From contig NZ_JANHAU010000002.1 of the NCBI RefSeq assembly GCF_024464185.1, positions 620,001 through 684,000 on the forward strand: DNA of 64,000 nt, read 5' to 3'. Position 1 is the first letter of the stretch. The number at the start of each line of letters is the position of its first letter. This DNA is from Haloarchaeobius salinus. Lineage in GTDB: Archaea; Halobacteriota; Halobacteria; Halobacteriales; Natrialbaceae. Shown in pieces: positions 1-64,000 of this stretch. The notes under the pieces are model-generated. The model saw only the letters and a program-made list of their open reading frames with translations, made no database searches and had not been told where the DNA came from. The position numbers were made by a program, and so were the translations under genes.

Positions 1-162
1 GCCGCCCGCGATCTCCCCGGCCTCGAACAGCGTCACGTCGACGCCGTGGCGCGCGAGGTCGTAGGCGGCCGTCGCGCCGAGGGCACCGCCACCGACGACT
101 GCGACGGTGTCGGGCGCGTCGTCTGTCGGGAGCTCCGCGTCCGCTGGAACCCGCGCGCTCAT
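1..162 (-). CDS. FAD-dependent oxidoreductase, N-terminal fragment (cut by window edge)
   Basis: The first 54 codons of a minus-strand gene run off the left edge of the window. After an acidic leader of about 17 residues comes a Rossmann dinucleotide-binding fold, seen as VAVVGGGALGATAAYDLARHG followed by VDVTLFEAG, the GxGxxG signature and the acidic residue that holds the ribose of FAD. This pattern is typical of the DAO/glycine-oxidase type of flavoprotein. The ATG overlaps the stop of the upstream creatininase gene as ATGA, so the two are co-transcribed and probably translationally coupled. The substrate cannot be told from the fragment. Confidence 0.8.
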   Translation of the reverse strand, partial: MSARVPADAELPTDDAPDTVAVVGGGALGATAAYDLARHGVDVTLFEAGEIAGG

Positions 163-914
163 CGGTGGGCCTCCGGCAGCAGCGCCTCGAAGGGCTGCTC
201 GGCGAGCCAGTCGACGAGCGCGTCGAGCTCGTCCGTGGCCTGCTCGAACAACCGTTCACCCGCCTCCGCCGAGCCACGGGTCGGCCGTCCGACCGCGCCG
301 GAGTCGGAGAAGTCGGCGGTGTCGAAGCCGACGGTCGCGCCGTGGACGGACTTCCCCCACGAGTCGGCCGCGCCCGCCTCGGCCTCCTCCAGCCGTTCCT
401 CGTGAACGAGGTCGGGCGCGACGTGGGCGACCATGCTCGTCTCGAGCTCGTCCGCGTGGCCGATGCCCGCCTCGCCGAACAGCGCCTCGTCGAGTCCGTC
501 GAGGTTCGACCACCAGGCCCACGGTGCGGCGAAGGCGACCTCCTCCCGACGCAGGCGGCGGGCCGCGCGGGTGATGGCGTCGGTGTTCCCGCCGTGGCCG
601 TTGACGACGACGGCCTTGCGGACGCCGTGGCTGGCGACGCTCGCGAGCGTGTCCGCCACGTAGTCCTCGAACGTCCCGGGGTGCGTCCAGAGCGTGCCGT
701 CGAACTGGCGGTGGTGCTCGCTGACGCCGACCGGCAGCGTGGGGAGGACGAGCGTGTCGTCGCGGTCGGCGACGGCGGCGGCGGTCGCCTCGGCGGCCAG
801 GAAGTCCGTGCCGAGCGGCAGGGCCGGGCCGTGCTGTTCGACGCTTCCCACGGGGAGGACAGCGACCTCGGCCGCGTCGGCAAGGCTCGCCGTCGTCTGG
901 TGTGCGAGTCGCAT
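159..914 (-). CDS. Creatininase family protein
   Basis: A 251-residue metal-dependent amidohydrolase of the creatininase superfamily. The family signature GSVEQHGPALPLGTD near residue 25 supplies Glu, His and Asp metal ligands, and VVNGHGGNTD in the middle supplies another His. Related archaeal proteins include ArfB (a formamide hydrolase of riboflavin and F420 synthesis) and MftE of mycofactocin pathways, and sequence alone does not separate these here. The ATG at 914 is preferred over a GTG five codons upstream because the protein then begins directly with the conserved N-terminus. The stop overlaps the start of the FAD oxidoreductase gene. Confidence 0.85.
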   Translation of the reverse strand: MRLAHQTTASLADAAEVAVLPVGSVEQHGPALPLGTDFLAAEATAAAVADRDDTLVLPTLPVGVSEHHRQFDGTLWTHPGTFEDYVADTLASVASHGVRKAVVVNGHGGNTDAITRAARRLRREEVAFAAPWAWWSNLDGLDEALFGEAGIGHADELETSMVAHVAPDLVHEERLEEAEAGAADSWGKSVHGATVGFDTADFSDSGAVGRPTRGSAEAGERLFEQATDELDALVDWLAEQPFEALLPEAHR

Positions 915-973
915 ACGCCCCCGTTCCACCGCAGTTCATAAACCGTTTCGCTCGTCGGCCCACCCGGTCGGGC

Positions 974-1576
974 TCAGGCGTCGCCCGGCTGGGTCGCCTC
1001 GTTCGGCGTCCCCGTCACTTCCTCGGTCACGAGGTCAGCCTCCTCGACGACGAACGTGTCCGCCAACCTGTCCCCGATGCGCTGGCCGTCTCCGAGGACG
1101 AACATCGCACCGAGTTCGACGAGGAGCCAGCCGACCATCATCGCGAACGCGAGGGGGAACCCGATGACGGGGACGAAGACACTGACGACTGCCATGAGCG
1201 GGAGGGGCGCGATCAGCACCGCGTTCCGGACGAGTGCCTGCTTTCTCGTGACGGGCGAGCCGTCGGCGGCGACGACTTTCACGTCGAGGAGGTTCATCCC
1301 GAGTGTCTGACCGGAACGCGTCTGCAGGAGTGTGAAGTACGCCAGCAGCGCCACGCCGATGAGCGCCCACTGTACGAGCGCGAGGAGGATGGCGAGGACA
1401 CCGAGGCCGGTGCCCACGGAGCCGTCCGACGCGGCACCACCGATGGCCAGGACCGCCCGGACCATCCAGAAGAGGAACCAGATCACCGCCGAGAGGAGCG
1501 ACAGTATCACCCAGTCGACGCCGAACGCCATGACTCGGTTCGGGATCGCGTCGTCCGCCTTCGCTGCTATTTCCAT
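974..1576 (-). CDS. RDD family membrane protein
   Basis: A 200-residue integral membrane protein. The N-terminal stretch RVMAFGVDWVILSLL holds the Arg and Asp typical of the RDD family first helix. It is followed by at least three more hydrophobic segments, and an acidic tail faces the cytoplasm by the usual rule. RDD proteins are widespread with poorly defined roles; a few act in ion antiport or membrane trafficking. Upstream on the minus strand an AT-rich stretch (around 1590-1610) is a likely promoter. It is transcribed alone, with a 59 nt gap to the creatininase gene downstream. Confidence 0.85.
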   Translation of the reverse strand: MEIAAKADDAIPNRVMAFGVDWVILSLLSAVIWFLFWMVRAVLAIGGAASDGSVGTGLGVLAILLALVQWALIGVALLAYFTLLQTRSGQTLGMNLLDVKVVAADGSPVTRKQALVRNAVLIAPLPLMAVVSVFVPVIGFPLAFAMMVGWLLVELGAMFVLGDGQRIGDRLADTFVVEEADLVTEEVTGTPNEATQPGDA

Positions 1577-1665
1577 GCTCCCGAGATTAAATTACACCTA
1601 TTTATACGTTCGTATGACCGTCGGGGACGCGCGGTCGCTGACTGGACGGATGAACGGCGGACCGC

Positions 1666-2448
1666 TCAGCCGAGGAACTCGTCCAGCCCACGGGCCGGGT
1701 AGCCGACGACGTGGTCCGCGCCGAGGTCGTGGAGTTCGGCGACCCGGTCGCGCACCGTCCCGGCGTCGCCGACGAGCGCGAAGTCGCGGCTCGCCTTCAG
1801 CAGCACCTCGCGGGCCCGGCCGGTCGCCGAGGCGTCCGTCGCGGCACCGTCGGGGAGGGCGCGGGCGACGCTCCCCCGCCGGCCGACGAAGTCGCCGACG
1901 GCGTCGAGGATCGCGTCGTCGTCGGACGCGAGTACGGTGGGCGCGTAGACGGCGATCTCGCCCTCGTAGCCCGCCGCACGCAACGACTGCAGGTCGCGGT
2001 CGGTCGACCGCGAGAGCAGGTCGAACTGCGTGCCGCCCGCGGCGAGGGCGACGCGCTCGACCCCCTCCGTGCCGACCCAGGCGTCGCTCGCGACCTGCCG
2101 GGCGGCCCCGAGCCGGGGTGCGATGGCGCGGCCGGCCTCGCGCTCGGTCAGGTACGCGCCGTGGCCGGCGACCAGCACGCGCCCGACGCCGTCGGGCAGC
2201 TCGTGCGCCAGCGAGTCGTCGCCGAGGGGGTCGAACCCGTCTGCGCGCACGGGCGTCGTCACCCGGACCGCGGTCTCGTCGGCGAGTTCGCGCAGGACGT
2301 ACGCGTCCGGCAGGTGTTCGCGACCCTCGTAGTCGACCACGAGCAGGTCGGCGTCGAGGTGGACCGCGTCGGCGACGTCGACCTCGGCGGGCTTGAGAGC
2401 GATGCCGTCGAGCCCCGTACGGGCGACGGTCGCGCCGCTGGTCAACAT
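1666..2448 (-). CDS. Conserved haloarchaeal protein, possibly luciferase-like (F420/flavin-type barrel)
   Basis: A 260-residue soluble acidic protein. I do not recognise a defined function. The C-terminal half has DFALVGDAGTVRDRVAEL and then LGADHVVGYPARG, which resemble the end of luciferase-like, F420-dependent monooxygenase barrels, where a similar G-(D/T)P-E-x-V element precedes the last helix. The N-terminal part, with repeated VDVADAV and DADLLVVDYEG elements, would be consistent with a TIM-barrel-like alternation of strands and helices. No catalytic residues can be assigned. The ATG at 2448 follows a 172 nt gap that holds no other convincing gene. Confidence 0.65.
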   Translation of the reverse strand: MLTSGATVARTGLDGIALKPAEVDVADAVHLDADLLVVDYEGREHLPDAYVLRELADETAVRVTTPVRADGFDPLGDDSLAHELPDGVGRVLVAGHGAYLTEREAGRAIAPRLGAARQVASDAWVGTEGVERVALAAGGTQFDLLSRSTDRDLQSLRAAGYEGEIAVYAPTVLASDDDAILDAVGDFVGRRGSVARALPDGAATDASATGRAREVLLKASRDFALVGDAGTVRDRVAELHDLGADHVVGYPARGLDEFLG

Positions 2449-2620
2449 CGGCGACCACCTCGGACGACGGCGATACGGCTCAGGAGAAGTAGGCTATCGG
2501 TCGAATGGAACGCGACCCATCGTCTTGTGGACCATGTACTCGTCTCCATGTCTCGACGCGGGATAAACGTGTCGGAGACTGCGAAGACCTGCCGGGTGCC
2601 GGATCGCCGGCGGCGCCGGG

Positions 2621-2791
2621 TCAGGCGGGAGACCACTCACAGCAGTTCCCGGTCGTCAGTCCCTCGTCGTCGATGTAGGTGGCGAGACAGGCGTAGTTGC
2701 AGAACGCCAGCTCGGCCCCCTCGTCCTCCCGGACGTACACCGGGTCGTGGTGCTCGACGGGGCTATCGCAGTACACACACGGTGTCGACAT
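2621..2791 (-). CDS. Small zinc-finger protein (TRASH/CPxCG-like), 56 residues
   Basis: A microprotein with a CVYC pair at residues 4-7 and a second cluster CNYAC in the middle, spaced like the zinc knuckles of TRASH/MYM-type fingers, plus two adjacent cysteines near the C-terminus (GNCCEW). Haloarchaea encode many such one-domain zinc-finger proteins, several of which affect motility, biofilm or stress in Haloferax. The start used is the ATG at 2791, which puts the first cysteine pair at the N-terminus; a longer in-frame extension to 2818 adds only a non-conserved leader. The partner or target is unknown. Confidence 0.75.
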   Translation of the reverse strand: MSTPCVYCDSPVEHHDPVYVREDEGAELAFCNYACLATYIDDEGLTTGNCCEWSPA

Positions 2792-2831
2792 GTGTCGCGG
2801 TACGGTCGCAGGCGACAAGAGTCCCCCGGGG

Positions 2832-3407
2832 TCACACCCGCCGGTCGATGCGTTCGGGCGCGCGCCAGTCCGTCGTCAGCTCGAGCAGCTGGACGAGGAT
2901 ACGGGCGGTCGCGCCCCAGACGGTGAAGCCGTCGACGGTGAAGTAGTGGATGACGATGTCGCCGTAGTACGGGTGGTCGCGGCGCTCGTACCGGTAGTTC
3001 TCGTGGTCGATCAGCGCGTCGACGGCGAGCATGGCGACCTCCGCGACCTCGCGCTCGTCGGGGTGGTACTCGCGGTCGGGGACGCGTCCGACGAAGGGCG
3101 TGACGGCGTACTCCGTGATGGTACGGATGTCGTCGAGCCGGCCGACGAGCTCGACTTCCCCGGGGAGCAGCCCGATCTCCTCGTACGCCTCGCGGAGCGC
3201 GGTCTCCTCGATGTCGGCGTCGCCGGGCTCGTAGCCGCCGCCGGGGAAGCTCATCTGCCCGGCGTGCTTGCCGAGGTCCTCCGAGCGCTTCGTGAAGATG
3301 AGGAACAGTCGGCCGTCGCGCTCGACGACCGGGATGAGCACGCCGGCGTCCCGCGGCTCGTCGTCGACGGAACGGGGCGTGAACTCGGCGACACGACGCA
3401 GGTCCAT
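2832..3407 (-). CDS. Nudix hydrolase, coenzyme A pyrophosphatase type
   Basis: A 191-residue Nudix protein. The stretch LIFTKRSEDLGKHAGQMSF leads into PGGGYEPGDADIEETALRE and AYEEIGL. The first is the NuCoA motif typical of CoA and acyl-CoA diphosphatases and the second is the Nudix box with its metal-binding Glu residues. Enzymes of this class cleave CoA or related nucleoside diphosphate derivatives into 4'-phosphopantetheine and 3',5'-ADP. The ATG at 3407 is preferred to the GTG two codons upstream. The gene lies 40 nt upstream of the zinc-finger microprotein gene on the same strand and could share its transcript. Confidence 0.88.
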   Translation of the reverse strand: MDLRRVAEFTPRSVDDEPRDAGVLIPVVERDGRLFLIFTKRSEDLGKHAGQMSFPGGGYEPGDADIEETALREAYEEIGLLPGEVELVGRLDDIRTITEYAVTPFVGRVPDREYHPDEREVAEVAMLAVDALIDHENYRYERRDHPYYGDIVIHYFTVDGFTVWGATARILVQLLELTTDWRAPERIDRRV

Positions 3408-3454
3408 CGCCACCGGCTACGGTCCCCGGCCCTAAAGCGTTCACTCTCTCGTTC

Positions 3455-3916
3455 TCAGAGGCGGGCGTCGAGCCGGCTCCGCACGTCGGTGCAGTCGACG
3501 GGGGCCCACGCCTCGAGGTCGTAGGTCACGTCGAGCAGTTCGTGGGCGCGCTCCTCGTTCCCGCCGGCGAGTGCCGCCGTGGCCTCGTCGGCCAGCCGGT
3601 CGTGGACCTGGGCACCGAGGTCGGCGCGGTCGACGCTCCGGGGTTCGACGTCCATGATGTGCGGGAGGTCCTCACCGTGGGGTGGCTCCTCGGGGAACGA
3701 CCGCGGGCCGGCGACGTACAGCGTGCGCTCGCCATCGTCGTAGGCGACGAGGTGGTAGGCGTCGACGGCGTCGGTCACCCACCCGTCGACCGTCTCGGCG
3801 TCGACGTCCGCACCGGCGCGAAAGGCGACCTCCTCGACGGCCTGCTCGAGTTCCGCGCGGGTCAGGCCGCCGAAGGTGTCCACGACGCCGGCGAGTTCGT
3901 CCTCACTCAGGCGCAT
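3455..3916 (-). CDS. Conserved haloarchaeal protein of unknown function
   Basis: A 153-residue acidic soluble protein starting MRLSEDELAGVVDTFGGLTR. It has helical character at both ends and a central strand-rich piece (TLYVAGPRSFPEEPPHGEDL). This kind of sequence recurs across haloarchaea as an uncharacterised family (I believe DUF7109, from memory). No catalytic motif, cysteine cluster or membrane segment is visible. The ATG at 3916 was taken because the four-residue extension to 3928 is not conserved in character. It sits 30 nt downstream of the glycosyltransferase gene on the same strand. Confidence 0.7.
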   Translation of the reverse strand: MRLSEDELAGVVDTFGGLTRAELEQAVEEVAFRAGADVDAETVDGWVTDAVDAYHLVAYDDGERTLYVAGPRSFPEEPPHGEDLPHIMDVEPRSVDRADLGAQVHDRLADEATAALAGGNEERAHELLDVTYDLEAWAPVDCTDVRSRLDARL

Positions 3917-3946
3917 GTGGGGTGCCACGGGCGAGGGGGTAAAGAC

Positions 3947-5044
3947 TCATTCGACCAGTTCGTCGCTGGCGGCGCGGGCGGCCGCGGCGACGTCCCCCGG
4001 CGAGAACGCCACGTCGTCCCAGGCGGGGAGCCGGGTGTCGGTCCGGGGCGGGCGGACCGAGCCGGCGTAGGCGTCGACCTGCTCGCGCTCGCCCGCCACG
4101 TCGTAGTCGAGGCCGTTGAACCGTGCGTCGGCGGCGTACTGCCGGACGAGGGTGTCGGCGGCCGTGCGGTAGCGGTCGGGCAGCGTCCCGAAGTCGGGGT
4201 CGAGTCCGTGGTCGCCGAGCGCGTTGAACAGCGCCTGTCCGACCTGGTCGGCCATGTCCGAGAGCCCCGTCGGCCCCGACACCGAGCGGTGGTCGTGCTC
4301 GTGCCGGCCGAGGTCGACCTGTGCGGTGCCAGCGAAACCGGCGTACTCGTACGCGTCAGAGAGCATCCCGACCTCCAGCCCGAAGGCGCGCTGGGCGCGG
4401 ACGGTCCGGGCGAGGTCGGCGGTCATGGCGAACTCGCCGGCGAGCGCGTAGCGGAAGGCGTCGAGGTAGTCGAGGAACGGGTGGTCGTGTTCGTCGTCGA
4501 GCGCGCGCACCAGCGGCGTGAAGAACAGTCGGAACAGCCGGCCGTAGAGCTGGTTGTTCTCGACGCGGGCGTAGTAGCCCTTCGAGAACTCGAACTCCCC
4601 GGCGACGGGGGCGAGCAGTCGGGGGACGTGGCGCTCGGAGTAGGTCTTCGCGTCCGCGTCGTGGACGACGACGTAGTCGGCCGCCTCCGCCGCCACCCCC
4701 AGCGCGAGCCACACGTCCCGGCCCTTCCCGAAGCCGTTGTCGAGGCCGTGTTCGGCCAGCAGCTCGGTGACGCGGTCGGCCGAGCACCACAGCAGCTCCA
4801 CGTCGAGGTCGAACGAGTCGAGCCACGCGTGGAAGTCCGGCACGCGCTCGGCCGGGGCGCGCAGCGGCACGACGACCGCGGCGGGGTCGACCGCGGCGAG
4901 CGTCGTCAGCACCCGCTCCGCGGCGAGGCCGGCGTACTCCCGTTCGGTCATCGGGACGACGACGGCCGCGCGGTCGGTCGGCGCGTCCGGCGTCGGGTCG
5001 GTGAGGTCGTGCAGCGTGGCGACCCGCTCCTGGACGTACTCCAT
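3947..5044 (-). CDS. GT2/GT81-type glycosyltransferase, glucosyl-3-phosphoglycerate synthase-like
   Basis: A 365-residue nucleotide-sugar transferase with a GT-A fold. Key elements are an N-terminal VVVPMTERE strand, NGFGKGRDVW (the glycine-lysine loop that contacts phosphoglycerate in GpgS proteins), and the metal-binding YVVVHDADAKTY with its D-x-D. A mid region LAGEFAMTADLARTVR and a C-terminal helical part also match the GpgS/MpgS group. Such enzymes make glucosyl-3-phosphoglycerate, precursor of the compatible solute glucosylglycerate or of polysaccharide starters. No phosphatase gene lies next to it, so its product use is inferred only. The ATG at 5044 is preferred to an adjacent GTG. 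Confidence 0.72.
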   Translation of the reverse strand: MEYVQERVATLHDLTDPTPDAPTDRAAVVVPMTEREYAGLAAERVLTTLAAVDPAAVVVPLRAPAERVPDFHAWLDSFDLDVELLWCSADRVTELLAEHGLDNGFGKGRDVWLALGVAAEAADYVVVHDADAKTYSERHVPRLLAPVAGEFEFSKGYYARVENNQLYGRLFRLFFTPLVRALDDEHDHPFLDYLDAFRYALAGEFAMTADLARTVRAQRAFGLEVGMLSDAYEYAGFAGTAQVDLGRHEHDHRSVSGPTGLSDMADQVGQALFNALGDHGLDPDFGTLPDRYRTAADTLVRQYAADARFNGLDYDVAGEREQVDAYAGSVRPPRTDTRLPAWDDVAFSPGDVAAAARAASDELVE

Positions 5045-5114
5045 CACTCGACGGTCGGGACCACAGTCCTAAAACGGCCCCGACTGGGGAACGGGTTTCC
5101 GGGGTCGCGCCTCG

Positions 5115-6365
5115 TCAGGTCTCCGCACCCGACGGGAGCCGGTCGAGCAGGTACAGGCCGACGAGTCCGGCCAGCACCAGCACGAGCACCGCCGCGAACC
5201 CCTGGAACGCGGCGTCGTACTCCACGCCGGCGTCGACGAGCAGCCCGACCGCGACGCTGCCGGTCGCCTGCACGAGCATCATCGAGCCGGAGTAGAGCGC
5301 GTACGCCGACGCCCGGTTCTCGTCGGGCAGCGAATCGAGCATGAACGTGTCCATCGCGGGGAACGTGCTGTGGACGATGTAGCCGAGCACGAGCGTCACC
5401 CCGACGAGCGGGAGGAACCCGCCGACGAGCGTGAGTCCGAGCAGCGAGGCGACGAAGCCCCCGAGCAGCGCGAGCAGCAGCGGCACGTGGGGGATCCGGT
5501 CCGCGAGGTCGCCGGTGAACAGGAACGCCGGCACGCCCGCGAGGAAGACGAGCGTCAGCAGCGTGCGGCCCTGACCCGCAGTCAGGCCCTTCGAGACGGT
5601 CATGTAGCGCACGTAGAAGTTGAACACGCCGTTCCAGACGAACCCGGTCGCGCCGAGGATGGCCAGCCCGGTGAGGATGATCTTCCACTGCCGCCGGAGC
5701 GCCGAGAGCAGGTCGCGGTCCTCCGTGCCCGCCACCGGCATCGTCGTCCGGCGCGCGACGACGTAGAAGACGGCCGTCGTGACCGCGGTCACCGCCGCGA
5801 TGGCGACGAAGACGACCCGCCACGCCTCCGTGCTGCCGAGCATCGGCACCCACCAGGTATCCCGGACGAGCACCAGCCCGACGAACGACGGCGCGGCGAC
5901 CGCCGCGAGCTGGCTCGACATCCCGTGGACGCCGATGGCGCGGCCGACCCGCCGGGGGAACAGCTCGCTGACGAGCGGGTTCGCCGCGATGAAGTACGCG
6001 CCGCTGGCGAGGCCCATGCAGAGCGCGCCGACGTACACCATCGTCAGCGAGGTCGCCGCGGCGGTGAACGCCGCCGAGACGGTCAGGACGAGTCCGGTCC
6101 ACCCGACGACGCGGTGGCGAGGGACGCGGGTCAGCACGTAGCCCGTCGGGATGCGCGGGAGCGCGCTGCCGACCCACGCCAGCGTCGCGATGAGTCCGAC
6201 CGCGCCCTCGGTTCCGATACCGAACTGGAGCCGGAACGGGTCCAGCAACGGCGCGAAGACGACCCGCGCGAAGTTCACGAGGAACACCATCGTACAGAGC
6301 GAGCCGAACACGCCGAGACGGCCGTCTCGGCGGTGCTCGGACTCGTTCCGTGGCTGTTCCGTCAC
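5115..6365 (-). CDS. Major facilitator superfamily (MFS) transporter
   Basis: A 416-residue transporter with about twelve hydrophobic segments. The loop between helices 2 and 3 carries GYVLTRVPRHRVVGW, an MFS motif A variant, and the central cytoplasmic loop is charged (RRQWK). MFS permeases move small solutes by proton or other ion coupling; the substrate is not predictable. The start is set at the GTG at 6365, immediately followed by a charged N-terminus and the first membrane helix. The longer reading frame upstream to 6536 codes an Arg-rich, unlikely leader. It diverges from the small zinc-finger gene at 6575. Confidence 0.88.
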   Translation of the reverse strand: MTEQPRNESEHRRDGRLGVFGSLCTMVFLVNFARVVFAPLLDPFRLQFGIGTEGAVGLIATLAWVGSALPRIPTGYVLTRVPRHRVVGWTGLVLTVSAAFTAAATSLTMVYVGALCMGLASGAYFIAANPLVSELFPRRVGRAIGVHGMSSQLAAVAAPSFVGLVLVRDTWWVPMLGSTEAWRVVFVAIAAVTAVTTAVFYVVARRTTMPVAGTEDRDLLSALRRQWKIILTGLAILGATGFVWNGVFNFYVRYMTVSKGLTAGQGRTLLTLVFLAGVPAFLFTGDLADRIPHVPLLLALLGGFVASLLGLTLVGGFLPLVGVTLVLGYIVHSTFPAMDTFMLDSLPDENRASAYALYSGSMMLVQATGSVAVGLLVDAGVEYDAAFQGFAAVLVLVLAGLVGLYLLDRLPSGAET

Positions 6366-6574
6366 GAACCGTGTTACTCCCGGGGTGCGTTCAAACCTTT
6401 CGAACCGAAACAGAATTGCCAGTCGCTCGGTCGGCGTCGGGACAGACGCGTGTCGCCGGTGGTAGCCATCGACACTCGCCGAACCTGTCACTCCGGAGGC
6501 ACCCCGCCTCTTGCCGGCGGTATCCCGGATCGACACCCGGGTCTTTTTCCCGCCGCCCCTCGTAGCGACGCCAC

Positions 6575-6742
6575 ATGAAATCGGTCAGGAAGGCGCTCAG
6601 GGACGGCACGCTGGAGAAGGACACGTACGAGCGACTGAACTGCGCCGAGTGCGGGAAGACGCTCAAGACGAAGAACGACCCCGACGAGATCGGTACCGTC
6701 CGGGTCTGTCCCGACTGCGGTGGTGAGTGGAAGGAGATCTAG
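6575..6742 (+). CDS. HVO_0758-family zinc finger protein, 55 residues
   Basis: A 55-residue protein beginning MKSVRKALRDGTLEKDTYE, with two knuckles, CAEC at residues 23-26 and CPDC at 45-48, the latter ending in CGGEWKEI. This matches the HVO_0758 family of small haloarchaeal zinc-finger proteins, in which the two CPxCG-like knuckles bind a single zinc. It is a family with a solved NMR structure and no firm biochemical function, to my knowledge. A T-rich TATA-like stretch lies about 30 nt upstream of the ATG. Its stop abuts, base to base, the stop of the convergent aldo/keto reductase gene. Confidence 0.9.
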   Translation: MKSVRKALRDGTLEKDTYERLNCAECGKTLKTKNDPDEIGTVRVCPDCGGEWKEI

Positions 6743-7831
6743 TCACTCGAAGGTCGCGTCGAAGGCGTCCGCACCCAGCGGCTCGAACCGTCCCGCGTCG
6801 ACGTTCTCGGCGACGTGCTCGGTCCGACTCGCGCCGACCAGCGAGCAGGTCACCCCCGGTGCCGACCGAGCGAAGTTTATCGCGCGCTGTACCGCCGTCT
6901 CGCCAGCGACGCGTGCGTCGACGTCCTCGGGCAGCCCGTCGGCGAGGTCGCCCTGCAGGATGGAGGCACTCGTGAACACGTCGAGGTCGGCCTCGTGGGC
7001 GAGCCGGAGCGTGCTCACCGGCCCGTCCGCCGACGGCTGTGCCTCCACCGTGAACGCATCGGCCATGTGGACGTTGAACGGGAGCTGGATCGCCCGGAAG
7101 TGCGTCGCCGCGTTGCCCGCCGACTCCGCCGCCGCCCGCGCACGGCCGACGACCTCCGCCAGCGAGAGGTACGACTCGTGGTCCTGTGGCACCCGGAAGC
7201 ACTCCCACGTCGCCACGCCGTAGTGGTCGATGTCGTCCGTCGCCGCCCGCTCCTCCAGCCGCTCGAACGCCACCTCCAGTCGGTCGTACACCGTCTCGCG
7301 GTCGTGCTCGGCCAGCTGGGTCTCCGGGTTGTGGACGTAGTAGAGGTCGATGGTGTCGAGGTCCAGGTTCGCCAGCGACCGGTCCAGCTGGTCGTCGAGG
7401 TAGTCGGGTGCCATGCAGTGGCTCCCCCGAACGAGCTCGTCCGGGTCGACGATGCCCGTGTCGACGTACTCGGACTGGATGTACGCGCCGGGGCTGTCGG
7501 GTCGCGAGCCGTCGAACGGCACGAACCCGCCCTTCGTCGAGACCAGGACGGCGTCGCGATCCACGTCGGCGTCGGCGAGGGCTCGTCCCACGACACGCTC
7601 CGAGCGCTGACACCGGTAGTTGATGGCGGTGTCGACGACGTTCGCGCCCGTCGCCAGCGCCTCCCGGATGGCGTCGTAGTACCGCTCGTCCACCTCGTCC
7701 GTCGGGTCGCCGAGGTACGTCCCGACGCCGATGCTCGAGACCAGACCGTCGCCGAACCGCCGGTAGAACGTCCGCGCGAACGCGTCGTGGAACTCGTCCC
7801 GGTACGCCCACGAGGCATTGCTGGTGACCAT
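6743..7831 (-). CDS. Aldo/keto reductase
   Basis: A 362-residue NAD(P)H-dependent oxidoreductase of the AKR barrel family. NVVDTAINYRCQRSE carries the catalytic Asp and Tyr, VLVSTKGGF the catalytic Lys, and YYVHNPETQ the substrate-pocket His. The C-terminal part GVTCSLVGASRTEHVAEN is the cofactor phosphate-binding end of the barrel. Members reduce aldehydes, ketones or sugars. The ATG at 7831 is used; the long in-frame extension upstream crosses a non-coding repeat and part of the next gene in an Arg-rich frame. An insertion after the fourth strand makes it slightly longer than the usual 310-340 residues. Confidence 0.9.
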   Translation of the reverse strand: MVTSNASWAYRDEFHDAFARTFYRRFGDGLVSSIGVGTYLGDPTDEVDERYYDAIREALATGANVVDTAINYRCQRSERVVGRALADADVDRDAVLVSTKGGFVPFDGSRPDSPGAYIQSEYVDTGIVDPDELVRGSHCMAPDYLDDQLDRSLANLDLDTIDLYYVHNPETQLAEHDRETVYDRLEVAFERLEERAATDDIDHYGVATWECFRVPQDHESYLSLAEVVGRARAAAESAGNAATHFRAIQLPFNVHMADAFTVEAQPSADGPVSTLRLAHEADLDVFTSASILQGDLADGLPEDVDARVAGETAVQRAINFARSAPGVTCSLVGASRTEHVAENVDAGRFEPLGADAFDATFE

Positions 7832-7895
7832 GGGTGGGTGTAGTGGGGTGGTCGTGAAAAGGAGCGCGCTCGGTTTCGAACGTCGTTTCCGGAGT

Positions 7896-8040
7896 CCGAT
7901 CAGGTACCGTAGCCAGGATGGTCCCGGAAGCCCCGAGCGTCTCGACGGCTGCACCTCGCCCCCCGCGCGGGATGGCTCGCGGAGACCCCACAGGGCTCGG
8001 CACGCTCGCCAGTGGTGGGAAGTGGAAATTCGTCGTCCCG
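7896..8040 (+). repeat. Decayed copy of dispersed non-coding repeat (copy D)
   Basis: The 224 nt between the aldo/keto reductase and DHH genes hold no gene. Bases 7996-8012 (CTCGGCACGCTCGCCAG) match 60951-60967 exactly, and GGAAGCCCC near 7925 resembles the repeat core found in the three other copies. The boundaries are approximate and relatedness is inferred from these short blocks only. Confidence 0.4.
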
Positions 8041-8055
8041 TCGAAAACCAGCCAG

Positions 8056-9216
8056 CTATCCCCTCGCACCTGCCAGCGCGTCGAACAGCCGCTGCTTGAA
8101 GTCGTCGCGCGAGACGCCGTCGGAGGGGCCGAGCCCCTCCATGTGCTCCTTCGAGAGCTGGCCGCCACCCATGCGGGCGTGGCCGCCGGCGTCGGCCATC
8201 GGGATGTCGGCGACGACGGAGCGCAGGGCCTCGCCCATGTGGATGCGGTCGTCGCGCGACCGGCCGGACATGTGGACGGTGCCGTCCTGCTCGCCGAAGA
8301 CGACGACGGCGCTGACGCCTTCGAGGTGCATCAGCTCGTCGGCGGCCTGCGGGATGGCGTCGACGTTCGGGATGGCCCCGAGGTCGCAGACGGCGAAGGG
8401 GCCGTCGACGTCCTTCTCGACGATGGCCTTCGCCTTCGTCTTGAGCACCTCGTCGGGGACCTGCGGGTTGGCGATGCGGTCGAGCAGGTCCTCGTTGACG
8501 GCCGGGTAGAGGTACGCGCTGGCGTCGAACTCGGCCGCCGAACAGCCCTTCGTCAGGTCGCTCGTGTCGGAGAGGATGCCGTAGACGAGCCCGGTGGCGG
8601 TCTTGGACTCGAGTGCGAGGCCCTCGTCGCCGTTGCCGTGGCTGGCGTCGAGCTCCTCGTAGTACTCCGCGAAGATGGTCGCACACGCGCCGTAGTCGGT
8701 CCGGATGTCGGTGTGGTCGGTGCCGGTTCCGTTGCCGGGGTGGTGGTCCACGACCGCGTACGGCTCGACGCTCTGGGCACCCTGGAACCCGCGGGCGGTG
8801 TTGTGGTCCACGAGGACGACCGTGTCCGACGCGAGGTCCCCGGCGGTCTCGATCTGTTCGAGGTCGAGGTCGAGGACGGTCCGGAACGCCCGGTTCTCCT
8901 GGTGGCGTATCTCGCCCGGGTACTGGAGGGTGGCGTCGGCCCCCGCGTGTTCACAGAGGTCGGCGGCCGCCATCCCGGCGGCCATCGCGTCCGGGTCCGG
9001 GTTCGGATGCAGCAGTACCGACACCTCGTCGACACCCCCGACGGCGCGGACGAACCGTTCGCCGGGTGACCGACGAAGCCGCTGGACGCCGACCAGCCCC
9101 GCTCCGGCCCCCAGGACCACCGCGAGCAACACACCGGCAGCCATCATCGGATCGTTGGTGGCTGCGTCGACGGCGTTGGCGGCGCGAATGGCGGCCGGGG
9201 TGACAGCGAACCCCAT
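8056..9216 (-). CDS. Membrane-anchored DHH family phosphoesterase
   Basis: A 386-residue DHH/DHHA1 phosphoesterase. A single hydrophobic helix (MAAGVLLAVVLGAGAGLVGV, about residues 24-43) anchors the N-terminus. The catalytic DHH domain follows, with HPNPDPDAMAAG, VLVDHNTARG and AVVDHHPGN, giving the Asp and His metal ligands, and the C-terminal DHHA1 part ends in the glycine-rich ADAGGHARMGGGQLSK. Family members hydrolyse short oligonucleotides or cyclic dinucleotides; archaeal membrane-anchored forms are candidates for nanoRNase or c-di-AMP hydrolysis. The ATG at 9216 is the only good start; the frame continues upstream through the next gene in an unlikely composition. Confidence 0.87.
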   Translation of the reverse strand: MGFAVTPAAIRAANAVDAATNDPMMAAGVLLAVVLGAGAGLVGVQRLRRSPGERFVRAVGGVDEVSVLLHPNPDPDAMAAGMAAADLCEHAGADATLQYPGEIRHQENRAFRTVLDLDLEQIETAGDLASDTVVLVDHNTARGFQGAQSVEPYAVVDHHPGNGTGTDHTDIRTDYGACATIFAEYYEELDASHGNGDEGLALESKTATGLVYGILSDTSDLTKGCSAAEFDASAYLYPAVNEDLLDRIANPQVPDEVLKTKAKAIVEKDVDGPFAVCDLGAIPNVDAIPQAADELMHLEGVSAVVVFGEQDGTVHMSGRSRDDRIHMGEALRSVVADIPMADAGGHARMGGGQLSKEHMEGLGPSDGVSRDDFKQRLFDALAGARG

Positions 9217-9262
9217 ACCCCACGTCTCACATCGGACGAGTAAGAAGGTTCCCACTCGGTCA

Positions 9263-10150
9263 CTACGCGCGATACCCGTCGACAGCGGCACGATAGCCGG
9301 CCCGGAACGTCGGATATCGGGGCTCGTATCCCAGCTCGCGGAGGCGGTCGTTCGAACAGCGTTTCGACGTGCGGATGCGTCGCTTGGCCGCCTCGGAGAG
9401 GTCGGGGTCGGCCAGTCGCTCCGCCTTGGTCTGCTTCGGCGGCTCCGGCACCCTGCACTGCTCGGCCAACCAGTCCGCGAACTCCCACTTCGAGACGGGC
9501 TCGTCGTCGACGACCTGCACGACGGCACCGCGTGCGAGGTCCTCCTCCAGCAGGAACCGGACCGCACCGGCGGCGTCGTCCCGGTGGACCATGTTCAGGT
9601 AGCCCTCCGTGACCGGTCCGGAGAGGTACCGCTCCAGACGGTAGCGGTCGGGACCGTACAGTCCAGCGAACCGAGCGACGGTCCCGTCGATGCCGTGGGT
9701 CTCGCCTGCCGCCAGCGCCAGCTCCTCGGCCTCGACCAGCACCTCGGTCTTCGGCGTCGTCGGGTCGAGCGGTGTCGACTCGTCGACCCAGTCGCCGTCG
9801 TGGTCGCCGTGGACGCCCGTACTGGAGGTGTAGACGAGCCGGTCCGGTGGCGACTCCCGCGCGGCGAAGTGGTCGAGCACGGTCCGCAGCCCGTCGATGT
9901 AGATCTCGCGCGCGGCGTCGGCACCGCGCCCGCCGGTGCTGGCGGCGAAGACGATGGCGTCCGCGTCGGGGACGGCCGCGAGGCTCTCGCCGTCGGTGAT
10001 GTCCGCCTCGACGGCCTCGAAGCCGGCCGCCTCGATGGCCGCCAGCCCGTCGGTCGAGCGCCGGACGCCGACGGCGTCGTGCCCCACCTCGGTCAACTGT
10101 CGTCCCAGTTCGATGCCGACGTAGCCACAGCCGAGGATCGCGACGCGCAT
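9263..10150 (-). CDS. NAD(P)-dependent epimerase/dehydratase-type SDR (YeeZ-like)
   Basis: A 295-residue extended-SDR-fold protein. MRVAILGCGYVGIELGRQL gives the N-terminal GxGxxG dinucleotide-binding loop, LVYTSSTGVHGDHDGDW carries the active-site Ser and nearby His where classical family members have Tyr-x-x-x-Lys, and NMVHRDDAAGAV is the typical late substrate-domain element. It resembles the YeeZ group, whose substrates are unknown, rather than sugar epimerases, since no YxxxK pair is evident. The ATG at 10150 begins exactly at the Rossmann strand. Its 5' end is overlapped, in another frame, by the run-on of the large gene upstream. Confidence 0.82.
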   Translation of the reverse strand: MRVAILGCGYVGIELGRQLTEVGHDAVGVRRSTDGLAAIEAAGFEAVEADITDGESLAAVPDADAIVFAASTGGRGADAAREIYIDGLRTVLDHFAARESPPDRLVYTSSTGVHGDHDGDWVDESTPLDPTTPKTEVLVEAEELALAAGETHGIDGTVARFAGLYGPDRYRLERYLSGPVTEGYLNMVHRDDAAGAVRFLLEEDLARGAVVQVVDDEPVSKWEFADWLAEQCRVPEPPKQTKAERLADPDLSEAAKRRIRTSKRCSNDRLRELGYEPRYPTFRAGYRAAVDGYRA

Positions 10151-13100
10151 GGACGGTGGTAGGAGGGAGACGGTGTTAGGGATGCCGGGATTCGACGGCG
10201 ATGGCAACCGTCGCGCGGTCTGACTACGGCTGGTGCGTCGCGATGACGTGCTGGATGTAGACGAACTCCCGGAACGTCATCGGGGCGCGGCGCTCGATCT
10301 TCTGCTGAACCTCCGTCGCCTCCAGGTTCAGCGGCAGCTCGGCCGTCACCGCGTCGATGTCGAGCACGCCCGTGGTCATCCCGAGCAGGAGATGCTCGCA
10401 GGCCATCTCGTGGACCGTGTCGGCGTCGGCGACACCGTCGGCCAGCGCCTGGATCGCTGCGGCCTGCTCCAGGGTCAGCTCCTCGGGGAGCTCCTCGTTC
10501 GCGACGGTCTCGACGAGCTGCCGGTCGAGCCCGGTCTCCTTGACGACTGCGTCCACGCCGTGGGCCTCGACGATGGCGGCGAGGTCTGCGGCGTACTCCG
10601 ATTCCAGCTCGGGCGGGGACTGCCCCGACACGTCGGTCCGGTGTTCGTGGAACATGGCTGTCCGTTCGGTCCGGCGCGTACAAGTCAGTGCTGCAATCGG
10701 ACGCGTTCCCGGCCTCCGTACCCGCGGGGGTGCCGGTCGCCGCCGGCCAGCGTTCGGCCCCCGGACACGGCCAGGCACCGGTGTGCTCGTCTGCGACCCC
10801 GTTCCTGTCCCCCACGCCCTGCTTGCCCGGTGGGACCGCCACGACGACGGCGACGCTGTTCTCGAAGGAGACGCGGTCGGCGTGTCCGACACGTTCCGGG
10901 TCCCCGTCACCGTCGACGTCGAACGCGACCGGGGACCCATCGCGGCTGTAGACGAACCCGCCCGGTTCCCCTGGGGTTCCTCGGTCGGCTCGCACGGTGA
11001 ACCGCGGATACGTCCCGCGAACGTCGACGACCCAGACGTTCGTCGTGACGACCCAGGAGTAAAGCGGCACCAGCGGGACGCCGGTGAACGTGTGTGGCAC
11101 CTCCTCGTCGCTGCTCCCGTTTAGGTAGCCCTCGACACCGTCCTGAAGCGCCGAGTGCGCCCCGGCGGCCACGAGGCTACGCTGTCGGTCGCGGAGGAAA
11201 CGGCTCGCGTCCCCGACCGGACCCTGCGGGAGCCGTGCGGCCTCGGACTGTCTCGCGTCCCGGACTGCAGTCGTCGCCCGGACCTGCAGTTCGTCGCGTT
11301 GTCGGGCGGTCACAGCGCCGTCCGGCGGCAGCCTGGTCGCGGCCTCGCCGGCGACCTGTGGTGCCAACGAGCCGTTCACGACCGCCTCCGCTCGCTCGGC
11401 CTCGGTCGGGTACCGCCCCAACGCCGCCGCGACGGCGGCGTCGGCCTCGGGATAGGCGAGCGTCGTCGTTGTCGCGAGGTCGACCGCGACCTGCTCCCGG
11501 ACGCTCGCCAGCGACTCGCCGACCGCGGTCCGGAGCCGCTCCCGTCGTTGCCGTGCGCTCGCGTTCTCGGCGACGCGGCCCGCGTGCTCCATCGCAGACA
11601 GTGCCGGGCTCCCCGTCGCGAGCGCGACGCTGTCCCCGCTGGCTCCCTCGTCGACCTGACGTGTCACGCTGTCGGCGGCCTCGCCGTACGGGACGGTGAA
11701 CAGGTTCACGTTCCGCGCGGTCAGCGGTGCGAACCCGTCCTCGCGCACCGCCCGGAGCCGGTCGGTGTCCAGCTCGCTCGTGACGAGGTACGACGGGCCG
11801 GCAGCGACGTCGAACGAGACCGGCCCCGCCGGGCCATCGCTGCCGAGCGTGGGTGCACCCGGCAGATTCGCGTTCGCGCTCGCGTCCATCGTCGCGTCAG
11901 CTTCGGCGAGCGAGTGGCCGTGGTCCGAGAGCACCTCGTCCATCCCGTCCCGGGTCCGGTCGGTCGCGTCGGCACGGGACTCGAGTTCGGCTTGGAGCTG
12001 GTCGAGGTACGCGGCCCGGGCGGCGGTCCGGAGTCGCCCCGCGACGCTCGGGTACGGGTCGGCTGCCGAGACGAGTTCGGGCCGGTCGGCGGCGATGCCG
12101 TCCGCCAGCGAGGTCGCGGGGCTCGCCGAGGTCACGAGGTCACCGTGCGTCGTCGTCACCGACCGGTTCCGCGTCCGGTCGCGGAGCGCGGCGGCGGCCA
12201 GATACGCGGTGTCCACGGCGTCCTCGGGCGGAGCTCCATGGACGACCGTCGGTGTCTCGTCGAGCCTCCCCGTCATGGCGGCGGTGGCCACCGAGTCCGG
12301 CCCACCGCGGTCGTCGACGACCGAGCGCACGTGCTGGCGCACGTCGGACGGGGTCTCGCCGCCGAGCACGCCACCGGGCTGGAACGCGCCCGGAACGTGG
12401 CCCTTGGGCCCCGGGGCGAGTGTCGCGGGCGTCGCGTCGACCGCCACGCCGACGCGGTCGGTCCGGTTCGCCGTGCGCTCGGTCTCGGTGCGGTTCGCGC
12501 CCCGGACCCAGACCGTGGTCGTCGTCTCTGTGACGGTGACGACGCGCTCGAACGTCAGGAACCGCGTCGCTCCGGACGGCCGGGACGGGACCGGCGCGGA
12601 GCCGGTTGAGACGGTGACAGCCCGGGTTGTGTGGCTCCCGCGTCGCTCCCAGCCCGGTCCCGGTGGGGCCGCGGGGAGCGCCGGCTCCGCGGCGACCTGC
12701 CTCGTCGTCGCGTGTACCAGGACCTCGGCGCTGTAGGTCCGTCGGACGACCTGTTCGACGGTCGGACCGTCGTCGCCGTCGAGCAGCCGGCGGAAGGCGT
12801 CGGTCGCGCTCTCGTTCACGCCGACTGTCACCGGGTCGTCGTGCGTCGTCCGTGGCGAGCCGGTCTCGGGGACCGCCGACACGTTCGGGTCCGCGTTGGC
12901 GAACGACCCGTCCATGTCCCCCAGAACGAGGTCCGTCCACTGCCCCGGACTGATGCCGGTCTCGCCCGGAGCCTGGTCGAGCGCCTCCTGTGCCAGCAGC
13001 CGAGCGCGTGCTCGCCCGAGTGCCCGTCGCCCCGCGTCGTCGCTCGCGCCGAAGACGCCTCGCTGGGTCGCCAGCGCCGCCTCGTTGGCCGACAGTGAGA

Positions 13101-13821
13101 CGTGGCGGTTCCCGAGCACGTTGTCGACGGGGAGCCCGCCGAACTGTCCGTAGCCGCGGGCCCACGTCCAGGCGTACAGCCGTGAGGCGAACTGGCGACC
13201 GAGCCCCGGGCCCTCGGTCGGGCCACGGTTCAGCCGTCGCTCGTACTCGGTCACGCGGTCGTGGGTGGCCAGTACCGGCGTCGCACTCGTGAGGCGGACC
13301 GTCTCCGTCCGCCGGTCGACGGCGCGGTCGTGCCGCCAGAGCGTCACTGAGACGTTCGAGATGGCCACGGACACGGTGCCGTTCCCCGTCCTGGTGAGCG
13401 AGACGCGCTCGATGGCCGCCCGCGCGTCGGCCGTGCCGTCGATTGACGGGAGGGCGGCCGTCGCCCGTGCGTCGCCCGCACGGGCACCGACGCCGGCGAG
13501 CGCTCCTCGTGCCTGCAGGTACACCCGGAGTTCGAGCGCGTCGCGGAACGGCCGCGACCCGTTTAGCACCCGGCCGTACGTCGTGTTCGCCGGAGAGACG
13601 ACCGGGTCGGCGGCCGCGTTCCGGGCCGCACGCTGGACCGCCGCCCGGAGTGCGGTCGTCACCGCGGCGTCGGCGCGCTCCATCGCCACGTCGCCGTCGG
13701 CCTCGGCACCGCCCGGTTGGCGCGTGGCGAACGTCGCCGCGAGCGTCGCGCTGCTGACAAGCAACAGGATACCGACGATGGCGAACGGAACCCGCGCTCG
13801 CTCGTCGTCCGCGAGTCTCAC
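10093..13821 (-). CDS. Large pilus-cluster protein with N-terminal membrane anchor (DUF7286-like), expected stop lost
   Basis: An exported or membrane-anchored protein. One hydrophobic helix (VPFAIVGILLLVSSATLAAT, about residues 11-30) is followed by a very long, Thr/Ala-rich extracytoplasmic region. The compositionally normal part ends near residue 1051 at DCSTDLYAPD (10669). No in-frame stop follows, and the frame runs to 10093 through an Arg-rich tail that overlaps the next gene in another register. The codon after LYAPD is CGA at 10666-10668, one transition from TGA, so a lost stop or a sequence error is likely. The GTG at 13821 overlaps the preceding stop as GTGA. The name is recalled from haloarchaeal annotations of the same neighbourhood. 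Confidence 0.75.
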   Translation of the reverse strand: MRLADDERARVPFAIVGILLLVSSATLAATFATRQPGGAEADGDVAMERADAAVTTALRAAVQRAARNAAADPVVSPANTTYGRVLNGSRPFRDALELRVYLQARGALAGVGARAGDARATAALPSIDGTADARAAIERVSLTRTGNGTVSVAISNVSVTLWRHDRAVDRRTETVRLTSATPVLATHDRVTEYERRLNRGPTEGPGLGRQFASRLYAWTWARGYGQFGGLPVDNVLGNRHVSLSANEAALATQRGVFGASDDAGRRALGRARARLLAQEALDQAPGETGISPGQWTDLVLGDMDGSFANADPNVSAVPETGSPRTTHDDPVTVGVNESATDAFRRLLDGDDGPTVEQVVRRTYSAEVLVHATTRQVAAEPALPAAPPGPGWERRGSHTTRAVTVSTGSAPVPSRPSGATRFLTFERVVTVTETTTTVWVRGANRTETERTANRTDRVGVAVDATPATLAPGPKGHVPGAFQPGGVLGGETPSDVRQHVRSVVDDRGGPDSVATAAMTGRLDETPTVVHGAPPEDAVDTAYLAAAALRDRTRNRSVTTTHGDLVTSASPATSLADGIAADRPELVSAADPYPSVAGRLRTAARAAYLDQLQAELESRADATDRTRDGMDEVLSDHGHSLAEADATMDASANANLPGAPTLGSDGPAGPVSFDVAAGPSYLVTSELDTDRLRAVREDGFAPLTARNVNLFTVPYGEAADSVTRQVDEGASGDSVALATGSPALSAMEHAGRVAENASARQRRERLRTAVGESLASVREQVAVDLATTTTLAYPEADAAVAAALGRYPTEAERAEAVVNGSLAPQVAGEAATRLPPDGAVTARQRDELQVRATTAVRDARQSEAARLPQGPVGDASRFLRDRQRSLVAAGAHSALQDGVEGYLNGSSDEEVPHTFTGVPLVPLYSWVVTTNVWVVDVRGTYPRFTVRADRGTPGEPGGFVYSRDGSPVAFDVDGDGDPERVGHADRVSFENSVAVVVAVPPGKQGVGDRNGVADEHTGAWPCPGAERWPAATGTPAGTEAGNASDCSTDLYAPDRTDSHVPRTPDRRVGAVPARAGIGVRRRPRRHRRGPRRGRSRQGDRARPAARRDRRERGAPRGADPGAGRSDPGAGRRCRRRRHGPRDGLRASPARDDHGRARHRRGDGRAAAEPGGDGGSAEDRAPRPDDVPGVRLHPARHRDAPAVVRPRDGCHRRRIPASLTPSPSYHRPCASRSSAVATSASNWDDS
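10224..10655 (-). CDS. DUF5791 family protein
   Basis: A 143-residue acidic, helix-rich protein beginning MFHEHRTDVSGQSPPELESE. The middle, ELTLEQAAAIQALADG, and the end, QQKIERRAPMTFREFVYIQH, fit the haloarchaeal DUF5791 family, which is small, cytoplasmic and of unknown role. Its ATG lies just after the apparent true end of the large pilus-cluster protein, so it is the next gene of the same transcript. The reading frame of that upstream gene overlaps it entirely because the upstream stop is missing, but the composition of this frame is clearly the coding one. Confidence 0.82.
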   Translation of the reverse strand: MFHEHRTDVSGQSPPELESEYAADLAAIVEAHGVDAVVKETGLDRQLVETVANEELPEELTLEQAAAIQALADGVADADTVHEMACEHLLLGMTTGVLDIDAVTAELPLNLEATEVQQKIERRAPMTFREFVYIQHVIATHQP

Positions 13822-14714
13822 GCCGACCACGTCCTGACGGTGACCGTCGCGGTCTCGACCGAGACCAGCGCCGCGGCGGCGGTCGGGTCGTCGGTTCTCG
13901 TCTCGAGGTCGCGGGCGTACCGTGTGGCGAGCGCGTCGGTGAGGATACTGTTTGCCCGTCTGACCGACCCGTCCGCGACGGCACCGTCGAGCCCGACGCC
14001 GAGTGCGGCCGCGGTTCGGCGGTAGTGGCTGGCCGTTCGCTGGTCGGCCGATGCCTCCCCGACGAGCGCCAGCCGCGTCGGTTCGGGCGGGAACAGGCGG
14101 GTGATCATCGTGCTCGCGGCCTGTCGTGCGACGGCGTCGACCGTCCGTGGTTCGTCGGCACCGGTTGCCTCAGTCGCCCCGTTTCCGGCCACGGGTACCT
14201 GGAGCGTCGCGGTGTGGACGTCGACGCCAGGCGGTGGGCCGTCACCGACGACCAGGCGGCCCGCGAGCGGCGCGTCCGGATACGCCCGCCACGTGACGAC
14301 GACCTGCCACGAAGACCGGATGCCGGCGAGTCGCTGATGTGTCGCGTTCCTGACGCCGCGCTCGAACCCGGAGCCCTCGGCGGCGGCAGTCACGTCGGCG
14401 ACCGCGGCATGGGCGAGGAGGTCGGCGACAGTGCCGTGGGCGGTCCGGCAGTCGTCGGGGCGGGAGCCGCCGTCGACTCGGCAGGCGACCGCCGCTCGAC
14501 CGCCGCTTCCCCCGTCCGGTCCCGTCGCGGCGTAGTGCACCGTCGTGGTCGTCGTGCCCAGCAGCGAGGCCGCGCGGTCCGCGGTGTCCGAGTCGTCCGG
14601 GGTGGGCCGGTCGACCGTCGCGAGGACTCCGACGGCGGCGGTGACGAAGAGCAGGCAGACCGCCACGTCGAGCACGGTGCTGACTGCGCGGCCGCCGGCG
14701 GAGTCGGGGAGCAT
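13818..14714 (-). CDS. Pilin-like membrane-anchored protein (DUF7284-like) of Tad-like cluster
   Basis: A 298-residue protein with a short polar leader MLPDSAGGRAVST and one hydrophobic helix (VLDVAVCLLFVTAAVGVLA, about residues 14-32), then an extracytoplasmic region rich in Ala, Thr and Asp. This layout, a charged short leader with RAVS just before the helix, is that of archaeal pilin-like or TadE/F-like proteins. Two cysteines (ACRVDGGSRPDDCR) could form a disulphide. Its start overlaps the stop of the preceding gene by one base and its stop overlaps the next gene's GTG, which points to tight coupled expression. Function is inferred from the cluster. Confidence 0.8.
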   Translation of the reverse strand: MLPDSAGGRAVSTVLDVAVCLLFVTAAVGVLATVDRPTPDDSDTADRAASLLGTTTTTVHYAATGPDGGSGGRAAVACRVDGGSRPDDCRTAHGTVADLLAHAAVADVTAAAEGSGFERGVRNATHQRLAGIRSSWQVVVTWRAYPDAPLAGRLVVGDGPPPGVDVHTATLQVPVAGNGATEATGADEPRTVDAVARQAASTMITRLFPPEPTRLALVGEASADQRTASHYRRTAAALGVGLDGAVADGSVRRANSILTDALATRYARDLETRTDDPTAAAALVSVETATVTVRTWSA

Positions 14715-15106
14715 CACGTCCACACCTCCACGTGGAGCCGTCCCGAGACGACCACGCCCGGTGCGACGCGGACGCTCACCGGACGTGCGGCGGTCGCGGC
14801 AGTCGGCGGTGCTGCGGGGCCAGCACGCCACCGTTCGCCGTCGGCCGCAAGCGTCACCGCGACGTGGTAGCCGTCCGGGCCGGCCGCGAGCGCCTCGTTC
14901 AGGTCCGCAGGGTCGGCGACGCCGGTCTCGGTCAGCGACTCGTGGACCCGCGAGAGCGTCGGCTCCGCGACCCGGCGTGAGTCCTCCGCGACGGGCAGCG
15001 AGTCGAGCGCGCCGGCGTACAGCGTCAGTCCGACCGCGACCGCGAACACGGCGACGAGCGCGGCGGTCGGCTCGACCTGCGCCCTACGCGTCGACCAGCG
15101 TGACAT
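14714..15106 (-). CDS. Small pilin-like membrane protein (DUF7285-like) of Tad-like cluster
   Basis: A 130-residue protein with a basic leader MSRWSTRRAQVEP and then one membrane helix TAALVAVFAVAVGLTLYAG. The RAQVEP-helix arrangement is like TadE/TadF minor pilins, where a Glu sits at the start of the helix. The remaining 95 residues are a compact outside domain ending VVSGRLHVEVWT. The start overlaps the 3' end of the upstream gene by 23 nt in a different frame. It would be a minor pilin or assembly factor of the ATPase/GspF machine encoded upstream, an inference from position and architecture. Confidence 0.8.
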   Translation of the reverse strand: MSRWSTRRAQVEPTAALVAVFAVAVGLTLYAGALDSLPVAEDSRRVAEPTLSRVHESLTETGVADPADLNEALAAGPDGYHVAVTLAADGERWRAGPAAPPTAATAARPVSVRVAPGVVVSGRLHVEVWT

Positions 15107-15560
15107 CCAGCTCACCCCATTCGAGGTGCCTGACGACGAGCTGGTCGTCGGCGGGCCGCCAGTCGGCGTCGGCGGCGCGCTCGCGGGCGGCCTCGACGGC
15201 CTCGCGGAAGGCGGCCAGCGAGTCGAACGCTCGTCCGGGTGGCACACCTCGGGCGACGCGAGTGAGGGCGTCGTCGCCGCCGACGGGGACGACCGGCCCG
15301 AAGGCGAACGTGGCGTGGCTCGTCTCGCCGTCGGTCCGGAGGGCGAGTCGGTGCGGGCGGAGTCTGACCCGGTCAGCGTCGAGCGGATGCTCGGCCGAGC
15401 TGGGGTAGCTGGAGCCGGCGACGGCGTCGACAGTGTCGGCGGCGGCCGACGCGTCGGGCGCGGGACGGGTCGGCAGGTCGGTCGCGACGCCGGCGACGGC
15501 GACGCTGGCGACCGCGACGGCGACCCAGGTATACCAGACGTCGGGTGGTGCGTCGAACAT
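15084..15560 (-). CDS. Membrane-anchored protein (DUF7283-like) of Tad-like cluster
   Basis: A 158-residue protein starting MFDAPPDVWYTWVAVAVASV, with one hydrophobic helix at about residues 9-27 followed by an outside domain. Conserved-looking elements are HPLDADRVRLRPHRLALR and the C-terminal VVRHLEWGELDVTLVDA. Haloarchaeal genomes carry this protein in the same place, between the GspF-like gene and the pilin-like genes (recalled as DUF7283). It lacks a lipobox or a Tat motif. Its role is unknown; it may be a minor pilin or a coupling protein of the assembly platform. It starts 33 nt after the GspF-like gene. Confidence 0.8.
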   Translation of the reverse strand: MFDAPPDVWYTWVAVAVASVAVAGVATDLPTRPAPDASAAADTVDAVAGSSYPSSAEHPLDADRVRLRPHRLALRTDGETSHATFAFGPVVPVGGDDALTRVARGVPPGRAFDSLAAFREAVEAARERAADADWRPADDQLVVRHLEWGELDVTLVDA

Positions 15561-15593
15561 GCCGACCCTGGCCGCGGCTCCGTACTTGAACCC

Positions 15594-17345
15594 TCAGACG
15601 ACCACGCCCGCGGCGACGACGCTCCCGACGTAGACACAGACCGCGGTCGGGAGCGCGCGGCCGACGTGGAGCCCGACGAGCGCGCGGTCGAGGCCGTGAC
15701 GGAGCCCGGTCGAGAGGACGGTGAGGACGACCGCGAGCAGGCAGACGTAGACGCCGACGACGATGCCGAGGTCGGCCGTCGGGAGCGGCGGGACGCCTGT
15801 CGCGCTGCCACCGGCTCCCGCGCCGCCGAGACCCGCCGCTCCGGTGCTGCCGTCGATCCCCATCCCAGCTGCCAGCGCGACCGTCGCGCCCGCGACGAGC
15901 GGGCCGAACGTCGTGGCCGTGCTGGCCAGCGTCCCGGTCACGCGTGCGAGGTCGGTGCGACAGTCGCGCTCCAGCGCCTGCAGGTCGGCGAGGTGGTCGG
16001 CCATGGAGACGAGCGCGCGACCGGCCGGCGCACCCTCCTCGCTGGCGAGGCCGAGCAGCGTCGCGGTTCCCCTGGCCCGCGGGCTCGGCACGTCCGCGAG
16101 CGCGCCGTGGTCGCCGAGGAACGCGCGCTCGACGCCGACGCGGAGCTGGCGCTGGCGGCTGGCCGCCGTCGCGAACGTCTCGCCGGTCTCGCCCTCGACC
16201 TCCGCAGCGGCGCGTTCGACGGCCGACTCGACCGCTGTACCCTCCGAGACGCGCCGGCCGACGAGGTAGAGCGCGTCGACGAGGTCCGCCTCGACGGCCC
16301 GTGCGTGGTCCCGGACCGACGCGATGGGCCGGTAGCGGACGAGGAGCGCGACGCCGGCACCCATCGCGATGCCGACCAGCGGTGGGGTCCACGGCGGCGC
16401 GACGATACCAGCCAGTGCCGCACCGCCGACGCCGGCACCGAGCCCGCCAACGAGCGCGCGCCAGGGCCGGTCCGGTACGTCGGGGTGCGAACGCGGCACC
16501 GACGGTGGTGGGAACGCGACCGGACGGCGGGCGAACAGCCACGCACTCGCCCCGAGCAGGCAACAGGGGAGCGCCACGTCGTAGACGAGCACCAGGACGC
16601 CGACGGTGACCGGGACGCCGGCGACCCGCGCGGCCGGGAGCACGGCGACGAGCGCGAGCGGCAGGAGCACGCCGAACGCGTAGATGCCCGTCGCAGGACC
16701 CTGGATGCGTGCGCCGAACTCGTCCATCCGGTCGCGGGTCCCCCGCGTGACGGCGGTCATCGCCCGGTCGAGGGTGCGCCCGCGCTCGCCCGGCGGCGCG
16801 TCGGCGGCCGCGTCGACGAGGTGGAGGGCGCGGCGGAGCGCCGGGAACTCCGCGCCCCACTCGTCGGCGAAGGACCCGAGTCCGGACCCGGGTGCGCCAC
16901 GAGCACGGCGGACGTGGCCCGCGAGGCTCCGCGCCAGCGGCCCGTCGTCGGTCTCGGCCGCGAAGGCGGCGGCGCGCTCGGCCGCGGGTTCGACGTGCAT
17001 CCGCAGGACCGCTCGGCCGACCAGGTCGGGTGCGTCACCGAGTGCGGCGGTCCGACGGGCGCTCGCGAGTGCGCCGGGAGCGACGTGGACGGCGTGTGTG
17101 ACGCCGAGCCCGAGCGCGGCGGCGACGAGCGGCACGGTCGTGGGGGAGAGCGAGAGGACGAGTGCGACGGCGGTGCCGGCGAACGCGGCCAGCGCACCCA
17201 TCACGTAGCCGGCCCGGACGACCGTCGCGGCGTCGACCTCGGCCCCGACGAAGGCGAGCGCACGCCCCAGTTCGCCGCTCGTATCGACGGGCCACGGGTA
17301 CCCACGGCCGAGTAGCGAGAGCACGATAGCGAGACGGGACGTCAC
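15594..17345 (-). CDS. Type II secretion system F / TadC-like double-domain membrane protein
   Basis: A 583-residue inner-membrane platform protein. It contains two tandem GspF-type domains, each with a cytoplasmic helical bundle (about residues 100-190 and 340-460) followed by paired membrane helices, as in archaeal FlaJ/PilC-type proteins. The second bundle includes AFLGDHGALADVPSPRARG and the AGRALVSMADHLADLQALER stretch. Such platforms convert motion of the secretion ATPase into pilus assembly or secretion. The GTG start at 17345 overlaps the stop of the ATPase gene as GTGA, so the two proteins are made together. Confidence 0.88.
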   Translation of the reverse strand: MTSRLAIVLSLLGRGYPWPVDTSGELGRALAFVGAEVDAATVVRAGYVMGALAAFAGTAVALVLSLSPTTVPLVAAALGLGVTHAVHVAPGALASARRTAALGDAPDLVGRAVLRMHVEPAAERAAAFAAETDDGPLARSLAGHVRRARGAPGSGLGSFADEWGAEFPALRRALHLVDAAADAPPGERGRTLDRAMTAVTRGTRDRMDEFGARIQGPATGIYAFGVLLPLALVAVLPAARVAGVPVTVGVLVLVYDVALPCCLLGASAWLFARRPVAFPPPSVPRSHPDVPDRPWRALVGGLGAGVGGAALAGIVAPPWTPPLVGIAMGAGVALLVRYRPIASVRDHARAVEADLVDALYLVGRRVSEGTAVESAVERAAAEVEGETGETFATAASRQRQLRVGVERAFLGDHGALADVPSPRARGTATLLGLASEEGAPAGRALVSMADHLADLQALERDCRTDLARVTGTLASTATTFGPLVAGATVALAAGMGIDGSTGAAGLGGAGAGGSATGVPPLPTADLGIVVGVYVCLLAVVLTVLSTGLRHGLDRALVGLHVGRALPTAVCVYVGSVVAAGVVV

Positions 17346-19267
17346 GACCAGCCACCGTCTTCGGGCACGTCGCCGTCGACCTCGCCGGCGAGCGAGGCGA
17401 TGCTCTCGGCGCGGTCGGCCAGCGCCTCGCGCACGTCGGCGTAGGACTCGCCGGGGCGGGCGAGGGCCACCACGAGTTCGCTCTCGCCGCGGTCGATGCG
17501 CCCGGTCGGCTCCAGCTCGCGGCCGTCGAGTTCGAACAGCGGCGCGAAGGAGACACCGTCGTCCCCACCGGTACGGACCTCCTCGATGCGGCAGACGCGC
17601 CGAACGCTCCCATCCGGCGTGTCGAGCGGTCGGAGCGTGACGACGAGGTCCGTGACGGCGAACGAGGAGACGGGAACACCGAGATCCGAGACGACGCGCT
17701 CTTTCACATCCGCACCACCGTCGCCGTGGATCGTCCCAAGCACCGCGCTCCCGCTCGCACCGACGCGCATCGCCTCGTAGAGCACGCGTGCCTCCTCGCC
17801 GCGGACCTCGCCGACGACGAGCGCACCCTCGCCCAGCCGGAGCGCGGTGCGGAGCGCCTCGTCGGGGGCGACGCTCGGCCCGTCGTCGGTCGCCGTTCGG
17901 AGTGCCTGCACGTCCCGCCCGTGGCTCTGGAGGCTCGCGACCGGGAGTTCGGGGGTGTCCTCGATGACGACGGTCCTCGTCTCGACGGGGAGCTCCCAGA
18001 GCAGCGCGCCGAGCGTGGTCGTCTTGCCCGCGCCGCGGGTCCCGGCGACCAGCGTGGCGGCGGCTCGCTCGACCGCGAGCGAGAGCACGGCGGCGGCCCG
18101 GGGGGTCACGGAGTCGACGGCGACGAGCCGTGGGAGCGTCCAGGCCTCGGTGCCCGAGCGGCGGAACGCGAAGCCGTAGCCGTCGCTGACCGGTTCGGTG
18201 ACGCCGGCGACGCGGATCTGCTCTCCCGCGACCGTCGCCGTCGCGTCGAGCGTCGGGCTTGCCCTGGAGAACGCACGGCCGCTCTCGCGACGGAACCGGG
18301 AGGCGAGTGCGGCCGCGCCGTCGGCGGTCAGGCGAACGTTCGTCGGCATGGTGTGTCCGTCGGCGGTCACCCGGAGCGGGGTCCCGGTGACCGGTGCAGA
18401 GGCGAACACGTCGGAGACCGCGTCGTCGGCGAAGCAGTCGGTCAGCACGCCGAAGCCGCGGGTGTGCTTCCGGAGGACCGCCGAGAGCGTCTCGACCGGG
18501 TCGTCGTCGTCCGCGACGGCACGGACGGCCCGGCCCGGCGCGCGTCGGCCCGCACCGTCGTCGTCGACGGCACCGTCCGCGGTCCCCGACGCGAGCCGTT
18601 CGTAGGCGGCGTCGAGCGTCCGCAGACTCGCCGGGTCCAGCCGGTGCTCGACCGGCTCGACGTGGTAGCGCCGTCGGCCCGCTGCGTCCTCGTACTCGCG
18701 CACCGCCGCGTCGGTGTCCGTCTCGCGAGCCCGCAGCAGCGTCGCGCCCGGTGGGGGCGTCGCCGCGACCCTGGCGCGGGCGAGCGACGGAGCCACGTAC
18801 GGGCGGAGCACGGCTTCGTACCGGCCGATGTCCGCGTCGCCACCCGCCGCGAGCTTCCGTGCGCGCTTCGCTGCGAGCGCGAGGCCCGTCTCGGCGGCGG
18901 CGTCCGCGACCGGTCCGGTGCGTGCCTCGGCGTCCGCTGCCGCCCGGAGCGGGTCCGTCTCGGCACGGTCGGCAAGCGTCGGGTCGCGGTGCGCGACGGT
19001 CTCGGCGAACCGGCCGGCCGCGACGAGCAGCGCCGCGGCGTCGTCCTCGTAGGCGCGGTCGACACCCTCGGCCCGACAGACGACACGGTCGGCGTCGCGC
19101 GAGGCGAGGGCCCCGACGACGGTCGCCCGACAGTCCGGTACCGTCGCGAGGTCGCCACGGCCGTCACAGTCGCTCGCGTCGACCAGCAGTCGGTCGTCCT
19201 CGAACCGAGGGCGACAGCCACAGCGGTCGTCGTCATCGTCGCCCAGCAGCGAACGGAGTGGTCCCAT
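17342..19267 (-). CDS. Type II/IV secretion system (pilus assembly) ATPase
   Basis: A 641-residue GspE/VirB11-superfamily ATPase, the motor of the cluster. The C-terminal half has the Walker A VAGTRGAGKTTTLGA at about residues 408-422, an Asp box (VVIEDTPELP), the Walker B GALVVGEVRGEE at about 481-491, and a His box (LGTIHGDG). The N-terminal half is a family-specific domain that begins with five cysteines at residues 16, 18, 34, 46 and 64, possibly a metal site. It works with the GspF-like protein encoded next. The ATG at 19267 is used; the extra codons upstream cross the DUF7311-like gene. Confidence 0.92.
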   Translation of the reverse strand: MGPLRSLLGDDDDDRCGCRPRFEDDRLLVDASDCDGRGDLATVPDCRATVVGALASRDADRVVCRAEGVDRAYEDDAAALLVAAGRFAETVAHRDPTLADRAETDPLRAAADAEARTGPVADAAAETGLALAAKRARKLAAGGDADIGRYEAVLRPYVAPSLARARVAATPPPGATLLRARETDTDAAVREYEDAAGRRRYHVEPVEHRLDPASLRTLDAAYERLASGTADGAVDDDGAGRRAPGRAVRAVADDDDPVETLSAVLRKHTRGFGVLTDCFADDAVSDVFASAPVTGTPLRVTADGHTMPTNVRLTADGAAALASRFRRESGRAFSRASPTLDATATVAGEQIRVAGVTEPVSDGYGFAFRRSGTEAWTLPRLVAVDSVTPRAAAVLSLAVERAAATLVAGTRGAGKTTTLGALLWELPVETRTVVIEDTPELPVASLQSHGRDVQALRTATDDGPSVAPDEALRTALRLGEGALVVGEVRGEEARVLYEAMRVGASGSAVLGTIHGDGGADVKERVVSDLGVPVSSFAVTDLVVTLRPLDTPDGSVRRVCRIEEVRTGGDDGVSFAPLFELDGRELEPTGRIDRGESELVVALARPGESYADVREALADRAESIASLAGEVDGDVPEDGGWS

Positions 19268-19292
19268 GCCGCCCCTGGCCGCCCGCTCCGGT

Positions 19293-19745
19293 TTAAACTT
19301 CGACCCGGTCGACGTGCACACCGTCCAGTGCGAGCGTGAGGCGCAGCTCGTAGCGGCCGCTCCCCTCGAGCACGAGGGGTCCATCGGCGTCGGTGACGAG
19401 CCGGAACGGGAGTTCGACGGTCCGGGGGTCGCCGCCAGCGAGTGCGTAGGCGACGACGTGTGGGTCGCGGTCCGCCACGTCGGGGCGTCCCCCGAGTGCG
19501 ACCCAGTCGACACTGGCGGTCGTCAAGCTCTCGCCCGGGACCCGCAGCGTGACGAACCGTCGCGGCCCGGTCGCGGGCGACGGTGTCGGGGCCTCGAGGC
19601 CGAGTAGCGCCGTCCCCGCGCGTTCGAGAGCCGTCAGGTCGGTCGCGACGACGCGGTCGCTCCGGTGTTCGCGGGCGTCCGCCGCGGCGGGGGCGGCCAC
19701 GGCGAACAGCGCGAGCGTGACGGCGACCGCGAGGACGACGCGCAT
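19293..19745 (-). CDS. Exported protein (DUF7311-like) of Tad-like cluster
   Basis: A 150-residue protein with an N-terminal signal peptide (MRVVLAVAVTLALFAVAAPA, cleavage probably after ADA near residue 23) and a mature domain predicted to be beta-rich, with repeated RFVTLRVPGES and YELRLTLALDG elements. It is placed between the coiled-coil gene and the ATPase gene. Its ATG overlaps the stop of the coiled-coil gene by one base, so it is coupled to it. No cysteine for a lipid anchor is seen. A role as a periplasm-side or S-layer-side partner of the pilus machine is inferred only. Confidence 0.8.
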   Translation of the reverse strand: MRVVLAVAVTLALFAVAAPAAADAREHRSDRVVATDLTALERAGTALLGLEAPTPSPATGPRRFVTLRVPGESLTTASVDWVALGGRPDVADRDPHVVAYALAGGDPRTVELPFRLVTDADGPLVLEGSGRYELRLTLALDGVHVDRVEV

Positions 19746-20293
19746 CACAGCAGGTCACGCAGCCGGGCGAGCAGCCCGGGGTCCGCGTCGGTGTCGTCCT
19801 CGCTCTCGAAGCGTGGCGCGGGGGATGTCGGCCACTCGGCGTCGAGCGTCCGGTCGCGTCGTCCGGTGGTCGGTCGGTCGTCGTCCTGCTGGTCGTCGCA
19901 GTGCGGGCAGTGCCCGTCGTGACTGGGTTCACGGTGTTCGCGTGACTGGGTCGGAGCCGTCTCGAGCTCGTCGACGCGGACCTCCAGCGTCTCGACCGCG
20001 GCCAGGGCTGCGTCGGCACGCTCTTCGACGCGTTCGTCGACCGACCGGACCTTGCCGGCGTAGCCACGGAGCGCCTGGACGGCGGCCTCGACCTCGGACA
20101 GCGTCGTCTCGGCGTCGTCGAGGCGCGATTCGAACTCGTCGAGGCGGTCGCCCTCCCGCTCGTCGTGTCGCCGGGCTGACCGGTGGTCAGCGTTCGGTTC
20201 GTCGGGCGTCGTCGTCACGCTCGCGGCGCGGTCGGTCGACCCATCCAGCGCGCGTTCGACTGCGCGGAGCCTGTCCTCGAGGGTGTCGGGCAT
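19745..20293 (-). CDS. Coiled-coil protein (DUF7310-like), first gene of Tad-like cluster
   Basis: A 182-residue soluble, acidic protein. Residues 1-25 (MPDTLEDRLRAVERALDGST) form an amphipathic helix, and the centre (about 45-125) shows heptad periodicity typical of a coiled coil, with LDEFESRLDDAETTLSEVE and ADAALAAVETLEVRVDELE. A lone CPHC pair follows near residue 135, then a charged tail ending LLARLRDLL. It heads the minus-strand secretion cluster and is divergent from cetZ with only 75 nt between the two start codons. It may be a cytoplasmic adaptor; that is inference. Confidence 0.82.
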   Translation of the reverse strand: MPDTLEDRLRAVERALDGSTDRAASVTTTPDEPNADHRSARRHDEREGDRLDEFESRLDDAETTLSEVEAAVQALRGYAGKVRSVDERVEERADAALAAVETLEVRVDELETAPTQSREHREPSHDGHCPHCDDQQDDDRPTTGRRDRTLDAEWPTSPAPRFESEDDTDADPGLLARLRDLL

Positions 20294-20329
20294 GACCGCT
20301 CTGGGCGCGTCATCCAACAAAAACGATTG

Positions 20330-20341
20330 GTCGGAACGTTT
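20330..20341 (+). promoter_or_regulatory. Promoter element of cetZ, shared with the SHOCT gene
   Basis: GTCGGAACGTTT followed by AC forms a BRE plus TATA-like element whose last base is 28 nt upstream of the cetZ ATG. The same 12 bases occur on the other strand at 21921-21932, also exactly 28 nt upstream of the SHOCT gene start. The 75 nt between 20293 and 20369 must hold both this promoter and that of the divergent secretion cluster. Confidence 0.5.
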
Positions 20342-20368
20342 ACCCCCTCGTCGTTCGACGTTCGGGAC

Positions 20369-21442
20369 ATGAAAGTCGTCCTGATTGGTGTCGGGCAGGC
20401 CGGTGGGAAGCTCACCCAGGCCCTGGCCGAGTTCGACTACGAGATGGACTTCGACGCCGTCCGCGGCGCACTCGCCGTGAACACGGCGGAGACGGACCTC
20501 CAGACGCTCGATATCGAGACACAGCTCATCGGCCAGGACCGCGTGCGCGGCCACGGCGTCGGTGGCGACAACGAGCTCGGTGCCGAGGTGATGCAGGAGG
20601 ACGCCGTCGAGGTGATGGACGCCCTCGACGGGAAGATAACCGCGGAGGCGGAGGCGGTCTTCGTCGTCGCCGGCCTCGGCGGCGGCACCGGCTCCGGCGG
20701 TGCACCCGTCCTCGTCCGCGAGCTCAAGCGGGTCTACGACGTGCCCGTCTACGCACTCGGTATCCTCCCCGGACGCGGCGAGGGGTCGATGTACCAGGCC
20801 AACGCCGGCCGTTCGCTCAAGACCGTCGTGCGGGAGGCCGACTCGACCATCCTCGTCGACAACGATGCGTGGCACGACGCCGGCGAGTCCGTCGAGGCCG
20901 CGTTCGACACCATCAACCGGAACATCGCCCAGCGCATCGGGCTGCTCTTTGCCTCCGGCGAGAACGTCGAGGGCGTCGGCGAGTCGGTCGTCGACTCCTC
21001 GGAGATCATCAACACGCTCCGCGAGGGCGGCATCGCCTGCGTCGGCTACGCCAGCGCCGCCGCCGGCGAGGACGCCGAGGACAACATCAACGCGGTCACG
21101 AGCATCACGCGCTCGGCCCTCTTCACGGGCACGAGCCTCCCCGACGCGGTGACGGCCGACGCCGCCCTCCTCGTCGTCGCCGGCCGTCCGGACGCCATCC
21201 CGCGCAAGGGCGTCGAGCGCGCACGGAGCTGGGTCGAGGACCAGACCGGCAGCCTCCAGGTCCGGGGTGGCGACTTCCCGCTCGACTCCGACCGCCTCGC
21301 GGCGCTGGTGCTGCTCGGCGGCGTCGAGCGCTCCCCGCGCATCGACGAGTTCATGGAGCGCGCACGGGAGGCACAGCAGGAACAGGAGCAGGTCGACCAC
21401 ACCGCGAACTTCCAGAACGACCAGCTCGACGACCTGTTCTGA
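20369..21442 (+). CDS. CetZ family tubulin-like GTPase
   Basis: A 357-residue member of the tubulin/FtsZ superfamily of the archaeal CetZ branch. The N-terminal strand MKVVLIGVGQAGGKL holds the first nucleotide-contact loop, and the tubulin signature GGGTGSG sits at residues 104-110. The middle has VDNDAWHDAGESVEAAF and NRNIAQRIG, and the protein ends in an acidic FtsZ-like tail QNDQLDDLF. CetZ proteins control cell shape, motility and polar organisation in haloarchaea rather than ring division. The gene diverges from a Tad-like secretion cluster and its stop is one base from the convergent SHOCT gene. Confidence 0.92.
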   Translation: MKVVLIGVGQAGGKLTQALAEFDYEMDFDAVRGALAVNTAETDLQTLDIETQLIGQDRVRGHGVGGDNELGAEVMQEDAVEVMDALDGKITAEAEAVFVVAGLGGGTGSGGAPVLVRELKRVYDVPVYALGILPGRGEGSMYQANAGRSLKTVVREADSTILVDNDAWHDAGESVEAAFDTINRNIAQRIGLLFASGENVEGVGESVVDSSEIINTLREGGIACVGYASAAAGEDAEDNINAVTSITRSALFTGTSLPDAVTADAALLVVAGRPDAIPRKGVERARSWVEDQTGSLQVRGGDFPLDSDRLAALVLLGGVERSPRIDEFMERAREAQQEQEQVDHTANFQNDQLDDLF

Positions 21443-21443
21443 G

Positions 21444-21893
21444 CTACTCGCGCTCCCGTTCGGGTTCTAGCTCGCGGTCGTCGTCGGTACCCTCCTCGTC
21501 GGCCGACGACCGTTCGATTCGGGCGCGGGCGTCCTCCAGCGTCTCCGTCTCCAGCAGGTTCTCGAGCTTGTTCTCGAACTGCTCCTCGGAGAGTTCGCCC
21601 TGCGCGTAGCGCTCACGGAGCGTCTCGAGCGCGTCGCGCTTCGAGTCGGGCAGCTTGCCCTCGCTCCGGCCCTTCAGTGCGTCGTCCATCCGACGGTCCG
21701 TCTCGTCGAGCACGTCGTCGTCCTCGTCGAAGAGGATGGCGACGATGGGGAGGACGACGGCGTAGCCGATGACGAAGATGAGCCACCAGTTCGGCACGTC
21801 CAGAAACAGACCGAGCAGGCCCGCGCCCAGGACGAGCAGCGAGGTGATCGCGGAGGCCTTTCCCTGGGAGTCCCCGTCGTCACCCGGTGTCAT
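21444..21893 (-). CDS. SHOCT-domain membrane protein
   Basis: A 149-residue protein with two hydrophobic helices (about residues 16-31 and 35-57), an acidic linker, then a C-terminal SHOCT-like helix pair (ALETLRERYAQGELSEEQFE, about 100-120) and a strongly acidic tail. SHOCT modules are short oligomerisation or membrane-association helices found at the ends of many bacterial and archaeal proteins. The specific role is unknown. It is convergent with cetZ and carries the same 12-base promoter element at the same spacing. The ATG at 21893 excludes an Arg-rich upstream extension in the frame of the next gene. Confidence 0.82.
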   Translation of the reverse strand: MTPGDDGDSQGKASAITSLLVLGAGLLGLFLDVPNWWLIFVIGYAVVLPIVAILFDEDDDVLDETDRRMDDALKGRSEGKLPDSKRDALETLRERYAQGELSEEQFENKLENLLETETLEDARARIERSSADEEGTDDDRELEPERERE

Positions 21894-21920
21894 GCCCTGA
21901 CGTTGGTGCAATCGTCGCAA

Positions 21921-21932
21921 AAACGTTCCGAC
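21921..21932 (-). promoter_or_regulatory. Promoter element of the SHOCT gene, shared with cetZ
   Basis: Read on the minus strand this is GTCGGAACGTTT followed by TTG, a BRE/TATA-like box whose last listed base is 28 nt upstream of the ATG at 21893, the same sequence and spacing as upstream of cetZ. Confidence 0.45.
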
Positions 21933-21937
21933 AGGAC

Positions 21938-23284
21938 TCAGGCGAGCGAGCCGCCGTCGAACTCGGTGCGCTCGTAGTCGACGTCCATCAGGTCGAGGAT
22001 GGTCGGGGTTACGTCGTAGAGGTCGGCGTCGGTGATACTCACGTCGGGGTCGTCGACGAACAGCGCGGCGTTGTCGAAGCTGTGCATCCCGTTGCGCGCC
22101 TCCTTGCCGAACACGTCGTCGTGGCCCTTGAACCCGGCCTTGAGGTCGAAGCCGTGGTTCGGGATGACGACGAGATCGGGCGCGATCGCGTCGTGGTCGC
22201 CGCGGAACGCCTGCTCCTTCTCGACGACGCGCTCGGCGACCGGCTCGCCGTTCGGCCCCTCCAGGGCCTCGAGTTCGGCCTTGAGCTCGTCGCGGACGGC
22301 GTCGGACTCCTCCTCGGGGACGCTGCCGCGGGGTTCGCGGCCCTCGAGGTTGAGGTAGACGCGGCCGGGGATGAACGAGTACGCCCGGGTGTCGTCGCTG
22401 ATGTCGCCGAGCTCGCTCGGCTCGTCGGTGTCGAAGGAGAGCCAGCCCTCGCGACGGAGCCACTCGTTGAGGTGGACCTCGTGGTCGAGGGTGGTGAACC
22501 CGTGGTCCGAGGCGACCATCATCGTCACGTCGTCGGGGAGTGCGTCACGGAGCTTCCCGATGTACTCGTCTACCTTGCGGTAGAACTCGATGAACTCCTC
22601 GCTGTACTCGCCGTCGCGCTCGTAGTGCTCGAACAGGAAGTGGTTCACGCGGTCGGTCGTCATGAACACGCCGAAGAAGAGGTCCCAGTCGTCCTCTTCG
22701 ACGTAGTGCTCGAACGTCTCGAAGCGCTTCTCGAGCGTCTCGTGGGCGTTCTCGATGAACGCGGACTTGTCCTCGTCGTGGCCGAGCTTGGCGTTCACGT
22801 CGAGGTTGTAGTCGATGGAGTCGAGGTACTGCTGCAGCTCCTCGGGCTGTGCGGCCTTCGACATGTCGTCGACGGAGAGGAAGCCCGACACCTGTCGCTG
22901 GACGTTGCGCTGGGGCGGGAACGTCACGGGGACGTTCAGCACGGTGGCGTCGCGGCCGTCCTCCTGGACGCGGTCCCAGAGCCGTTTCGCCTGCACGTCG
23001 TCGCCCATCGGGACGTACGTGTCGTAGGTGCCCGTCTCTCGGTCCTGGAAGCCGTAGACGCCCGTCTCGCCCGGGTTGACGCCGGTGGTCAGCGACGGCC
23101 AGCACGCGCTGGACTCCGGCGGCACGATGCTCTCTATCGCCGCGGCACTGCCCTCGCGGGCGATCTCGTTGAGGTTCGGGAACACGTCCTCGTTGTCGGT
23201 GACGAGGCTGTACGGCACACCGTCGATACCGAAGAAGGCGACGCGTGGCGCGTCGTCACCGCGTAACCTGTCGAACAGACCCAT
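21938..23284 (-). CDS. Alkaline phosphatase superfamily phosphodiesterase/nucleotide pyrophosphatase
   Basis: A 448-residue soluble enzyme. Metal-binding elements of the alkaline phosphatase fold are VAFFGIDGVPYSLV (first Asp), PPESSACWPSLTTGVNPG (nucleophile region with Ser/Thr), VASDHGFTTLDHEVH (Asp-His), and NHGFDLKAGFKGHDD (His). Such proteins hydrolyse phosphodiesters or nucleotide pyrophosphates; some act in glycan phosphate transfer. No signal peptide is seen, so it acts in the cytoplasm. The start MGLFDRLRGDD at 23284 is chosen over the GTG-led extension because it matches the usual N-terminus of this archaeal group. Confidence 0.87.
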   Translation of the reverse strand: MGLFDRLRGDDAPRVAFFGIDGVPYSLVTDNEDVFPNLNEIAREGSAAAIESIVPPESSACWPSLTTGVNPGETGVYGFQDRETGTYDTYVPMGDDVQAKRLWDRVQEDGRDATVLNVPVTFPPQRNVQRQVSGFLSVDDMSKAAQPEELQQYLDSIDYNLDVNAKLGHDEDKSAFIENAHETLEKRFETFEHYVEEDDWDLFFGVFMTTDRVNHFLFEHYERDGEYSEEFIEFYRKVDEYIGKLRDALPDDVTMMVASDHGFTTLDHEVHLNEWLRREGWLSFDTDEPSELGDISDDTRAYSFIPGRVYLNLEGREPRGSVPEEESDAVRDELKAELEALEGPNGEPVAERVVEKEQAFRGDHDAIAPDLVVIPNHGFDLKAGFKGHDDVFGKEARNGMHSFDNAALFVDDPDVSITDADLYDVTPTILDLMDVDYERTEFDGGSLA

Positions 23285-23366
23285 ACCTTCCCGTACTGGA
23301 GATGGATACAAGAACCTTCTTTTCACCGGCAGCGCCACCGCCGCTCGTCGATGGCGGCAAGAACGG

Positions 23367-23486
23367 CTACCGCTCCGGCCGCTCGAAGTTCGTCGGGACG
23401 ACGGTGACGTGGGAGAGTCCGACCGACGGGCGGTCGTCGTCGTCCTCGCGGCTGTCGGTCGTGGGAGTCGTGGTGTTGGTCGCCAT
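23367..23486 (-). CDS. Candidate small protein, 39 residues
   Basis: A complete ATG-to-TAG frame in the 360 nt gap between the phosphodiesterase and pyrophosphatase genes. The product starts with a Thr-rich stretch and an acidic run (SREDDDDRPS) and ends with GLSHVTVVPTNFERPER. Its composition is that of a haloarchaeal protein rather than of a random frame, and the last fifteen residues look structured. No known family is recognised. The rest of the gap (23285-23366 and 23487-23644) shows no further gene. Translation is not proven. Confidence 0.45.
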   Translation of the reverse strand: MATNTTTPTTDSREDDDDRPSVGLSHVTVVPTNFERPER

Positions 23487-23644
23487 CACAGGTGGTGCTA
23501 CGGACGGTACCCGGATAAGATTACCCATGCTCATAATTCATCGTGGGGTGGGTTCGCATAACCGGTGCGTATCCGGGGAGCGCCGCGTCGCTGTGTGGAG
23601 GTGTGATCGCGGCGAAGAACGGAGCGTCGTGGGTCGTGACGGCG

Positions 23645-24178
23645 CTACTGGAACTCGTCCTCGTAGAGGTCCATCGCGTGCTCGATGGCCTCCTTCGCGG
23701 CCGCCTTGTCCTCCCAGCCCAGCGTCTCGACTTCCTTGCCCTCCTCGAGGTTCTTGTACGTCGCGAAGAACTCGTCGATCTCGTCGCGTTGCTGCTGTGG
23801 GATGTCCTCCAGGTCCTCGATGTGGTCGAAGCGCGGGTCCTCGGTCGGCACCGCGATGACCTTGTCGTCCTGCTCGCCGTCGTCGTCCATCTTCATGAGA
23901 GCGACGGGACGGGCCTCGATGATGCAGCCGGGGAACGTCTGGTCCTCGACGAGCACCAGCACGTCGAAGGGGTCCTCGTCGTCGTAGTACGACTGCGGGA
24001 TGAAGCCGTAGTCCGAGGGGTAGTGGACGTTGCTGTGGAGCACACGGTCGAGCACGACGCCGGGGACGTCCTTGTCGTACTCGTACTTGTTGCGCTCGCC
24101 CTTGAGGCACTCGACGACCGCGTAGATCTCTTCCGGCGGGTTCGGACCCGTCTCGAGGTCTTCCCAGAGGTTCGTCAT
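23645..24178 (-). CDS. ppa: Inorganic pyrophosphatase, family I
   Basis: A 177-residue soluble pyrophosphatase that hydrolyses PPi to two phosphates and drives biosynthesis. All family I landmarks are present: ERNKYEYDK near residue 25, SDYGFIPQSYYDDEDPFDVLV with the signature D-x-D-P-x-D metal site, and MDDDGEQDDKVIAV with the second acidic cluster. The C-terminal helix LEEGKEVETLGWEDK contacts substrate. The ATG at 24178 starts MTNLWEDLETGPNPP, the normal N-terminus; the upstream codons are not conserved in type. It is transcribed alone. Confidence 0.95.
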   Translation of the reverse strand: MTNLWEDLETGPNPPEEIYAVVECLKGERNKYEYDKDVPGVVLDRVLHSNVHYPSDYGFIPQSYYDDEDPFDVLVLVEDQTFPGCIIEARPVALMKMDDDGEQDDKVIAVPTEDPRFDHIEDLEDIPQQQRDEIDEFFATYKNLEEGKEVETLGWEDKAAAKEAIEHAMDLYEDEFQ

Positions 24179-24384
24179 ACGTCCCGGCGTGGGACTGGCC
24201 GGGGCAAAGTCCTTTCGTCTCGGCCGTATGCGGCACGTTCGCACGTGCCCGGGTGGGGTATGCGTGTCCGTCTCGGCCTCAGATCGGCTGTTCTCGGACT
24301 CGGCCCGAACTGGTCACCGTCTGGTTTTTTCCCTCATGCAATTAAACGTAAGTAGCGGCGGACACAACGAATAGTTGAGAAGTG

Positions 24385-24390
24385 TTAAAT
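24385..24390 (+). promoter_or_regulatory. TATA-like box of the PadR gene
   Basis: TTAAAT ends 24 nt upstream of the ATG at 24414, inside the AT-rich stretch 24371-24410. The spacing fits a transcript with almost no leader. The 235 nt between ppa and this gene also contain a second AT-rich patch near 24335-24350. Confidence 0.5.
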
Positions 24391-24413
24391 AGCTCGATGA
24401 CATTTATGCAACC

Positions 24414-24764
24414 ATGTCAGAGGCACAAACAGTCACCGGCAAGCAGGGCATTGCACGCGAACTCACCGCGTTCCAGCACAACATCCTCGTGATCCTGGCC
24501 AAGGAACCGATGTACGGGCTGGCGATCAAGCGGGAGCTGGAGGAGTACTACGGCACCGAGGTCAACCACGGGCGTCTGTACCCCAACCTCGACGAGCTGG
24601 TCGGGCTCGGGCTCATCGACAAGAGCGAGCTTGACAAGCGCACGAACCAGTACGAGCTGACCGACGACGGCTACGACGCCGTCATGGACCAGGTCGAGTG
24701 GACGCTCGAGAACATCGCGACCGACGAGGAGCGCGCGGACGACGTCCGGGCCATCCTCGAGTAA
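24414..24764 (+). CDS. PadR family transcriptional regulator
   Basis: A 116-residue winged-helix DNA-binding protein. LTAFQHNILVILAKEPMYG and LAIKRELEEYYG form the helix-turn-helix entry, VNHGRLYPNLDELVGLGLI the recognition helix and wing approach, and KRTNQYELTDDGYDAV the beta wing. The C-terminal helix is short, so dimerisation is probably through it and the N-terminal extension. PadR proteins usually repress nearby efflux or stress genes, but its neighbours give no clear target; self-regulation is possible. The next gene is convergent, 37 nt away. Confidence 0.9.
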   Translation: MSEAQTVTGKQGIARELTAFQHNILVILAKEPMYGLAIKRELEEYYGTEVNHGRLYPNLDELVGLGLIDKSELDKRTNQYELTDDGYDAVMDQVEWTLENIATDEERADDVRAILE

Positions 24765-24801
24765 CGGAACTGCGACAGTCGCTGACGACGCGGGAGGCGG
24801 A

Positions 24802-25404
24802 CTACGGACCGGGCACCCGCTCTCCTGCCGTCTCGTACACGAGTTCGAGCGACTGCTCCACCACTGCGGTCTGTTCCTCGCTGGGCCAGGCGTTGCGCGG
24901 GTAGTACTCCTCGAGGAACTCCCGCATCTCGCCCGCCGTGAGCGACTCGGCGGGCTTCGCGTAGTGGTTCCCGGCGAAGTCGGCGAACGCCGTCGCGTTC
25001 CGTGCGTGTACCTCGCCGTGCTCCTCGCGGACCTGTTCGACGAGCTCGCGGTTGTGCTCGTCCACCGCGCGCCACTCGTCGGGGTCGCCGGGGCCGGAGA
25101 GCGGCACCTCCACGGCGCGTGAGGTGTCCTCGATGCGGTCCATCTGGACGACGCCGTCCTCGAGCCAGTCCTGCGGATAGCAGACCAGGGTGGCCTCGTC
25201 CTCGCTCCGGACGCGCGCGGCGTAGCCGTACTCGTCGACGAGGTCGGCACGTCGGTCGCGGTACGATTCCGCCTCGGCGTCGTCGACTGCCTCACGCGCG
25301 AGCCGGGACAGGCGCTCGGCCTCGTCCACCACCGGCTCTGGGAGCTCGTTCCCGCTCTGGTCCATCGCTGTGTCATCCACCGTAGTGTTATCTTTCCCTG
25401 ACAT
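24802..25404 (-). CDS. RNase HI operon protein, function unknown
   Basis: A 200-residue acidic soluble protein, found next to rnhA in many haloarchaea and often labelled only rnhA operon protein (recalled as DUF7108). The N-terminus is helical (EAERLSRLAREAVDDAEAES), the centre has ARVRSEDEATLVCYPQDWLE, and the C-terminus HYAKPAESLTAGEMREFLEE and EYYPRNAWPSEEQ. No catalytic motif is apparent. The ATG at 25404 lies 12 nt after the rnhA stop and is favoured over a GTG two codons upstream. It is co-transcribed with rnhA. Confidence 0.8.
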   Translation of the reverse strand: MSGKDNTTVDDTAMDQSGNELPEPVVDEAERLSRLAREAVDDAEAESYRDRRADLVDEYGYAARVRSEDEATLVCYPQDWLEDGVVQMDRIEDTSRAVEVPLSGPGDPDEWRAVDEHNRELVEQVREEHGEVHARNATAFADFAGNHYAKPAESLTAGEMREFLEEYYPRNAWPSEEQTAVVEQSLELVYETAGERVPGP

Positions 25405-25416
25405 TGACACGTCTTC

Positions 25417-26010
25417 TCAGGCCTCGTCGAGTGCCTCGTTGGCCAGTTCGTCCGCACGCTCGTTAATCTCACGGGGGACGTGGCTGATGGTCCACGAGTC
25501 GAAGTTCGACAGGAGCTCGTGGACCGAGACCCGCTTCTCCCGCATCGTGGGGTCGTTCGCGTTGTACTCCCCTCGCACCTGCTTGACGATGAGTTCGGAG
25601 TCGCCGCGGATCTCCACCTCGTCGTAGCCGTAGTCGACGGCCACCTCGAGTACGCGCAGGAGCGCCTCGTACTCGGCCTGGTTGTTCGTCGCGTCCCCGA
25701 TGCGCTCGCCACCTTCGGCGACGATGCCGTCGCTCGTGACGACGACCCAGCCGATGGCGGCGGGCCCGGGGTTCCCCCGCGACGCGCCGTCGAAGTAGCA
25801 GTGCGCCCGACCGCTCCCCTCCCGGAGGAGCGCCTCGATGTCGGCTGGACGTGCGCCCTGCACGACGACCTTCCCGTCGTACGCGACCGCGGACGCATCT
25901 CCGTACTCCGCGCGCCAGCGTTCGTGCTCGGTGTTCCCCTCGGTTACCCTCGCACCGGCGGCTTCCAGCGCCGCGCGGGCCTCCTCGACGTCGCACTCGA
26001 TGGCCGGCAT
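25417..26010 (-). CDS. rnhA: Ribonuclease HI, archaeal type
   Basis: A 197-residue RNase HI that cuts RNA in RNA-DNA hybrids and removes primers and R-loops. The catalytic domain starts at about residue 70 with AHCYFDGASRGNPGPAAIGW (first Asp), then NNQAEYEALLRVLE (Glu), VEIRGDSELIVKQVRGEY (Asp), and INERADELANEA (last Asp). A 65-residue N-terminal extension precedes it, as in the Halobacterium enzyme, with ECDVEEARAALEAAGARV suggesting a small hybrid-binding module. The ATG at 26010 follows an AT-rich region. The downstream gene is its operon partner. Confidence 0.95.
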   Translation of the reverse strand: MPAIECDVEEARAALEAAGARVTEGNTEHERWRAEYGDASAVAYDGKVVVQGARPADIEALLREGSGRAHCYFDGASRGNPGPAAIGWVVVTSDGIVAEGGERIGDATNNQAEYEALLRVLEVAVDYGYDEVEIRGDSELIVKQVRGEYNANDPTMREKRVSVHELLSNFDSWTISHVPREINERADELANEALDEA

Positions 26011-26150
26011 TGACCGAAGGTCACCGAACCTCGGGTATAACCGTTCTGATTCCGAATTCGTGTCGGAAATAGTTACATCGCGCAGTCGTGCGGTTGTCTT
26101 CCTTCCACGTGGTTGTGTCCCCGTAACAGCCGACAGATTCCCACCGAGGG

Positions 26151-26156
26151 TTTAAG
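26151..26156 (+). promoter_or_regulatory. TATA-like box of the tfb gene
   Basis: TTTAAG, preceded by CCGAGGG, lies about 30 nt upstream of the TFB ATG at 26186. A second AT-rich stretch, ACTATAAAA at 26172-26180, is too close to this ATG to serve it unless the start codon is further downstream. Confidence 0.45.
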
Positions 26157-26185
26157 TGTGTGCGAAATACTACTATAAAAGTGCG

Positions 26186-27148
26186 ATGACACGGTCCACC
26201 CGCCAGCGGGAGCGAGAAACCGAGACCGAGGCGTCGGACGAGCAGGAGGGAGTCAGGGAGTGTCCCGAATGCAGTTCCGAGAACCTGGTCAAGAGTTCCG
26301 ACAGGGGCGAACTCGTCTGCGACGACTGCGGGCTCGTCGTCGAGGAGGAGAAGATCGACCCCGGTCCGGAGTGGCGAGCGTTCAACCACCAGGAGCGCCA
26401 GGAGAAGTCTCGCGTCGGTGCCCCCACAACGCAGACGATGCACGACAAGGGGCTGACGACGACTATCGACTGGAAAGACAAGGACGCGTACGGCCGTTCT
26501 ATCTCCTCGAAGAAGCGGAGTCAGATGCACCGGCTCCGCAAGTGGCAGGAGCGCATCAGAACCAAGGACGCGGGCGAGCGCAATCTACAGTTCGCGCTCA
26601 GCGAGATCGACCGCATGGCCAGCGCACTGGGCGTCCCACGCTCGGTCCGCGAGGTCGCCTCGGTCATCTACCGCCGCGCCCTGAAGGAGGACCTCATCCG
26701 TGGCCGGTCCATCGAGGGCGTCGCGACGAGCGCGCTCTACGCGGCCTGCCGCAAGGAGGGGATCCCGCGCAGCCTCGAGGAGATCTCGGAGGTCTCCCGG
26801 GTCGAGCGCAAGGAGATCGGGCGCACGTACCGATACATCTCCCAGGAACTCGGCCTGGAGATGCGGCCGGTCGACCCGAAGAAGTACGTTCCCCGTTTCT
26901 GCTCCGAACTCGAACTCTCCGAAGAGGTACAGACCAAGGCCAACGAGATAATCGAGACGACCGCGGAGAAGGGTCTGCTCTCCGGCAAGTCGCCGACCGG
27001 CTACGCCGCCGCCGCCATCTACGCCGCCTCGCTGCTGTGCAACGAGAAGAAGACACAGCGCGAGGTGGCCGACGTGGCGCAGGTGACGGAGGTCACCATC
27101 CGGAACCGCTACCAGGAGCAGATCGAAGCGATGGGTATCCACAGCTAG
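26186..27148 (+). CDS. tfb: Transcription initiation factor IIB (TFB)
   Basis: A 320-residue archaeal TFIIB. The N-terminal zinc ribbon has cysteines 26, 29, 45 and 48 (ECPEC and CDDC), followed by the B-reader/linker with [18 protein letters not shown]. Two cyclin folds occupy about residues 115-210 and 215-310, and the C-terminal recognition helix [16 protein letters not shown] reads the BRE element next to the TATA box. It brings RNA polymerase to TBP-bound promoters. Haloarchaea carry several tfb paralogues; which one this is cannot be told. The [11 protein letters not shown] start is preferred over the in-frame extension to 26156. Confidence 0.95.
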
Positions 27149-27273
27149 AGCCCACACACCATCCACCCGTTCTTTCGCCCGCTCCCCTGCAGTACCGACT
27201 CAACGGGCCGTCCGACCGAGCCTGCCACGTGCGACACAACGCTTAACGAGCGTGGCGACAGACGTACCCGAAG

Positions 27274-28206
27274 ATGGTGCTACTCGTCGGCACGTTCGAC
27301 GGTCTCTTCGCCGTCCCGGAGGACGACGACGCCCCCGAACGACGGCTGGACGCGACCGTCCACCGACTGCACTCGACCGCCGGCGGCTGCGTCGCGGCCA
27401 CCGAGTCCGGCCTCTACCGGACGACCGACGGCCACGACTGGGTCCACGTCGCGGACCTCCCCGGTGCCGCCGTCTCGACGGGTGTCAGCCCGGACGGCGA
27501 GCGCTGGTACGTCGGCACCGACCCCGCCGCCGTCTACGTCTCCACCGACGACGGGGCGAGCTGGCGCGAGCTCGAAGCCCTCCAGTCGCTCCCCGGCCGC
27601 GAGCGCTGGCGCGACCGCGCACCCGGCGACGACGCGAGCGTCCGTACGATGGCCGTCCATCCGGGCGCACCCGACCGGCTCGCCGTCGGCATCGAACCCG
27701 GCGGCGTCTACCTCAGCGTCGACGGCGGCGAGACGTGGTCGGCCCGCTCCGCGGGCGTCCACGACGACGTCCACCACCTGCTCGCGCTCGGGGCCGACGA
27801 GTACGTCGCCGCCTGCGGGAACGGGCTCTACCGGACCGACGACGCCGGCCGCACGTGGCTCAGACAGGACACCGACTTCCGCGACTTCTGGTTCAACTAC
27901 TTCCGCGAGAGCTGCGAGCACGACGGGACGCTGTACATCGGTGCGAACGGCTGGGGGCCCGCCGCACCCGGCGGCGCGCTGTTCGAGGCGCACGACGGCG
28001 AGGTCGACCGGCTCCCGTACCCCGGCGAGAACGAGTCGTTCCCCGTCTCCTGGGCCGTCGTCGACGGCACCGTCTACGCCGGCACGATGGACGTACGCGA
28101 CGGCTTCGGCCAGTACGAACCCGCCCGCATCCTCCGGCGCGAGGAGCGCGGCTGGTTCGAGGTCGCGACGGTCCCCGCGGGAGCCAGAACGCTCGCGACG
28201 GTTTAA
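27274..28206 (+). CDS. BNR/Asp-box repeat beta-propeller protein
   Basis: A 310-residue protein with at least four Asp-box repeats of the S/T-x-D-x-G-x-x-W type: TTDGHDW, STDDGASW, SVDGGETW and TDDAGRTW. These repeats mark sialidase-like or VPS10-like beta-propellers. It begins MVLLVGTFDGLFAVPEDD with no signal peptide, so it is probably cytoplasmic. No sialidase catalytic triad is evident, so a scaffold or ligand-binding role is as likely as hydrolysis. The ATG at 27274 follows a TTAA-containing box about 30 nt upstream. The nearby genes do not point to a pathway. Confidence 0.82.
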   Translation: MVLLVGTFDGLFAVPEDDDAPERRLDATVHRLHSTAGGCVAATESGLYRTTDGHDWVHVADLPGAAVSTGVSPDGERWYVGTDPAAVYVSTDDGASWRELEALQSLPGRERWRDRAPGDDASVRTMAVHPGAPDRLAVGIEPGGVYLSVDGGETWSARSAGVHDDVHHLLALGADEYVAACGNGLYRTDDAGRTWLRQDTDFRDFWFNYFRESCEHDGTLYIGANGWGPAAPGGALFEAHDGEVDRLPYPGENESFPVSWAVVDGTVYAGTMDVRDGFGQYEPARILRREERGWFEVATVPAGARTLATV

Positions 28207-28346
28207 GTACGAGGCCGCGCCCAGCGTCGGCGTGTCCTGACGACGGACCGACTGCGGGCAGCGGCTGTGCGACACGTCGCAGTCGGGGAGTTTCCGGTGT
28301 CGCCTGTCCGCCAGATTGAAGCGCATCGTCGCCGTATCTCGGTCGA

Positions 28347-29651
28347 ATGCGGCTCGACGACTACATCGAGGGACTGGAGCCCGACGAGTCCCAGCGCCGC
28401 CGACAGCTCGCCGAGGAGAAGTCCTACGCCATCACCGAGTACCTCGAGGACTTCCAGTCGCGCTTCGAGGAGACCGTGCAGGGCGACTCGCTCTACGGAG
28501 CCACGGCTCCCTCCATCTTCGTCGGTCGGACGAACTACCCGGACGTCTCGACGGGCCTGCTCTCGCCCGTCGCGGAGGGGGACCCCACCGACTTCGTCAC
28601 CGACGGCCAGTGGTACCAGCAGGGCCTCGGCGTCGGCGACGTCGTCGAGCGGCGCACCGGCCTGCTGAACTCCCGCCGGCGCGCGAACGTGAACGTCGAG
28701 GACGTCTGGGACGGCTTCGTCGGCGTCCAGCGCGAGGTCGCCATCGCGGGCGACCCGGTCGACGTGGAGATCGGCCTCGACGGCAAGCTCGACCTCGACC
28801 TCGACGTGGGCGAGGGCGTGGCGACGCCGACCGGCCCGAGCGCCAGCGCCACCTCCGTCGACCTCACCGAGAACCCGTACGTCCCGCGCCCGGTGAAGAA
28901 GACGCTGGAGGACGACGACTGGCAGGCCCAGGGCGCGATGACGTACCTCTACCGGCGGGGTCTCGACGTGTACGACATCAACCGCGTGCTGTCGGCCGGT
29001 GCGCTCGGGCAGGGCGAGAACCGGCGGCTCGTCCCGACCCGCTGGTCCATCACCGCGGTCGACGACACCATCGGCCAGTACCTCCGGGGAAAGCTCCGCC
29101 ACGCGCCGAGCGTCGACAGCGTCGAGGTGCGCATGAACGAGTACATGGGCAACCGCTTCTGGGTCGTCCTCGCGCCCGGCCAGTGGGAGTTCGAGCTCGT
29201 CGAGATGAAGGCCCCGGGCAGCGTCTGGAACCCCGACCCGTCCGGCGACATCTGGATGGGGAGCGCCTCGGAGGGCTACGAGGGCCGGACCGGCTACGTC
29301 GACGAGACCGCCGGGGCGTACTACGCCAGCCGGCTCGGCGTCCTCGAACACCTCGCCGACCGCGGCCGCCAGGCGAAGTGCCTGGTGCTCCGCGAGGTCA
29401 GCGACGACTACTGGGCACCGGTCGGCGTCTGGCAGGTGCGCGAGAGCGTCCGCAACGCCTTCGACGGGACGCCGTGGCACAGCGTGGACGAGGACGCGGT
29501 GGACGAATCGCTCGAGGGCGAGCACGGCGAGGCAGAGACGTTCCACGGGGCGGTCCGGACCATCGCACAGCGCCTGCCGGTCTCCTACGACCGGCTCCGC
29601 CGGAAGTCCGACCTCGTCGCCGGCGTGCAGAGCTCGCTGGGTGACTTCTGA
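28347..29651 (+). CDS. nreA: DNA repair protein NreA
   Basis: A 434-residue member of the archaeal Nre family. Nre proteins take part in repair of DNA damage, including mitomycin C lesions in Haloferax, and bind the sliding clamp PCNA. Visible features are a conserved core with APSIFVGRTNYPDVSTG, NPYVPRPVKKTLEDDDWQAQG, and NRFWVVLAPGQWEFELVEM, and a C-terminal PIP-like peptide, VQSSLGDF, ending the protein and fitting the Q-x-x-L-x-x-F clamp-binding pattern. The zinc-binding N-terminal cysteines seen in some relatives are absent. The ATG at 28347 gives the usual MRLDDYIEGLEPDE start. Confidence 0.9.
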   Translation: MRLDDYIEGLEPDESQRRRQLAEEKSYAITEYLEDFQSRFEETVQGDSLYGATAPSIFVGRTNYPDVSTGLLSPVAEGDPTDFVTDGQWYQQGLGVGDVVERRTGLLNSRRRANVNVEDVWDGFVGVQREVAIAGDPVDVEIGLDGKLDLDLDVGEGVATPTGPSASATSVDLTENPYVPRPVKKTLEDDDWQAQGAMTYLYRRGLDVYDINRVLSAGALGQGENRRLVPTRWSITAVDDTIGQYLRGKLRHAPSVDSVEVRMNEYMGNRFWVVLAPGQWEFELVEMKAPGSVWNPDPSGDIWMGSASEGYEGRTGYVDETAGAYYASRLGVLEHLADRGRQAKCLVLREVSDDYWAPVGVWQVRESVRNAFDGTPWHSVDEDAVDESLEGEHGEAETFHGAVRTIAQRLPVSYDRLRRKSDLVAGVQSSLGDF

Positions 29652-29678
29652 CCCGAAAACAGGCGTCGGCGACCGCGC

Positions 29679-30143
29679 TCAGGCCGTATCGAGGTTCTCG
29701 AACGCCGCCTCGACGAGTTCGCCGGTGTCGGCGACCAGTTCGTCCCAGTCCTCGTCGTTCGGTGCCATCCCGAGCAGCGGCGCGATCTTCATGATGGAGA
29801 CGTGGTAGACGTGCTGCCGACCGGGCTCCTCCTCCCAGACGACGACGTTACACGGCATCAGTCCGCCGAGCTCGGGGCTCATGTCGAGCCCGCGGTCGGC
29901 CATCTCCGGGTTGCACGCCCCGAGGATGTAGTACGGGTCGCGGTCCGCGCCGATCTTCTCGGCGAGCAGGTCCGAGACGGAGAACTCGACGGCGGTGCCG
30001 AACCCCGCGTCGGCGAAGGCCTCGCGCACGTGCTCGATGGCCGCCTCGTGTTCCATCTCGAGCGTGGCCTGCTTCTTGCCGATCTCGTCGTCGCTCGGGG
30101 TCGGCAGTTCGACGTCGCTCTCGTCGTTGGATTCGAGTCCCAT
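29679..30143 (-). CDS. DUF302 domain protein
   Basis: A 154-residue small acidic protein. The DUF302 fold is indicated by ALEMEHEAAIEHVREAFAD-type helix (here EMEHEAAIEHVREAFADAG), FSVSDLLAEKIGADRDPYYI, and ACNPEMADRGLDMSPELGGL followed by MPCNVVVWEEE. In this family a conserved Cys within the NPxMA region and another in the LPCNV-like strand are typical, and both are here. Proteins of this family have been linked to redox or metal stress, but their function is not proven. The ATG at 30143 gives MGLESNDESD; the longer start is unlikely. Confidence 0.85.
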   Translation of the reverse strand: MGLESNDESDVELPTPSDDEIGKKQATLEMEHEAAIEHVREAFADAGFGTAVEFSVSDLLAEKIGADRDPYYILGACNPEMADRGLDMSPELGGLMPCNVVVWEEEPGRQHVYHVSIMKIAPLLGMAPNDEDWDELVADTGELVEAAFENLDTA

Positions 30144-30179
30144 ACTACAAGAGGCGGCTCGCAAGGGGAAAAACGTATC

Positions 30180-30914
30180 CTACAGCGGGACGGGCAGCCA
30201 CTCCAGCCAGCCGTACACCGTCTCCGGTGGGATGAGCGGGTCGTGGATGACCAGCCAGTCGAGCAGCACCAGCCCGGCCCCGTGCGCGATGACGGAGGGC
30301 AGGATAGAGCCGCTCTTGTAGTCGACCGCGCCGAACAGCACGTCGGTCGGCCCGGAGAGCAGCATCTCTATCGGCGGCTTCCCGATGTGGTGCAGCGCGT
30401 AGACGACGGGACTGATGAACGCGGCCTTGATGCCGAAGCGCTCGCCGACGCCGACACAGAGCAGCCCCCGGTAGTACGTCTCGACGGCGACGACCAGCGC
30501 GAACTGCTTGGCGGCGTGGACGGCGAACGTGCCGGGCTCGCGCAGCTCGGCCGCGGTCGCCCACATCGGGTAGTAGTTCCGGATGGACGGCAGCGACGAC
30601 CCGACGAGGTAGAACGGGAGCACGAACAGCGCGAGCAGCACGGCGTTCCGGACCGCGGTCCGGTCGACCCGGTAGCCGATCTCCTTGCCGTAGTACGTCG
30701 CGAGCGCCATCGGCCCACCGAAGAAGATGAGCCCGTCGATGACCAGCCGCTGGTCCAGCCCGGCCTGGTGGAACGTCATCCAGAGGATGGAGAGGACCGC
30801 GCCGGCGACGAGCGACCTCGCGGTCCAGGAGAGCCGGGACCAGCGCAGGGACGCGAGCCTGGGGCGGAGCCAGTCGACGGCATCGGCGACGACGCCGGCG
30901 TCCTGGCTCGACAC
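30180..30914 (-). CDS. CPBP-family intramembrane protease (Abi-like)
   Basis: A 244-residue membrane protein with six or more hydrophobic helices. The catalytic motifs of the CPBP/Rce1 family are visible: a Glu-Arg element in AVETYYRGLL (usually EExxxR), VVYALHHIGKPP (His), and SILPSVIAHGAGLVLLD (His). The first motif has a single Glu plus Thr instead of the paired Glu, which could affect activity. Members cleave membrane peptides or process prenylated or bacteriocin-like substrates. The start is a GTG at 30914, 4 nt after the DUF5789 gene stop, so the two genes are probably one transcript. Confidence 0.82.
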   Translation of the reverse strand: MSSQDAGVVADAVDWLRPRLASLRWSRLSWTARSLVAGAVLSILWMTFHQAGLDQRLVIDGLIFFGGPMALATYYGKEIGYRVDRTAVRNAVLLALFVLPFYLVGSSLPSIRNYYPMWATAAELREPGTFAVHAAKQFALVVAVETYYRGLLCVGVGERFGIKAAFISPVVYALHHIGKPPIEMLLSGPTDVLFGAVDYKSGSILPSVIAHGAGLVLLDWLVIHDPLIPPETVYGWLEWLPVPL

Positions 30915-30918
30915 GGCT

Positions 30919-31209
30919 CTACTCGTCCGCGGTCGCGACGGGGCCGCGACCGACGACGTCGCGGACGGCCTCCTCGAACTCCTGGCGCTTCTCGAAGTAC
31001 GTGATGTCCACGTCCTCGAGGGCCGCGGAGAGCTCGGTCGGCCCGTCGGGCGTCCGGATGACGGCGTCGCCCTCGAGCGTCTCGAGTCGGCTCTTGGTGA
31101 TAGGCCAGGTCAGGCGGGACGTGACTCGTGCGAGCGGTGCGCCCTCGACGGGTTCACCCTCGCCAAGCTCGACGGCGGGTTCTGCGTCTTCTTCCTCCTC
31201 GTCAGCCAT
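30919..31209 (-). CDS. DUF5789 family protein
   Basis: A 96-residue acidic cytoplasmic protein. After an Asp/Glu-rich leader of about 25 residues comes LARVTSRLTWPITKSRLETLEG, then DAVIRTPDGPTELSAALEDV and a C-terminal helix YFEKRQEFEEAVRDVVGRG. This pattern, a short strand pair and helix with the conserved R-x-x-W-P, is that of the haloarchaeal DUF5789 group, whose function is unknown. The ATG at 31209 starts MADEEEEDAEP; upstream codons in frame are non-coding in character. It is followed directly by the CPBP protease gene. Confidence 0.82.
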   Translation of the reverse strand: MADEEEEDAEPAVELGEGEPVEGAPLARVTSRLTWPITKSRLETLEGDAVIRTPDGPTELSAALEDVDITYFEKRQEFEEAVRDVVGRGPVATADE

Positions 31210-31302
31210 GGTCGGGGGTTTGCAACCGCGTCGATTCAACCTTTCGCTTCCGCCCCCGATGTCTGACGTACTGTTTTGTGGTGGGAAGACCAACACGGGT
31301 GC

Positions 31303-32262
31303 ATGACCAGTCTCGCGGACGTGTACGAGGACAACGTCGGGGAGGTCGAGGACCTCCGACGCTTCTACCTGGGGGTCGCACTGTTCGCGGCGGGTGCGTT
31401 GCTCACGGTGGTGGGTATCCTCGTCGGGGGGACCGACCTGCTCGGGGCGGTCGGCGTGGGCGTCTACGACGCACGGAAGGTCGCCGGGGTGCTGGGTGGA
31501 CTCGGCGTGCCGGCCGTGCTCGTCGGCGTGTTCACGGTCCTGCCGGCGAGCAAGCGCATCCGAGCCGCCGCAGCGATCGGGGCGAGCCTCTGCGTGCTCG
31601 GCGTCGCGCTGTTCTGGTACGCCTACCCGACGTACTGGGTGACGGGCCCGCAGGAGCGCACCGGGCTCACCCTCCTCGTCGCGGCGGTGTACTCCTTCGG
31701 CGTCTTCGCCTCCATCGGCTGCCTGTTCAGCGCCGTCGTGACGTTCAAGACGCGCAACGACCCCGGCGGCACCGTCACGATGCAGGTCACCCGCGAGGGC
31801 GAGACCCGCGTCGTCGAGGTGCCCGCCGAACACGCCGAGCAGGCCGCCTACGGCGGTGTCGGCATGTTCGGTGCGGACCCCGACGGCTCCGTCGAGACGC
31901 AGACGAACCAGCCCGCACCGGGGTCGAACCAGTCCTCCGGCGGGGCAACGGCGTCGGCCGCGGCGTCGTCGCGGTCGTCCCGTGGTGGCGGGTCACCGGG
32001 GCTCGGTGGCACGGGCACCGCGACGAGCGACGGCGGGGCGTCGACCCGGGACATCCAGTCGCCGATGGACACACACGACGACGGCGAGGTGCTCCAGTCC
32101 GACTCGGGTCGGCGCGAGAAGAGCCTCGCCGACCGCTACTGCGGCAACTGCCAGCACTTCGAGTACGTCCGGACGAACCGCGGGATGCAGCCCTACTGCG
32201 GCGCGCACGACGAGGTCATGGACGACATGGAGGCGTGCCAGCAGTGGGAGCCGAACAACTAG
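31303..32262 (+). CDS. Membrane protein with C-terminal Cys-rich (zinc-like) domain (DUF7139-like)
   Basis: A 319-residue protein in three parts. Residues 20-150 hold four hydrophobic helices. Residues 185-270 are a low-complexity Ser/Gly/Thr linker. The final 45 residues are a compact domain, YCGNCQHFEYVRTNRG then QPYCGAHDEVMDDMEACQQW, with four cysteines and a histidine that look like a zinc site. The same small C-terminal domain is found on several haloarchaeal proteins (recalled as DUF7139 for the whole). Its job is unknown; it may sense or bind a cytoplasmic partner. Its stop overlaps the convergent Mut7-C gene by 4 nt. Confidence 0.8.
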   Translation: MTSLADVYEDNVGEVEDLRRFYLGVALFAAGALLTVVGILVGGTDLLGAVGVGVYDARKVAGVLGGLGVPAVLVGVFTVLPASKRIRAAAAIGASLCVLGVALFWYAYPTYWVTGPQERTGLTLLVAAVYSFGVFASIGCLFSAVVTFKTRNDPGGTVTMQVTREGETRVVEVPAEHAEQAAYGGVGMFGADPDGSVETQTNQPAPGSNQSSGGATASAAASSRSSRGGGSPGLGGTGTATSDGGASTRDIQSPMDTHDDGEVLQSDSGRREKSLADRYCGNCQHFEYVRTNRGMQPYCGAHDEVMDDMEACQQWEPNN

Positions 32263-32738
32263 CCGTCCGTAGCCGTCTCTCCTGACGTGTCCCGTACGTC
32301 CGCCAGCGTCGCGACCATCCGTTCCCAGTGGCTCCCCTTCCAGAACCGCTGGTCGCAGTCCAGACACCGCCAGACAGGGTCGGCATCGTCGGGGACGTAC
32401 GCCGGCCGGGTGTCCGAATCGGCGGCGTCATCCCGGACGAGCCGACCGTTGCACCGCCCGCAGTGGACCGGTTCGGGGGCGGGTGTGAGCTCGACGCCGG
32501 CCGCGGCGAGTTCGCGGAGCTGTGGCTCCGTGTCGCGCTCCCGGAGCAGGACGGCGTCGTCGGCCCGCGCGGCGAGCCGTCCGTCCCGTGTGACGAGCGT
32601 GCGCTCCTCCTCGGCCGCCAGCCCGAGCACGGCCTCGTCCGCCTCCACGTCGCGGTCCAGCGCGTAGACGGTGTCGTGGCCGCAGAGCCGCAGGTAGGTC
32701 GGGAGGGTGCCGAGCATCGCGTCGAGGAGGTACCGCAT
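32259..32738 (-). CDS. Mut7-C RNase domain protein
   Basis: A 159-residue protein of the Mut7-C family, a PIN-like nuclease fold joined to a zinc ribbon. The N-terminus MRYLLDAMLGTLPTYLRLCG has the first catalytic Asp, DEAVLGLAAEEERTLVTRDG supplies further acidic residues, and the C-terminal ribbon has HCGRCNGRL and WRCLDCDQRFWKGSHW (four Cys). Members are predicted RNases. Its ATG overlaps the stop of polX by one base, so it is the last gene of a three-gene unit with polX and the DUF5788 gene. Confidence 0.87.
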   Translation of the reverse strand: MRYLLDAMLGTLPTYLRLCGHDTVYALDRDVEADEAVLGLAAEEERTLVTRDGRLAARADDAVLLRERDTEPQLRELAAAGVELTPAPEPVHCGRCNGRLVRDDAADSDTRPAYVPDDADPVWRCLDCDQRFWKGSHWERMVATLADVRDTSGETATDG

Positions 32739-34477
32739 CAGTGCAGGAACTCGCGGACGCCGTCGGCGTCGCGCGTGTTCAGCACGTCGGCGGCCTCGGC
32801 CCACCCCCGGCGGGCGGTGTGGACACCGAAGCGGATGTGTCCGAACGATGGCGTCCGGTGGGCGTCGGTGTCGATGGCGATGGTCGCGCCGGCGTCGACG
32901 GCGACCTTGACCGGGCCGCCGGAGAGGTCGAGCCGGTGCGGGTCGCTGTTGATCTCCAGCGCGACGCCCTCCCGTGCGGCGGCCTCGGCGAGCGCCTCGG
33001 CGTCGACGTCGAGGCCGGGCCGCTGATTCAGCAGCCGGCCGGTGGGGTGGCCGAGGATGTCGACCGAGGGGTGCTCCATCGCGCGGACGAGTCGGTCGGT
33101 GCCGTCGCCGTCGAGGGCGGCGTGTGGCGAGGCGACGACCACGTCGAGCTCTGCGAGCACGTCGTCGTCGACGGATATCTCGCCGTCGGCGGTGATGTTC
33201 GCCTCGACGCCGGTGAAGACGGTGATGTCGTAGTTGTCGGCGAGCTCTCGGATCTCGTGGGCCTGTTCGAGCAGTTCCTCGTCGGGGACGCCGACACCGC
33301 CGACGACGCCCGGGCCGGTCGCGTGGTCGGTGACGGCGATGTAGTCGTGGCCGAAGGCGGCCGCACCGTCGAGCATCGACTCGATGGACTCCGCACCGTC
33401 GGACCGGTCGGTGTGTGTGTGGAGGTCGCCGCGGATCTCGTCCGCGGTCAGCAGGTCCGGCAGGTCGTCGTCGGCTGCGGCGGCTATCTCGCCGCGGTCC
33501 TCCCGGATCTCGGGTGGAATACAGGGCAGGTCGAGCGCGTCGTACATCGATTCCTCCGTGTCACCGGCGACGCGCTCCCCCACGCGCTGGCCGGCGTCGG
33601 GGTCGTCCACGTCGCTCACGTCGAACGCGCCGTACTCGTTGAGCTTCAGGCCGCGGTCGATGGCGTAGTTCCGCAGGGCGACGTTGTGGGCCTTGCTCCC
33701 GGTGAAGTACTGGAGCGCCGAGCCGAACTCGTCGGGGACGACGACGCGCAGGTCGACGCGCATCCCGTCGCTGCGGACGCTCGCCTTCTCCGTGCCGGCC
33801 TCGATGACGTCGTCCGTGGCCTCCCAGTCGCGCAGGGAGTCGATGGCCGCCTCGCCGTCGTCGGTGCCGACGAGCACGTCGATGTCGCCGATTGTCGCCC
33901 GCCAGCGCCGGAGCGAACCCGCCACCTCGACGTGTTCGACGGGCGAGGCTCCCGCGAGGTAGCCGACGAGCTCGTCGGCGAGCGGGCGGGCGTCGCCGAG
34001 CAACGTCCGTTCGCCGGCGGACTTGGCAAACTCGATGTTCCCCAGGATGTTCTCCTCGGTCTTCGGGCCGAAGCCGTGGAGCTCGCGTATCTTCTCCGCG
34101 CGTGCGGCCGCCTCCAGGTCCTCCAGATCGGTCACGCCGAGCTCGTCGTACAGCGTCCCGACGGTCTTCGGGCCGACGCCCTCCACCCTGAGCAAGGCGT
34201 CGAGCGCGACGGGGTAGCGCTCGCGCAGCTCCGAAAGCTCCTCGATCTCCCCGGTTTCGGCGTACTCGACGATCTTCGACGAGATGGCGTCGCCGACGTG
34301 GTCCAGCTCGTCCACGGCGTCGGCACCCTCCGCGACGAGGTCGTCGAACGAGCCCTGGTAGTCGCGGATGCTCTCGGCCGCGCGGCGGTAGGCGTTCGGC
34401 TTGTAGTCCACGTCGTCGGCTTCGAGCAGGTCCGCCATCTCCTCCAGTCGTGCGGCGACGTCGTCCTGTAGTGTCAT
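32738..34477 (-). CDS. polX: Family X DNA polymerase / 3'-5' exonuclease PolX
   Basis: A 579-residue repair polymerase. The N-terminal 8-kDa-type and helix-hairpin-helix region contains LLRVEGVGPKTVGTLYDELG and LHGFGPKTEENIL. The polymerase palm has SLRRWRATIGDIDVLVG with the D-x-D metal pair and RVDLRVVVPDEFGSAL with the third Asp. The C-terminal PHP nuclease domain begins DLHTHTDRSDGAESI and includes YIAVTDHATGPG, FTGVEANIT, VASPHAAL and IDTDAHR. It fills gaps and removes damaged ends in base excision repair. It overlaps both neighbours at start and stop. Confidence 0.95.
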   Translation of the reverse strand: MTLQDDVAARLEEMADLLEADDVDYKPNAYRRAAESIRDYQGSFDDLVAEGADAVDELDHVGDAISSKIVEYAETGEIEELSELRERYPVALDALLRVEGVGPKTVGTLYDELGVTDLEDLEAAARAEKIRELHGFGPKTEENILGNIEFAKSAGERTLLGDARPLADELVGYLAGASPVEHVEVAGSLRRWRATIGDIDVLVGTDDGEAAIDSLRDWEATDDVIEAGTEKASVRSDGMRVDLRVVVPDEFGSALQYFTGSKAHNVALRNYAIDRGLKLNEYGAFDVSDVDDPDAGQRVGERVAGDTEESMYDALDLPCIPPEIREDRGEIAAAADDDLPDLLTADEIRGDLHTHTDRSDGAESIESMLDGAAAFGHDYIAVTDHATGPGVVGGVGVPDEELLEQAHEIRELADNYDITVFTGVEANITADGEISVDDDVLAELDVVVASPHAALDGDGTDRLVRAMEHPSVDILGHPTGRLLNQRPGLDVDAEALAEAAAREGVALEINSDPHRLDLSGGPVKVAVDAGATIAIDTDAHRTPSFGHIRFGVHTARRGWAEAADVLNTRDADGVREFLH

Positions 34478-34911
34478 GTTCGTGGGCCACTGCCCTCGCG
34501 GCCGAGGGCCTTCTTCAGGAAGTTCATCCAGCGTTTCTTGTCCGCGGCGTCCTTCGCGTCGGCCTCCGCCTCGATGTTCGTCGGGCCGAGGCTCTCCAGT
34601 GCGTTCAGCGCGCGGTCCAGCCCGATGATGGCCTCGACCAGCTCCTCGCCCTCCGCCCAGCTCATGTCGGCCCAGTCGTTCTCGATGCGCTGCCGGCGCT
34701 GGAGCCGCTCGCGCCGCAGGTTCTTCTTCGCCTGCTGCACCCGCTCGCGCTCGCCCGTCGGGATGGTGTCCCGACGCTTGATCTCGAAGACGAACGACTG
34801 CAGGTCGATGGGCTCGCCCTGCACGTCGATGCGCTCGGGGATCTCCGCGCCCACGGTCGCCCCCTCGCGGTCGATGCGCGCGAGCAGTTGCTTCTGTTCG
34901 TACGCTTTCAC
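34474..34911 (-). CDS. DUF5788 family protein
   Basis: A 145-residue, highly charged helical protein. It begins with a GTG at 34911 giving VKAYEQKQLLARIDREG. The centre FVFEIKRRDTIPTGERERV followed by QQAKKNLRRERLQRRQRIEN is a long basic helix, then SWAEGEELVEAIIGLDRALN and a C-terminal KRWMNFLKKALG. It is found beside polX in related genomes, from memory as DUF5788. No catalytic motif is seen. The basic helix could bind nucleic acid, an inference. Its stop overlaps the polX ATG as ATGA, so it is the first gene of the polX unit. Confidence 0.8.
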   Translation of the reverse strand: MKAYEQKQLLARIDREGATVGAEIPERIDVQGEPIDLQSFVFEIKRRDTIPTGERERVQQAKKNLRRERLQRRQRIENDWADMSWAEGEELVEAIIGLDRALNALESLGPTNIEAEADAKDAADKKRWMNFLKKALGREGSGPRT

Positions 34912-34984
34912 ACTCCAGAGTCGGGCCCGTGGGACCAAAAACTCTCACGCTGACGGGGGCGAATCCGTTCACAGTTCGACGCGC

Positions 34985-35140
34985 AGCAGTCCACGTGGCG
35001 CGCGACTGGCGAGACTGCGCGAGTGAAGCGAGCGCGTCGAGCCATCCGCGCGAGGGATGAGCACCGCAGCGGAGCGAGGAGCGCAGTCGGCTGGGGAGGC
35101 GTGAGGTGCGGTGCTGTGCGGGGCTTTCTGGCTGTTGTCG
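34985..35140 (-). repeat. Dispersed non-coding repeat, copy A
   Basis: This lies in the 385 nt gene-free stretch 34912-35296. On the minus strand it contains the core AACAGCCAGAAAGCCCC (35120-35136), then CCGCACCTCACGCCTCCCC, GCTCATCCCTCGCGCG and CTCGCCAGTCGCGCGCC, the same blocks in the same order as the copy at 60730-60975. The outer limits are approximate. It carries no gene; the remaining 35141-35296 holds the promoter of the next gene only. Confidence 0.65.
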
Positions 35141-35296
35141 ACCAGATAGTTCCCACAATCGCCATACTGCAACCGGCTCTACTGCGTCAGTTCGCTAGCC
35201 GAATCGAGACTCGAAACGACACCCGACTTCGTTGACACCTTCATGTGGGTACGGTCACACCAGGATGATAGGGGATACGAACTCCCCAGTCACGCC

Positions 35297-35674
35297 ATGT
35301 CGACCACGAACCGAACCCGCAGCCAGACGAACCAGACCCGCCTCGACCTCTCACGAGCCGAGGAGTGGGTCGTCCACCACGTCGCGCTGTCCGCGCTGAC
35401 GGACGAGAGCGACTCGCCCCACGCGCCGCAGCCGTGGTGGGCACTCGAGACCGCGAAGAAACTCGAAGCTGGCGTGCGCTCGTTCACACAGTTCGAGGGC
35501 TGGCGTCTGCGGGCCGAACTGCTCGCGTACGCCGCGAACCCGGCCACCCCGGTCGAGGACGCGGCGCGCGCACGGACGGTTGGCGACCGTCTCGAACGCA
35601 TGTTCGCCCCGCCGCCGCCCGCCATCGAGAACGACATGGCGGTCGATCAGGCACTTCGACTGGATCGAGACTGA
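35297..35674 (+). CDS. Conserved haloarchaeal protein of unknown function
   Basis: A 125-residue soluble protein. After a polar Thr/Asn/Arg leader it reads LDLSRAEEWVVHHVALSALT, PQPWWALETAKKLEAGVRS and FTQFEGWRLRAELLAYAANP, a run of amphipathic helices rich in aromatic residues, then a Pro-rich turn PPPPAIENDM near the C-terminus. Helix spacing is reminiscent of small regulatory or adaptor proteins but no family function is known to me. The ATG at 35297 is preferred to the upstream in-frame ATG at 35243, whose first eighteen codons look unconserved. Confidence 0.68.
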   Translation: MSTTNRTRSQTNQTRLDLSRAEEWVVHHVALSALTDESDSPHAPQPWWALETAKKLEAGVRSFTQFEGWRLRAELLAYAANPATPVEDAARARTVGDRLERMFAPPPPAIENDMAVDQALRLDRD

Positions 35675-35685
35675 TCCAATCCCGG

Positions 35686-35733
35686 ACGGTTCCGAACCGT
35701 TCACCGGCCGGCGACGTACACAGCATCGCCGGC
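35686..35733. terminator. Two stem-loops between convergent genes
   Basis: Bases 35686-35700 (ACGGTTCCGAACCGT) are a perfect 7-bp inverted repeat around one base. Bases 35707-35714 (GCCGGCGA) pair perfectly with 35726-35733 (TCGCCGGC) across an 11-nt loop. They lie just after the stop at 35674 and before a convergent gene ending at 35851. They may define transcript ends for both genes; there is no strong T-run. Confidence 0.35.
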
Positions 35734-35850
35734 TACGATTCACCCCCTTCCTGACGAACTCCCGCCCGAGAGCGACGGTGTCCTGCCTCTCACGACGAGC
35801 CGAAAGCTGGCCGTACGGGACGGAACCGACTGTTCGCGGGCGGGTTCCTG

Positions 35851-36255
35851 CTACGCCGCGGTCTCCGCGTCGAAGGACGCGATGAGCCACACCACCGTCA
35901 CGAACCCGGCGAGGACGTACACTATCGGGACGACTTTCCTGAGAAATTCGACGGGCCAGACCACGCCGAACACGTACCACGGGGCTGTTGCGAGCGAGTA
36001 CGAAACCGACGGCAACCAGTGTCTCGCGATTCGCGGAGCGGTACTGAGTGCCAGATACGCATGGAACAGCACCATCGCAGGGACGACGACGAGGAGGAAT
36101 AGCTGTGCTACGAGTGGACTGTAGCCGACGACGTACCGGTGCAGGAGGTAACCGAGGAATCCAATCGCGAATACGCGCTGGATACTGAGGAACCAGAGGC
36201 TCTCGTACGCCGTTCCGCGCAGTTCAGGACGAAGGTCGAGGTTCGGCAACTCCAC
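35851..36255 (-). CDS. Small multispanning membrane protein of unknown function
   Basis: A 134-residue protein with four hydrophobic helices, including VFAIGFLGYLLHRYVVGYS, LVAQLFLLVVVPAMVLFHAY, WYVFGVVWPVEFLRKVVPIV and a last one at the C-terminus. The N-terminus VELPNLDLRPELRG is cytoplasmic. No family is recognised and no charged catalytic residues lie in the helices. The GTG at 36255 is chosen because the longer frame to 36342 would cross the promoter of the divergent rhomboid gene. Codon use is less strongly GC-biased than in the neighbours, with several AT-ending codons. Confidence 0.6.
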   Translation of the reverse strand: MELPNLDLRPELRGTAYESLWFLSIQRVFAIGFLGYLLHRYVVGYSPLVAQLFLLVVVPAMVLFHAYLALSTAPRIARHWLPSVSYSLATAPWYVFGVVWPVEFLRKVVPIVYVLAGFVTVVWLIASFDAETAA

Positions 36256-36341
36256 TGACCGGCAGTTGTCACCATCGGTACTTGATTGCCCCTGTTTCGG
36301 AATCCCAACCCCTTTGCCGTCCGTGTTCGTACGGGCGACCA

Positions 36342-37256
36342 ATGGCCAACTGCGACGAGTGCGGCGACGAGACGAACATGCCGTACACCTGCAACCGGTG
36401 TGGCGGGAAGTTCTGTGGCACCCACCGGCTGCCCGAGAACCACGACTGTCCCGGGCTGCAGTGGAACGACCCGCAGGGCGTCTGGGCCGAGGAGACGACG
36501 ACAGCGAGCGACGACAGCGAAGGTGGCGTGCTGAGCGGCCTCACGGCAGACCCGTTCCGCCGCGGCGGCCCGCTGGCGTACTTCCGCGGGAACATGACGT
36601 TCGTGTTCCTCGGGCTGATGTGGGTGACGTGGGCGCTACAGTACTTCATCGTCCCGAACGTCACCGACATCCAGGCCGGCTCGCAGGCGTGGACCGACAT
36701 CTTCGCGCTCCAGAGCGAGCACCCCGAGTACGTCTGGGCGTGGTTCACCTCCATCTTCTCGCACGCGCCCAGCCTCTACCACATCGCCGGGAACAGCATC
36801 GTGATATTCTTCTTCGGCCGATTGGTCGAGGAGTACGTCGGGAGCCGGGACTACATCTTCCTGTTCCTCGGGAGCGGCGTCCTCGCCGGACTCGGCCACA
36901 TCGGCCTCGCACTGGTGACCGGCGAACCGACCGCGCTGTACGGAGCCTCCGGTGCCGCGCTCGCCCTGATGGGCGTGCTGACGATCATCCGCCCCAACCT
37001 CACCGTGCTCATCTACTTCATCATCCCGACGCCCATCTGGGTGCTCACCGGGCTGTACGCGCTCGTCAGCGTCACCGGGATCCTCGGCGGGAGCGTCATG
37101 CCCGGCGGGGGGAACGTCGCCCACGCGGCCCACCTGTTCGGCCTCGTGCTCGGCCTGCTGTACGGCCAGTACGTGAAGGACAAGGTGAGCCTCCCCCGGG
37201 AGACCAGCCTCGGCGGCGGCCGTCGCGGCGGCGGTGGCGGACGCGGCCCGTTCTGA
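36342..37256 (+). CDS. Rhomboid family intramembrane serine protease with AN1-type zinc finger
   Basis: A 304-residue protein. The first 45 residues are a zinc finger of AN1 type (CDECGDETNMPYTCNRCGG, then KFCGTHRLPENHDC). A rhomboid membrane domain of six helices follows, with the catalytic Ser in ALYGASGAALALMG and the His in VAHAAHLFGLVLG. The early loop has HAPSLYHIAGNSIVIFFFG with the conserved His and Asn. The C-terminal tail is Gly/Arg-rich. It cleaves membrane proteins within the bilayer; the zinc finger would face the cytoplasm. The ATG at 36342 starts the finger exactly. The endonuclease V gene starts one base after its stop. Confidence 0.9.
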   Translation: MANCDECGDETNMPYTCNRCGGKFCGTHRLPENHDCPGLQWNDPQGVWAEETTTASDDSEGGVLSGLTADPFRRGGPLAYFRGNMTFVFLGLMWVTWALQYFIVPNVTDIQAGSQAWTDIFALQSEHPEYVWAWFTSIFSHAPSLYHIAGNSIVIFFFGRLVEEYVGSRDYIFLFLGSGVLAGLGHIGLALVTGEPTALYGASGAALALMGVLTIIRPNLTVLIYFIIPTPIWVLTGLYALVSVTGILGGSVMPGGGNVAHAAHLFGLVLGLLYGQYVKDKVSLPRETSLGGGRRGGGGGRGPF

Positions 37257-37257
37257 G

Positions 37258-37998
37258 ATGCGGACCGAGTTCGTTCCGGACCCGGCTGCCTCCCGCGCGG
37301 AGATGACGGCCCAGCAGCGCGACATCGCCGACGCCGCGACGTTCGCGGACGACTTCGCGTTCGACTGCGACGCGGTCGGCACCGACACCGGCCCGCTCGT
37401 CGCGGGCGTCGACCAGGCATTCCTCGACGATCGCGCGGTGAGCGCCATCGTCGTCACCCGCGGCGACAGCGTTGTCGAGCGCGCCCACGCCGTCTCGCCG
37501 CTCTCGATCCCGTACATCCCCGGCCTCCTGTCGTTCCGCGAGGGCAACCCCATCCTCGCCGCGTTCGAGGAACTGGAGACGGAGCCGGACTGCGTGCTGT
37601 TCGACGGGAGCGGCCGCATCCACTTCCGGCAGGCCGGGCTCGCGACGCACATCGGCGTCGTGCTCGATATCCCGAGCGTCGGCGTCGCCAAGAACCTGCT
37701 CTGTGGGACGCCCGAAGCGTCGACCGACGGCCTCCGGGCTGGCGAGCGCGTCGGCATCGACGCCGACGGCGACGTGGACGCGCCCGCGGGAACGAGAATC
37801 GGCTACGCCGTGCAGACGAAGCAGTACGACTCGCCGAACCGCCACGTCAACCCGCTGTACGTCAGTCCCGGCCACCGCGTCAGTGCCGAGACGGCGGCGG
37901 ACTGGACGCTCGCCACGTCGGCGGGCTACAAGCTCCCCGAGCCGACCCGGCTGGCCGACGCACACGCCGCGGACGTGAAACGAACCATCGACACTTAG
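37258..37998 (+). CDS. nfi: Endonuclease V
   Basis: A 246-residue enzyme that nicks DNA one base away from deaminated adenine (hypoxanthine). Its landmarks are VAGVDQAFLD (first catalytic Asp), YIPGLLSFREGNPILAAFE (conserved P-x-x-P-G-x-L-x-F-R-E), CVLFDGSGRIHFRQAGLA (second Asp and His), and VGVAKNLLCG (Lys). The ending GYKLPEPTRLADAHA is the usual C-terminal piece. The ATG at 37258 follows the rhomboid stop after one base and so implies a shared transcript. This repair enzyme suits the halophile, where cytosine and adenine deamination is a concern. Confidence 0.95.
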   Translation: MRTEFVPDPAASRAEMTAQQRDIADAATFADDFAFDCDAVGTDTGPLVAGVDQAFLDDRAVSAIVVTRGDSVVERAHAVSPLSIPYIPGLLSFREGNPILAAFEELETEPDCVLFDGSGRIHFRQAGLATHIGVVLDIPSVGVAKNLLCGTPEASTDGLRAGERVGIDADGDVDAPAGTRIGYAVQTKQYDSPNRHVNPLYVSPGHRVSAETAADWTLATSAGYKLPEPTRLADAHAADVKRTIDT

Positions 37999-38023
37999 GT
38001 ACCTCCCGGGTGAACGCCGGACC

Positions 38024-38935
38024 ATGACCGCAGACGAGGACGACGACTCGCCCGAGGCGGCGAGCCCGACGGCGGACGACGAGGACGACGGGTCGTCCGG
38101 CCCGGAACCGACGCTTTCGACCGTGCTCATCACCGGCTGTTCCTCAGGTATCGGCCGTGCGACCGCGAAGGCGTTCCGCTCGGAGGGGTGGCTGGTGTAC
38201 GCGACGGCGCGCGACGAGGACGACCTCGCAGACCTCGCCGACATCGGCTGCGAGACCGCCGAACTCGACGTCACCGACCGCGGACAGGTCGAACGCGTCG
38301 TCGACCGGGTCGTCGACGAGGCCGGCCACATCGACTGCGTGGTCAACAACGCCGGCTACGCGCAGCTGGGCCCCATCGAGGACGTTCCTACCGACAAGGT
38401 CCACGAGCAGTTCGACGTGAACGTCTACGGGCCACACCGGCTCGTCCGCGCCGTCGCGCCCCACATGCGAGAGGCCGAGGACGGCACGTTCGTCAACGTC
38501 TCCAGTGTCTCGGGCAAGCTCTCGGTCGCCGGCACGGGCGTCTACTCCGCCTCGAAGTTCGCCGTCGAGGCGATGAGCGACGCGCTCCGGAGCGAGCTGC
38601 GGGAGTTCGACGTGGAGGTCGTCGTCGTCGAACCTGGTCCCGTCGCCACCGAGTTCGGGGACCGAGCGGAGAGCGAGGTCGACGACCTGCCGCGTTCCGA
38701 GGCCTACGACGACCTCTACGAGATCTTCGAGGACGCGAGCCTCGTCGCGGGCGACGGTCCGCTCGCCGTCTCACCCAACGAGGTCGCAGCGGTCATCCTC
38801 AACGCGGCCAGCAGCACCGACCCGGCGACCAGATATCCCGTCGGCGTCGTCGCGAAGTACGGCCTGCTCGCGCGCTACCTGCCCGACCGGATCCGTGACG
38901 TGGTCGTCGGGCTCGTCCGGCGCTTCGCCACGTAG
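38024..38935 (+). CDS. SDR family NAD(P)-dependent oxidoreductase
   Basis: A 303-residue classical short-chain dehydrogenase. An acidic leader of about 35 residues (rich in Asp, Glu and Ser) precedes the fold. STVLITGCSSGIGRATA is the TGxxxGIG cofactor loop, CVVNNAGYAQLG the NNAG motif, VNVSSVSGKLS the catalytic Ser region, and YSASKFAVEAMSDAL the YxxxK pair. Members oxidise or reduce alcohols, ketones or sugars; the substrate is not predictable. The C-terminal part is longer than the usual 250 residues. It starts 26 nt after the endonuclease V gene on the same strand. Confidence 0.88.
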   Translation: MTADEDDDSPEAASPTADDEDDGSSGPEPTLSTVLITGCSSGIGRATAKAFRSEGWLVYATARDEDDLADLADIGCETAELDVTDRGQVERVVDRVVDEAGHIDCVVNNAGYAQLGPIEDVPTDKVHEQFDVNVYGPHRLVRAVAPHMREAEDGTFVNVSSVSGKLSVAGTGVYSASKFAVEAMSDALRSELREFDVEVVVVEPGPVATEFGDRAESEVDDLPRSEAYDDLYEIFEDASLVAGDGPLAVSPNEVAAVILNAASSTDPATRYPVGVVAKYGLLARYLPDRIRDVVVGLVRRFAT

Positions 38936-38953
38936 GACCGCGAGGAACGGACT

Positions 38954-40288
38954 GTGGCTATCGAGAACCGCGACGAACTGGCGACGACGCCGGCCCGCGA
39001 GACGGCACTCTCCTGTGTCGCGGCCGGCATCGAGGCGGCGCTCCCGGAACGCGTCGTCGCGAACCGGGTGGCGCTCGACGGCGGGGTGTTGACGGTTGCT
39101 GACGCGCGCTACGATCTCGACTCCTTCTCGACGGTGCTGCTCGTCGGTGCGGGCAAGGGTTCGGGCCGACTGGCCGCGGCGCTGGTCGACGCACTCGACG
39201 GCCGAGTGGATGGGGGCGTCGTCGTCACCGACGAACCGACCGACGCGAGCCCGGTCGACGTGCTCGTCGGCGACCATCCCGTCCCGACGGTGCGCAACGT
39301 CGACGCGGCCCGCCGGATTCGGGACTGCGTCGCCGACGCCCCCGACGACGCGCTCGTTCTCGTCGCGCTCACCGGCGGCGCGAGCGCGCTGCTGACGCTA
39401 CCCGCCGGCGACCTCACCGTCGACGACCTCGCCGGCGTGACGCGCGACCTGCTCGACGCGGGTGCGTCCGTCTCTGCGCTCAACGCCGTCCGGAAGCACT
39501 GCTCGGCGGTGAAGGGTGGGCGGCTCGCCCGGACGGCGGTACCGGCGCGGCTCGTCACACTCGCGATCTCGGACGTGGTCGGCGACGACCCCTCCGTCGT
39601 CGGGAGCGGGCCGACGGTACCCGACGGGACGACGTACGCCGACGCGGCAGCCGTCCTCGACCGGTACGACGTGCCCGCACCGACCGTGCGCGAGCACCTC
39701 CAGCGCGGTGTGGACGGGACGGAACCGGAGACGCCGCGCACCGACGACCCGGCGTTCGACCGCGCCGGCTACCACGTGCTGGCGAACGCGGAGACGGCGC
39801 TGTCGGCGGCGGCGGCGGTCGCCCGCGAACGCGGATGCGAACCGCTCGTGCTCTCGACCAGCGTCGAGGGCGAGGCGCGCGAGGCCGGCCGGTTCCACGC
39901 GGCCGTCGCTCGTGAGATTCGCGCGACCGGCCAGCCCGTCGACCCGCCGGCGGTGCTGCTCTCCGGTGGCGAGTGCACCGTCGGCGTCCACGGCGACGGT
40001 GCGGGCGGGCCGAACCTGGAGTTCGGGCTGGCCGCGGCGCTGGACCTGTGCGGGAGCGACGACGTGGCGGTCGCTGCGGTCGATACGGACGGTCGCGACG
40101 GCTCGACGGACGCGGCGGGCGCGCTCGTCGACGGGGCGACGGTCGACGACACGGCCGCTGCGCGGGACGCCCTCGCAGACAACGACAGCCTCGGCTATCT
40201 GGACGGACGGGATGCGGTGCTGAGAACGGGCGCGACGGGGACGAACGTGAACGACCTGCGCGTCGTGGTCGTGGAACGGGAACAGTAG
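38954..40288 (+). CDS. Glycerate kinase (MOFRL/DUF4147 type)
   Basis: A 444-residue enzyme of the class II glycerate kinase family, which makes 2-phosphoglycerate from D-glycerate and ATP. The N-terminal DUF4147 domain has VLLVGAGKGSGRLAAALVDA, VGDHPVPTV, and LVALTGGASALLTLPAG with the glycine-rich phosphate loop, then KHCSAVKGGRLART. The C-terminal MOFRL part has PAVLLSGGECTVGV and the terminal GATGTNVNDLRVVVV. The GTG at 38954 starts the conserved helix after a short polar leader and lies 18 nt after the SDR gene stop. It links to the gluconeogenic genes ppsA and tpiA of the window. Confidence 0.9.
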   Translation: MAIENRDELATTPARETALSCVAAGIEAALPERVVANRVALDGGVLTVADARYDLDSFSTVLLVGAGKGSGRLAAALVDALDGRVDGGVVVTDEPTDASPVDVLVGDHPVPTVRNVDAARRIRDCVADAPDDALVLVALTGGASALLTLPAGDLTVDDLAGVTRDLLDAGASVSALNAVRKHCSAVKGGRLARTAVPARLVTLAISDVVGDDPSVVGSGPTVPDGTTYADAAAVLDRYDVPAPTVREHLQRGVDGTEPETPRTDDPAFDRAGYHVLANAETALSAAAAVARERGCEPLVLSTSVEGEAREAGRFHAAVAREIRATGQPVDPPAVLLSGGECTVGVHGDGAGGPNLEFGLAAALDLCGSDDVAVAAVDTDGRDGSTDAAGALVDGATVDDTAAARDALADNDSLGYLDGRDAVLRTGATGTNVNDLRVVVVEREQ

Positions 40289-40296
40289 CCGGACGG

Positions 40297-41337
40297 TCAC
40301 CGACGCCGGTTCCGCCGCTTCGGCGGGACGTTCCCGCCGGGTGCGTGGACGACGCCCTCCCTGTCCCCCTCACCGGTGGCGAGCAGGAACGCGAGGAGTC
40401 CGAGCGGGAACAGCAGCGCCGTCCCGAGCAACCCGCCGACGAGCATCGAGGCCTCGCTGACGTGGACGATACCCGCCTCGGGGTTCCCGACGACGACGGC
40501 TCCGCGCATCGCGTCGCTGTCGCCGCTGGTGCAGGCGTACGTGCTGACGCCGTCGCCGTCGAACGTGAGCGAGTAGGTCGCACCGCCGACGTCGGTGGGC
40601 TCGCTGGCGAACACGCCGTCGCTGTCCTGCACGTCGTGTGCGCCGCCCCCGCCGGTCCACTCCCAGACGACGGTCGTGCCCGGGTCGACCCGGACTGCGG
40701 CGGGTTCGAACGCGTGGTTGCCGCCGTTGCCGGCCGCGCCGACCGCGACGGTCACCTCGTCCTGCCCGCGCATGTCGGCGGTGCCCTCGTAGTTCTCGAC
40801 GCCGTCGAACCAGTCGCCGTAGTCGGGTTCCGCCTCGACGAGCCCACCGAGCCCGATGTCGACCGGCACGTCGCCGACGACCACCGCGGCCTTCATCCCC
40901 ATCGCCTCGTGGGGGACGCAGACGTACGTACTGACGCCCTCGTCCTCGAAGGTGTGCTCGAACGTCGCGCTCGCGTCGTCCACGAGGTCGCTCTCGTACG
41001 CGCCGTCGGTCGCGGCGACGTTGTGCATCCCGCCCTCGCCGGTCCACTCCCAGACGACGGTCGTGCCGGGGTCGACCCTGACCGCCGCGGGACCGAAGCC
41101 GAACGCGCCACCGTTGCCCGGCGTTCCGACGCCGACGGTCACCTCGGACTGGCCCCGCGCGTCGACGAGCCCGTCGAAGTTGTCGACGTTCTCGAACCAC
41201 GCCGCGAGTTCGGGCGTCTCCTGTGCCCGCGTAGGCGTGCTGGCGGCACCGGCGAGTGCGGTGCCCGCTGCGAGGGTCCCGACCCCACGGAGGACGGTTC
41301 GGCGGTCGACGTCGGTGTGTGGCTGGCTCGTGTTCAT
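40297..41337 (-). CDS. Halocyanin-like protein with two blue-copper domains and a membrane anchor
   Basis: A 346-residue exported cupredoxin. A Tat signal (DRRTVLRGVGTLAAGTALAG) comes first. Two plastocyanin-like domains follow, each starting from an EVTV strand. Domain 1 has a full type 1 copper site: His105, Cys140, His143 and Met148. Domain 2 has His234, Cys269 and Met277, but position 272, where His should be, is Gly. A C-terminal helix (LVGGLLGTALLFPLGLLAF) ends the protein. It probably carries electrons on the outside of the membrane. It is divergent from nirK by 107 nt and is a likely donor to that nitrite reductase. Confidence 0.9.
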   Translation of the reverse strand: MNTSQPHTDVDRRTVLRGVGTLAAGTALAGAASTPTRAQETPELAAWFENVDNFDGLVDARGQSEVTVGVGTPGNGGAFGFGPAAVRVDPGTTVVWEWTGEGGMHNVAATDGAYESDLVDDASATFEHTFEDEGVSTYVCVPHEAMGMKAAVVVGDVPVDIGLGGLVEAEPDYGDWFDGVENYEGTADMRGQDEVTVAVGAAGNGGNHAFEPAAVRVDPGTTVVWEWTGGGGAHDVQDSDGVFASEPTDVGGATYSLTFDGDGVSTYACTSGDSDAMRGAVVVGNPEAGIVHVSEASMLVGGLLGTALLFPLGLLAFLLATGEGDREGVVHAPGGNVPPKRRNRRR

Positions 41338-41349
41338 GAGCGAACATAC

Positions 41350-41420
41350 GCGTACCCCGTATAAACAACGTTTTAGGTCTCCCAAAAAGCGGGAAACGTA
41401 TTCCGTGTATAAGCAACCGT
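41350..41420. promoter_or_regulatory. Divergent promoter region between the halocyanin gene and nirK
   Basis: The 107 nt between start codons 41337 and 41445 hold a TTTATAC box on the minus strand (41358-41364, 21-27 nt from the halocyanin ATG) and TGTATAAG on the plus strand (about 41406-41413, 32-39 nt from the nirK ATG). Between them lies a partially symmetric TCTCCCAAAAAGCGGGA, a possible operator. Regulation by oxygen or nitrogen oxides is expected but not shown. Confidence 0.5.
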
Positions 41421-41444
41421 ATGTGTTCTGTTAGGCTGTAAACC

Positions 41445-42530
41445 ATGAGTTCCAGCACGTCACGACGGCGGTTCCTGCAGGCGGTCGGAGTGGGCAGCGC
41501 GACGGCCCTCGCGGGCTGCACCATCGGCAGCCAGCGCGACGACCTCTCCGTCGTCGAGAACGAGCTGGGGAGCCCGGCATCGCTCTCGCCGGCCGCGGCG
41601 GTCGACGTCGACCGCGTCGCCGCCGACCCGCGGGACATCCCCGCCCCGATCACGCGGACGGAACCCGCGACGGTAGCGGTCGAGATGGAGACGACCGAGG
41701 TCACCGCCGAGGTCGAGCCCGGCGTCACGTTCACGTACATGACCTTCGACGGGCAGATCCCGGGCCCGATGGTCCGGGCGCGCGTCGGCGACACCATCGA
41801 CCTCACCATCCGGAACAACGAGGCGAACTCGATGGTCCACAACGTCGACTTCCACGCCGCCCGCGGCCCCGGCGGCGGTGCCGAGGCGACGACGGTCGCC
41901 CCCGGCGAGGAGGCCCGACTCCGCTTCCGGGTCACCTACCCCGGTGCGTTCGTCTACCACTGCGCGGTCGCGAACGTCGACTACCACATCTCGGCGGGGA
42001 TGTTCGGCCTCATCGTCGTCGAGCCCGAGGAGGGTCTCCCGGCGGTCGACCACGAGTTCTACCTCGGCCAGCACGAGCTCTACACGACCGGCGCGGCCGG
42101 CGAGGAGGGCCACCACGAGTTCGACTTCGAGGCGATGGCCGCCGAGGAGCCGACGTACGTGCTGATGAACGGCCAGAAGTACGCCATCGGCCCGCAGGGC
42201 TACGACGAGATGCAGGTGAACACGGGCGAGACCGTCCGGCTGTTCTACGCGGTCGGCGGCCCGAACCTCACCTCCTCGTTCCACCCCATCGGCAGCGTCT
42301 GGGACGAGGTCTGGGAGCAGGGGGCGCTGGCGAGCCAGCCGGACCGCTTCGTCCAGACGACGCCCGTGCTACCGGGCTCCTCGGCCGTCGCGACGATGTC
42401 GTTCCCGGTTCCCGGCCCGGTCAAGCTCGTCGACCACGCGCTCAGCCGCGTGGCCAGAAAGGGCTGTCTCGCCGTCATCGACGTCCAGGGTCCCGAGGAT
42501 ACGACGGTTTTCGACCCGGAGCCGGCGTAG
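41445..42530 (+). CDS. nirK: Copper-containing nitrite reductase NirK
   Basis: A 361-residue enzyme that reduces nitrite to nitric oxide outside the membrane. A Tat lipoprotein signal (RRRFLQAVGVGSATALAGC) gives Cys25 as the lipid anchor. Two cupredoxin domains follow. Type 1 copper ligands are His132, Cys173, His181 and Met186. Type 2 ligands are His137, His172 and, from the neighbour subunit in the trimer, His331. Active-site Asp135 and His280 are also present. Everything needed for catalysis is intact. It is divergent from the halocyanin gene and is the only denitrification gene in the window. Confidence 0.95.
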   Translation: MSSSTSRRRFLQAVGVGSATALAGCTIGSQRDDLSVVENELGSPASLSPAAAVDVDRVAADPRDIPAPITRTEPATVAVEMETTEVTAEVEPGVTFTYMTFDGQIPGPMVRARVGDTIDLTIRNNEANSMVHNVDFHAARGPGGGAEATTVAPGEEARLRFRVTYPGAFVYHCAVANVDYHISAGMFGLIVVEPEEGLPAVDHEFYLGQHELYTTGAAGEEGHHEFDFEAMAAEEPTYVLMNGQKYAIGPQGYDEMQVNTGETVRLFYAVGGPNLTSSFHPIGSVWDEVWEQGALASQPDRFVQTTPVLPGSSAVATMSFPVPGPVKLVDHALSRVARKGCLAVIDVQGPEDTTVFDPEPA

Positions 42531-42571
42531 GGCGGCGGTGAACGCCCGCTCGGTTTCTGCTCGCAGCGCGT

Positions 42572-43792
42572 TCAGTCCAGACAGGCGGCCACGATCCTCA
42601 ACATCCGCTCGCCCCGCACCTCGTCGGCGAACAGCGGGACGCGGCGCACGTCGGTCCCGCGGAACAGCTCCTGTGCCTCCGCCAGCGCGGACTGCTGGAC
42701 GTCCCAGCGGCGCTGGCAGAACTCGCAGTCGGCGAGGTTCGGCTTCACGAACTCGTCGGCGTCGACCGCGTCGGTCACGTCGGCGAGGTCCTCCATCACC
42801 CGGTTGACGACGACGGTCCCGACCGGGATCTCGAAGTCGGCGAGCTGTGCGCGCAGCCGGCGGGACTCGAAGACGCTCATCTCCTCGGGCACCATGACGA
42901 TGCGGAAGTCGGTCCGGTTCCGGTCGCGAAGGACCGCCCGGAGGCGCTCGATGCGGTCGGCCAGCTCGTCGAGGTCGGGCGACTGCTGGGTCGCCTCGTC
43001 GCCCCCGCCGAACATCCCGCCGAGCCCGCCCATCAGGCCACTGAGTCGCTCGCGCATCTTGGCGATGCGGCCGACCATCGTGTCCATGACCTCGGGGAGT
43101 TCGAGCAGGCGGAGCGTGTGGCCCGTCGGCGCGGTGTCGACGACGACGCGGTCGAATCGCGGGTCGTCGAGGTACTCCAGGAAGAGCTGCATGGCGGCGG
43201 CCTCGTCCGCGCCGGGCATCGCGCCGCCGAGCATCGAGCTCATGGGGTCCTCGCCGTCGCCGCCGAGCATGTCGCCGAGGCCGCCCATCGGTCCCTGGCC
43301 CATCGCGTCGTCGCCGGCCATCGGCCCCGCGCCGGAGTCGTCGCCGAAGGGGTCGCCATCCTGCCCACCGCCCGCGCCGCCGAACAGCGCCTCCCCCTCC
43401 GCCATCGCCTGCTCGGGGTCGATCTCGGCGGCGAACAGCGGGATCTCCTCGCGGATGCGCGTCGGCTCCGCTGGAATCTCCGTCTCGAACGTGTCCGACA
43501 GCGAGTGCGCCGGGTCCGTAGAGACGACGAGCGTGCGCGTCCCGTCGGCCGCGCTGGCGAGGGCCGTCGCGGCCGCCATCGTCGTCTTGCCGACGCCGCC
43601 CTTCCCGCCGTAGAGGACGTACTCGGGGGCGTCGACGCCGTCCAGCGCGTCCGTCGTCGCTTCGTCGAGATTCTCGTCCACCGCGTCGACCTCGATGCCG
43701 TCGGCCGGGTGGGTGGTCTCCTCGGCGTGGTCCGCGCTCGCGTCGTCGGCGTCCTCGACCTCGTCGACCGGGTCGACGCTGATGTCGCTCAT
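42572..43792 (-). CDS. Get3/ArsA family ATPase
   Basis: A 406-residue P-loop ATPase. A 55-residue acidic leader precedes the deviant Walker A YVLYGGKGGVGKTTMAAATA (P-loop at 62-71). VSTDPAHSLSD is the switch I region, RVVVDTAPTGHTLRLLELP switch II, and ADCEFCQRRWDVQQ contains the C-x-x-C that joins Get3 dimers through zinc. Residues 138-195 are a Gly/Asp/Met-rich insertion. Get3 proteins target tail-anchored membrane proteins, and ArsA partners with arsenite pumps; no arsB lies nearby, so the Get3 role is more likely. The ATG at 43792 is preferred to in-frame extensions upstream. Confidence 0.88.
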   Translation of the reverse strand: MSDISVDPVDEVEDADDASADHAEETTHPADGIEVDAVDENLDEATTDALDGVDAPEYVLYGGKGGVGKTTMAAATALASAADGTRTLVVSTDPAHSLSDTFETEIPAEPTRIREEIPLFAAEIDPEQAMAEGEALFGGAGGGQDGDPFGDDSGAGPMAGDDAMGQGPMGGLGDMLGGDGEDPMSSMLGGAMPGADEAAAMQLFLEYLDDPRFDRVVVDTAPTGHTLRLLELPEVMDTMVGRIAKMRERLSGLMGGLGGMFGGGDEATQQSPDLDELADRIERLRAVLRDRNRTDFRIVMVPEEMSVFESRRLRAQLADFEIPVGTVVVNRVMEDLADVTDAVDADEFVKPNLADCEFCQRRWDVQQSALAEAQELFRGTDVRRVPLFADEVRGERMLRIVAACLD

Positions 43793-43914
43793 GCGCCCGG
43801 GTATCGGCCGACGACTTGTGTACTCATCGGTCCCGCTATCGGTTGTGGGCCGGAGGCAGTGAGAGAGAGAGGGAAACGGGACGCATCTTCTTTCCCCCAC
43901 CTGTTGGGATAGCC

Positions 43915-45015
43915 TCACCCGAACCGCTCGGCGAGCCGGTCGGCGGCCTCCTCGACCCGGGGCGTGACGAGCGCGAACCGGAACCAGTCGTCGAACGCCT
44001 CGCCGAAGGCTTCCCCGGGCATGCCAGCGACGCCGGCGTCGTCGATGAGTGCTTTCGTGTTCGCGATGGTGCCGGGGTAGCCGTCGAACCGGGCCATGAC
44101 GTAGAACGCGCCGTCGGGCTCGGTGTACGCCGCGCCGGCCTCGTCGAGCGCGTCGGTGAAGGTGTCGACGCGGTCGGCGAGGAGCTGGCGGTTCGCCTCG
44201 TGGTACGCGGGGTCGGTGTGCCGGAGCGCCTGGAGGACGGCGTGCTGGCCCGGGCGCGTGGTGGCGACGTTGACGAGCATGTGCCGGGCCTTCGCGGCCT
44301 CGACGTGCTCCTCGGGGAAGACGGCGTAGCCGACGCGGAAGCCCGTGATGGCGAACGTCTTCGAGAACGAGTTCGTCACGATTCGGTGGTCGGAGTCGAC
44401 CGACAGCGCGCTCGAAAAGCGGCCCGAGCGGTCGTAGTGGTCGTACACCTCGTCGCTGACGAGGATGGCGTCGTGCTCCTCCGCGACGGCGACGAGCTCG
44501 CGGATGGTCTCCTCGGGGTAGACCGCGCCCGTGGGGTTGTTCGGCGAGTTGACGACGATGCAGGCGGTGTCGTCGCTGGCCGCCTCGCGCACCGCCGCGG
44601 GGTCGAGCGTGCCGTCGTCGTCGGTCGGGACGAACCGCTGCGTGCCGCCGAGCATCGAGGTCTTGCCGGGGTAGTACGGATAGACGGGGTCCGTCAGGAT
44701 GACCTCGTCGCCGGCACCGCGTTCGAGCGCGCGGGCCATCGCGAGGTAGTTCGCCTCGCCGCCGCCGTTCGTGACGACGATCTGTGACTCGTCGACGCCC
44801 CGGCGTGCGGCGATCTCCTCGCGCAGGTCGCGCAGGCCCTCCGAGGGCGCGTACTGGAACTCCGACTGGTCGAAGTCGGCGTACTCGCGCAGGCCGTCGC
44901 GCAGGGGCTCCGGCGGCTCCCAGTCGGGGTTCCCACTGACCATGTCGACCACGTCGCGGTCGGCGTGGACCGCGTACGACATGATCTCGAAGAAGAGCGG
45001 TTTCTCGTACTCCAT
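43915..45015 (-). CDS. Class I/II pyridoxal-phosphate aminotransferase
   Basis: A 366-residue PLP enzyme of the aspartate aminotransferase fold. MVSGNPDWEPPEPLRDGL starts the fold, TNGGGEANYLAMARAL is the PLP phosphate region, VVNSPNNPTGAVYPEE is the conserved Asn-Pro-Thr-Gly, SDEVYDHYDRSGRF has the Asp-Tyr pair, and NSFSKTFAITGFRVGY carries the PLP Lys. Near the C-terminus RFALVTPRVEEA supplies the substrate-carboxylate Arg. The amino donor and acceptor are not determined. The ATG at 45015 starts the family-typical MEYEKPLFFEIMSYA. A 122 nt gap with a GA-rich run (43861-43875) separates it from the Get3 gene. Confidence 0.9.
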   Translation of the reverse strand: MEYEKPLFFEIMSYAVHADRDVVDMVSGNPDWEPPEPLRDGLREYADFDQSEFQYAPSEGLRDLREEIAARRGVDESQIVVTNGGGEANYLAMARALERGAGDEVILTDPVYPYYPGKTSMLGGTQRFVPTDDDGTLDPAAVREAASDDTACIVVNSPNNPTGAVYPEETIRELVAVAEEHDAILVSDEVYDHYDRSGRFSSALSVDSDHRIVTNSFSKTFAITGFRVGYAVFPEEHVEAAKARHMLVNVATTRPGQHAVLQALRHTDPAYHEANRQLLADRVDTFTDALDEAGAAYTEPDGAFYVMARFDGYPGTIANTKALIDDAGVAGMPGEAFGEAFDDWFRFALVTPRVEEAADRLAERFG

Positions 45016-45165
45016 GGTCGGCCAGTCGACGCCCGAGTGGGTCTTTCTTTCGGGTCCGACGGACCGGCTGTGGTAGGGAGGGCATTACGAAGGCAACACT
45101 TGCCCCGCGGCACGAACGTTCACTCGACACCGAGTCAGAATCGACCGCCAGTTCCCGGAATCTTC

Positions 45166-45170
45166 TTTAA
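45166..45170 (+). promoter_or_regulatory. TATA-like box of ppsA
   Basis: TTTAA ends 27 nt upstream of the ppsA ATG at 45197, in an otherwise GC-rich region, giving a leaderless or near-leaderless transcript. The region 45016-45165 otherwise shows no gene. Confidence 0.5.
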
Positions 45171-45196
45171 CGGTGCCGGGGTGTCTCCGCATACGA

Positions 45197-47506
45197 ATGG
45201 CAGTACTCTGGCTGGACGACATCCGGGCCGACGACCTGGAATCGGTCGGTGGCAAGGGGGCGTCCCTGGGCGAACTCACGGGTGCAGGGCTCCCCGTGCC
45301 TCCTGGGTTCGTCGTCACGGCTGAGACGTACCGGGAGTTCATCGAGGCGGCAGGCATCGACGAGGAACTGTTCGAGGCGGTCGACGTTGACGTCGACGAC
45401 ACCGAGGCGCTCGCCGAGGCCGAGGCGCGCGCGAGCGAACTCATCCTGGGAGCGGAGTTCCCCGACGAGCTGCGCGAGGAGATACTCGACGCCTACAGCC
45501 ACGTCGGCGACGGCGAGGCGTTCGTCGCGGTGCGCTCCTCGGCGACCGCGGAGGACCTCCCCGACGCCTCGTTCGCGGGCCAGCAGGAGACGTTCCTCAA
45601 CGTCACCGAGGAGGACCTGCTCCAGCGCGTGCGCGAGTGCTGGGCGTCGCTGTTCACCCAGCGCGCGATCTACTACCGCACCCAGCAGGGCTTCGCACAC
45701 GACGACGTGAACATCGCGGTCGTCGTCCAGCAGATGGTCGACGCCGAGAAGTCCGGCGTCATGTTCACCAGCCACCCGTCGACCGGCGCGGCGACGATGA
45801 TAATCGAGGCCGCGTGGGGGCTCGGCGAGGCCGTCGTCTCCGGCAGCGTCTCCCCCGACAACTACCACCTCGACCGCGACTCCGGCACGGTCGAGGAGGT
45901 GACCGTCGCGGACAAGAAGGTGCAGATGATAAAGGACCCCGAGACGGGCCACACGGCCGAGGTCGAGGTGCCGACCGACCAGCGCGAGGCCCGCGTGCTT
46001 TCGGACGACGAGCTCGCCGAGCTGCGCGAGCTCGGCATCACCGTCGAGGAGCACTACGAGACGCCGCAGGACGTGGAGTGGGCGATCGCCGATGGCGAGG
46101 TGTACATGCTCCAGTCCCGGCCGATTACCACCATCGCCGAAGGTGACGTGGGCGAGGCCGACGAGACGCGCGTCGACCCCGACATCGACAGCGACACGCC
46201 GGGCGAGGCGAGCGCGACCGACGGCGGCGGTGGCGACGACGTGCTCGTCCGCGGCCTCGGCTCCAGCCCGGGCATCGCCTCCGGCCGGGCGCGCATCGTG
46301 AAGAAGCTCGACCAGCTGGACAAGGTCGGCGAGGGCGACATCATCGTCACCGAGATGACGACCCCCGACATGGTGCCCGCGATGCGCCGTGCCGCCGGCA
46401 TCGTCACCGACGAGGGCGGGATGACCAGCCACGCCGCCATCGTCTCTCGCGAGCTCGGCGTCCCCGCCGTCGTCGGCGCGGGCGATGCAACGACGACGCT
46501 CGACGACGGGCAGATGATCACCCTCGACGGCGACAAGGGGACCATCCGCGAGGGCAAGACCCAGACCGACGAGGAGCGCGAGCCCGTCGAGGAGGTCCGC
46601 CCGCAGGCCCCGGTGAAGCCGATGACCGCGACCGAGGTGAAGGTCAACGTCTCCATCCCGGAGGCCGCAGAGCGCGCGGCTGCGACCGGTGCCGACGGCG
46701 TCGGCCTGCTCCGCATGGAGCACATGATCCTCTCGACCAACAAGACGCCCGAGCGCTACATCGCGGACCACGGCGAGGAGGCGTACGTCGACGAGATCAT
46801 CGACGGCGTCCAGCGCGTCGCTGAGGAGTTCTACCCGCGCCCGGTCCGGGTGCGGACGCTCGACGCGCCGACCGACGAGTTCCGGCAGCTCCAGGGCGGC
46901 GAGGACGAACCCCAGGAGCACAACCCGATGCTCGGCTACCGCGGCGTGCGCCGTAGCCTCGACCGGCCGGAGGTGTTCAAGCACGAGCTGGAGGCGTTCC
47001 GTCGCCTGTTCTCGATGGGCTACGACAACGTCGAGATCATGCTCCCACTCGTCAACGACGCCGAGGACGTCCTCCAGGTCCGTCAGCTGATGGAGGAGGC
47101 GGGCATCGACCCGTCCAAGCGTCGCTGGGGCGTGATGGTCGAGACGCCGGCCGCCGCGCTCTCCGTGGGCGAGATGGCCGACGCCGGCATCGACTTCGCC
47201 TCCTTCGGTACGAACGACCTGACCCAGTACGTCCTCGCGGTGGACCGGAACAACGAGAACGTCGCCGACCGCTTCGACGAGCTCCACCCGGCCATCCTCG
47301 AACTCATCAGCCAGACCATCGAGACCTGCCGCGAGCACGACGTCGACACGAGCATCTGCGGGCAGGCCGGCTCCAAGCCCCAGATGGTCCAGCACCTCGT
47401 CAACACCGGCATCTCCAGCATCTCCGCGAACATCGACGCCGTCCGCGACGTCCAGCACGAGGTCAAGCGCACCGAGCAGAAGCTCGTGCTCGACTCGGTC
47501 CGGTAA
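45197..47506 (+). CDS. ppsA: Phosphoenolpyruvate synthase
   Basis: A 769-residue enzyme that makes PEP, AMP and phosphate from pyruvate and ATP, the entry to gluconeogenesis. The N-terminal ATP-binding domain has GGKGASLGELTGAGLPVPPG and VRSSATAEDLPDASFAGQQ. The central phosphohistidine domain has GGMTSHAAIVSRELGVPAVV with the swivelling His412. The C-terminal PEP barrel has MVETPAAALSVGEM, FASFGTNDLTQYVLAVDRNN and SICGQAGSK with the catalytic Cys. Length is normal. The ATG at 45197 starts MAVLWLDDIRADD with a TATA-like box 27 nt upstream. Confidence 0.95.
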   Translation: MAVLWLDDIRADDLESVGGKGASLGELTGAGLPVPPGFVVTAETYREFIEAAGIDEELFEAVDVDVDDTEALAEAEARASELILGAEFPDELREEILDAYSHVGDGEAFVAVRSSATAEDLPDASFAGQQETFLNVTEEDLLQRVRECWASLFTQRAIYYRTQQGFAHDDVNIAVVVQQMVDAEKSGVMFTSHPSTGAATMIIEAAWGLGEAVVSGSVSPDNYHLDRDSGTVEEVTVADKKVQMIKDPETGHTAEVEVPTDQREARVLSDDELAELRELGITVEEHYETPQDVEWAIADGEVYMLQSRPITTIAEGDVGEADETRVDPDIDSDTPGEASATDGGGGDDVLVRGLGSSPGIASGRARIVKKLDQLDKVGEGDIIVTEMTTPDMVPAMRRAAGIVTDEGGMTSHAAIVSRELGVPAVVGAGDATTTLDDGQMITLDGDKGTIREGKTQTDEEREPVEEVRPQAPVKPMTATEVKVNVSIPEAAERAAATGADGVGLLRMEHMILSTNKTPERYIADHGEEAYVDEIIDGVQRVAEEFYPRPVRVRTLDAPTDEFRQLQGGEDEPQEHNPMLGYRGVRRSLDRPEVFKHELEAFRRLFSMGYDNVEIMLPLVNDAEDVLQVRQLMEEAGIDPSKRRWGVMVETPAAALSVGEMADAGIDFASFGTNDLTQYVLAVDRNNENVADRFDELHPAILELISQTIETCREHDVDTSICGQAGSKPQMVQHLVNTGISSISANIDAVRDVQHEVKRTEQKLVLDSVR

Positions 47507-47893
47507 CCGCGGTTGGCGGTTCGAGGGGTCCGTTTTCCGGTGCGTCGTCTCGGTCGGTGCAGGTAACTCCGCTAGTGTCTGTAGTCCGAATAGAGCCGGT
47601 GAAAGCCCGATGCCAGCGGTTGAGGGTGTCCCTCGTGATACTGCTGAGCGGCTGGTAGTTGTCTGATGGCGAGCATTCCCGCGACAGGTCCGATGACTCC
47701 GACACCGACGTCCACTTTCGTCCCGGGATCCTGGGCCGTACCTACGCCACCCCGTGGCCAGTTGCTGGATGTCGGGCACGCTCAGACGTTGCCCCGTCGA
47801 TGACTCAGTACAGTCAGTATGAGCGGTGACCGACAATCCACGACGGATCGGAAGTTAACACATATATCAGACAACCGTGTGCTCCTACGTTAC
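47507..47893. other. Gene-free stretch with a possible decayed coding remnant
   Basis: No intact gene is found in these 387 nt. On the minus strand one frame ending at a TAG near 47577 reads GTKVDVGVGVIGPVAGMLAIR and then QLPAAQQYHEGHPQPLASGF without a good start codon. This has more normal protein character than the neighbouring frames and may be the remnant of a lost gene or mobile element. The end next to the TFS gene holds AT-rich bases around 47865-47880 (TTAACACATATATCA), the likely TFS promoter. Confidence 0.3.
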
Positions 47894-48211
47894 ATGCAAT
47901 TCTGTGACGGGTGTGGTTCGATCATGCACACGGAGGGCGACACGTGGGTGTGTCGCTCCTGTGAGAACGAGGAGCCACGGGACTCGCAAGCAGAAGCGGC
48001 GATGACGACCCAGGATGGACAGCGGGACGACGGGTCACCCGACGTGGCCGACGCGACCCAGGGATCCACCGAGACGATGCAGGAGCCCTGTCCGGCGGAC
48101 GACTGCGATAGCGACCGGGCCTACTACGAGATGATGCCGAAGCCGGGCGGCTCCTACGAGGTCCGGCTGTTCACCTGCGTCGAGTGCGGCCAGAAGTGGC
48201 GCGAGTCCTGA
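47894..48211 (+). CDS. Transcription factor S (TFS)-like zinc-ribbon protein, catalytic acidic pair missing
   Basis: A 105-residue protein with two zinc ribbons like those of TFS and RPB9. Cysteines 4, 7, 20 and 23 make the N-terminal ribbon and 66, 71, 95 and 98 the C-terminal one, ending CVECGQKWRES as in the family. Between them is an acidic, flexible linker. In cleavage-stimulating TFS the hairpin of the C-terminal ribbon carries an Asp-Glu pair; here this hairpin reads MMPKPGGSYEVRLFT and has no Asp-Glu. It may bind RNA polymerase without cleavage activity. The ATG at 47894 begins the first ribbon. Confidence 0.85.
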   Translation: MQFCDGCGSIMHTEGDTWVCRSCENEEPRDSQAEAAMTTQDGQRDDGSPDVADATQGSTETMQEPCPADDCDSDRAYYEMMPKPGGSYEVRLFTCVECGQKWRES

Positions 48212-48562
48212 CGGCGCATCTCGCGGACCCCGCCGTTGGCACATGCACAGACCGCCACAGCAGCGTCTCAACTCCCTGGGTTACTCGGTCTCGGAGCCAC
48301 ACGCCGACGCCAAACCGGCTCCCACGACGTTCTCGAGGCGATCACCGACCTCTGTCACGAGAGCCGTCGTTGGAACACGCTATCTCCAGAGACGGAACCG
48401 AACACGGGCAGTGTTCGGACTCCTCGGTAACCCAGACCACCCGACTCGCAGACCCGCTCAACAGCCGATTCGCCCGTCTCCAGTTGAATCTACCACCGAC
48501 GCGACTCCACCACGCTCACCCGCGAACGCAACCCCTAAATTCCACAACCCGAAGATAGAGGC
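48212..48562. other. Gene-free stretch before mfnA
   Basis: Nothing convincing is encoded in these 351 nt on either strand; frames are Arg/Ser-rich. CCTAAAT near 48532-48538, about 26 nt upstream of the mfnA ATG, is a plausible TATA-like box. A long run without strong GC codon periodicity (48290-48500) suggests a non-coding region. Confidence 0.5.
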
Positions 48563-49636
48563 ATGCGCGGCCAGCCACAGGCGTTCGACCGGGTGCTCTC
48601 CTCGATGTGCACGGAACCCCACCCGGTCGCCCGCGAGGCCGCAGAGCGGTTCCTCGCCACGAACCCCGGCGACCCCGCGACGTACCAGAGCGTCGCGGAC
48701 CTGGAGGACGAGGCCATCGCCGGTCTCGGCGAACTCGTCGGCCTCGACGACCCAGCGGGCTACATCGCCAGCGGTGGTACGGAGGCGAACATCCAGGCGG
48801 TGCGCATCGCCCGCAACCGGGCGGTGTCGAGCACGCCGAACGTCGTCGTGCCGGAGAGCGCGCACTTCTCGTTCCAGAAGGCCGCCGACGTGCTCTCGGT
48901 GGAGCTCCGGGTCGCCCCGCTCACCGACGACTGGACCGCCGACGTGGGTGCAGTGCGCCGGTTCTGCGACGAGGACACCGCGCTCGTCGTCGGCGTCGCC
49001 GGGACGACCGAGTACGGCAGGGTCGATCCCATCCCCGAACTCGCCGAGCTCGCGGACGACGTGGGCGCGCTCTGTCACGTCGATGCGGCCTGGGGCGGCT
49101 TCGTCCTCCCCTTCACCGACCACGAGTGGCACTTCGGGCACGCCGACGTCGACACGATGACCATCGATCCGCACAAGATGGGCGCGGCGGCTATCCCGGC
49201 GGGCGGGCTGGTCGCCCGCGACGGCGGGCTGTTCGACGCGCTCGCCGTCGACACGCCGTACCTCGAGTCGGCGAAGCAGGCGACGCTCACGGGCACCCGC
49301 TCCGGTGCGGGCGTCGCGAGCGCGGCGGCGGCGATGGACGAACTCTGGCCCGACGGCTACCGCGAGCAGTACGAGCGGGCGCAGGCCAACGCCGAGTGGG
49401 TCGCCGACGCGCTCTCCGAGCGGGGGTTCGACGTGGTCGAGCCCGAACTGCCGCTGGTCGCGGTCCCGATGTCGGACGAGCTGTTCGAGTCGCTGCGCGA
49501 GGCCGACTGGCGGGTCTCCCGGACCGCGGACGGCAAGCTCCGCATCGTCTGCATGCCCCACGTCACCCGCGACGTGCTCGAGGCGTTCGTCGCCGACGTC
49601 GACCGACTGCAGCCCACTGCGAACATTAACACTTAG
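48563..49636 (+). CDS. mfnA: L-tyrosine/L-aspartate decarboxylase MfnA
   Basis: A 357-residue PLP decarboxylase of group [22 protein letters not shown] is the PLP phosphate-binding region, [17 protein letters not shown] holds the His stacking on [18 protein letters not shown] and [14 protein letters not shown] hold the conserved Asp and Ala, and [17 protein letters not shown] carries the PLP Lys. In methanogens it makes tyramine for methanofuran; in haloarchaea, which lack that cofactor, the same protein family is thought to make beta-alanine for coenzyme A. That role is from family knowledge, not shown here. Confidence 0.92.
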
Positions 49637-49662
49637 GTCGGCGGACCGCCGAGGCGAACGTA

Positions 49663-50280
49663 GTGTCCACCGTCTCGACCCCGTCGCTCGCCCTCCTCGA
49701 CACGTTCCTGTCCGTCGATCCGGTGGTCTGGCTCCCGCTCTCCGAGTTCATCCCCGACTTCGCCGGGCTGGCCGAGGCGGTCCGGAACGCGTCGGGCGTC
49801 ATCGGGCTCGCCATCATCGCTGTCTACTCCTTCCTCATCGCGTTCGTGCTGCCGCTCCCGAGCGAGGTCGTCCTCGCCCCGGTCAGGACGGGGACCCTCG
49901 CGCTCGGGCTGCCGACCTACCTCGAGTACGCCATCGTCATCGTCGTCAGCGGCGTCGGGAAGGCTGCGGGCAGCGTGTTCGCGTTCCACATCGGACAGGA
50001 GGCCAAGGAGTCCGGACCCGTCGTCCGGTTCCTCCGGAACTCGCGGTTCAACATCATCGAGTGGTCCGAGAAGAAGTCCGTCGAGCTCGCCCGGCGGTAC
50101 GGCTACGTCGGGCTGGCGATGGCGCTGTCGGTGCCGTTCTTCCCCGACACCATCTCCATCTACGCGTTCGCGGTGCTCGAACGCGACTACAAGAAGTTCG
50201 CGCTGGCGACGTTCGCGGGCAGCGTCGGCCGGCTGCTCGTGACGATGGGTGCCTTCGGCGTCGCGTTCGTGTTCCTCTAG
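49663..50280 (+). CDS. VTT-domain (DedA/YqaA-like) membrane protein
   Basis: A 205-residue membrane protein with four to five hydrophobic helices. The VTT-type signature is seen in SFLIAFVLPLPSEVVLAPVR near residue 57, and in RRYGYVGLAMALSVPFFPD, with a re-entrant-like helix and a Pro-rich turn. VTT proteins act as lipid scramblases or in membrane homeostasis. The GTG at 49663 starts the frame; other GTG codons a few residues downstream are possible. It is 26 nt after mfnA, same strand. Its stop overlaps the convergent crcB gene by 4 nt. Confidence 0.8.
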   Translation: MSTVSTPSLALLDTFLSVDPVVWLPLSEFIPDFAGLAEAVRNASGVIGLAIIAVYSFLIAFVLPLPSEVVLAPVRTGTLALGLPTYLEYAIVIVVSGVGKAAGSVFAFHIGQEAKESGPVVRFLRNSRFNIIEWSEKKSVELARRYGYVGLAMALSVPFFPDTISIYAFAVLERDYKKFALATFAGSVGRLLVTMGAFGVAFVFL

Positions 50281-50639
50281 AGCGCGTGGCCGACGCCCCA
50301 CCCGACCACGACCGCGAGCAGACAGGCCGCGAGCGTCCCGAACGCGTTGAGCGCCGCCGCGAGCCAGCGGCCGCGTTCGAGCCGGTCGACGGTCGCGACG
50401 CCGAACGAGGAGAACGTCGTGAACGCGCCGCAGGCCCCGGTGCCGACGAGCAGTGCCACGTCGCCACCCGGGCTGGCCGCGGTGAGCGCGGCGAGGACGA
50501 AGCTCCCGACGACGTTCACCACGAACGTCCCGCGGGGGACGGCCTCCTCGCGTCGGGTGAGCGCGACCGAGACGAGCTGGCGGCCCACCGCACCGACCGC
50601 GCCGCCGAGGCCGACGAGCAGTGGGGCTGGTAGATTCAT
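50277..50639 (-). CDS. crcB: Fluoride channel subunit CrcB/Fluc (second gene of pair)
   Basis: A 120-residue membrane protein with four helices, of the Fluc/CrcB fluoride channel family. LVGLGGAVGAVGRQLVS starts helix 1, GTFVVNVVGSFVLAALT has the conserved Asn of helix 2, and TGACGAFTTFSSFGVATVDR is the central helix 3 with Phe-box and Thr/Ser residues. The channel is a dual-topology dimer that lets toxic fluoride leave the cell. In archaea with two genes the partners form a heterodimer. Its start overlaps the stop of the other crcB gene as ATGA. Confidence 0.93.
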   Translation of the reverse strand: MNLPAPLLVGLGGAVGAVGRQLVSVALTRREEAVPRGTFVVNVVGSFVLAALTAASPGGDVALLVGTGACGAFTTFSSFGVATVDRLERGRWLAAALNAFGTLAACLLAVVVGWGVGHAL

Positions 50640-51025
50640 GCCGGCACCTCCCTGCTTCCGACCCGGCCCGCCGCCAACCGGCCGACACCGACCCCCGCGA
50701 ACCCGAGCGCGTACGTCGCCACGACGTAGCCGACGGCGACGGCCGGTTCGCTCGTCGCCGTGCCGACGACGAACGTGCTGTACGTGGTGAAGGAGGAGAG
50801 GAAGCCGGTGCCGACGGCGAGACGGGCCCGGCGGGGGACGCGGTCGCGGTCGAGCGAGACGAGGAAGCCGAGCAGCACGCAGCCGACCACGTTGGCGGCG
50901 AGCGTGCCGGCGAGACCCGTCGGGACGCCCGCGAGCGCGAGGTCGACGCCCCACCGGGCGTTCGCGCCGGCGAAGCCGCCGCTCGCGACCAGCGCGAGCG
51001 TCCGTGCATGGGTCCCGTCGCTCAT
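50636..51025 (-). CDS. crcB: Fluoride channel subunit CrcB/Fluc (first gene of pair)
   Basis: A 129-residue CrcB subunit. ALVASGGFAGANARWGVDLA starts helix 1, GTLAANVVGCVLLGFLVS has the helix-2 Asn, and GTGFLSSFTTYSTFVVGTAT is helix 3 with the F-x-T-x-S-T-F pattern that lines the fluoride pore. The last helix is followed by a short tail with SREVPA. The two crcB genes overlap, so both subunits would be made in a fixed ratio, fitting a heterodimer of opposite orientation. The ATG at 51025 is preferred to an upstream start at 51046. Confidence 0.93.
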   Translation of the reverse strand: MSDGTHARTLALVASGGFAGANARWGVDLALAGVPTGLAGTLAANVVGCVLLGFLVSLDRDRVPRRARLAVGTGFLSSFTTYSTFVVGTATSEPAVAVGYVVATYALGFAGVGVGRLAAGRVGSREVPA

Positions 51026-51137
51026 CGAGACGGAGTGTCGCAGCACGGGTCAAAAGTCCGCCGACTTCGGACGAACGCGGTCGCTCGCGTGGAACTGTCG
51101 AACAACGACCCCCGTTCTACACGTCCCCGAGTCTCGT

Positions 51138-51359
51138 TCAGAAGACGTACTCGTCTTCGTGGCCCATCATCCCGTCGTCCTCGTAGCCGCCACCACCGGG
51201 CTCGTCGTCGTCGATCGGCCCACTGGTCTTGTAGGCCTTGATCCCGGTCGAGATCAGATCCTCGATGGCCTCCTCGCGGTTCACGAACTCTCCACGCTCT
51301 ACCATCTGCGTGATCTGCATCTCGAGATGTTCGGGGATGTTGATTTCGACCTTTGGCAT
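51138..51359 (-). CDS. CopG/ribbon-helix-helix family DNA-binding protein
   Basis: A 73-residue protein whose first 45 residues are a ribbon-helix-helix: MPKVEINIPEHLEMQITQMV gives the beta strand (alternate residues face DNA) and first helix, and VERGEFVNREEAIEDLISTG the turn and second helix. An acidic, Gly-rich tail (GPIDDDEPGGGGYEDDG and then EDEYVF) follows. Such proteins bind DNA as dimers and usually regulate a few genes, often their own. The targets are unknown. A GTGATGTGGTATTTAAG patch upstream (51376-51395) offers a promoter. Confidence 0.9.
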   Translation of the reverse strand: MPKVEINIPEHLEMQITQMVERGEFVNREEAIEDLISTGIKAYKTSGPIDDDEPGGGGYEDDGMMGHEDEYVF

Positions 51360-51543
51360 CAGTGGTAGGGGCTTCGGTGATGTGGTATTTAAGCCTGTTG
51401 GGGATGGCAGCGCCGGTGCACGACCGGTCGTTTCGAGGGGACCACGGGGGCCGGTTCGGACGGTCCCCGCCCCCGTGGACGCCGCCCGTTCTCACCGAGT
51501 CGGTTCCGTCACCCCTACGGTAGCGCGGCCCCGAATGGTGGGT

Positions 51544-52140
51544 ATGAGCGTCACCGACGTCACGGACCTCTACGAGGAGTACGGCGAGGACCGACTCCCG
51601 CCGGGCCAGCGCGAGACCTCGAAGTTCCCCGTGCTCTCGAAGGGGAACACCCCGAAGTTCGACCCCGACACGTGGGAGTTCCGCGTCACCGGCGCGGTCG
51701 AGGACGAGCTCACCTTCGACTACGACGAGTTCCGAAACCTCCCGAGCGTGACGCAGCGCCAGGACTTCCACTGCGTCACCGGCTGGTCGAAGTTCGACTG
51801 CGAGTTCGAGGGCGTCACCTTCCCCGAACTCGCCGAACGGGCCGGCGTCCACGACGACGCCACCCACGTCATGTTCTCGGCGCTCGACGACTACACGACG
51901 AACCTGCCCCTCGAGGAGTGCATGCGCGACGAGGTGCTCTTCACCTGGCAGTTCGACGGCGAGGACCTCCCGCCGGACCACGGCGGCCCCCTCCGGGTCG
52001 TCACGCCCCACAAGTACGCCTACAAGGGCGCGAAGTGGGTCTGCGGCGTCGAGTTCCTCACCGAGGCCGAGCGCGGCTACTGGGAGCGACGCGGCTACTC
52101 GAACACCGCCAACCCCTGGAACGAGGAACGGTACAGCTAG
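51544..52140 (+). CDS. Sulfite oxidase/YedY-type molybdopterin-dependent oxidoreductase
   Basis: A 198-residue single-domain molybdenum-cofactor enzyme. KFPVLSKGNTPKFDPDTWEF and then VTGAVEDELTFDYDEFRNLP start the sulfite-oxidase fold; DFHCVTGWSKFDCEFEGVT carries the cysteine that binds Mo (in HCVTGWS); GPLRVVTPHKYAYKGAKWV is the C-terminal cofactor-binding section. Without a second domain or Tat signal it is likely cytoplasmic, like several haloarchaeal paralogues. The substrate (sulfite, sulfoxide or another) is not known. An alternative ATG three codons upstream (51535) cannot be excluded. Confidence 0.88.
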   Translation: MSVTDVTDLYEEYGEDRLPPGQRETSKFPVLSKGNTPKFDPDTWEFRVTGAVEDELTFDYDEFRNLPSVTQRQDFHCVTGWSKFDCEFEGVTFPELAERAGVHDDATHVMFSALDDYTTNLPLEECMRDEVLFTWQFDGEDLPPDHGGPLRVVTPHKYAYKGAKWVCGVEFLTEAERGYWERRGYSNTANPWNEERYS

Positions 52141-52346
52141 ATGAGGGCACGTCGCTGATTCTGCGAAGTGATGTGGTGCCTTCAAGTAGAGAGACGGCGG
52201 TTCGATCGGGGGTCAATCCATGTGTATCGAGCTCTTCGAAGACGGGTCAGTTGGTGTCGGTGCTGGCTCAGATGCAGCACGATCCCGGTATGACCCCGAG
52301 CAAACCTAGGTGGCTTCGGACGCGCGCCTCCGATAATGAACACCCT

Positions 52347-52374
52347 TTATACGACCGCCCCCTGAGATGGGGGC
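52347..52374 (+). promoter_or_regulatory. menF promoter: TATA box and inverted repeat at the transcript start
   Basis: TTTATA at 52347-52352 is followed by GCCCCC (52357-52362), a 6-nt spacer TGAGAT, and GGGGGC (52369-52374), a perfect 6-bp inverted repeat that ends just before the ATG at 52376. It could be an operator or a short RNA hairpin. The rest of the 235 nt gap (52141-52346) shows no gene. Confidence 0.45.
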
Positions 52375-52375
52375 A

Positions 52376-53719
52376 ATGGAACGAGCGGGCAGCGAGGCGG
52401 GCGTCGCGAGCGCGACGCGCGAGGACGCCACACTCGTCAGCCGGAGTCGCCCCATCGCGGACGTCTCCTTCCGGGCCTTCCTCGCGGCACGCGACCCGCC
52501 GCGTCTGCAGTGGGCCAGCCACGAGGGGCTGGAGCTTTCGGGCGCTGGGGTCGCCGCCCGGCTCACGGCCAGCGGCGAGGACCGGTTCGAGTCGGTCCGG
52601 ACCGCCGCCGAGGGGCTGTTCGCCGACGCCGACTGCTCCAACTCCGACGCGCCGCGACCCCGCCTCGTGGGTGGGTTCGCCTTCCTCGACGACCACGAGC
52701 CGGAGCCACCGTGGGCCGGCTTCCCCGCCGCCGAGTTCGTCCTCCCCGAGGTGCAGCTCACGCGGACCGACGACGGCACGTGGCTCACCGTGAACCGGTA
52801 CGAGCCCGACGCGGACCCGGACGACGTCGCCACGGCGCTCGACCGGGAGGTCGACGCCGTCGGGGACCTGCCGAAGATGCGGCCCGCCGGGACACGACCG
52901 GGCGTGACCGAGGTTCGACGCCCGACGCCGAAGGAGGTCTGGACCGCACAGGTCGCCGACGCCGTCGAGCGCGTCGAGGCCGGCGACCTGCAGAAGGTGG
53001 TGCTGGCCTGCGCGCTGGAGGTCGACCTCGCGGGCGTGGTGGACCTGCCGGACGTGCTCGAACGCCTGCGACGGACGTACCCGAACTGCTACCGGTTCCT
53101 CGTCCAGCCGACGGAGGAGGCCGGCTTTCTCGGTGCACCGCCGGAACGACTCGTCAAGCGCACGGGCCGGCACGTCGAGACCGAGGCGCTGGCCGGCTCG
53201 GTCGGGCGCGGTGGCACACCCGAGGCCGACGCCGACCTCGCCGCCGAACTCGTGGAATCGGCGAAGATACAGCACGAGCAGCGCCTCGTCGTCGACGCCA
53301 TCTGCGACCAGCTCGCGCCGCTCGGCGAGGTCTCGGAGGGCGAGCAGACGGTCCGGAAGCTGGCGAACATCCAGCACCTCCGGACGCCGATCACGGTCGA
53401 CCTCGACCGCGAGACGCACGTACTGGACATCGTGGGGGCGCTGCACCCGACGCCCGCCGTCGGCGGGCTCCCGCCCGAGGTGGCGGCGGAGACCATCCGC
53501 GACGTGGAGACGTTCGAGCGCGGCTGGTACGCCGCGCCCATCGGCTGGTTCGACGCGGACGGCGACGGTGAGTTCCTCGTCGGTATCCGGTCCGGGCTGG
53601 CCGGTGGCCGCAGCGCCACGCTGTTCGCGGGCAACGGCATCGTCGCGGACTCCGACCCGCAGGAGGAGTGGGACGAGGTCCAGCTGAAGTACCGCCCGCT
53701 GCTCGACGAACTCGAGTGA
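52376..53719 (+). CDS. menF: Isochorismate synthase (menaquinone branch)
   Basis: A 447-residue chorismate-binding enzyme that converts chorismate to isochorismate, the first step of menaquinone synthesis. The family core is in the C-terminal 260 residues: LQKVVLACALEVDLAG, CYRFLVQPTEEAGFLGAPPE with the Pro-Glu-Arg, ETEALAGSVGRGGTPEADAD, ESAKIQHEQRLVVDAIC with Glu and His, VGALHPTPAVGGLPPE, and RGWYAAPIGWFDADGDGEF. All expected Mg and base residues appear intact. The second ATG (52376) is taken because a TATA-like box lies 24-29 nt upstream of it. menD starts 7 nt after its stop. Confidence 0.93.
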   Translation: MERAGSEAGVASATREDATLVSRSRPIADVSFRAFLAARDPPRLQWASHEGLELSGAGVAARLTASGEDRFESVRTAAEGLFADADCSNSDAPRPRLVGGFAFLDDHEPEPPWAGFPAAEFVLPEVQLTRTDDGTWLTVNRYEPDADPDDVATALDREVDAVGDLPKMRPAGTRPGVTEVRRPTPKEVWTAQVADAVERVEAGDLQKVVLACALEVDLAGVVDLPDVLERLRRTYPNCYRFLVQPTEEAGFLGAPPERLVKRTGRHVETEALAGSVGRGGTPEADADLAAELVESAKIQHEQRLVVDAICDQLAPLGEVSEGEQTVRKLANIQHLRTPITVDLDRETHVLDIVGALHPTPAVGGLPPEVAAETIRDVETFERGWYAAPIGWFDADGDGEFLVGIRSGLAGGRSATLFAGNGIVADSDPQEEWDEVQLKYRPLLDELE

Positions 53720-53726
53720 CCCACCC

Positions 53727-55502
53727 GTGAGCGAGTACCCCAACCGGAACGTCCTCTGGGCCGAGACCCTCGTCGACGAGCTCGCAGCCGGCGGGCTCAC
53801 CGCGGCGTGCATCGCGCCGGGCAGCCGCTCGACCCCGCTCACGGTCGCCTTCGACGCCCACGACGACATCGAGGCGTTCTCGCACCTCGACGAGCGCTCC
53901 GCGGCGTTCTTCGCGCTCGGCCGTGGCCGCCGGACCGGCGAGCCGACTGCGCTCGTCTGCACCTCCGGCACCGCGGCGGCGAACTTCCACCCCACCATCG
54001 TCGAGGCGAACCAGGCGCGCGTGCCGCTGCTCGCGTTGACCGCCGACCGCCCGCCCGAGCTGCGGGACTCCGGGGCGAACCAGACCATCGACCAGGAGAA
54101 GCTGTACGGGAGGGCGGTGCGCTGGTACCGCGACCTGCCCGAGCCGGAGCCGACGCCGCGGAAGCTCCGCCGGCTGCGAACCGACGCCGCCCGTGCCCTC
54201 GCCGAGGCGACGGGAAGCGACGCGGGTCCGGTCCACCTCAACTGCCCGTTCCGCAAGCCGCTGGAGCCCACGCCCGTCGCGGGCGACGTGCCCGAGAACT
54301 GGCACGAGGGCGACGAACGCGCGGCGCTGGGGCGCGGTGCCGACGGCACGCCCTACGTCCGTCGACACCAGGGCCGCCCCGAACTCGGCGACGGGGAGCT
54401 GTGCGACCTCGCCGACGCGGTCGGCGGGGCCGACTCGGGACTCGTCCTCGCCGGCCCCGCCGACCCGGCGACGCTCGCGGACGACGACTGGCCGGCGGCC
54501 GTGGCTGCGCTCTCCGCCGCGACGGGCTTCCCCGTCCTCGCGGACCCGCTCTCCAGCGTCCGCTTCGGCGAGCACGTCGGGTACCGCGACGACGCGACGG
54601 TCCTCGGCGGCTACGACGGCTACGTCCACGCGCTCGACCTCGACCCCGATTTCGTCCTCCGGTTCGGCGCGTCGGCGACCTCGAAACCCCTCCGGAAGGC
54701 GCTCGCGGAGATCGACGCCCCGCAGGTCATCGTCGACCCGATGGGCGAGTGGCGCGACGCCGAGTTCGTCTGCTCGGACCTGGTCGTCGCCGACCCGACC
54801 AGGACCGCGCGGGCGCTCGCTGAAGCCGTCGGAGCGTCTACCGACTCCGACTACGCCGACCGCCTCGCCGACGTGGAATCACGCTACTGGGAGCACGTCG
54901 AGGAGTTCATCGCCGACGAGACGCCCGAAGGAGCTATCGCTCACCGCGTGCTCGCCGACGCACCGGACCCTGCCACCGTCTTCGTCTCGAACTCGATGGC
55001 GGTCCGGGACGCCGACCGCTTCGGCGTCCCGCGGGACGCAGACCTCACCGTCCTCGCCAATCGGGGCGCGAGCGGCATCGACGGCATCCTGTCTACTGGA
55101 TTCGGTGCGGGCAGCGCCACCGACGACCCGCTCGTCGTGCTGACGGGTGACCTCGCGTACTACCACGACATGAACGGGCTGCTCGCGCTGGCGCGCTGTG
55201 GTGTCGACGCGACCGTCGTCTGCGTGAACAACGACGGCGGCGGCATCTTCCACCTGCTCCCCATCGAGGAGTTCGACCCGCCCTTCACCGAGCAGTTCGT
55301 CACACCCCACGGGCTGGACTTCGCGCCGACCGGCGACCTCTACGACCTCTCCTTCCAGCGGGTCGGTCCCGACGAGTTCGCCGACACCTATCGGGAATCG
55401 CTCGCGATGGACGGCACGCAGGTCATCGAGGTGCCGTTCGACGCCGGCACTAGCCATCGAGTCCGCGAGCGACTCGCGGACTCGGTGGCCGACCTGTTCT
55501 GA
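53727..55502 (+). CDS. menD: SEPHCHC synthase MenD
   Basis: A 591-residue thiamine-diphosphate enzyme that joins isochorismate and 2-oxoglutarate to 2-succinyl-5-enolpyruvyl-6-hydroxy-3-cyclohexene-1-carboxylate. The N-terminal part has CIAPGSRSTPLTVAF and FSHLDERSAAFFALG with the catalytic Glu, then TSGTAAANFHPTIVEANQ. The C-terminal part has LANRGASGIDGILSTGFGAG and LVVLTGDLAYYHDMNG, and CVNNDGGGIFHLLP, the thiamine-diphosphate and Mg site (G-D-x26-N-N). A GTG start gives MSEYPNRNVLWAE. It directly follows menF, so both are one transcript. Confidence 0.95.
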   Translation: MSEYPNRNVLWAETLVDELAAGGLTAACIAPGSRSTPLTVAFDAHDDIEAFSHLDERSAAFFALGRGRRTGEPTALVCTSGTAAANFHPTIVEANQARVPLLALTADRPPELRDSGANQTIDQEKLYGRAVRWYRDLPEPEPTPRKLRRLRTDAARALAEATGSDAGPVHLNCPFRKPLEPTPVAGDVPENWHEGDERAALGRGADGTPYVRRHQGRPELGDGELCDLADAVGGADSGLVLAGPADPATLADDDWPAAVAALSAATGFPVLADPLSSVRFGEHVGYRDDATVLGGYDGYVHALDLDPDFVLRFGASATSKPLRKALAEIDAPQVIVDPMGEWRDAEFVCSDLVVADPTRTARALAEAVGASTDSDYADRLADVESRYWEHVEEFIADETPEGAIAHRVLADAPDPATVFVSNSMAVRDADRFGVPRDADLTVLANRGASGIDGILSTGFGAGSATDDPLVVLTGDLAYYHDMNGLLALARCGVDATVVCVNNDGGGIFHLLPIEEFDPPFTEQFVTPHGLDFAPTGDLYDLSFQRVGPDEFADTYRESLAMDGTQVIEVPFDAGTSHRVRERLADSVADLF

Positions 55503-55506
55503 CCCG

Positions 55507-56460
55507 TCAGCCGACGACGTGCCTGAACGCCATCGCGTACCAGAACGGGACGACGCAGGCCCCGACGAGGAACACGCTCATCGGCGCGAGCAGGTTCACG
55601 CCGACGAACGCGAGCACGAGTGGCAGTCCGACGCTCAGCGCGCCGAAGCCCACCACCGCGACGCGGGGGATGGTCAGCAGGTAGCCGAGCAACAGCAGCG
55701 TACACGCCCCGATGACGACGTTGACGAACGGGTTCAGCTGTGGCGAGACGGTGACGTACGCGAGGAACGGGTACATCAGGAACGTCAGCGCGGCGAGCAC
55801 CAGCGACTGCTGGGAGAGGCTGACCGTGACTGGCTCCTGCTCTAACTCCTCCTCGTCCCAGTCGTGGACGGAGAAGCCGTCCCAGTCGTCCTCCTCGTCG
55901 GCGGCGACGTGCTCGCCCTGGCCGCGGGTCTTCCGCCGGGCCGCGCCGTCGAACCCCGACTCCCCTGCGGTCGCGCCGCCGTCGGTCGAGGCGGACGTGG
56001 TGCCTGTCGACCTGTCGGTACCGCCGACGTAGTAGCTCCGGTTCGTGCGGTTGCCCTCCCCGGCCTCGCGGTCCGACCCGGGGTACTCCTGCCGCCGGTT
56101 CCGGTTGCCGTACGTGCCGTCCGCCCAGCCCCGCCGCTCGTCGCCCGTCGCCCGCTCGCGGCCACGCCTGTCGTCGCCCGTCTCATCGTCGCCAGACTCC
56201 TCGCGCGCTCGCCCCCACCCGTCCGCGTCGCCGAACATCCGCTGGTAGGAGTCGTGCCCGAGCCGGTCGTAGCGCGCCCGCTCGTCTGGGTCCGAGAGGA
56301 TCTCCTCGGCCTCGGCGACGCGCTGGAACGCCTCGGCGGCGTCCGCGCTGTCGTTCAGGTCGGGATGGGTCTCCTTGACCCGCTCGCGATAGGCCGCCGT
56401 TATCTCGTCCTGCGTGGCGTCGGTATCGACGCCGAGGACGTCGTAGAACGTCTCCGTCAT
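55507..56460 (-). CDS. J-domain protein with C-terminal membrane region
   Basis: A 317-residue DnaJ-like protein. The first 65 residues are a complete J domain, with TFYDVLGVDTDATQDEITAA, the THPD tripeptide needed to stimulate Hsp70 (KETHPDLND), and DPDERARYDRLGH. A 140-residue charged, Arg/Asp/Gly-rich linker follows, and the last 110 residues hold four membrane helices (SLSQQSLVLAALTFLMYPFL onward). There is no Gly/Phe or zinc domain, so it is not a classic DnaJ; it may recruit DnaK to the membrane. It lies convergent with menD, 4 nt away. Confidence 0.87.
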   Translation of the reverse strand: MTETFYDVLGVDTDATQDEITAAYRERVKETHPDLNDSADAAEAFQRVAEAEEILSDPDERARYDRLGHDSYQRMFGDADGWGRAREESGDDETGDDRRGRERATGDERRGWADGTYGNRNRRQEYPGSDREAGEGNRTNRSYYVGGTDRSTGTTSASTDGGATAGESGFDGAARRKTRGQGEHVAADEEDDWDGFSVHDWDEEELEQEPVTVSLSQQSLVLAALTFLMYPFLAYVTVSPQLNPFVNVVIGACTLLLLGYLLTIPRVAVVGFGALSVGLPLVLAFVGVNLLAPMSVFLVGACVVPFWYAMAFRHVVG

Positions 56461-56660
56461 GCGGTCAGGGGGACCCGAAGTTGGTCGACGTTGGGACGGC
56501 ACGCCCAAAACAGTTCCTGCTATCGATACGTTCTCGCTCGAAACGTGACCAGCGACCGGTTGGTGCCGCAGGACGTCCGGATGTTGTCGGTGTGTGGGGA
56601 CACGACTGGACCGATACCGCCCGGGAAGCCCCGCCACCCGTGTGAGTCACAGGCTCTACC

Positions 56661-56764
56661 AACAGCCAGAAAGCCCCGACGGGCGACGCTCCCGGGACCG
56701 CACGGGACTCCCGGGTCGTCCCGCCAGGCCCCCGACTCCAGCGTCTCGGGGCTATCTGGCAGTT
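56661..56764 (+). repeat. Dispersed repeat, copy C, with imperfect terminal inverted repeats
   Basis: In the 397 nt gene-free stretch between the J-domain gene and menB. The left end AACAGCCAGAAAGCCCCGA (56661-56679) is the shared core; the right end TCGGGGCTATCTGGCAGTT (56746-56764) is its inverse with two mismatches. The 104-bp unit could fold as one long hairpin or be a remnant of a miniature mobile element. No gene is seen elsewhere in 56461-56857; the region near 56825-56835 is a likely menB promoter. Confidence 0.6.
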
Positions 56765-56857
56765 CGAGGTGGAATCGAGTCCCACGACTGCAGCGCAAAA
56801 TCCAGACACCGGACACGGAAGCGAATCTATTTCCGGTGGCCGACCCCACCCCCGTGC

Positions 56858-57751
56858 ATGGTTTCGGAACTGTTCGACCCCGCGCGGTGGGAGGCGATCG
56901 ACCGCGACTACCGCGACATCACCTACCACCGGGCGACGGCGTCCGGGACGGTCCGCATCGCGTTCGACCGGCCGGACGTGCGCAACGCGTTCCGGCCGGG
57001 GACGGTCGACGAGCTGTACGACGCGCTGGACCACGCGAAGCGACAGACCGACGTGGGCTGTGTCCTGCTGACGGGGAACGGCCCGTCGTCGAAGGACGGC
57101 GGCTGGGCGTTCTGCTCCGGCGGCGACCAGACGGTGCGCGGCGGCGAGGGCTACGAGTACCGCGACGAGGACGCCGACCGGGAGAGCGCGGCGAAAGGCG
57201 GGCGGCTGCACATCCTCGAAGTGCAGCGGCTCATCCGGCATATCCCGAAGCCGGTGCTCTGCGTGGTGCCCGGGTGGGCAGTGGGTGGCGGGCACTCGCT
57301 GCACGTGGTCTGTGACATGACCATCGCGAGCGAGGAGCACGGGAAGTTCAAGCAGACGGACCCGGACGTGGCGAGCTTCGACGGCGGCTTCGGGTCGGCC
57401 TACCTCGCGAAGCAGGTCGGCCAGAAGAAGGCCCGCGAGATCTTCTTCCTCGGGAAGACGTACGACGCACAGGAGGCCGCCGACATGGGGATGGTGAACG
57501 AGGTGGTCCCCCACGACGAGCTTGAGGACGTCGCCCTGGAGTGGGCCGCGGAGATGAACTCCAAGTCGCCGACGGCGATGCGGATGCTCAAGTACGCGTT
57601 CAACATGACCGACGACGGGCTGGTCGGCCAGCAGACGTTCGCGGGCGAGGCGACCCGGCTCGCGTACATGACCGACGAGGCACAGGAGGGCCGCGACGCG
57701 TTCGTCGAGAACCGCGACCCGGACTTCTCGGAGTACGACTGGCACTACTGA
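56858..57751 (+). CDS. menB: 1,4-dihydroxy-2-naphthoyl-CoA synthase MenB
   Basis: A 297-residue crotonase-fold enzyme closing the second ring of menaquinone. Its landmarks are IAFDRPDVRNAFRPGTVDEL, the oxyanion-hole element WAFCSGGDQTVRG, PVLCVVPGWAVGGGHSLHVV, CDMTIASEEHGKFKQTDPDV, ASFDGGFGSAYLAKQVGQKK (with the catalytic Asp region), and a C-terminal MTDEAQEGRDAFVENRDPDF. Members of the MenB group have this same set including the inserted GGEGYEYRDEDA loop. The ATG at 56858 starts MVSELFDPARW. It lies apart from menF and menD, with the J-domain gene between. Confidence 0.95.
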   Translation: MVSELFDPARWEAIDRDYRDITYHRATASGTVRIAFDRPDVRNAFRPGTVDELYDALDHAKRQTDVGCVLLTGNGPSSKDGGWAFCSGGDQTVRGGEGYEYRDEDADRESAAKGGRLHILEVQRLIRHIPKPVLCVVPGWAVGGGHSLHVVCDMTIASEEHGKFKQTDPDVASFDGGFGSAYLAKQVGQKKAREIFFLGKTYDAQEAADMGMVNEVVPHDELEDVALEWAAEMNSKSPTAMRMLKYAFNMTDDGLVGQQTFAGEATRLAYMTDEAQEGRDAFVENRDPDFSEYDWHY

Positions 57752-57769
57752 CGCAGCCGTCCCGGTTCT

Positions 57770-58222
57770 TCAGACCGAGAACCCGTCGAACGCCCGGCCG
57801 GGTGGCCGTGGCTTCGCGTTCAGCTCCCACTCGACCCCGTAGCGGTCCTCGAAGGTGCAGTGGTGGTCGGCGTTGTACTCGACGGACGCGCCCAGTTCTT
57901 CGGCCCGTTCCGCGACCAGCTCGAACGTCGCGGGACTGACCGCGAGCGCGACGTGGTCGACGCGGCCGGTCCCCTCGTGCTCGGCCGGGTCGGCCGCGAC
58001 GGCGAGGAAGAACCCGTCGCGTCCGAGGAACGACATCGAGGGCTCGATGCCCGCCTCGACCGCCTCGGGCCAGGTCAGGTGGTCGGGGACGGTGCCGGGC
58101 TCGCCGTCGCGGTACCCCTCGCGGAACTGCACGCCGAGGTCGAACAGGTCGCGGTAGTAGTCCTCGGCGGCGGGGAGGTCGTCGACGAGCAGGACGAGGT
58201 GGTGGAGGCCGTCGATTGCCAT
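57770..58222 (-). CDS. VOC family protein (glyoxalase/dioxygenase fold)
   Basis: A 150-residue protein made of two paired beta-alpha-beta-beta-beta modules. LHHLVLLVDDLPAAEDYYRD begins the first, with His and the metal-site position, and VDHVALAVSPATFELVAERA begins the second, ending HHCTFEDRYGVEWELNAKPR with His and Glu. A metal-binding site of His, His and Glu is likely complete, so it may be an active lyase, dioxygenase or antibiotic-binding protein. The substrate is unknown. The ATG at 58222 gives MAIDGLHHLV. It is convergent with menB, 18 nt away. Confidence 0.85.
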   Translation of the reverse strand: MAIDGLHHLVLLVDDLPAAEDYYRDLFDLGVQFREGYRDGEPGTVPDHLTWPEAVEAGIEPSMSFLGRDGFFLAVAADPAEHEGTGRVDHVALAVSPATFELVAERAEELGASVEYNADHHCTFEDRYGVEWELNAKPRPPGRAFDGFSV

Positions 58223-58286
58223 ACGAGATGCTCGGACGGCCGTGGCCCTAACCGTTGCTCCGCGAGAGAAGAATCCGCGCGTCGGC

Positions 58287-58505
58287 TCAGGACAGCAGCA
58301 CCGGCAGCCCGATGGTGACGATGACGCCGACGAGCATGACGACCGCGCCGAAGGCGACCTGGCTCGTCTCGAACTCCTGCATCGGGGAGGTGACCCGTCC
58401 CGCGTGCTCCTCGTCGGAGTGGTCGCTGCCGTGCCCGTGGTCGTCGTGCGCGTGGTCGTCTGCTGCGTCGTGCTCCGCCTCGACGCTGTCGGTGTCCTCG
58501 CTCAT
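58287..58505 (-). CDS. Small His/Asp-rich single-span membrane protein (DUF7550-like)
   Basis: A 72-residue protein. Residues 1-37 are rich in His, Asp and Glu (EHDAADDHAHDDHGHGSDHS), followed by GRVTSPMQEFETSQVAFGAV and one hydrophobic helix at the C-terminus (VVMLVGVIVTIGLPVLLS). The motif R-V-T-S-P-M-Q-E-F is conserved in haloarchaeal relatives (recalled as DUF7550). The His-rich tail may bind a metal; this is inference. It could be a small subunit of a respiratory or transport complex, but no neighbour supports this. The ATG at 58505 is clear. Confidence 0.78.
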   Translation of the reverse strand: MSEDTDSVEAEHDAADDHAHDDHGHGSDHSDEEHAGRVTSPMQEFETSQVAFGAVVMLVGVIVTIGLPVLLS

Positions 58506-58588
58506 GCCCGGGAGTTGTGCGAGGCCCTACCTGAAACTATCGAACCCTTCCGCCGTCGAAACCGTCAAACCCGCCACGCACGAACGCC

Positions 58589-58593
58589 GAGGT
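58589..58593 (+). promoter_or_regulatory. Shine-Dalgarno-like site of hisF
   Basis: GAGGT five nt before the hisF ATG (58599) can pair with the 16S rRNA 3' end. Most genes of this window lack such a site, so hisF is an exception, perhaps because it has a leader. Confidence 0.4.
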
Positions 58594-58598
58594 AGGAA

Positions 58599-59414
58599 AT
58601 GGGACTCACGAAGCGCATCATCCCCTGCATCGACGTGGACCTGGACGAGGACGGCAACGCCGCCGTCTACACGGGCGTCAACTTCGAGGACCTCGCGTAC
58701 ACGGGTGACCCCGTCGAGATGGCGCGGCTCTACAACGAGTCGGGCGCGGACGAGTTCGTCTTCCTCGACATCACCGCCTCGGCGGACGGCCGGGAGACGA
58801 TGCTCGACACCGTGAGCGCGGTGGCCGACGAGGTGTTCATCCCGCTGACCGTCGGCGGGGGCATCCGCACGACCGACGACATCAAGGAGACGCTGCGGGC
58901 CGGCGCGGACAAGGTGTCCATCAACTCGGGCGCGCTGGCGAACCCCGAGCTCGTGAACGCCGGGGCGCGGGCGTTCGGCAACCAGTGCATCGTCATCAGC
59001 GTCGACGCGCGCCGGCGCTACGACGAGCAAGGCGAGCACTACGCGCAGGTCGATGGGGAGTCCTGCTGGTTCGAGTGCACCGTGAAGGGCGGCCGCGAGG
59101 GGACGGGACGCGACGTGGTCGAGTGGGCACAGGAGGCCGCAGAACGCGGCGCGGGCGAGCTGTTCGTCAACTCCATCGACTCGGACGGGACGAAGGACGG
59201 CTACGACATCCCGTTGACGAAGGCGGTCTGCGACGCCGTCGACACGCCGGTCATCGCCTCCTCGGGCTGTGGCGGCCCGGAGGACATGTACGAGGTGTTC
59301 ACCGACGCCGGCGCGGACGCCGCGCTCGCGGCCTCCATCTTCCACTTCGACGAGTACTCCATCGCCGAGGTGAAGGAGTACCTCGACGAGCACGACGTCC
59401 CGGTGCGACTGTAG
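58599..59414 (+). CDS. hisF: Imidazole glycerol phosphate synthase cyclase subunit HisF
   Basis: A 271-residue TIM barrel that, with HisH, makes imidazole glycerol phosphate and AICAR in histidine synthesis. The N-terminus [20 protein letters not shown] has the first catalytic Asp; [50 protein letters not shown] (second catalytic Asp), [18 protein letters not shown], and [18 protein letters not shown] and [20 protein letters not shown] follow in barrel order. No other his genes lie in the window. Length is typical. The upstream gene is divergent. Confidence 0.96.
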
Positions 59415-59526
59415 CGTGCCGCACTGCGAGCACTGCCACGCCGACCACCGGTGCCCCGAGAACCGCACGCAGTCGCCGATTCGTCCACCGGCAGTTACTT
59501 TCCTGCGCGACCGAAGGTACTGGTAG

Positions 59527-60315
59527 ATGGCGTGGGAGTGCGACGACTGTGGCACGCGGTCGACCTCGCCCCCCTGCGACGCGTGCGGGAGCGAGGCCGG
59601 CGAGTACACCGGCTTCGTCTGGGTCTGTCCGGAGTGCGGTCGCCAGTCCGCGAAGAACAACCCGCCGTGTCCCCGCTGTGGCGGGATGGACCTCGAGCAG
59701 CGCCGCCCCGACTACAGCGATATCGACGACGAGATCTCGGTGCCGGGCTACGCCCAGCTCGCGAAGCCGCTCGTCCCGCTCTTCCTGGTCGTCGCGATAG
59801 TCGTCGCGCTGTTCGCGACGGGCGTCGTCCCGCTTCCCGAGGACCTCGACGTGGCGCTGAACGGCCCGCGCGTCGTCGACGCGCCCGGCTCCGCGGACGA
59901 GGCCGGCGGGCTGAACCTCTCCGACGTGGAGCGTGGGATGCTGGACCGCGTCGACGAGTACCGCACCGAGCGCGGCGAGTCGGCGCTCGACCGCGACGGG
60001 ACCCTCGCCGACATGGCGACGTTCGCCAACCAGCGCGAGGTCGCCGGCGACTACGACGGCGGCAGGGTGGTCGGCGGCCTGCGAGACTTCTCGCCGGAGT
60101 GCCAGCCGGCGATCTTCCTGCTCGGCTCGACCGACGGCGGCGGCGCGACCATCGACGACTTCGAGAACGAATCCGCCGCCGCGGGGGCACTGTTCGACGT
60201 GCTCGTCGCGGACCTCGAGGGCTCCACGACGCTCACCGACGCGACCGACGCCCACGCGGTCGACATCCACGTCGCTCCCGACGGGCGGATCTACGCCGCG
60301 TACGCGGTCTGCTGA
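59527..60315 (+). CDS. Zinc-ribbon membrane protein with CAP-like extracytoplasmic domain
   Basis: A 262-residue protein in three parts. Residues 1-55 carry eight cysteines in four C-x-x-C pairs (CDDC, CDAC, CPEC, CPRC), forming two zinc ribbons. One membrane helix (PLVPLFLVVAIVVALFATGV) is at about 82-101. The outside domain (about 125-262) includes LNLSDVERGMLDRVDEYRTE and GTLADMATFANQREVAGDYD, which resembles the start of a CAP/SCP-like fold, but the later part lacks the usual His-Glu motifs. Function is unknown. The ATG at 59527 starts at the first ribbon; a TTACTTTCC patch 30 nt upstream is the probable promoter. Confidence 0.78.
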   Translation: MAWECDDCGTRSTSPPCDACGSEAGEYTGFVWVCPECGRQSAKNNPPCPRCGGMDLEQRRPDYSDIDDEISVPGYAQLAKPLVPLFLVVAIVVALFATGVVPLPEDLDVALNGPRVVDAPGSADEAGGLNLSDVERGMLDRVDEYRTERGESALDRDGTLADMATFANQREVAGDYDGGRVVGGLRDFSPECQPAIFLLGSTDGGGATIDDFENESAAAGALFDVLVADLEGSTTLTDATDAHAVDIHVAPDGRIYAAYAVC

Positions 60316-60341
60316 CGCGACGACCCCGAGAACAGTAGAAC

Positions 60342-60626
60342 CTACGCCGCCTGCTCGAACGCGTTCCGGAACGCGCCGGTCTTCTCCTGGACGCGCTGTG
60401 CGCCCGCCTGCAGCGCGTCGATGGGGTCGACGCCGTCCTCGGTCTTGACCGTGAGGATGGGCTCTGTCTGTCCACCGGACTGCTCGGGGTTCACGTCGTA
60501 GGTCGCGGCGGCGACGCCCTCCGTCTCCAGCAGCGCGCCCTTGAGGACGTTCATGAACGTGTGGTCCTCGCCTGCGATCTCGACGCGGAGTTCCTGCTCG
60601 AGGTTCTCCGTGACGGTGAGTTCCAT
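60342..60626 (-). CDS. rpoL: DNA-directed RNA polymerase subunit L (Rpo11)
   Basis: A 94-residue alpha-like subunit. It pairs with Rpo3 to start polymerase assembly. [20 protein letters not shown] and [15 protein letters not shown] form the alpha-motif, with the family pattern D-H-T-x-x-N-x-L, followed by [20 protein letters not shown] and a C-terminal helix. Length agrees with the family. The ATG at 60626 starts [13 protein letters not shown]. It is convergent with the zinc-ribbon protein gene (26 nt). Confidence 0.95.
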
Positions 60627-60709
60627 GTGCCTTCGTGGTCGTCCGGCGCGTTTACAGGTTTCGGAACCGAGCGCAGCAGAATCTGTTTCTGGTGGTGTTC
60701 TCGGGGGCA

Positions 60710-61000
60710 GCGTGAACTGGGACCCTACTGTAAACAGCCAGAAAGCCCCTGCTCGCTCGACTCCCGCGACTCGCTGCGGTCCTCACTCCGTTGCGGTTCT
60801 TGCTTCGTCGGGGTTCGTCGAGCGAGCCGCCCCTTTCAGTCCCACCCACCGCGACCACACCGCACCTCAGACCTCCCCAACCGATTCGCTCAGTCGCTAG
60901 CGCTCCATCGCTCATCCCTCGCGCGAACGTCAGCGAGCGGCCTCGCGTTGCTCGGCACGCTCGCCAGCCGCGCGCCTGCCGGCTGGTCGGATATCGAGAA
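60710..61000 (+). repeat. Dispersed non-coding repeat, copy B (longest)
   Basis: It fills most of the gene-free stretch 60627-61040. The core AACAGCCAGAAAGCCCC is at 60733-60749, followed by GCTCGCTCGACTCCCGCGAC, CCGCACCTCAGACCTCCCC, GCTCATCCCTCGCGCG, CTCGGCACGCTCGCCAG (60951-60967) and GCCGGCTGG. The same blocks occur in order in copy A (34985-35140, minus). Limits are approximate. Frames within it are Arg/Ser-rich and not genes. Confidence 0.65.
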
Positions 61001-61040
61001 CGAGAGAACTATCGGACTCAGAAACCGAGAACGAGTCGGC

Positions 61041-62078
61041 TCACCACGTCCCGTGGAACGTGTCGAACTCCAGCGCGTCCAGCGGTTCCTCGCCGATGGC
61101 GATGCGGTACTCCTGCGGCGTGAGCATCGGCTTGTGGAACTGCGGGCCGTCGTCGGTGGTGATGCGCGGACAGCCGGTGTTGACGAAGGCGTCCATGTCG
61201 AAGTTCCGGAGGCGGTCCGGGGTGACCTCGTCCATGGTGATGAGGTAGGCGTCGTCGTTGTTGTCGACGATCTCCTCGGCCTGGTCCCAGCGGCCCTGGC
61301 CGATCTTCGTACAGAAGATGACGCCGAACTTCTCGGCGTCCATGGCGCGGTGGACGGCACCGTAACGCTGCTTCATGAACTTCTCCGTGTCCGCGACGGT
61401 GAGCACGTTGTTGACGGGGTCGGCGATGACGACCTTCTTGTCGGGGTGCTCCATCGCCAGCCCGAGGGGGTGGAACTTGCCGCCGCCGACGTAGAGGATC
61501 TGGTCGGCGTCGATGTCCGCGGAGGCGTAGTTGCAGCCGAGCACCTGTCCCTCGTGGGTGAGCCGGTCGTCGCCCTTGCGCGTGTGGACGGTGTAGCCGG
61601 CGTCCTCCAGGTGCTCGCGCATCTCCTCGAAGCGGTTCATGTGCTGGGCGGTGGTGACGAGACCCACGTCGTCGCCCTCGAGCTCCTCGTCGATGGCGCG
61701 GTCGACGCTGGGGAGCACTTCGACGTTGGAGAACAGCGGGACGTAGATGATCTTCTCGGACTCCTTCATCGGGGAGTGGCCGAAGTGGACGAACACGTCG
61801 GTGCGGCGCATCAGGTAGGTGTCGAGGTCGCACGCGCCGTAGCAGGGCTGTCCGGAGATGAGGACGGTGACGTCGTCGGGGAGGATCTCGCGGAGGTCGT
61901 CGGCGACCCGCGGGCCGCGACGTTTCAGTCCCTCGGGGAACTGGAGGCCGACCTTGTCGGCGTCGCGTTCCTCGACCGCGTCGACGATGCGGTCGAGCTC
62001 GTAGTCCCACTCGCGGTCGTGCTTGAGGGACATGCCCGTGTTCCGGAGGTCGCCCTCGGAGTACGATTCCTGGCTCAT
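61041..62078 (-). CDS. dph2: Diphthamide synthase Dph2 (radical-SAM-like 3-amino-3-carboxypropyl transferase)
   Basis: A 345-residue enzyme for the first step of diphthamide formation on the elongation factor aEF-2, using SAM and a 4Fe-4S cluster. Three conserved cysteines that bind the cluster come from the three repeat domains: in ISGQPCYGACDLDTYLM (Cys), QVLGCNYASADIDAD and AFVNTGCPRITTDDG. The N-terminal QFPEGLKRRG and HFGHSPMKE are further family marks. Diphthamide is the target of diphtheria toxin in eukaryotes, but archaeal EF2 has it too. The ATG at 62078 gives MSQESYSEGDLRN; MSLKHDREWDY at codon 16 is an alternative. Confidence 0.93.
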   Translation of the reverse strand: MSQESYSEGDLRNTGMSLKHDREWDYELDRIVDAVEERDADKVGLQFPEGLKRRGPRVADDLREILPDDVTVLISGQPCYGACDLDTYLMRRTDVFVHFGHSPMKESEKIIYVPLFSNVEVLPSVDRAIDEELEGDDVGLVTTAQHMNRFEEMREHLEDAGYTVHTRKGDDRLTHEGQVLGCNYASADIDADQILYVGGGKFHPLGLAMEHPDKKVVIADPVNNVLTVADTEKFMKQRYGAVHRAMDAEKFGVIFCTKIGQGRWDQAEEIVDNNDDAYLITMDEVTPDRLRNFDMDAFVNTGCPRITTDDGPQFHKPMLTPQEYRIAIGEEPLDALEFDTFHGTW

Positions 62079-62150
62079 TGGACCGGATTAGCCGGCACGG
62101 ACGGTTAACTTCGACGGTTCGGAACGGTCACGAGAACCGGCGAGATACCG

Positions 62151-62657
62151 TCAGGAGACGTCGACGAGGCGGAACGCCGCCTCGAAGTCGGTCGTGTCGA
62201 AGCTGCCCTGGAGGGTGCGGGTCTCGTCGCGGAGCTGTGCGAGTCGGCTGTGGTCGGTGGTCGTCGCGCGCCGTGCCGCGGCGACGAACGCGTCGAGCCG
62301 TTCGAAGTAGACCGCACGCGTCGCGAGGTGGTCCACCGTCGCGCGCAGGTCGTCCGGGGCGACCGGGGCCCCGAGGTGTGCGTCGTGAGGGGCCGTAGGC
62401 GGGCGTTCGCCGCCGAGGGAGACCAGCGCACAGCCCGGCGCGCGCTCTGTGAGTGTCTCGAGGAGCGCCCGGTGCGAGCGGCTCCGGACCCGGCCGGCGA
62501 CAGCGGCGACGGACGCCCGCTTGGCCGTCGCGAGCACCTCGTCCAGGACGCCGGTGGCGACCACGTCGTACGGGCCGCCGTCGAGCGCCGCCCGGTAGCG
62601 TTCGCGCGTCAGTTCCTCCTCGGCGGCGACCAGTACCGTCGGGCTCCGGCGTGACAT
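62151..62657 (-). CDS. HalX-type receiver-like protein, phosphoacceptor apparently absent
   Basis: A 168-residue protein of the haloarchaeal HalX response-regulator group. A receiver-like fold starts with PTVLVAAEEELTRERYRAAL, but the first acidic pair is Glu-Glu and the third strand, where phospho-Asp should be, reads SVAAVAGRVRSRSHRALLE without Asp. The conserved Thr/Ser and Lys are replaced (CALVSLGGERPP). The C-terminal helical HalX domain is present (RAVYFERLDAFVAAARRATT and then LAQLRDETRTLQGSFDTTDF). It probably acts without phosphorylation. The ATG at 62657 is preferred over ATG 62687. Confidence 0.75.
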   Translation of the reverse strand: MSRRSPTVLVAAEEELTRERYRAALDGGPYDVVATGVLDEVLATAKRASVAAVAGRVRSRSHRALLETLTERAPGCALVSLGGERPPTAPHDAHLGAPVAPDDLRATVDHLATRAVYFERLDAFVAAARRATTTDHSRLAQLRDETRTLQGSFDTTDFEAAFRLVDVS

Positions 62658-62815
62658 CGTAGCTTGCACTCCGGACCGTGCATACATCAAGTGCTCATTC
62701 CGTTCAACGTTCGTTCAGACCGTTTAACGTGCCGTTAGCGCGGTCGAGACGCGAAGGACCGTGAGAACGTCGATGCTCCGGCAGGTTGAAACACGTCCAC
62801 TCCCAATCGGTGCGC

Positions 62816-63214
62816 ATGAGCATCGAGACGAGTGGTGAGAGCACCGAGGCGTCGGACTCCGTCGAGCAGCGAGCGCGCGAACTCGGCCGTGCGCTCCGTG
62901 ACCTGCCGGAGTACGAGCGCTTCGACGAGGCCCAGGCCGCCGTCGAGGCCAGCGAGGAGGCACAGGCGAAGATCGAGGAGTTCGAGCAGGTGCGCCAGGA
63001 GTTCATGCTCGCGCGCCAGACCGGTCAGGCGTCCCAGGAGGACCTCGAGGAGCTCCAGGACACCCAGGAGGAGCTCCACGACATCCCCGTGATGGCGGAG
63101 TACCTCGAGGCCCAGAACGAGCTCGACGCCCGGCTGGAGCGCGTCAACAGCACCATCTCCGCCGAGCTCGGCCTGGACTTCGCCGACGAGGCGAGTGGCT
63201 GCTGTAACGACTAG
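62816..63214 (+). CDS. YlbF/YmcA-like helical protein
   Basis: A 132-residue all-helical protein with [20 protein letters not shown] at the start of the YlbF fold, then [20 protein letters not shown] and [20 protein letters not shown]-like repeats (here [20 protein letters not shown]), and a C-terminal [14 protein letters not shown]. In bacteria YlbF with YmcA and YaaT binds RNase Y to tune mRNA processing; archaeal versions are unexplored. Two adjacent cysteines near the end may be redox-active or bind metal. The ATG at 62816 is favoured over 62786. Confidence 0.82.
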
Positions 63215-63306
63215 TCGAGGCTGTTCTTCGCCGGTGCGTGATCTCGGTCGGACGAGTAGTGGCCGGAAGAGACACGCTTTTGGTCGCAGCGCAACCCGGT
63301 TCCGGT

Positions 63307-63951
63307 ATGTTCGTCCTCGTCAACCTGAAGGCGTACCCGTGTGACCCCGTCGAGGTCGCGACCGCGGCGGCGAACGCGGCCGACGACAGCGGCGTCCGCA
63401 TCGGCGTCGCACCGCAGGCGACCCATCTCGAGGCGGTGGCGGAGACCGGTGTCGAGACCTGGGGCCAGCACGTCGACCCCGTCGAACCCGGGAGTCGGAC
63501 CGGCCACACGCTCGCCGAGACCGTCGCCGACGCCGGCGCGACGGGCACGCTCGTCAACCACTCGGAGTACCGCGTGAAGCTCGCGGACCTCGACGGCGCT
63601 GTTCGGGCGGCCGAGCGCGCCGGGCTGGAGACGGTCGTCTGTGCGAACAACCCGGCGCAGGTCGGCGCGGCGGCCGCGCTCGGTCCCGACGCCGTGGCGG
63701 TCGAGCCGCCGGAGCTCATCGGTACCGGCACGCCCGTCAGCCAGGCCGACCCCGACATCGTCGAGGACGCGGTCGCGGCCGCGGCGGCGGTCGACCCCGA
63801 CGTCGACGTGTTCTGCGGGGCCGGTATCTCGACGGGCGAGGACCTCGCCGCGGCGGCGGACCTCGGCGCGTCCGGCGTCCTGCTGGCTTCGGGCGTCGCG
63901 AAGGCCGACGACCCGCGGGCCGCGCTCGACGACCTCGTCGAACCGCTCTGA
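63307..63951 (+). CDS. tpiA: Triosephosphate isomerase (short archaeal type)
   Basis: A 214-residue TIM barrel, shorter than bacterial TpiA as usual in archaea, linking DHAP and glyceraldehyde 3-phosphate. [11 protein letters not shown] holds the catalytic Asn and Lys, [16 protein letters not shown] the electrophilic His, [19 protein letters not shown] the catalytic Glu and the flexible loop, and [20 protein letters not shown] and [15 protein letters not shown] the phosphate-binding loops. The ATG at 63307 starts [11 protein letters not shown]; upstream codons are not conserved. It is the last gene of the window; the remaining 49 nt hold nothing. Confidence 0.95.
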
Positions 63952-64000
63952 ACTCGCAACCACATTCCGGTTGTACGTGACAACGATGAAAATAATTAAG

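Follow-up and report, generated by a model that had tools for sequence, protein, structure and literature searches.

A pilB2/pilC2-type operon beside cetZ2 in Haloarchaeobius salinus encodes candidate prepilins

What does an archaeal operon build when it encodes the motor of a type IV filament system and no readily recognized major pilin? The question is raised by eight genes in a 64,000-nucleotide stretch of the Haloarchaeobius salinus genome (hereafter the window), all on the minus strand and running from 20293 down to about 10650 (Table 1). Neighbouring genes overlap at five of the seven junctions (by 1 nt at 19745, 4 nt at 17345, 23 nt at 15106, 1 nt at 14714 and 4 nt at 13821), and intergenic gaps of 25 nt and 33 nt lie ahead of the ATPase and DUF7283 genes, respectively. 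An earlier note on this DNA had described a coiled-coil protein, an exported protein, a secretion ATPase, a TadC-like protein and four further proteins encoded in one direction, most with overlapping stop and start codons, and this description stands. The span it gave, 13818-20293, contains seven of the genes; the DUF7286 gene lies outside it, from 13821 to about 10650. Since seven of the eight operon proteins match a Pfam family with E values of about 1e-16 or lower, and since the gene order recurs across families, the operon is not due to chance.

Table 1. Features of the operon and its neighbours, with positions in the window.
Feature	Position	Strand	Evidence
DUF7310, coiled-coil cytoplasmic protein, probably arCOG07564 of Makarova subclade 4F	19745..20293	-	PF23991 E 5.9e-21; leads operon in nearly all relatives
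DUF7311, exported or N-terminally anchored	19293..19745	-	PF23993 E 5.1e-36; single N-terminal hydrophobic segment
PilB2-type secretion ATPase, 641 aa, N-terminal cysteine motif	17342..19267	-	T2SSE 1.1e-16; TadA-like 2.6e-33
PilC2, TadC/GspF-like multi-pass membrane protein, 583 aa, GTG start	15594..17345	-	T2SSF sub-threshold E 0.007; at least 7 hydrophobic segments
DUF7283, single N-terminal hydrophobic segment, without prepilin motif	15084..15560	-	PF23954 E 1.6e-56; co-occurrence with ATPase
DUF7285, 130 aa, small candidate prepilin, signal RAQVEPTAALVAV	14714..15106	-	PF23956 E 4.7e-38; class III-like motif in orthologs
DUF7284, 298 aa, medium candidate minor pilin, signal RAVSTVLDVAV, alpha/beta domain	13818..14714	-	PF23955 E 2.1e-75
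DUF7286, giant protein (about 1020-1060 aa), one N-terminal anchor helix, R-A-R-V-P-F-A motif	10642..13821	-	PF23957 1019 bits over all 1000 profile positions
cetZ2, tubulin-like, divergent neighbour upstream	20369..21442	+	PF21011 2.9e-67
DUF5791, conserved downstream neighbour	10224..10655	-	PF19104 2.6e-44; after DUF7286 in most relatives

At the upstream end, the stop codon of the DUF7310 gene occupies 19747-19745, and the adjoining DUF7311 went undetected in some relatives. At the downstream end, the DUF7286 frame stays open to 10093, running through the DUF5791 gene and overlapping it out of frame. A sequencing frameshift at this end was considered and rejected, as the same out-of-frame reading into DUF5791 occurs in all five of the other Haloarchaeobius genomes searched (L171-L175); it can also be seen in genome L091, which is apparently the same strain as L172.

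The divergent CetZ gene points to the identity of the operon. Its product scores 504 bits to PDB 4B45 and 328 bits to PDB 4B46, which are CetZ2 and CetZ1 of H. volcanii, respectively (PMC9856176), and most Haloferacales and Halobacteriales carry cetZ2 next to a pilB2/C2 type IV regulon (arCOG01818; PMC9856176). The published regulon resembles the operon in its CetZ2 neighbour, ATPase, TadC-like protein, several predicted pilins and one predicted surface protein, and its neighbours also include a predicted phosphodiesterase/nucleotide pyrophosphatase. We found no substantial difference between the two, with probable orthology to the H. volcanii gene drawn via CetZ2 and the Haloferax sulfurifontis and H. 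elongans loci; the putative assignment of the ATPase to arCOG01818 likewise comes from the CetZ2 neighbour and the Haloferax orthologs. On these sequence grounds, the operon is the Haloarchaeobius-type copy of the published haloarchaeal pilB2/pilC2 regulon beside cetZ2, an already known rather than a new machine. The earlier suggestion that the system is unnamed in haloarchaea is therefore mistaken, given the existing names pilB2/pilC2 and arCOG01818 (PMC9856176; PMC4858521) and probably pil-2 (PMC4292770).

The operon also fits subclade 4F of Makarova, Koonin and Albers (2016). In that subclade the N-terminus of the ATPase is rich in cysteines, the ATPase has nanoarchaeal relatives, a gene of the FtsZ family lies nearby, and the halobacterial system has a coiled-coil component found in no other (PMC4858521). 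All four features have counterparts here, namely the ATPase cysteines (of 18 orthologs, all have C18 and at least 90% have each of C16, C34 and C46), the DUF7310 coiled coil, CetZ2, and DPANN among the nearest relatives of the ATPase. PilA-family major pilins proposed for this subclade are arCOG02981 and arCOG10216 (PMC4858521). Published placements disagree, as a later paper assigns H. volcanii PilB2 to 4C (PMC6491452) and not to the 4F group linked with cetZ. The operon is probably the same system as pil-2 of Hbt. salinarum R1 (OE1347R-OE1332R), for which Losensky and colleagues reported three FlaFind-predicted prepilins and a pilB2 induced 8.5-fold in attached cells (PMC4292770). The pil-2 locus resembles the operon in its divergent PilB2 (arCOG01818), PilC2, predicted prepilins and restriction to haloarchaea. 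The pilC2 gene of pil-2 differs in carrying an in-frame stop (PMC4292770), and because the pil-2 locus measures 6.9 kb, compared with 8.6 kb from the ATPase to DUF7286 here, some doubt attaches to gene-for-gene identity.

The two motor proteins bear out the proposal of a Tad/type IV pilus-type motor, with a T2SSE/TadA-like ATPase beside a TadC-like protein. The Walker A motif (GTRGAGKTT) and the GEVRGEEA box of the ATPase are intact and conserved, its best profile match is a TadA-type model, and its matches among solved structures include an archaeal type II secretion ATPase (2oap) and chains of CpaF and FlaI. This likeness to the bacterial Tad pilus (CpaF/TadA, TadC) does not extend to a Flp pilin, a prepilin peptidase or a secretin, none of which was identified in the cluster. 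The ATPase is 90% identical to that of Haloarchaeobius sp. FL176, and its nearest outside relatives were placed in DPANN (including Nanohaloarchaea), Thermoplasmata, Hadarchaeota and Archaeoglobi by a scan and a quick tree, whose long branches make deep placement approximate. Grouping within an archaellum or PilB/PilC family with a known filament, the case raised in the earlier note as a refutation, is not seen in the strict sense: the ATPase lies outside FlaI, the tree sets it apart from each of the five further secretion ATPases compared from its genome, and its family is a published one with no demonstrated filament. The PilC2 gene adjoins the ATPase gene in halobacterial loci, incomplete contigs aside. 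Its product is a multi-pass membrane protein and a putative GspF/TadC platform, with a below-cut-off T2SSF match in the C-terminal half (366-483, E 0.007); this match and the alignment of the two halves to each other with hhalign (P 9e-4, probability 23%) lend the proposed double domain weak support.

Gene order is kept across Halobacteria, and the genes recur together as the earlier note had stated. In 40 loci from diverse genomes, which were chosen by DUF7283 or the ATPase so that the counts describe order and not frequency, 34 have the ATPase, TadC and DUF7283 side by side and 21 have a divergent CetZ upstream. Named loci of Haloferax, Haloarcula, Halorubrum, Halorientalis, Natrarchaeobius and others are arranged alike, some of them lacking CetZ, and DUF7286 is present in 299 of 391 genomes of the class, covering 66 of 86 genera. 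Co-occurrence of DUF7283 and the orthologous ATPase is near-perfect among 194 Halobacteria (144 with both, three with DUF7283 alone, none with the ATPase alone and 47 with neither; raw counts, uncorrected for the relatedness of the genomes). Where the DUF7283-7286 block has no motor nearby, an ATPase ortholog is encoded elsewhere in each of the five such genomes tested. Because of this co-occurrence and the retention of the ATPase in the five split genomes, the parts of the operon most likely form one functional unit.

The missing pilin is partly a product of a strict motif. It is correct that the QxSxExxxL motif is absent from the operon proteins, but pilin-like signals are recognizable in two of them. 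Class III-like prepilin signals were detected in 55 of 63 DUF7285 orthologs and 46 of 56 DUF7284 orthologs, compared with 85 of 714 background frames (about 12%), using a FlaFind-like rule. DUF7285 and DUF7284 can accordingly be regarded as candidate prepilins, with the charged residue ahead of the helix missing in several DUF7284 orthologs. The same scan found the signal in 4 of 67 DUF7283 orthologs and the class III consensus in none of 62 DUF7286 orthologs, 55 of which share a conserved start of their own (R-[AG]-[RL]-[VIL]-P-[FVL]-A). The unusual sizes reported for the three single-helix proteins (130, 298 and about 1050 residues) agree with those in Table 1. DUF7284 is predicted well (pLDDT 83.6), with an alpha/beta domain after its N-terminal helix, and DUF7286 moderately (pLDDT 75.9), with a single anchor helix joined to several domains of mixed type. 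Foldseek searches of both models against the PDB returned nothing at E 0.001, and the best VIA-align Z scores, 6.1 (a ribosomal protein S3-like arrangement) and 6.6 (T4 gp25, one segment), fall below a meaningful level; these searches do not imply that the proteins lack a known fold.

The earlier note was also right that the operon has no prepilin peptidase gene. One Peptidase_A24 gene (PF01478, over cut-off) lies on another contig of the genome, and six PilA-type Pilin_N genes (PF07790) over cut-off are found elsewhere in it. Since the genome encodes both, an operon without them is ordinary, and placement of the peptidase and PilA-family pilins away from such an operon is usual for haloarchaea. 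The PilB3-C3/PilA pili of H. volcanii are similar, in that a motor pair without a linked major pilin is served by pilins in trans, and the PilB3-C3 operon makes pili without a pilin gene of its own (PMC4858521). They differ in that the ATPase belongs to clade 2, adhesion pili have been demonstrated, and the paper on that locus names no predicted pilins in it.

We favour the reading, at a probability of about 0.72, that this copy of the pilB2/pilC2 regulon encodes a machine for assembling type IV filaments, with minor pilins dedicated to it and a major pilin supplied in trans. A PibD-type peptidase encoded elsewhere would trim the class III-like signals of DUF7285 and DUF7284, and the PilB2 ATPase would drive PilC2 to pull these single-helix subunits out of the membrane. 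A dedicated minor-pilin or tip/adhesin set could be formed by DUF7283, DUF7285, DUF7284 and the giant DUF7286, the bulk pilin would come from the PilA family, and regulation or positioning of the machine may fall to the DUF7310 coiled coil and CetZ2. The analysis shows the gene content, the family membership, the intact motifs of the ATPase, the conserved signals and the near-perfect co-occurrence of the ATPase with DUF7283; processing, the filament, the tip role and the major pilin in trans are what we infer. Several observations count against a filament assembler: the lack of the class III consensus in DUF7283 and DUF7286, models of DUF7284 and DUF7286 that resemble no solved pilin in the inconclusive fold searches, DUF7284 orthologs without a charge before the helix, and a cited PilB2/C2 literature that reports no filament, phenotype or secreted substrate.

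It is possible, if unlikely, that the operon instead encodes a pseudopilus-type exporter, in which a short membrane-anchored piston of DUF7283, DUF7285, DUF7284 and DUF7286 pushes out an unlinked substrate or exposes DUF7286 on the surface instead of growing into a long pilus. The graded sizes of the single-helix proteins (small, medium and very large) may recall the layout of the minor pseudopilins of type II secretion, and such an exporter would also account for a cluster that has no major pilin and for the inseparability of DUF7283 and the ATPase across genomes. No secretin or substrate gene is linked to the cluster, however, and the pili made by the pilin-free PilB3-C3 operon (PMC4858521) weigh against reading much into the missing major pilin. 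A similarly doubtful reading is that PilB2/C2 assembles or displays a surface complex centred on DUF7286 rather than a classical pilus, with DUF7283, DUF7285 and DUF7284 as the sole filament-like parts and CetZ2 guiding its placement.

The argument of Makarova and colleagues that ATPase/TadC modules swap pilin sets (PMC4858521), together with the two blocks lying apart in some genomes, would allow the single-helix proteins to be ordinary membrane-anchored proteins and the ATPase-TadC pair a shared motor for other pilin sets, the operon being a co-regulated envelope module and not one machine; we consider this quite improbable, as the ATPase ortholog is kept in all five split genomes tested and never occurs without DUF7283 among the 194 genomes. 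A variant archaellum, suggested by the superfamily that the ATPase shares with FlaI, is almost certainly wrong: the ATPase scores 85.9 bits against the NCBIfam FlaI model (cut-off 550), by which archaellum membership is rejected, whereas the true FlaI encoded elsewhere in the genome scores 842 bits, and the cluster yielded no gene for archaellin or for any further archaellum component.

In conclusion, the operon is a known machine in another species, for which type IV filament assembly is the favoured function and pseudopilus-like export a less likely alternative. About three quarters of sampled Halobacteria carry a machine of the PilB2/C2 type. With its identity and obligatory parts fixed, a list of domains of unknown function (DUF7283 to DUF7286, DUF7310 and DUF7311) becomes one testable unit, which also opens a genetic route to explaining why a tubulin-like gene adjoins a pilus operon.

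At several loci (L047-L049, L063, L071 and L078), the DUF7283-7286 block lies apart from the genes for the ATPase and the TadC-like protein, and the genomes with a detached block retain the ATPase elsewhere. Two orthologous ATPase loci per genome were also found (genomes G058, G141 and G161; locus pairs L054/L055 and L057/L058); in G058 and G161 each of the two ATPases sits in its own cluster copy, and cetZ adjoins just one of the two copies. The genome of the window additionally encodes a very divergent secretion ATPase (L005), which forms a separate long branch and is followed by a TadC-like multi-pass frame. The genes found after cetZ2, the divergent tubulin-like neighbour of the operon, are listed below; published cetZ2 neighbours likewise include a predicted phosphodiesterase/nucleotide pyrophosphatase.

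Coordinates of the features discussed
Locus	Position	Feature
Window	21938-24244	Genes after cetZ2, encoding phosphodiesterase/nucleotide pyrophosphatase and inorganic pyrophosphatase
L005	274-2496	Secretion ATPase, 740 aa
Window	10093-10655	DUF7286 frame extending into DUF5791
L091	18628-19103	DUF7286 frame extending into DUF5791
L171-L175		DUF7286 frame extending into DUF5791

In all genus members sampled, the reading frame of the giant DUF7286 protein enters the downstream DUF5791 gene out of frame. Its tail varies strongly in length between Haloarchaeobius species, and long tails are Arg-rich in the genomes sampled. Between the window and L091, substitutions in the overlap fall mainly at third positions of DUF5791, and the DUF7286 tail is therefore probably not under selection. 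The DUF7286 model also scores above its cut-off in the methanogen control Methanosarcina acetivorans, and the giant protein may therefore not be strictly haloarchaeal.

Follow-up and report, generated by a model that had tools for sequence, protein, structure and literature searches.

The window analysed here, a stretch of 64,000 nucleotides from Haloarchaeobius salinus, contains a gene for a small protein of the TFS family, here called TFS-X. The gene and the features around it are as follows.

47894..48211, plus strand: TFS-X coding sequence of 105 amino acids; the frame is open, its translation agrees with the one given earlier, and its scores against Pfam and NCBIfam profiles are given below.
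47835..47893, plus strand: conserved, promoter-like upstream stretch, found in the consensus of 96 upstream regions; blastn blocks start at about 47835-47841 in many loci.
47860-47873, plus strand: TATA-like ACATATATCAGACA, from the upstream consensus of 96 regions, with one match only within the window.
48212..48235, plus strand: conserved short stretch 3' of the stop, perhaps terminator-like, with recurrent right ends at 48231-48235 and a downstream consensus.
47563..48481 (approximate), no strand: foreign-looking shared DNA block around TFS-X, 84-87% identical to other genera and with recurrent ends.

The N-terminal ribbon of TFS-X contains C4, C7, C20 and C23 and is followed by an acidic linker and a C-terminal ribbon with C66, C71, C95 and C98, whose hairpin has the tip P82-K-P-G-G-S-Y-E89. 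The sequence-only reading described both ribbons as intact, and all eight cysteines are indeed present, which indicates two Cys4 ribbons of the RPB9/TFIIS type; a detail it missed is the C-x4-C spacing of the C-terminal knuckle (CPADDC). The N-terminal ribbon scores above the cut-off of Pfam Zn_ribbon_RPB9 (PF02150; 32.8 bits, cut-off 25.2) and the C-terminal ribbon below that of Zn_ribbon_TFIIS (PF01096; 12.9 bits, cut-off 21). The curated threshold of NCBIfam TFS_arch (37.9 bits, cut-off 64.75) is not reached, nor is that of NCBIfam TFS4 (NF047723; 24.5 bits, cut-off 120). A longer open reading frame starting at 47819 is unlikely to be the one translated, and ATG 47894 is favoured because the relatives and the conserved TATA-like site agree with it.

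In the window gene the hairpin of the second ribbon is EMMPKPGGSYEVRLF, in which MPKPGGSYE replaces Q..R.ADE; the canonical haloarchaeal TFS hairpin is Q(I/T).(S/A)ADE or a near form. Both catalytic acids (Asp-Glu) and the conserved Q..R are missing; the hairpins of the DE-bearing sister described below and of the canonical paralogue B are one residue longer. Because 96 distinct full-length genes have this same tip, the hairpin PKPGGSYEV without an Asp-Glu pair, as first read from the window alone, is confirmed and its origin in chance or sequencing error is excluded. Residues P82, K83, P84, G85, G86, S87 and E89 are invariant in 96/96 of these genes while their codons vary, with the reservation that this set, like the larger one of 115 relatives, was chosen by the presence of PKPGG and may therefore be biased at the tip. 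None of the 96 genes differs in the four C-ribbon cysteines either. Among the 115 clade relatives, which include same-copy duplicates fetched twice (13 pairs noted) and overlapping plasmid records, all have PKPGG and the C-x4-C knuckle and none has ADE; the 45 canonical proteins, taken from the H. salinus genome and its relatives, all have ADE, and 44 of them have C-x2-C. Partial matches not beginning at residue 1 (for example, L120, L122 and L123) were dropped from the sets. PKPGG is absent from the ADE-bearing relatives and from just three other genes, which are truncated or stop early; no intact clade member lacks it. Residues 80-94 have a mean dN/dS of 0.10, lower than the C-ribbon (0.21), the whole gene (0.23) and the linker (0.28). 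The replacement tip is held by strong purifying selection and, being the most constrained part of TFS-X, is not a product of decay. Its net charge is 0, compared with -2 in the canonical paralogues, its single lysine is flanked by two prolines, and the net charge of the C-ribbon is about -2.6.

Three genes of the TFS family were found above chance in the H. salinus genome, the window gene and two others.

C1:900649: canonical TFS paralogue A, ADE present.
C2:534315: canonical TFS paralogue B, ADE present.

TFS-X is 34% identical to paralogue A and 46% identical to paralogue B. A paralogue count and alignment had been proposed as a check on the window gene, and its outcome is that TFS-X is not the sole TFS of its genome, since two ADE-bearing canonical genes coexist with it. 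In a tree of 70 proteins (98 columns, tip columns excluded) TFS-X is monophyletic with branch support of 100/99. Its nearest outgroup is a DE-bearing protein with a C-x4-C knuckle from Halorarius litoreus (L121). At this locus two C-x4-C TFS genes lie in tandem (4001-4315 and 4407-4733): an X gene, which lacks the acidic pair, and directly downstream of it the DE-bearing gene. A DE-bearing, C-x2-C protein from a Halobaculum roseum plasmid (L266:1501-1827) forms a further outgroup, less surely placed because of its long branch, with paralogue B beyond it. The tree suggests that the C-x4-C spacing came first and the loss of the acidic pair second. On this phylogeny the PKPGG tip is of single origin, and TFS-X arose within haloarchaeal TFS, apart from TFS4.

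TFS-X is predicted to fold into two modules resembling zinc ribbons, the tip lying between strands 75-81 and 90-95. Confidence is middling (mean pLDDT 73.4, pTM 0.40, tip block approximately 63), and the DE-bearing sister is predicted to be similar. The best structural matches are small zinc-ribbon subunits of Pol I, II and III and TFIIS, with Z of 4-6, and TFS4 (7oqy) matches with Z of 4.2; the tool calls the range 4-6 common, and the fold is therefore supported, not proven. By sequence, C11/RPC10 and RPB9 are the nearest relatives of TFS-X with a solved structure.

Intact-looking TFS-X was found in 33/125 genomes of the family (36 copies, at most three per genome, 79-100% identity), including three of the six in the window's genus, and a broken copy in at least one further genome. 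The DNA pattern of the tip was found in 129/392 genomes of the order, representing 49/95 genera, with 0 for the reversed-pattern control among the matches listed. Across a phylum-wide sample of 392 genomes there are 26 matches at E 1e-30, and every one belongs to the order of the window's genome, which is itself among them. Between genera, identity at fourfold sites is 82.3% for TFS-X and 52.4% for paralogue A in the same genomes, and 82.5% and 57.3% in the corresponding comparison with paralogue B; in each comparison (13 genomes each) TFS-X is above the canonical paralogue in 68/68 pairs. A DNA tree of 75 rows was built from the window and 74 of the 80 named loci (without L113 and L120-L124). 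Its family labels require 30 changes, against a minimum of 7 and a mean of 39.2 after shuffling, so that some clustering by family remains; support is poor for most branches. Judged from these comparisons, TFS-X is a horizontally spread accessory gene that has undergone recent, repeated transfer. Several copies are broken (L113, L124, L141, L176, L178 and L267), and the gene is therefore dispensable. The truncated remnant in pNRC200 of Halobacterium salinarum NRC-1 (L141:7001-7242) lies where the annotated feature is a small 'ATP-binding protein'. A viral gene was also considered and rejected, as comparisons with phages and viral contigs gave no match for TFS-X; there was one weak PHROG match.

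Approximately 0.8 kb around TFS-X shares 84-87% DNA identity with loci of other genera (L022, L017 and L059). The shared block has recurrent ends at 47563 and 48481, and other loci end elsewhere, down to the promoter and gene alone. No terminal repeats were recognised by eye in the outer parts of the alignment, and with ends that vary among loci a transposon carrying TFS-X was rejected. Window positions 47507-48562 form a small variable spot whose gene content changes from one species of the genus to another. It is flanked by what we take to be a phosphoenolpyruvate-synthase-like gene and a decarboxylase-like gene, and in congeners without TFS-X it contains a metalloprotease-like or lipoprotein-like gene instead. 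Because these congeners offer no empty site, no target-site duplication is readable.

The window copy is on a contig of 1.13 Mb, and plasmid-type neighbours are absent from its 20 kb region. When 36 proteins were tried as neighbours, no family went beyond 5/38 TFS-X regions (40 control regions). All-against-all clustering gave DUF7504 as the most frequent non-TFS family, in 5/38 TFS-X regions and 0/40 controls, where the controls were hand-picked on the same contigs and the gene calls came from a rough script instead of a gene finder. DUF7504 proteins near TFS-X include L137:11192-11881, L167:2936-3625 and L140:10545-11213. A fixed gene neighbourhood was rejected for most copies, as no neighbour family exceeds 5/38 regions. 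RNase J is near TFS-X in just 3/38 whole-genome regions, compared with 1/40 controls, and we therefore regard the window copy as of the stand-alone sort.

Full TFS-X is also present on 18 plasmid records, where its usual annotation is RNA polymerase subunit M. The recurrent neighbours there, in shuffled order and orientation, are RNase J, RNase Z, aCPSF1/FttA, macro-domain and amphi-Trp proteins, DUF5786 and MFS transporters; TBP, aIF1A and NUDIX or NAD-metabolism genes are occasional members. The shuffled set is seen in L261, L262, L263, L264, L265 and L133-L140, and an ADP-ribosylglycohydrolase occurs in L153, a genome region similar to the plasmid set. This RNase J is found on 18 plasmid records, nine of which also carry TFS-X, in 9/9 cases 0.8-7.6 kb away (midpoints). 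Fisher's test gives p 1.5e-7 under uniform and independent placement, a value that is too optimistic, as are all the linkage p-values, because the plasmids share ancestry (in two Halorussus records RNase J is nearly identical). Two of the nine RNase J genes beside TFS-X are not whole: one is split into four pieces and the other is a 30% fragment. RNase Z and TFS-X are 0.8-15.8 kb apart in five plasmid records, aCPSF1 and TFS-X 4.8-19.3 kb apart in seven, and a macro-domain gene is within 11 kb in 5/7 records and far off in 2/7. The Orc1 control, which covers the 60 records listed out of 273, gives five with both genes (p 0.062). The KH domain of FttA is present in the plasmid aCPSF1.

TFS-X shares with canonical TFS (TFS1 and the haloarchaeal paralogues A and B) two zinc ribbons, an acidic linker and a similar length, and differs in having lost Asp-Glu and Q..R, in a hairpin one residue shorter than that of paralogue B and in its C-x4-C knuckle. 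The sequence-only reading likened it to TFS4 of Sulfolobus. What stands of this is that TFS-X, like TFS4, is a paralogue without the acidic pair, additional to canonical TFS and of accessory distribution. The direct analogy does not stand: the TFS4 type is recognised by a hairpin that is shorter and carries two or three lysines, and TFS-X has one lysine and no lysine cluster, its tip is neutral, its origin is independent and it is horizontally mobile. Inhibition by TFS4 depends on three lysines, according to PMC5715097. The likeness to TFS4 is in kind only. With RPB9, A12.2 and C11 it shares the two-ribbon plan, and RPB9 is likewise without cleavage activity; unlike these subunits TFS-X is dispensable. 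The bacterial factors DksA, TraR and Gfh1 resemble it in the mode of action that we propose, regulation by occupying the NTP-entry channel, but their folds are unrelated and their polymerase is bacterial. TraR is plasmid-borne.

In the mechanism we propose, the N-ribbon of TFS-X would dock on RNA polymerase and place the hairpin of the C-ribbon in the NTP-entry funnel. With no Asp-Glu, the metal site for transcript cleavage could not be completed by TFS-X, and as a non-cleaving protein it would compete with the two canonical TFS, so that the polymerase would be slowed, paused or inhibited, presumably where TFS-X is conditionally expressed. Pausing or inhibition from the funnel seems the most likely outcome because of what PMC5715097, PMC8448823 and PMC7289017 describe for known TFS, TFS4 and cleavage-dead mutants. 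PMC5715097 reports impaired processivity with the cleavage-dead TFS1-AA and a dominant-negative, inhibitory effect of TFIIS-AA and of GreA mutants. We lean, by a little, towards TFS-X being a protein that occupies the polymerase funnel without promoting cleavage and acts as a pausing factor or inhibitor, and it probably controls the polymerase instead of rescuing it. The C-x4-C knuckle could change the ribbon enough to prevent entry into the funnel.

A leading sub-case, or else a rival, is that TFS-X is a dedicated global inhibitor like TFS4, switched on upon virus infection or stress and leading to dormancy. The shared architecture, the loss of Asp-Glu, a hairpin shorter by one residue than that of its DE-bearing sister and the precedent of TFS4 itself (PMC5715097 and PMC8448823) speak for it. 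Binding of TFS4 needs a basic C-ribbon, according to PMC8448823, whereas TFS-X has no lysine cluster, a tip of charge 0 and a C-ribbon of about -2.6; it is also of separate origin, and its protein has no match in PADLOC (2023 library) at E 0.01. We therefore consider this possible but doubtful. That TFS-X is instead a positive or neutral accessory subunit like RPB9 or A12, with a role in fidelity, elongation or promoter choice, would fit its nearest solved relatives by sequence, C11/RPC10 and RPB9, and the description of RPB9 in PMC5715097 as a stable subunit that has lost cleavage activity. Its sporadic presence (33/125; 129/392) and its broken copies suit an accessory regulator better, and we think such a subunit unlikely. 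It is very improbable that TFS-X is a selfish or hitch-hiking gene whose role at the polymerase is gone: it is mobile, sporadic and sometimes broken, yet dN/dS is 0.23 overall and 0.10 at the tip and the second-ribbon cysteines are identical in 96/96.

The plasmid neighbours raise another reading, a kit for RNA termination and decay in which TFS-X keeps the polymerase paused, FttA/aCPSF1 cuts and RNase J degrades. The proximity to RNase J in 9/9 plasmid records with both genes points this way, as do the closeness of RNase Z and aCPSF1 and the FttA KH domain. For the C11 and A12 ribbons a state inside the funnel is implicated in termination by PMC8448823, which would suit the linkage to FttA and RNase J. 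Against it, RNase J accompanies TFS-X in 3/38 whole-genome regions and 1/40 controls, the order and orientation of the neighbours are shuffled, and shared plasmid ancestry inflates the p-values; we would not expect it to hold. A broader version, in which haloarchaeal megaplasmids carry a shuffled, transferable spare set for transcription and RNA processing (TFS-X, a paralogue of FttA/aCPSF1, RNase J, RNase Z and macro-domain proteins, at times TBP and aIF1A), with TFS-X as the member that acts on the polymerase, pausing that of the host from the funnel to bring about termination and degradation and the stand-alone chromosomal copies as escapees, strikes us as quite improbable. If true, TFS-X would parallel in archaea, in its logic, the secondary-channel regulators carried by plasmids.

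Proteins of the two-ribbon TFS kind and non-cleaving paralogues are already known, and tfs-like genes are described as multiplied in Halobacteria in PMC5715097. Our literature search, in which subscription journals were thinly covered, found nothing on the TFS-X gene in haloarchaea; as far as that literature goes, this mobile clade, with a C-x4-C ribbon and a neutral tip that does not vary, is new. In the literature cited here TFS4 is the one non-cleaving archaeal TFS paralogue whose function is described, and TFS-X would add a second, independently evolved case. The invariant tip raises the question of what a funnel-entering hairpin does without acidic or basic residues. The tandem pair of Halorarius litoreus (L121) allows a direct comparison with and without the acidic pair, and the carriers of TFS-X are many species of an order containing tractable genera such as Haloferax. 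The linkage to FttA, RNase J and RNase Z suggests a testable tie between occupancy of the polymerase funnel and termination.
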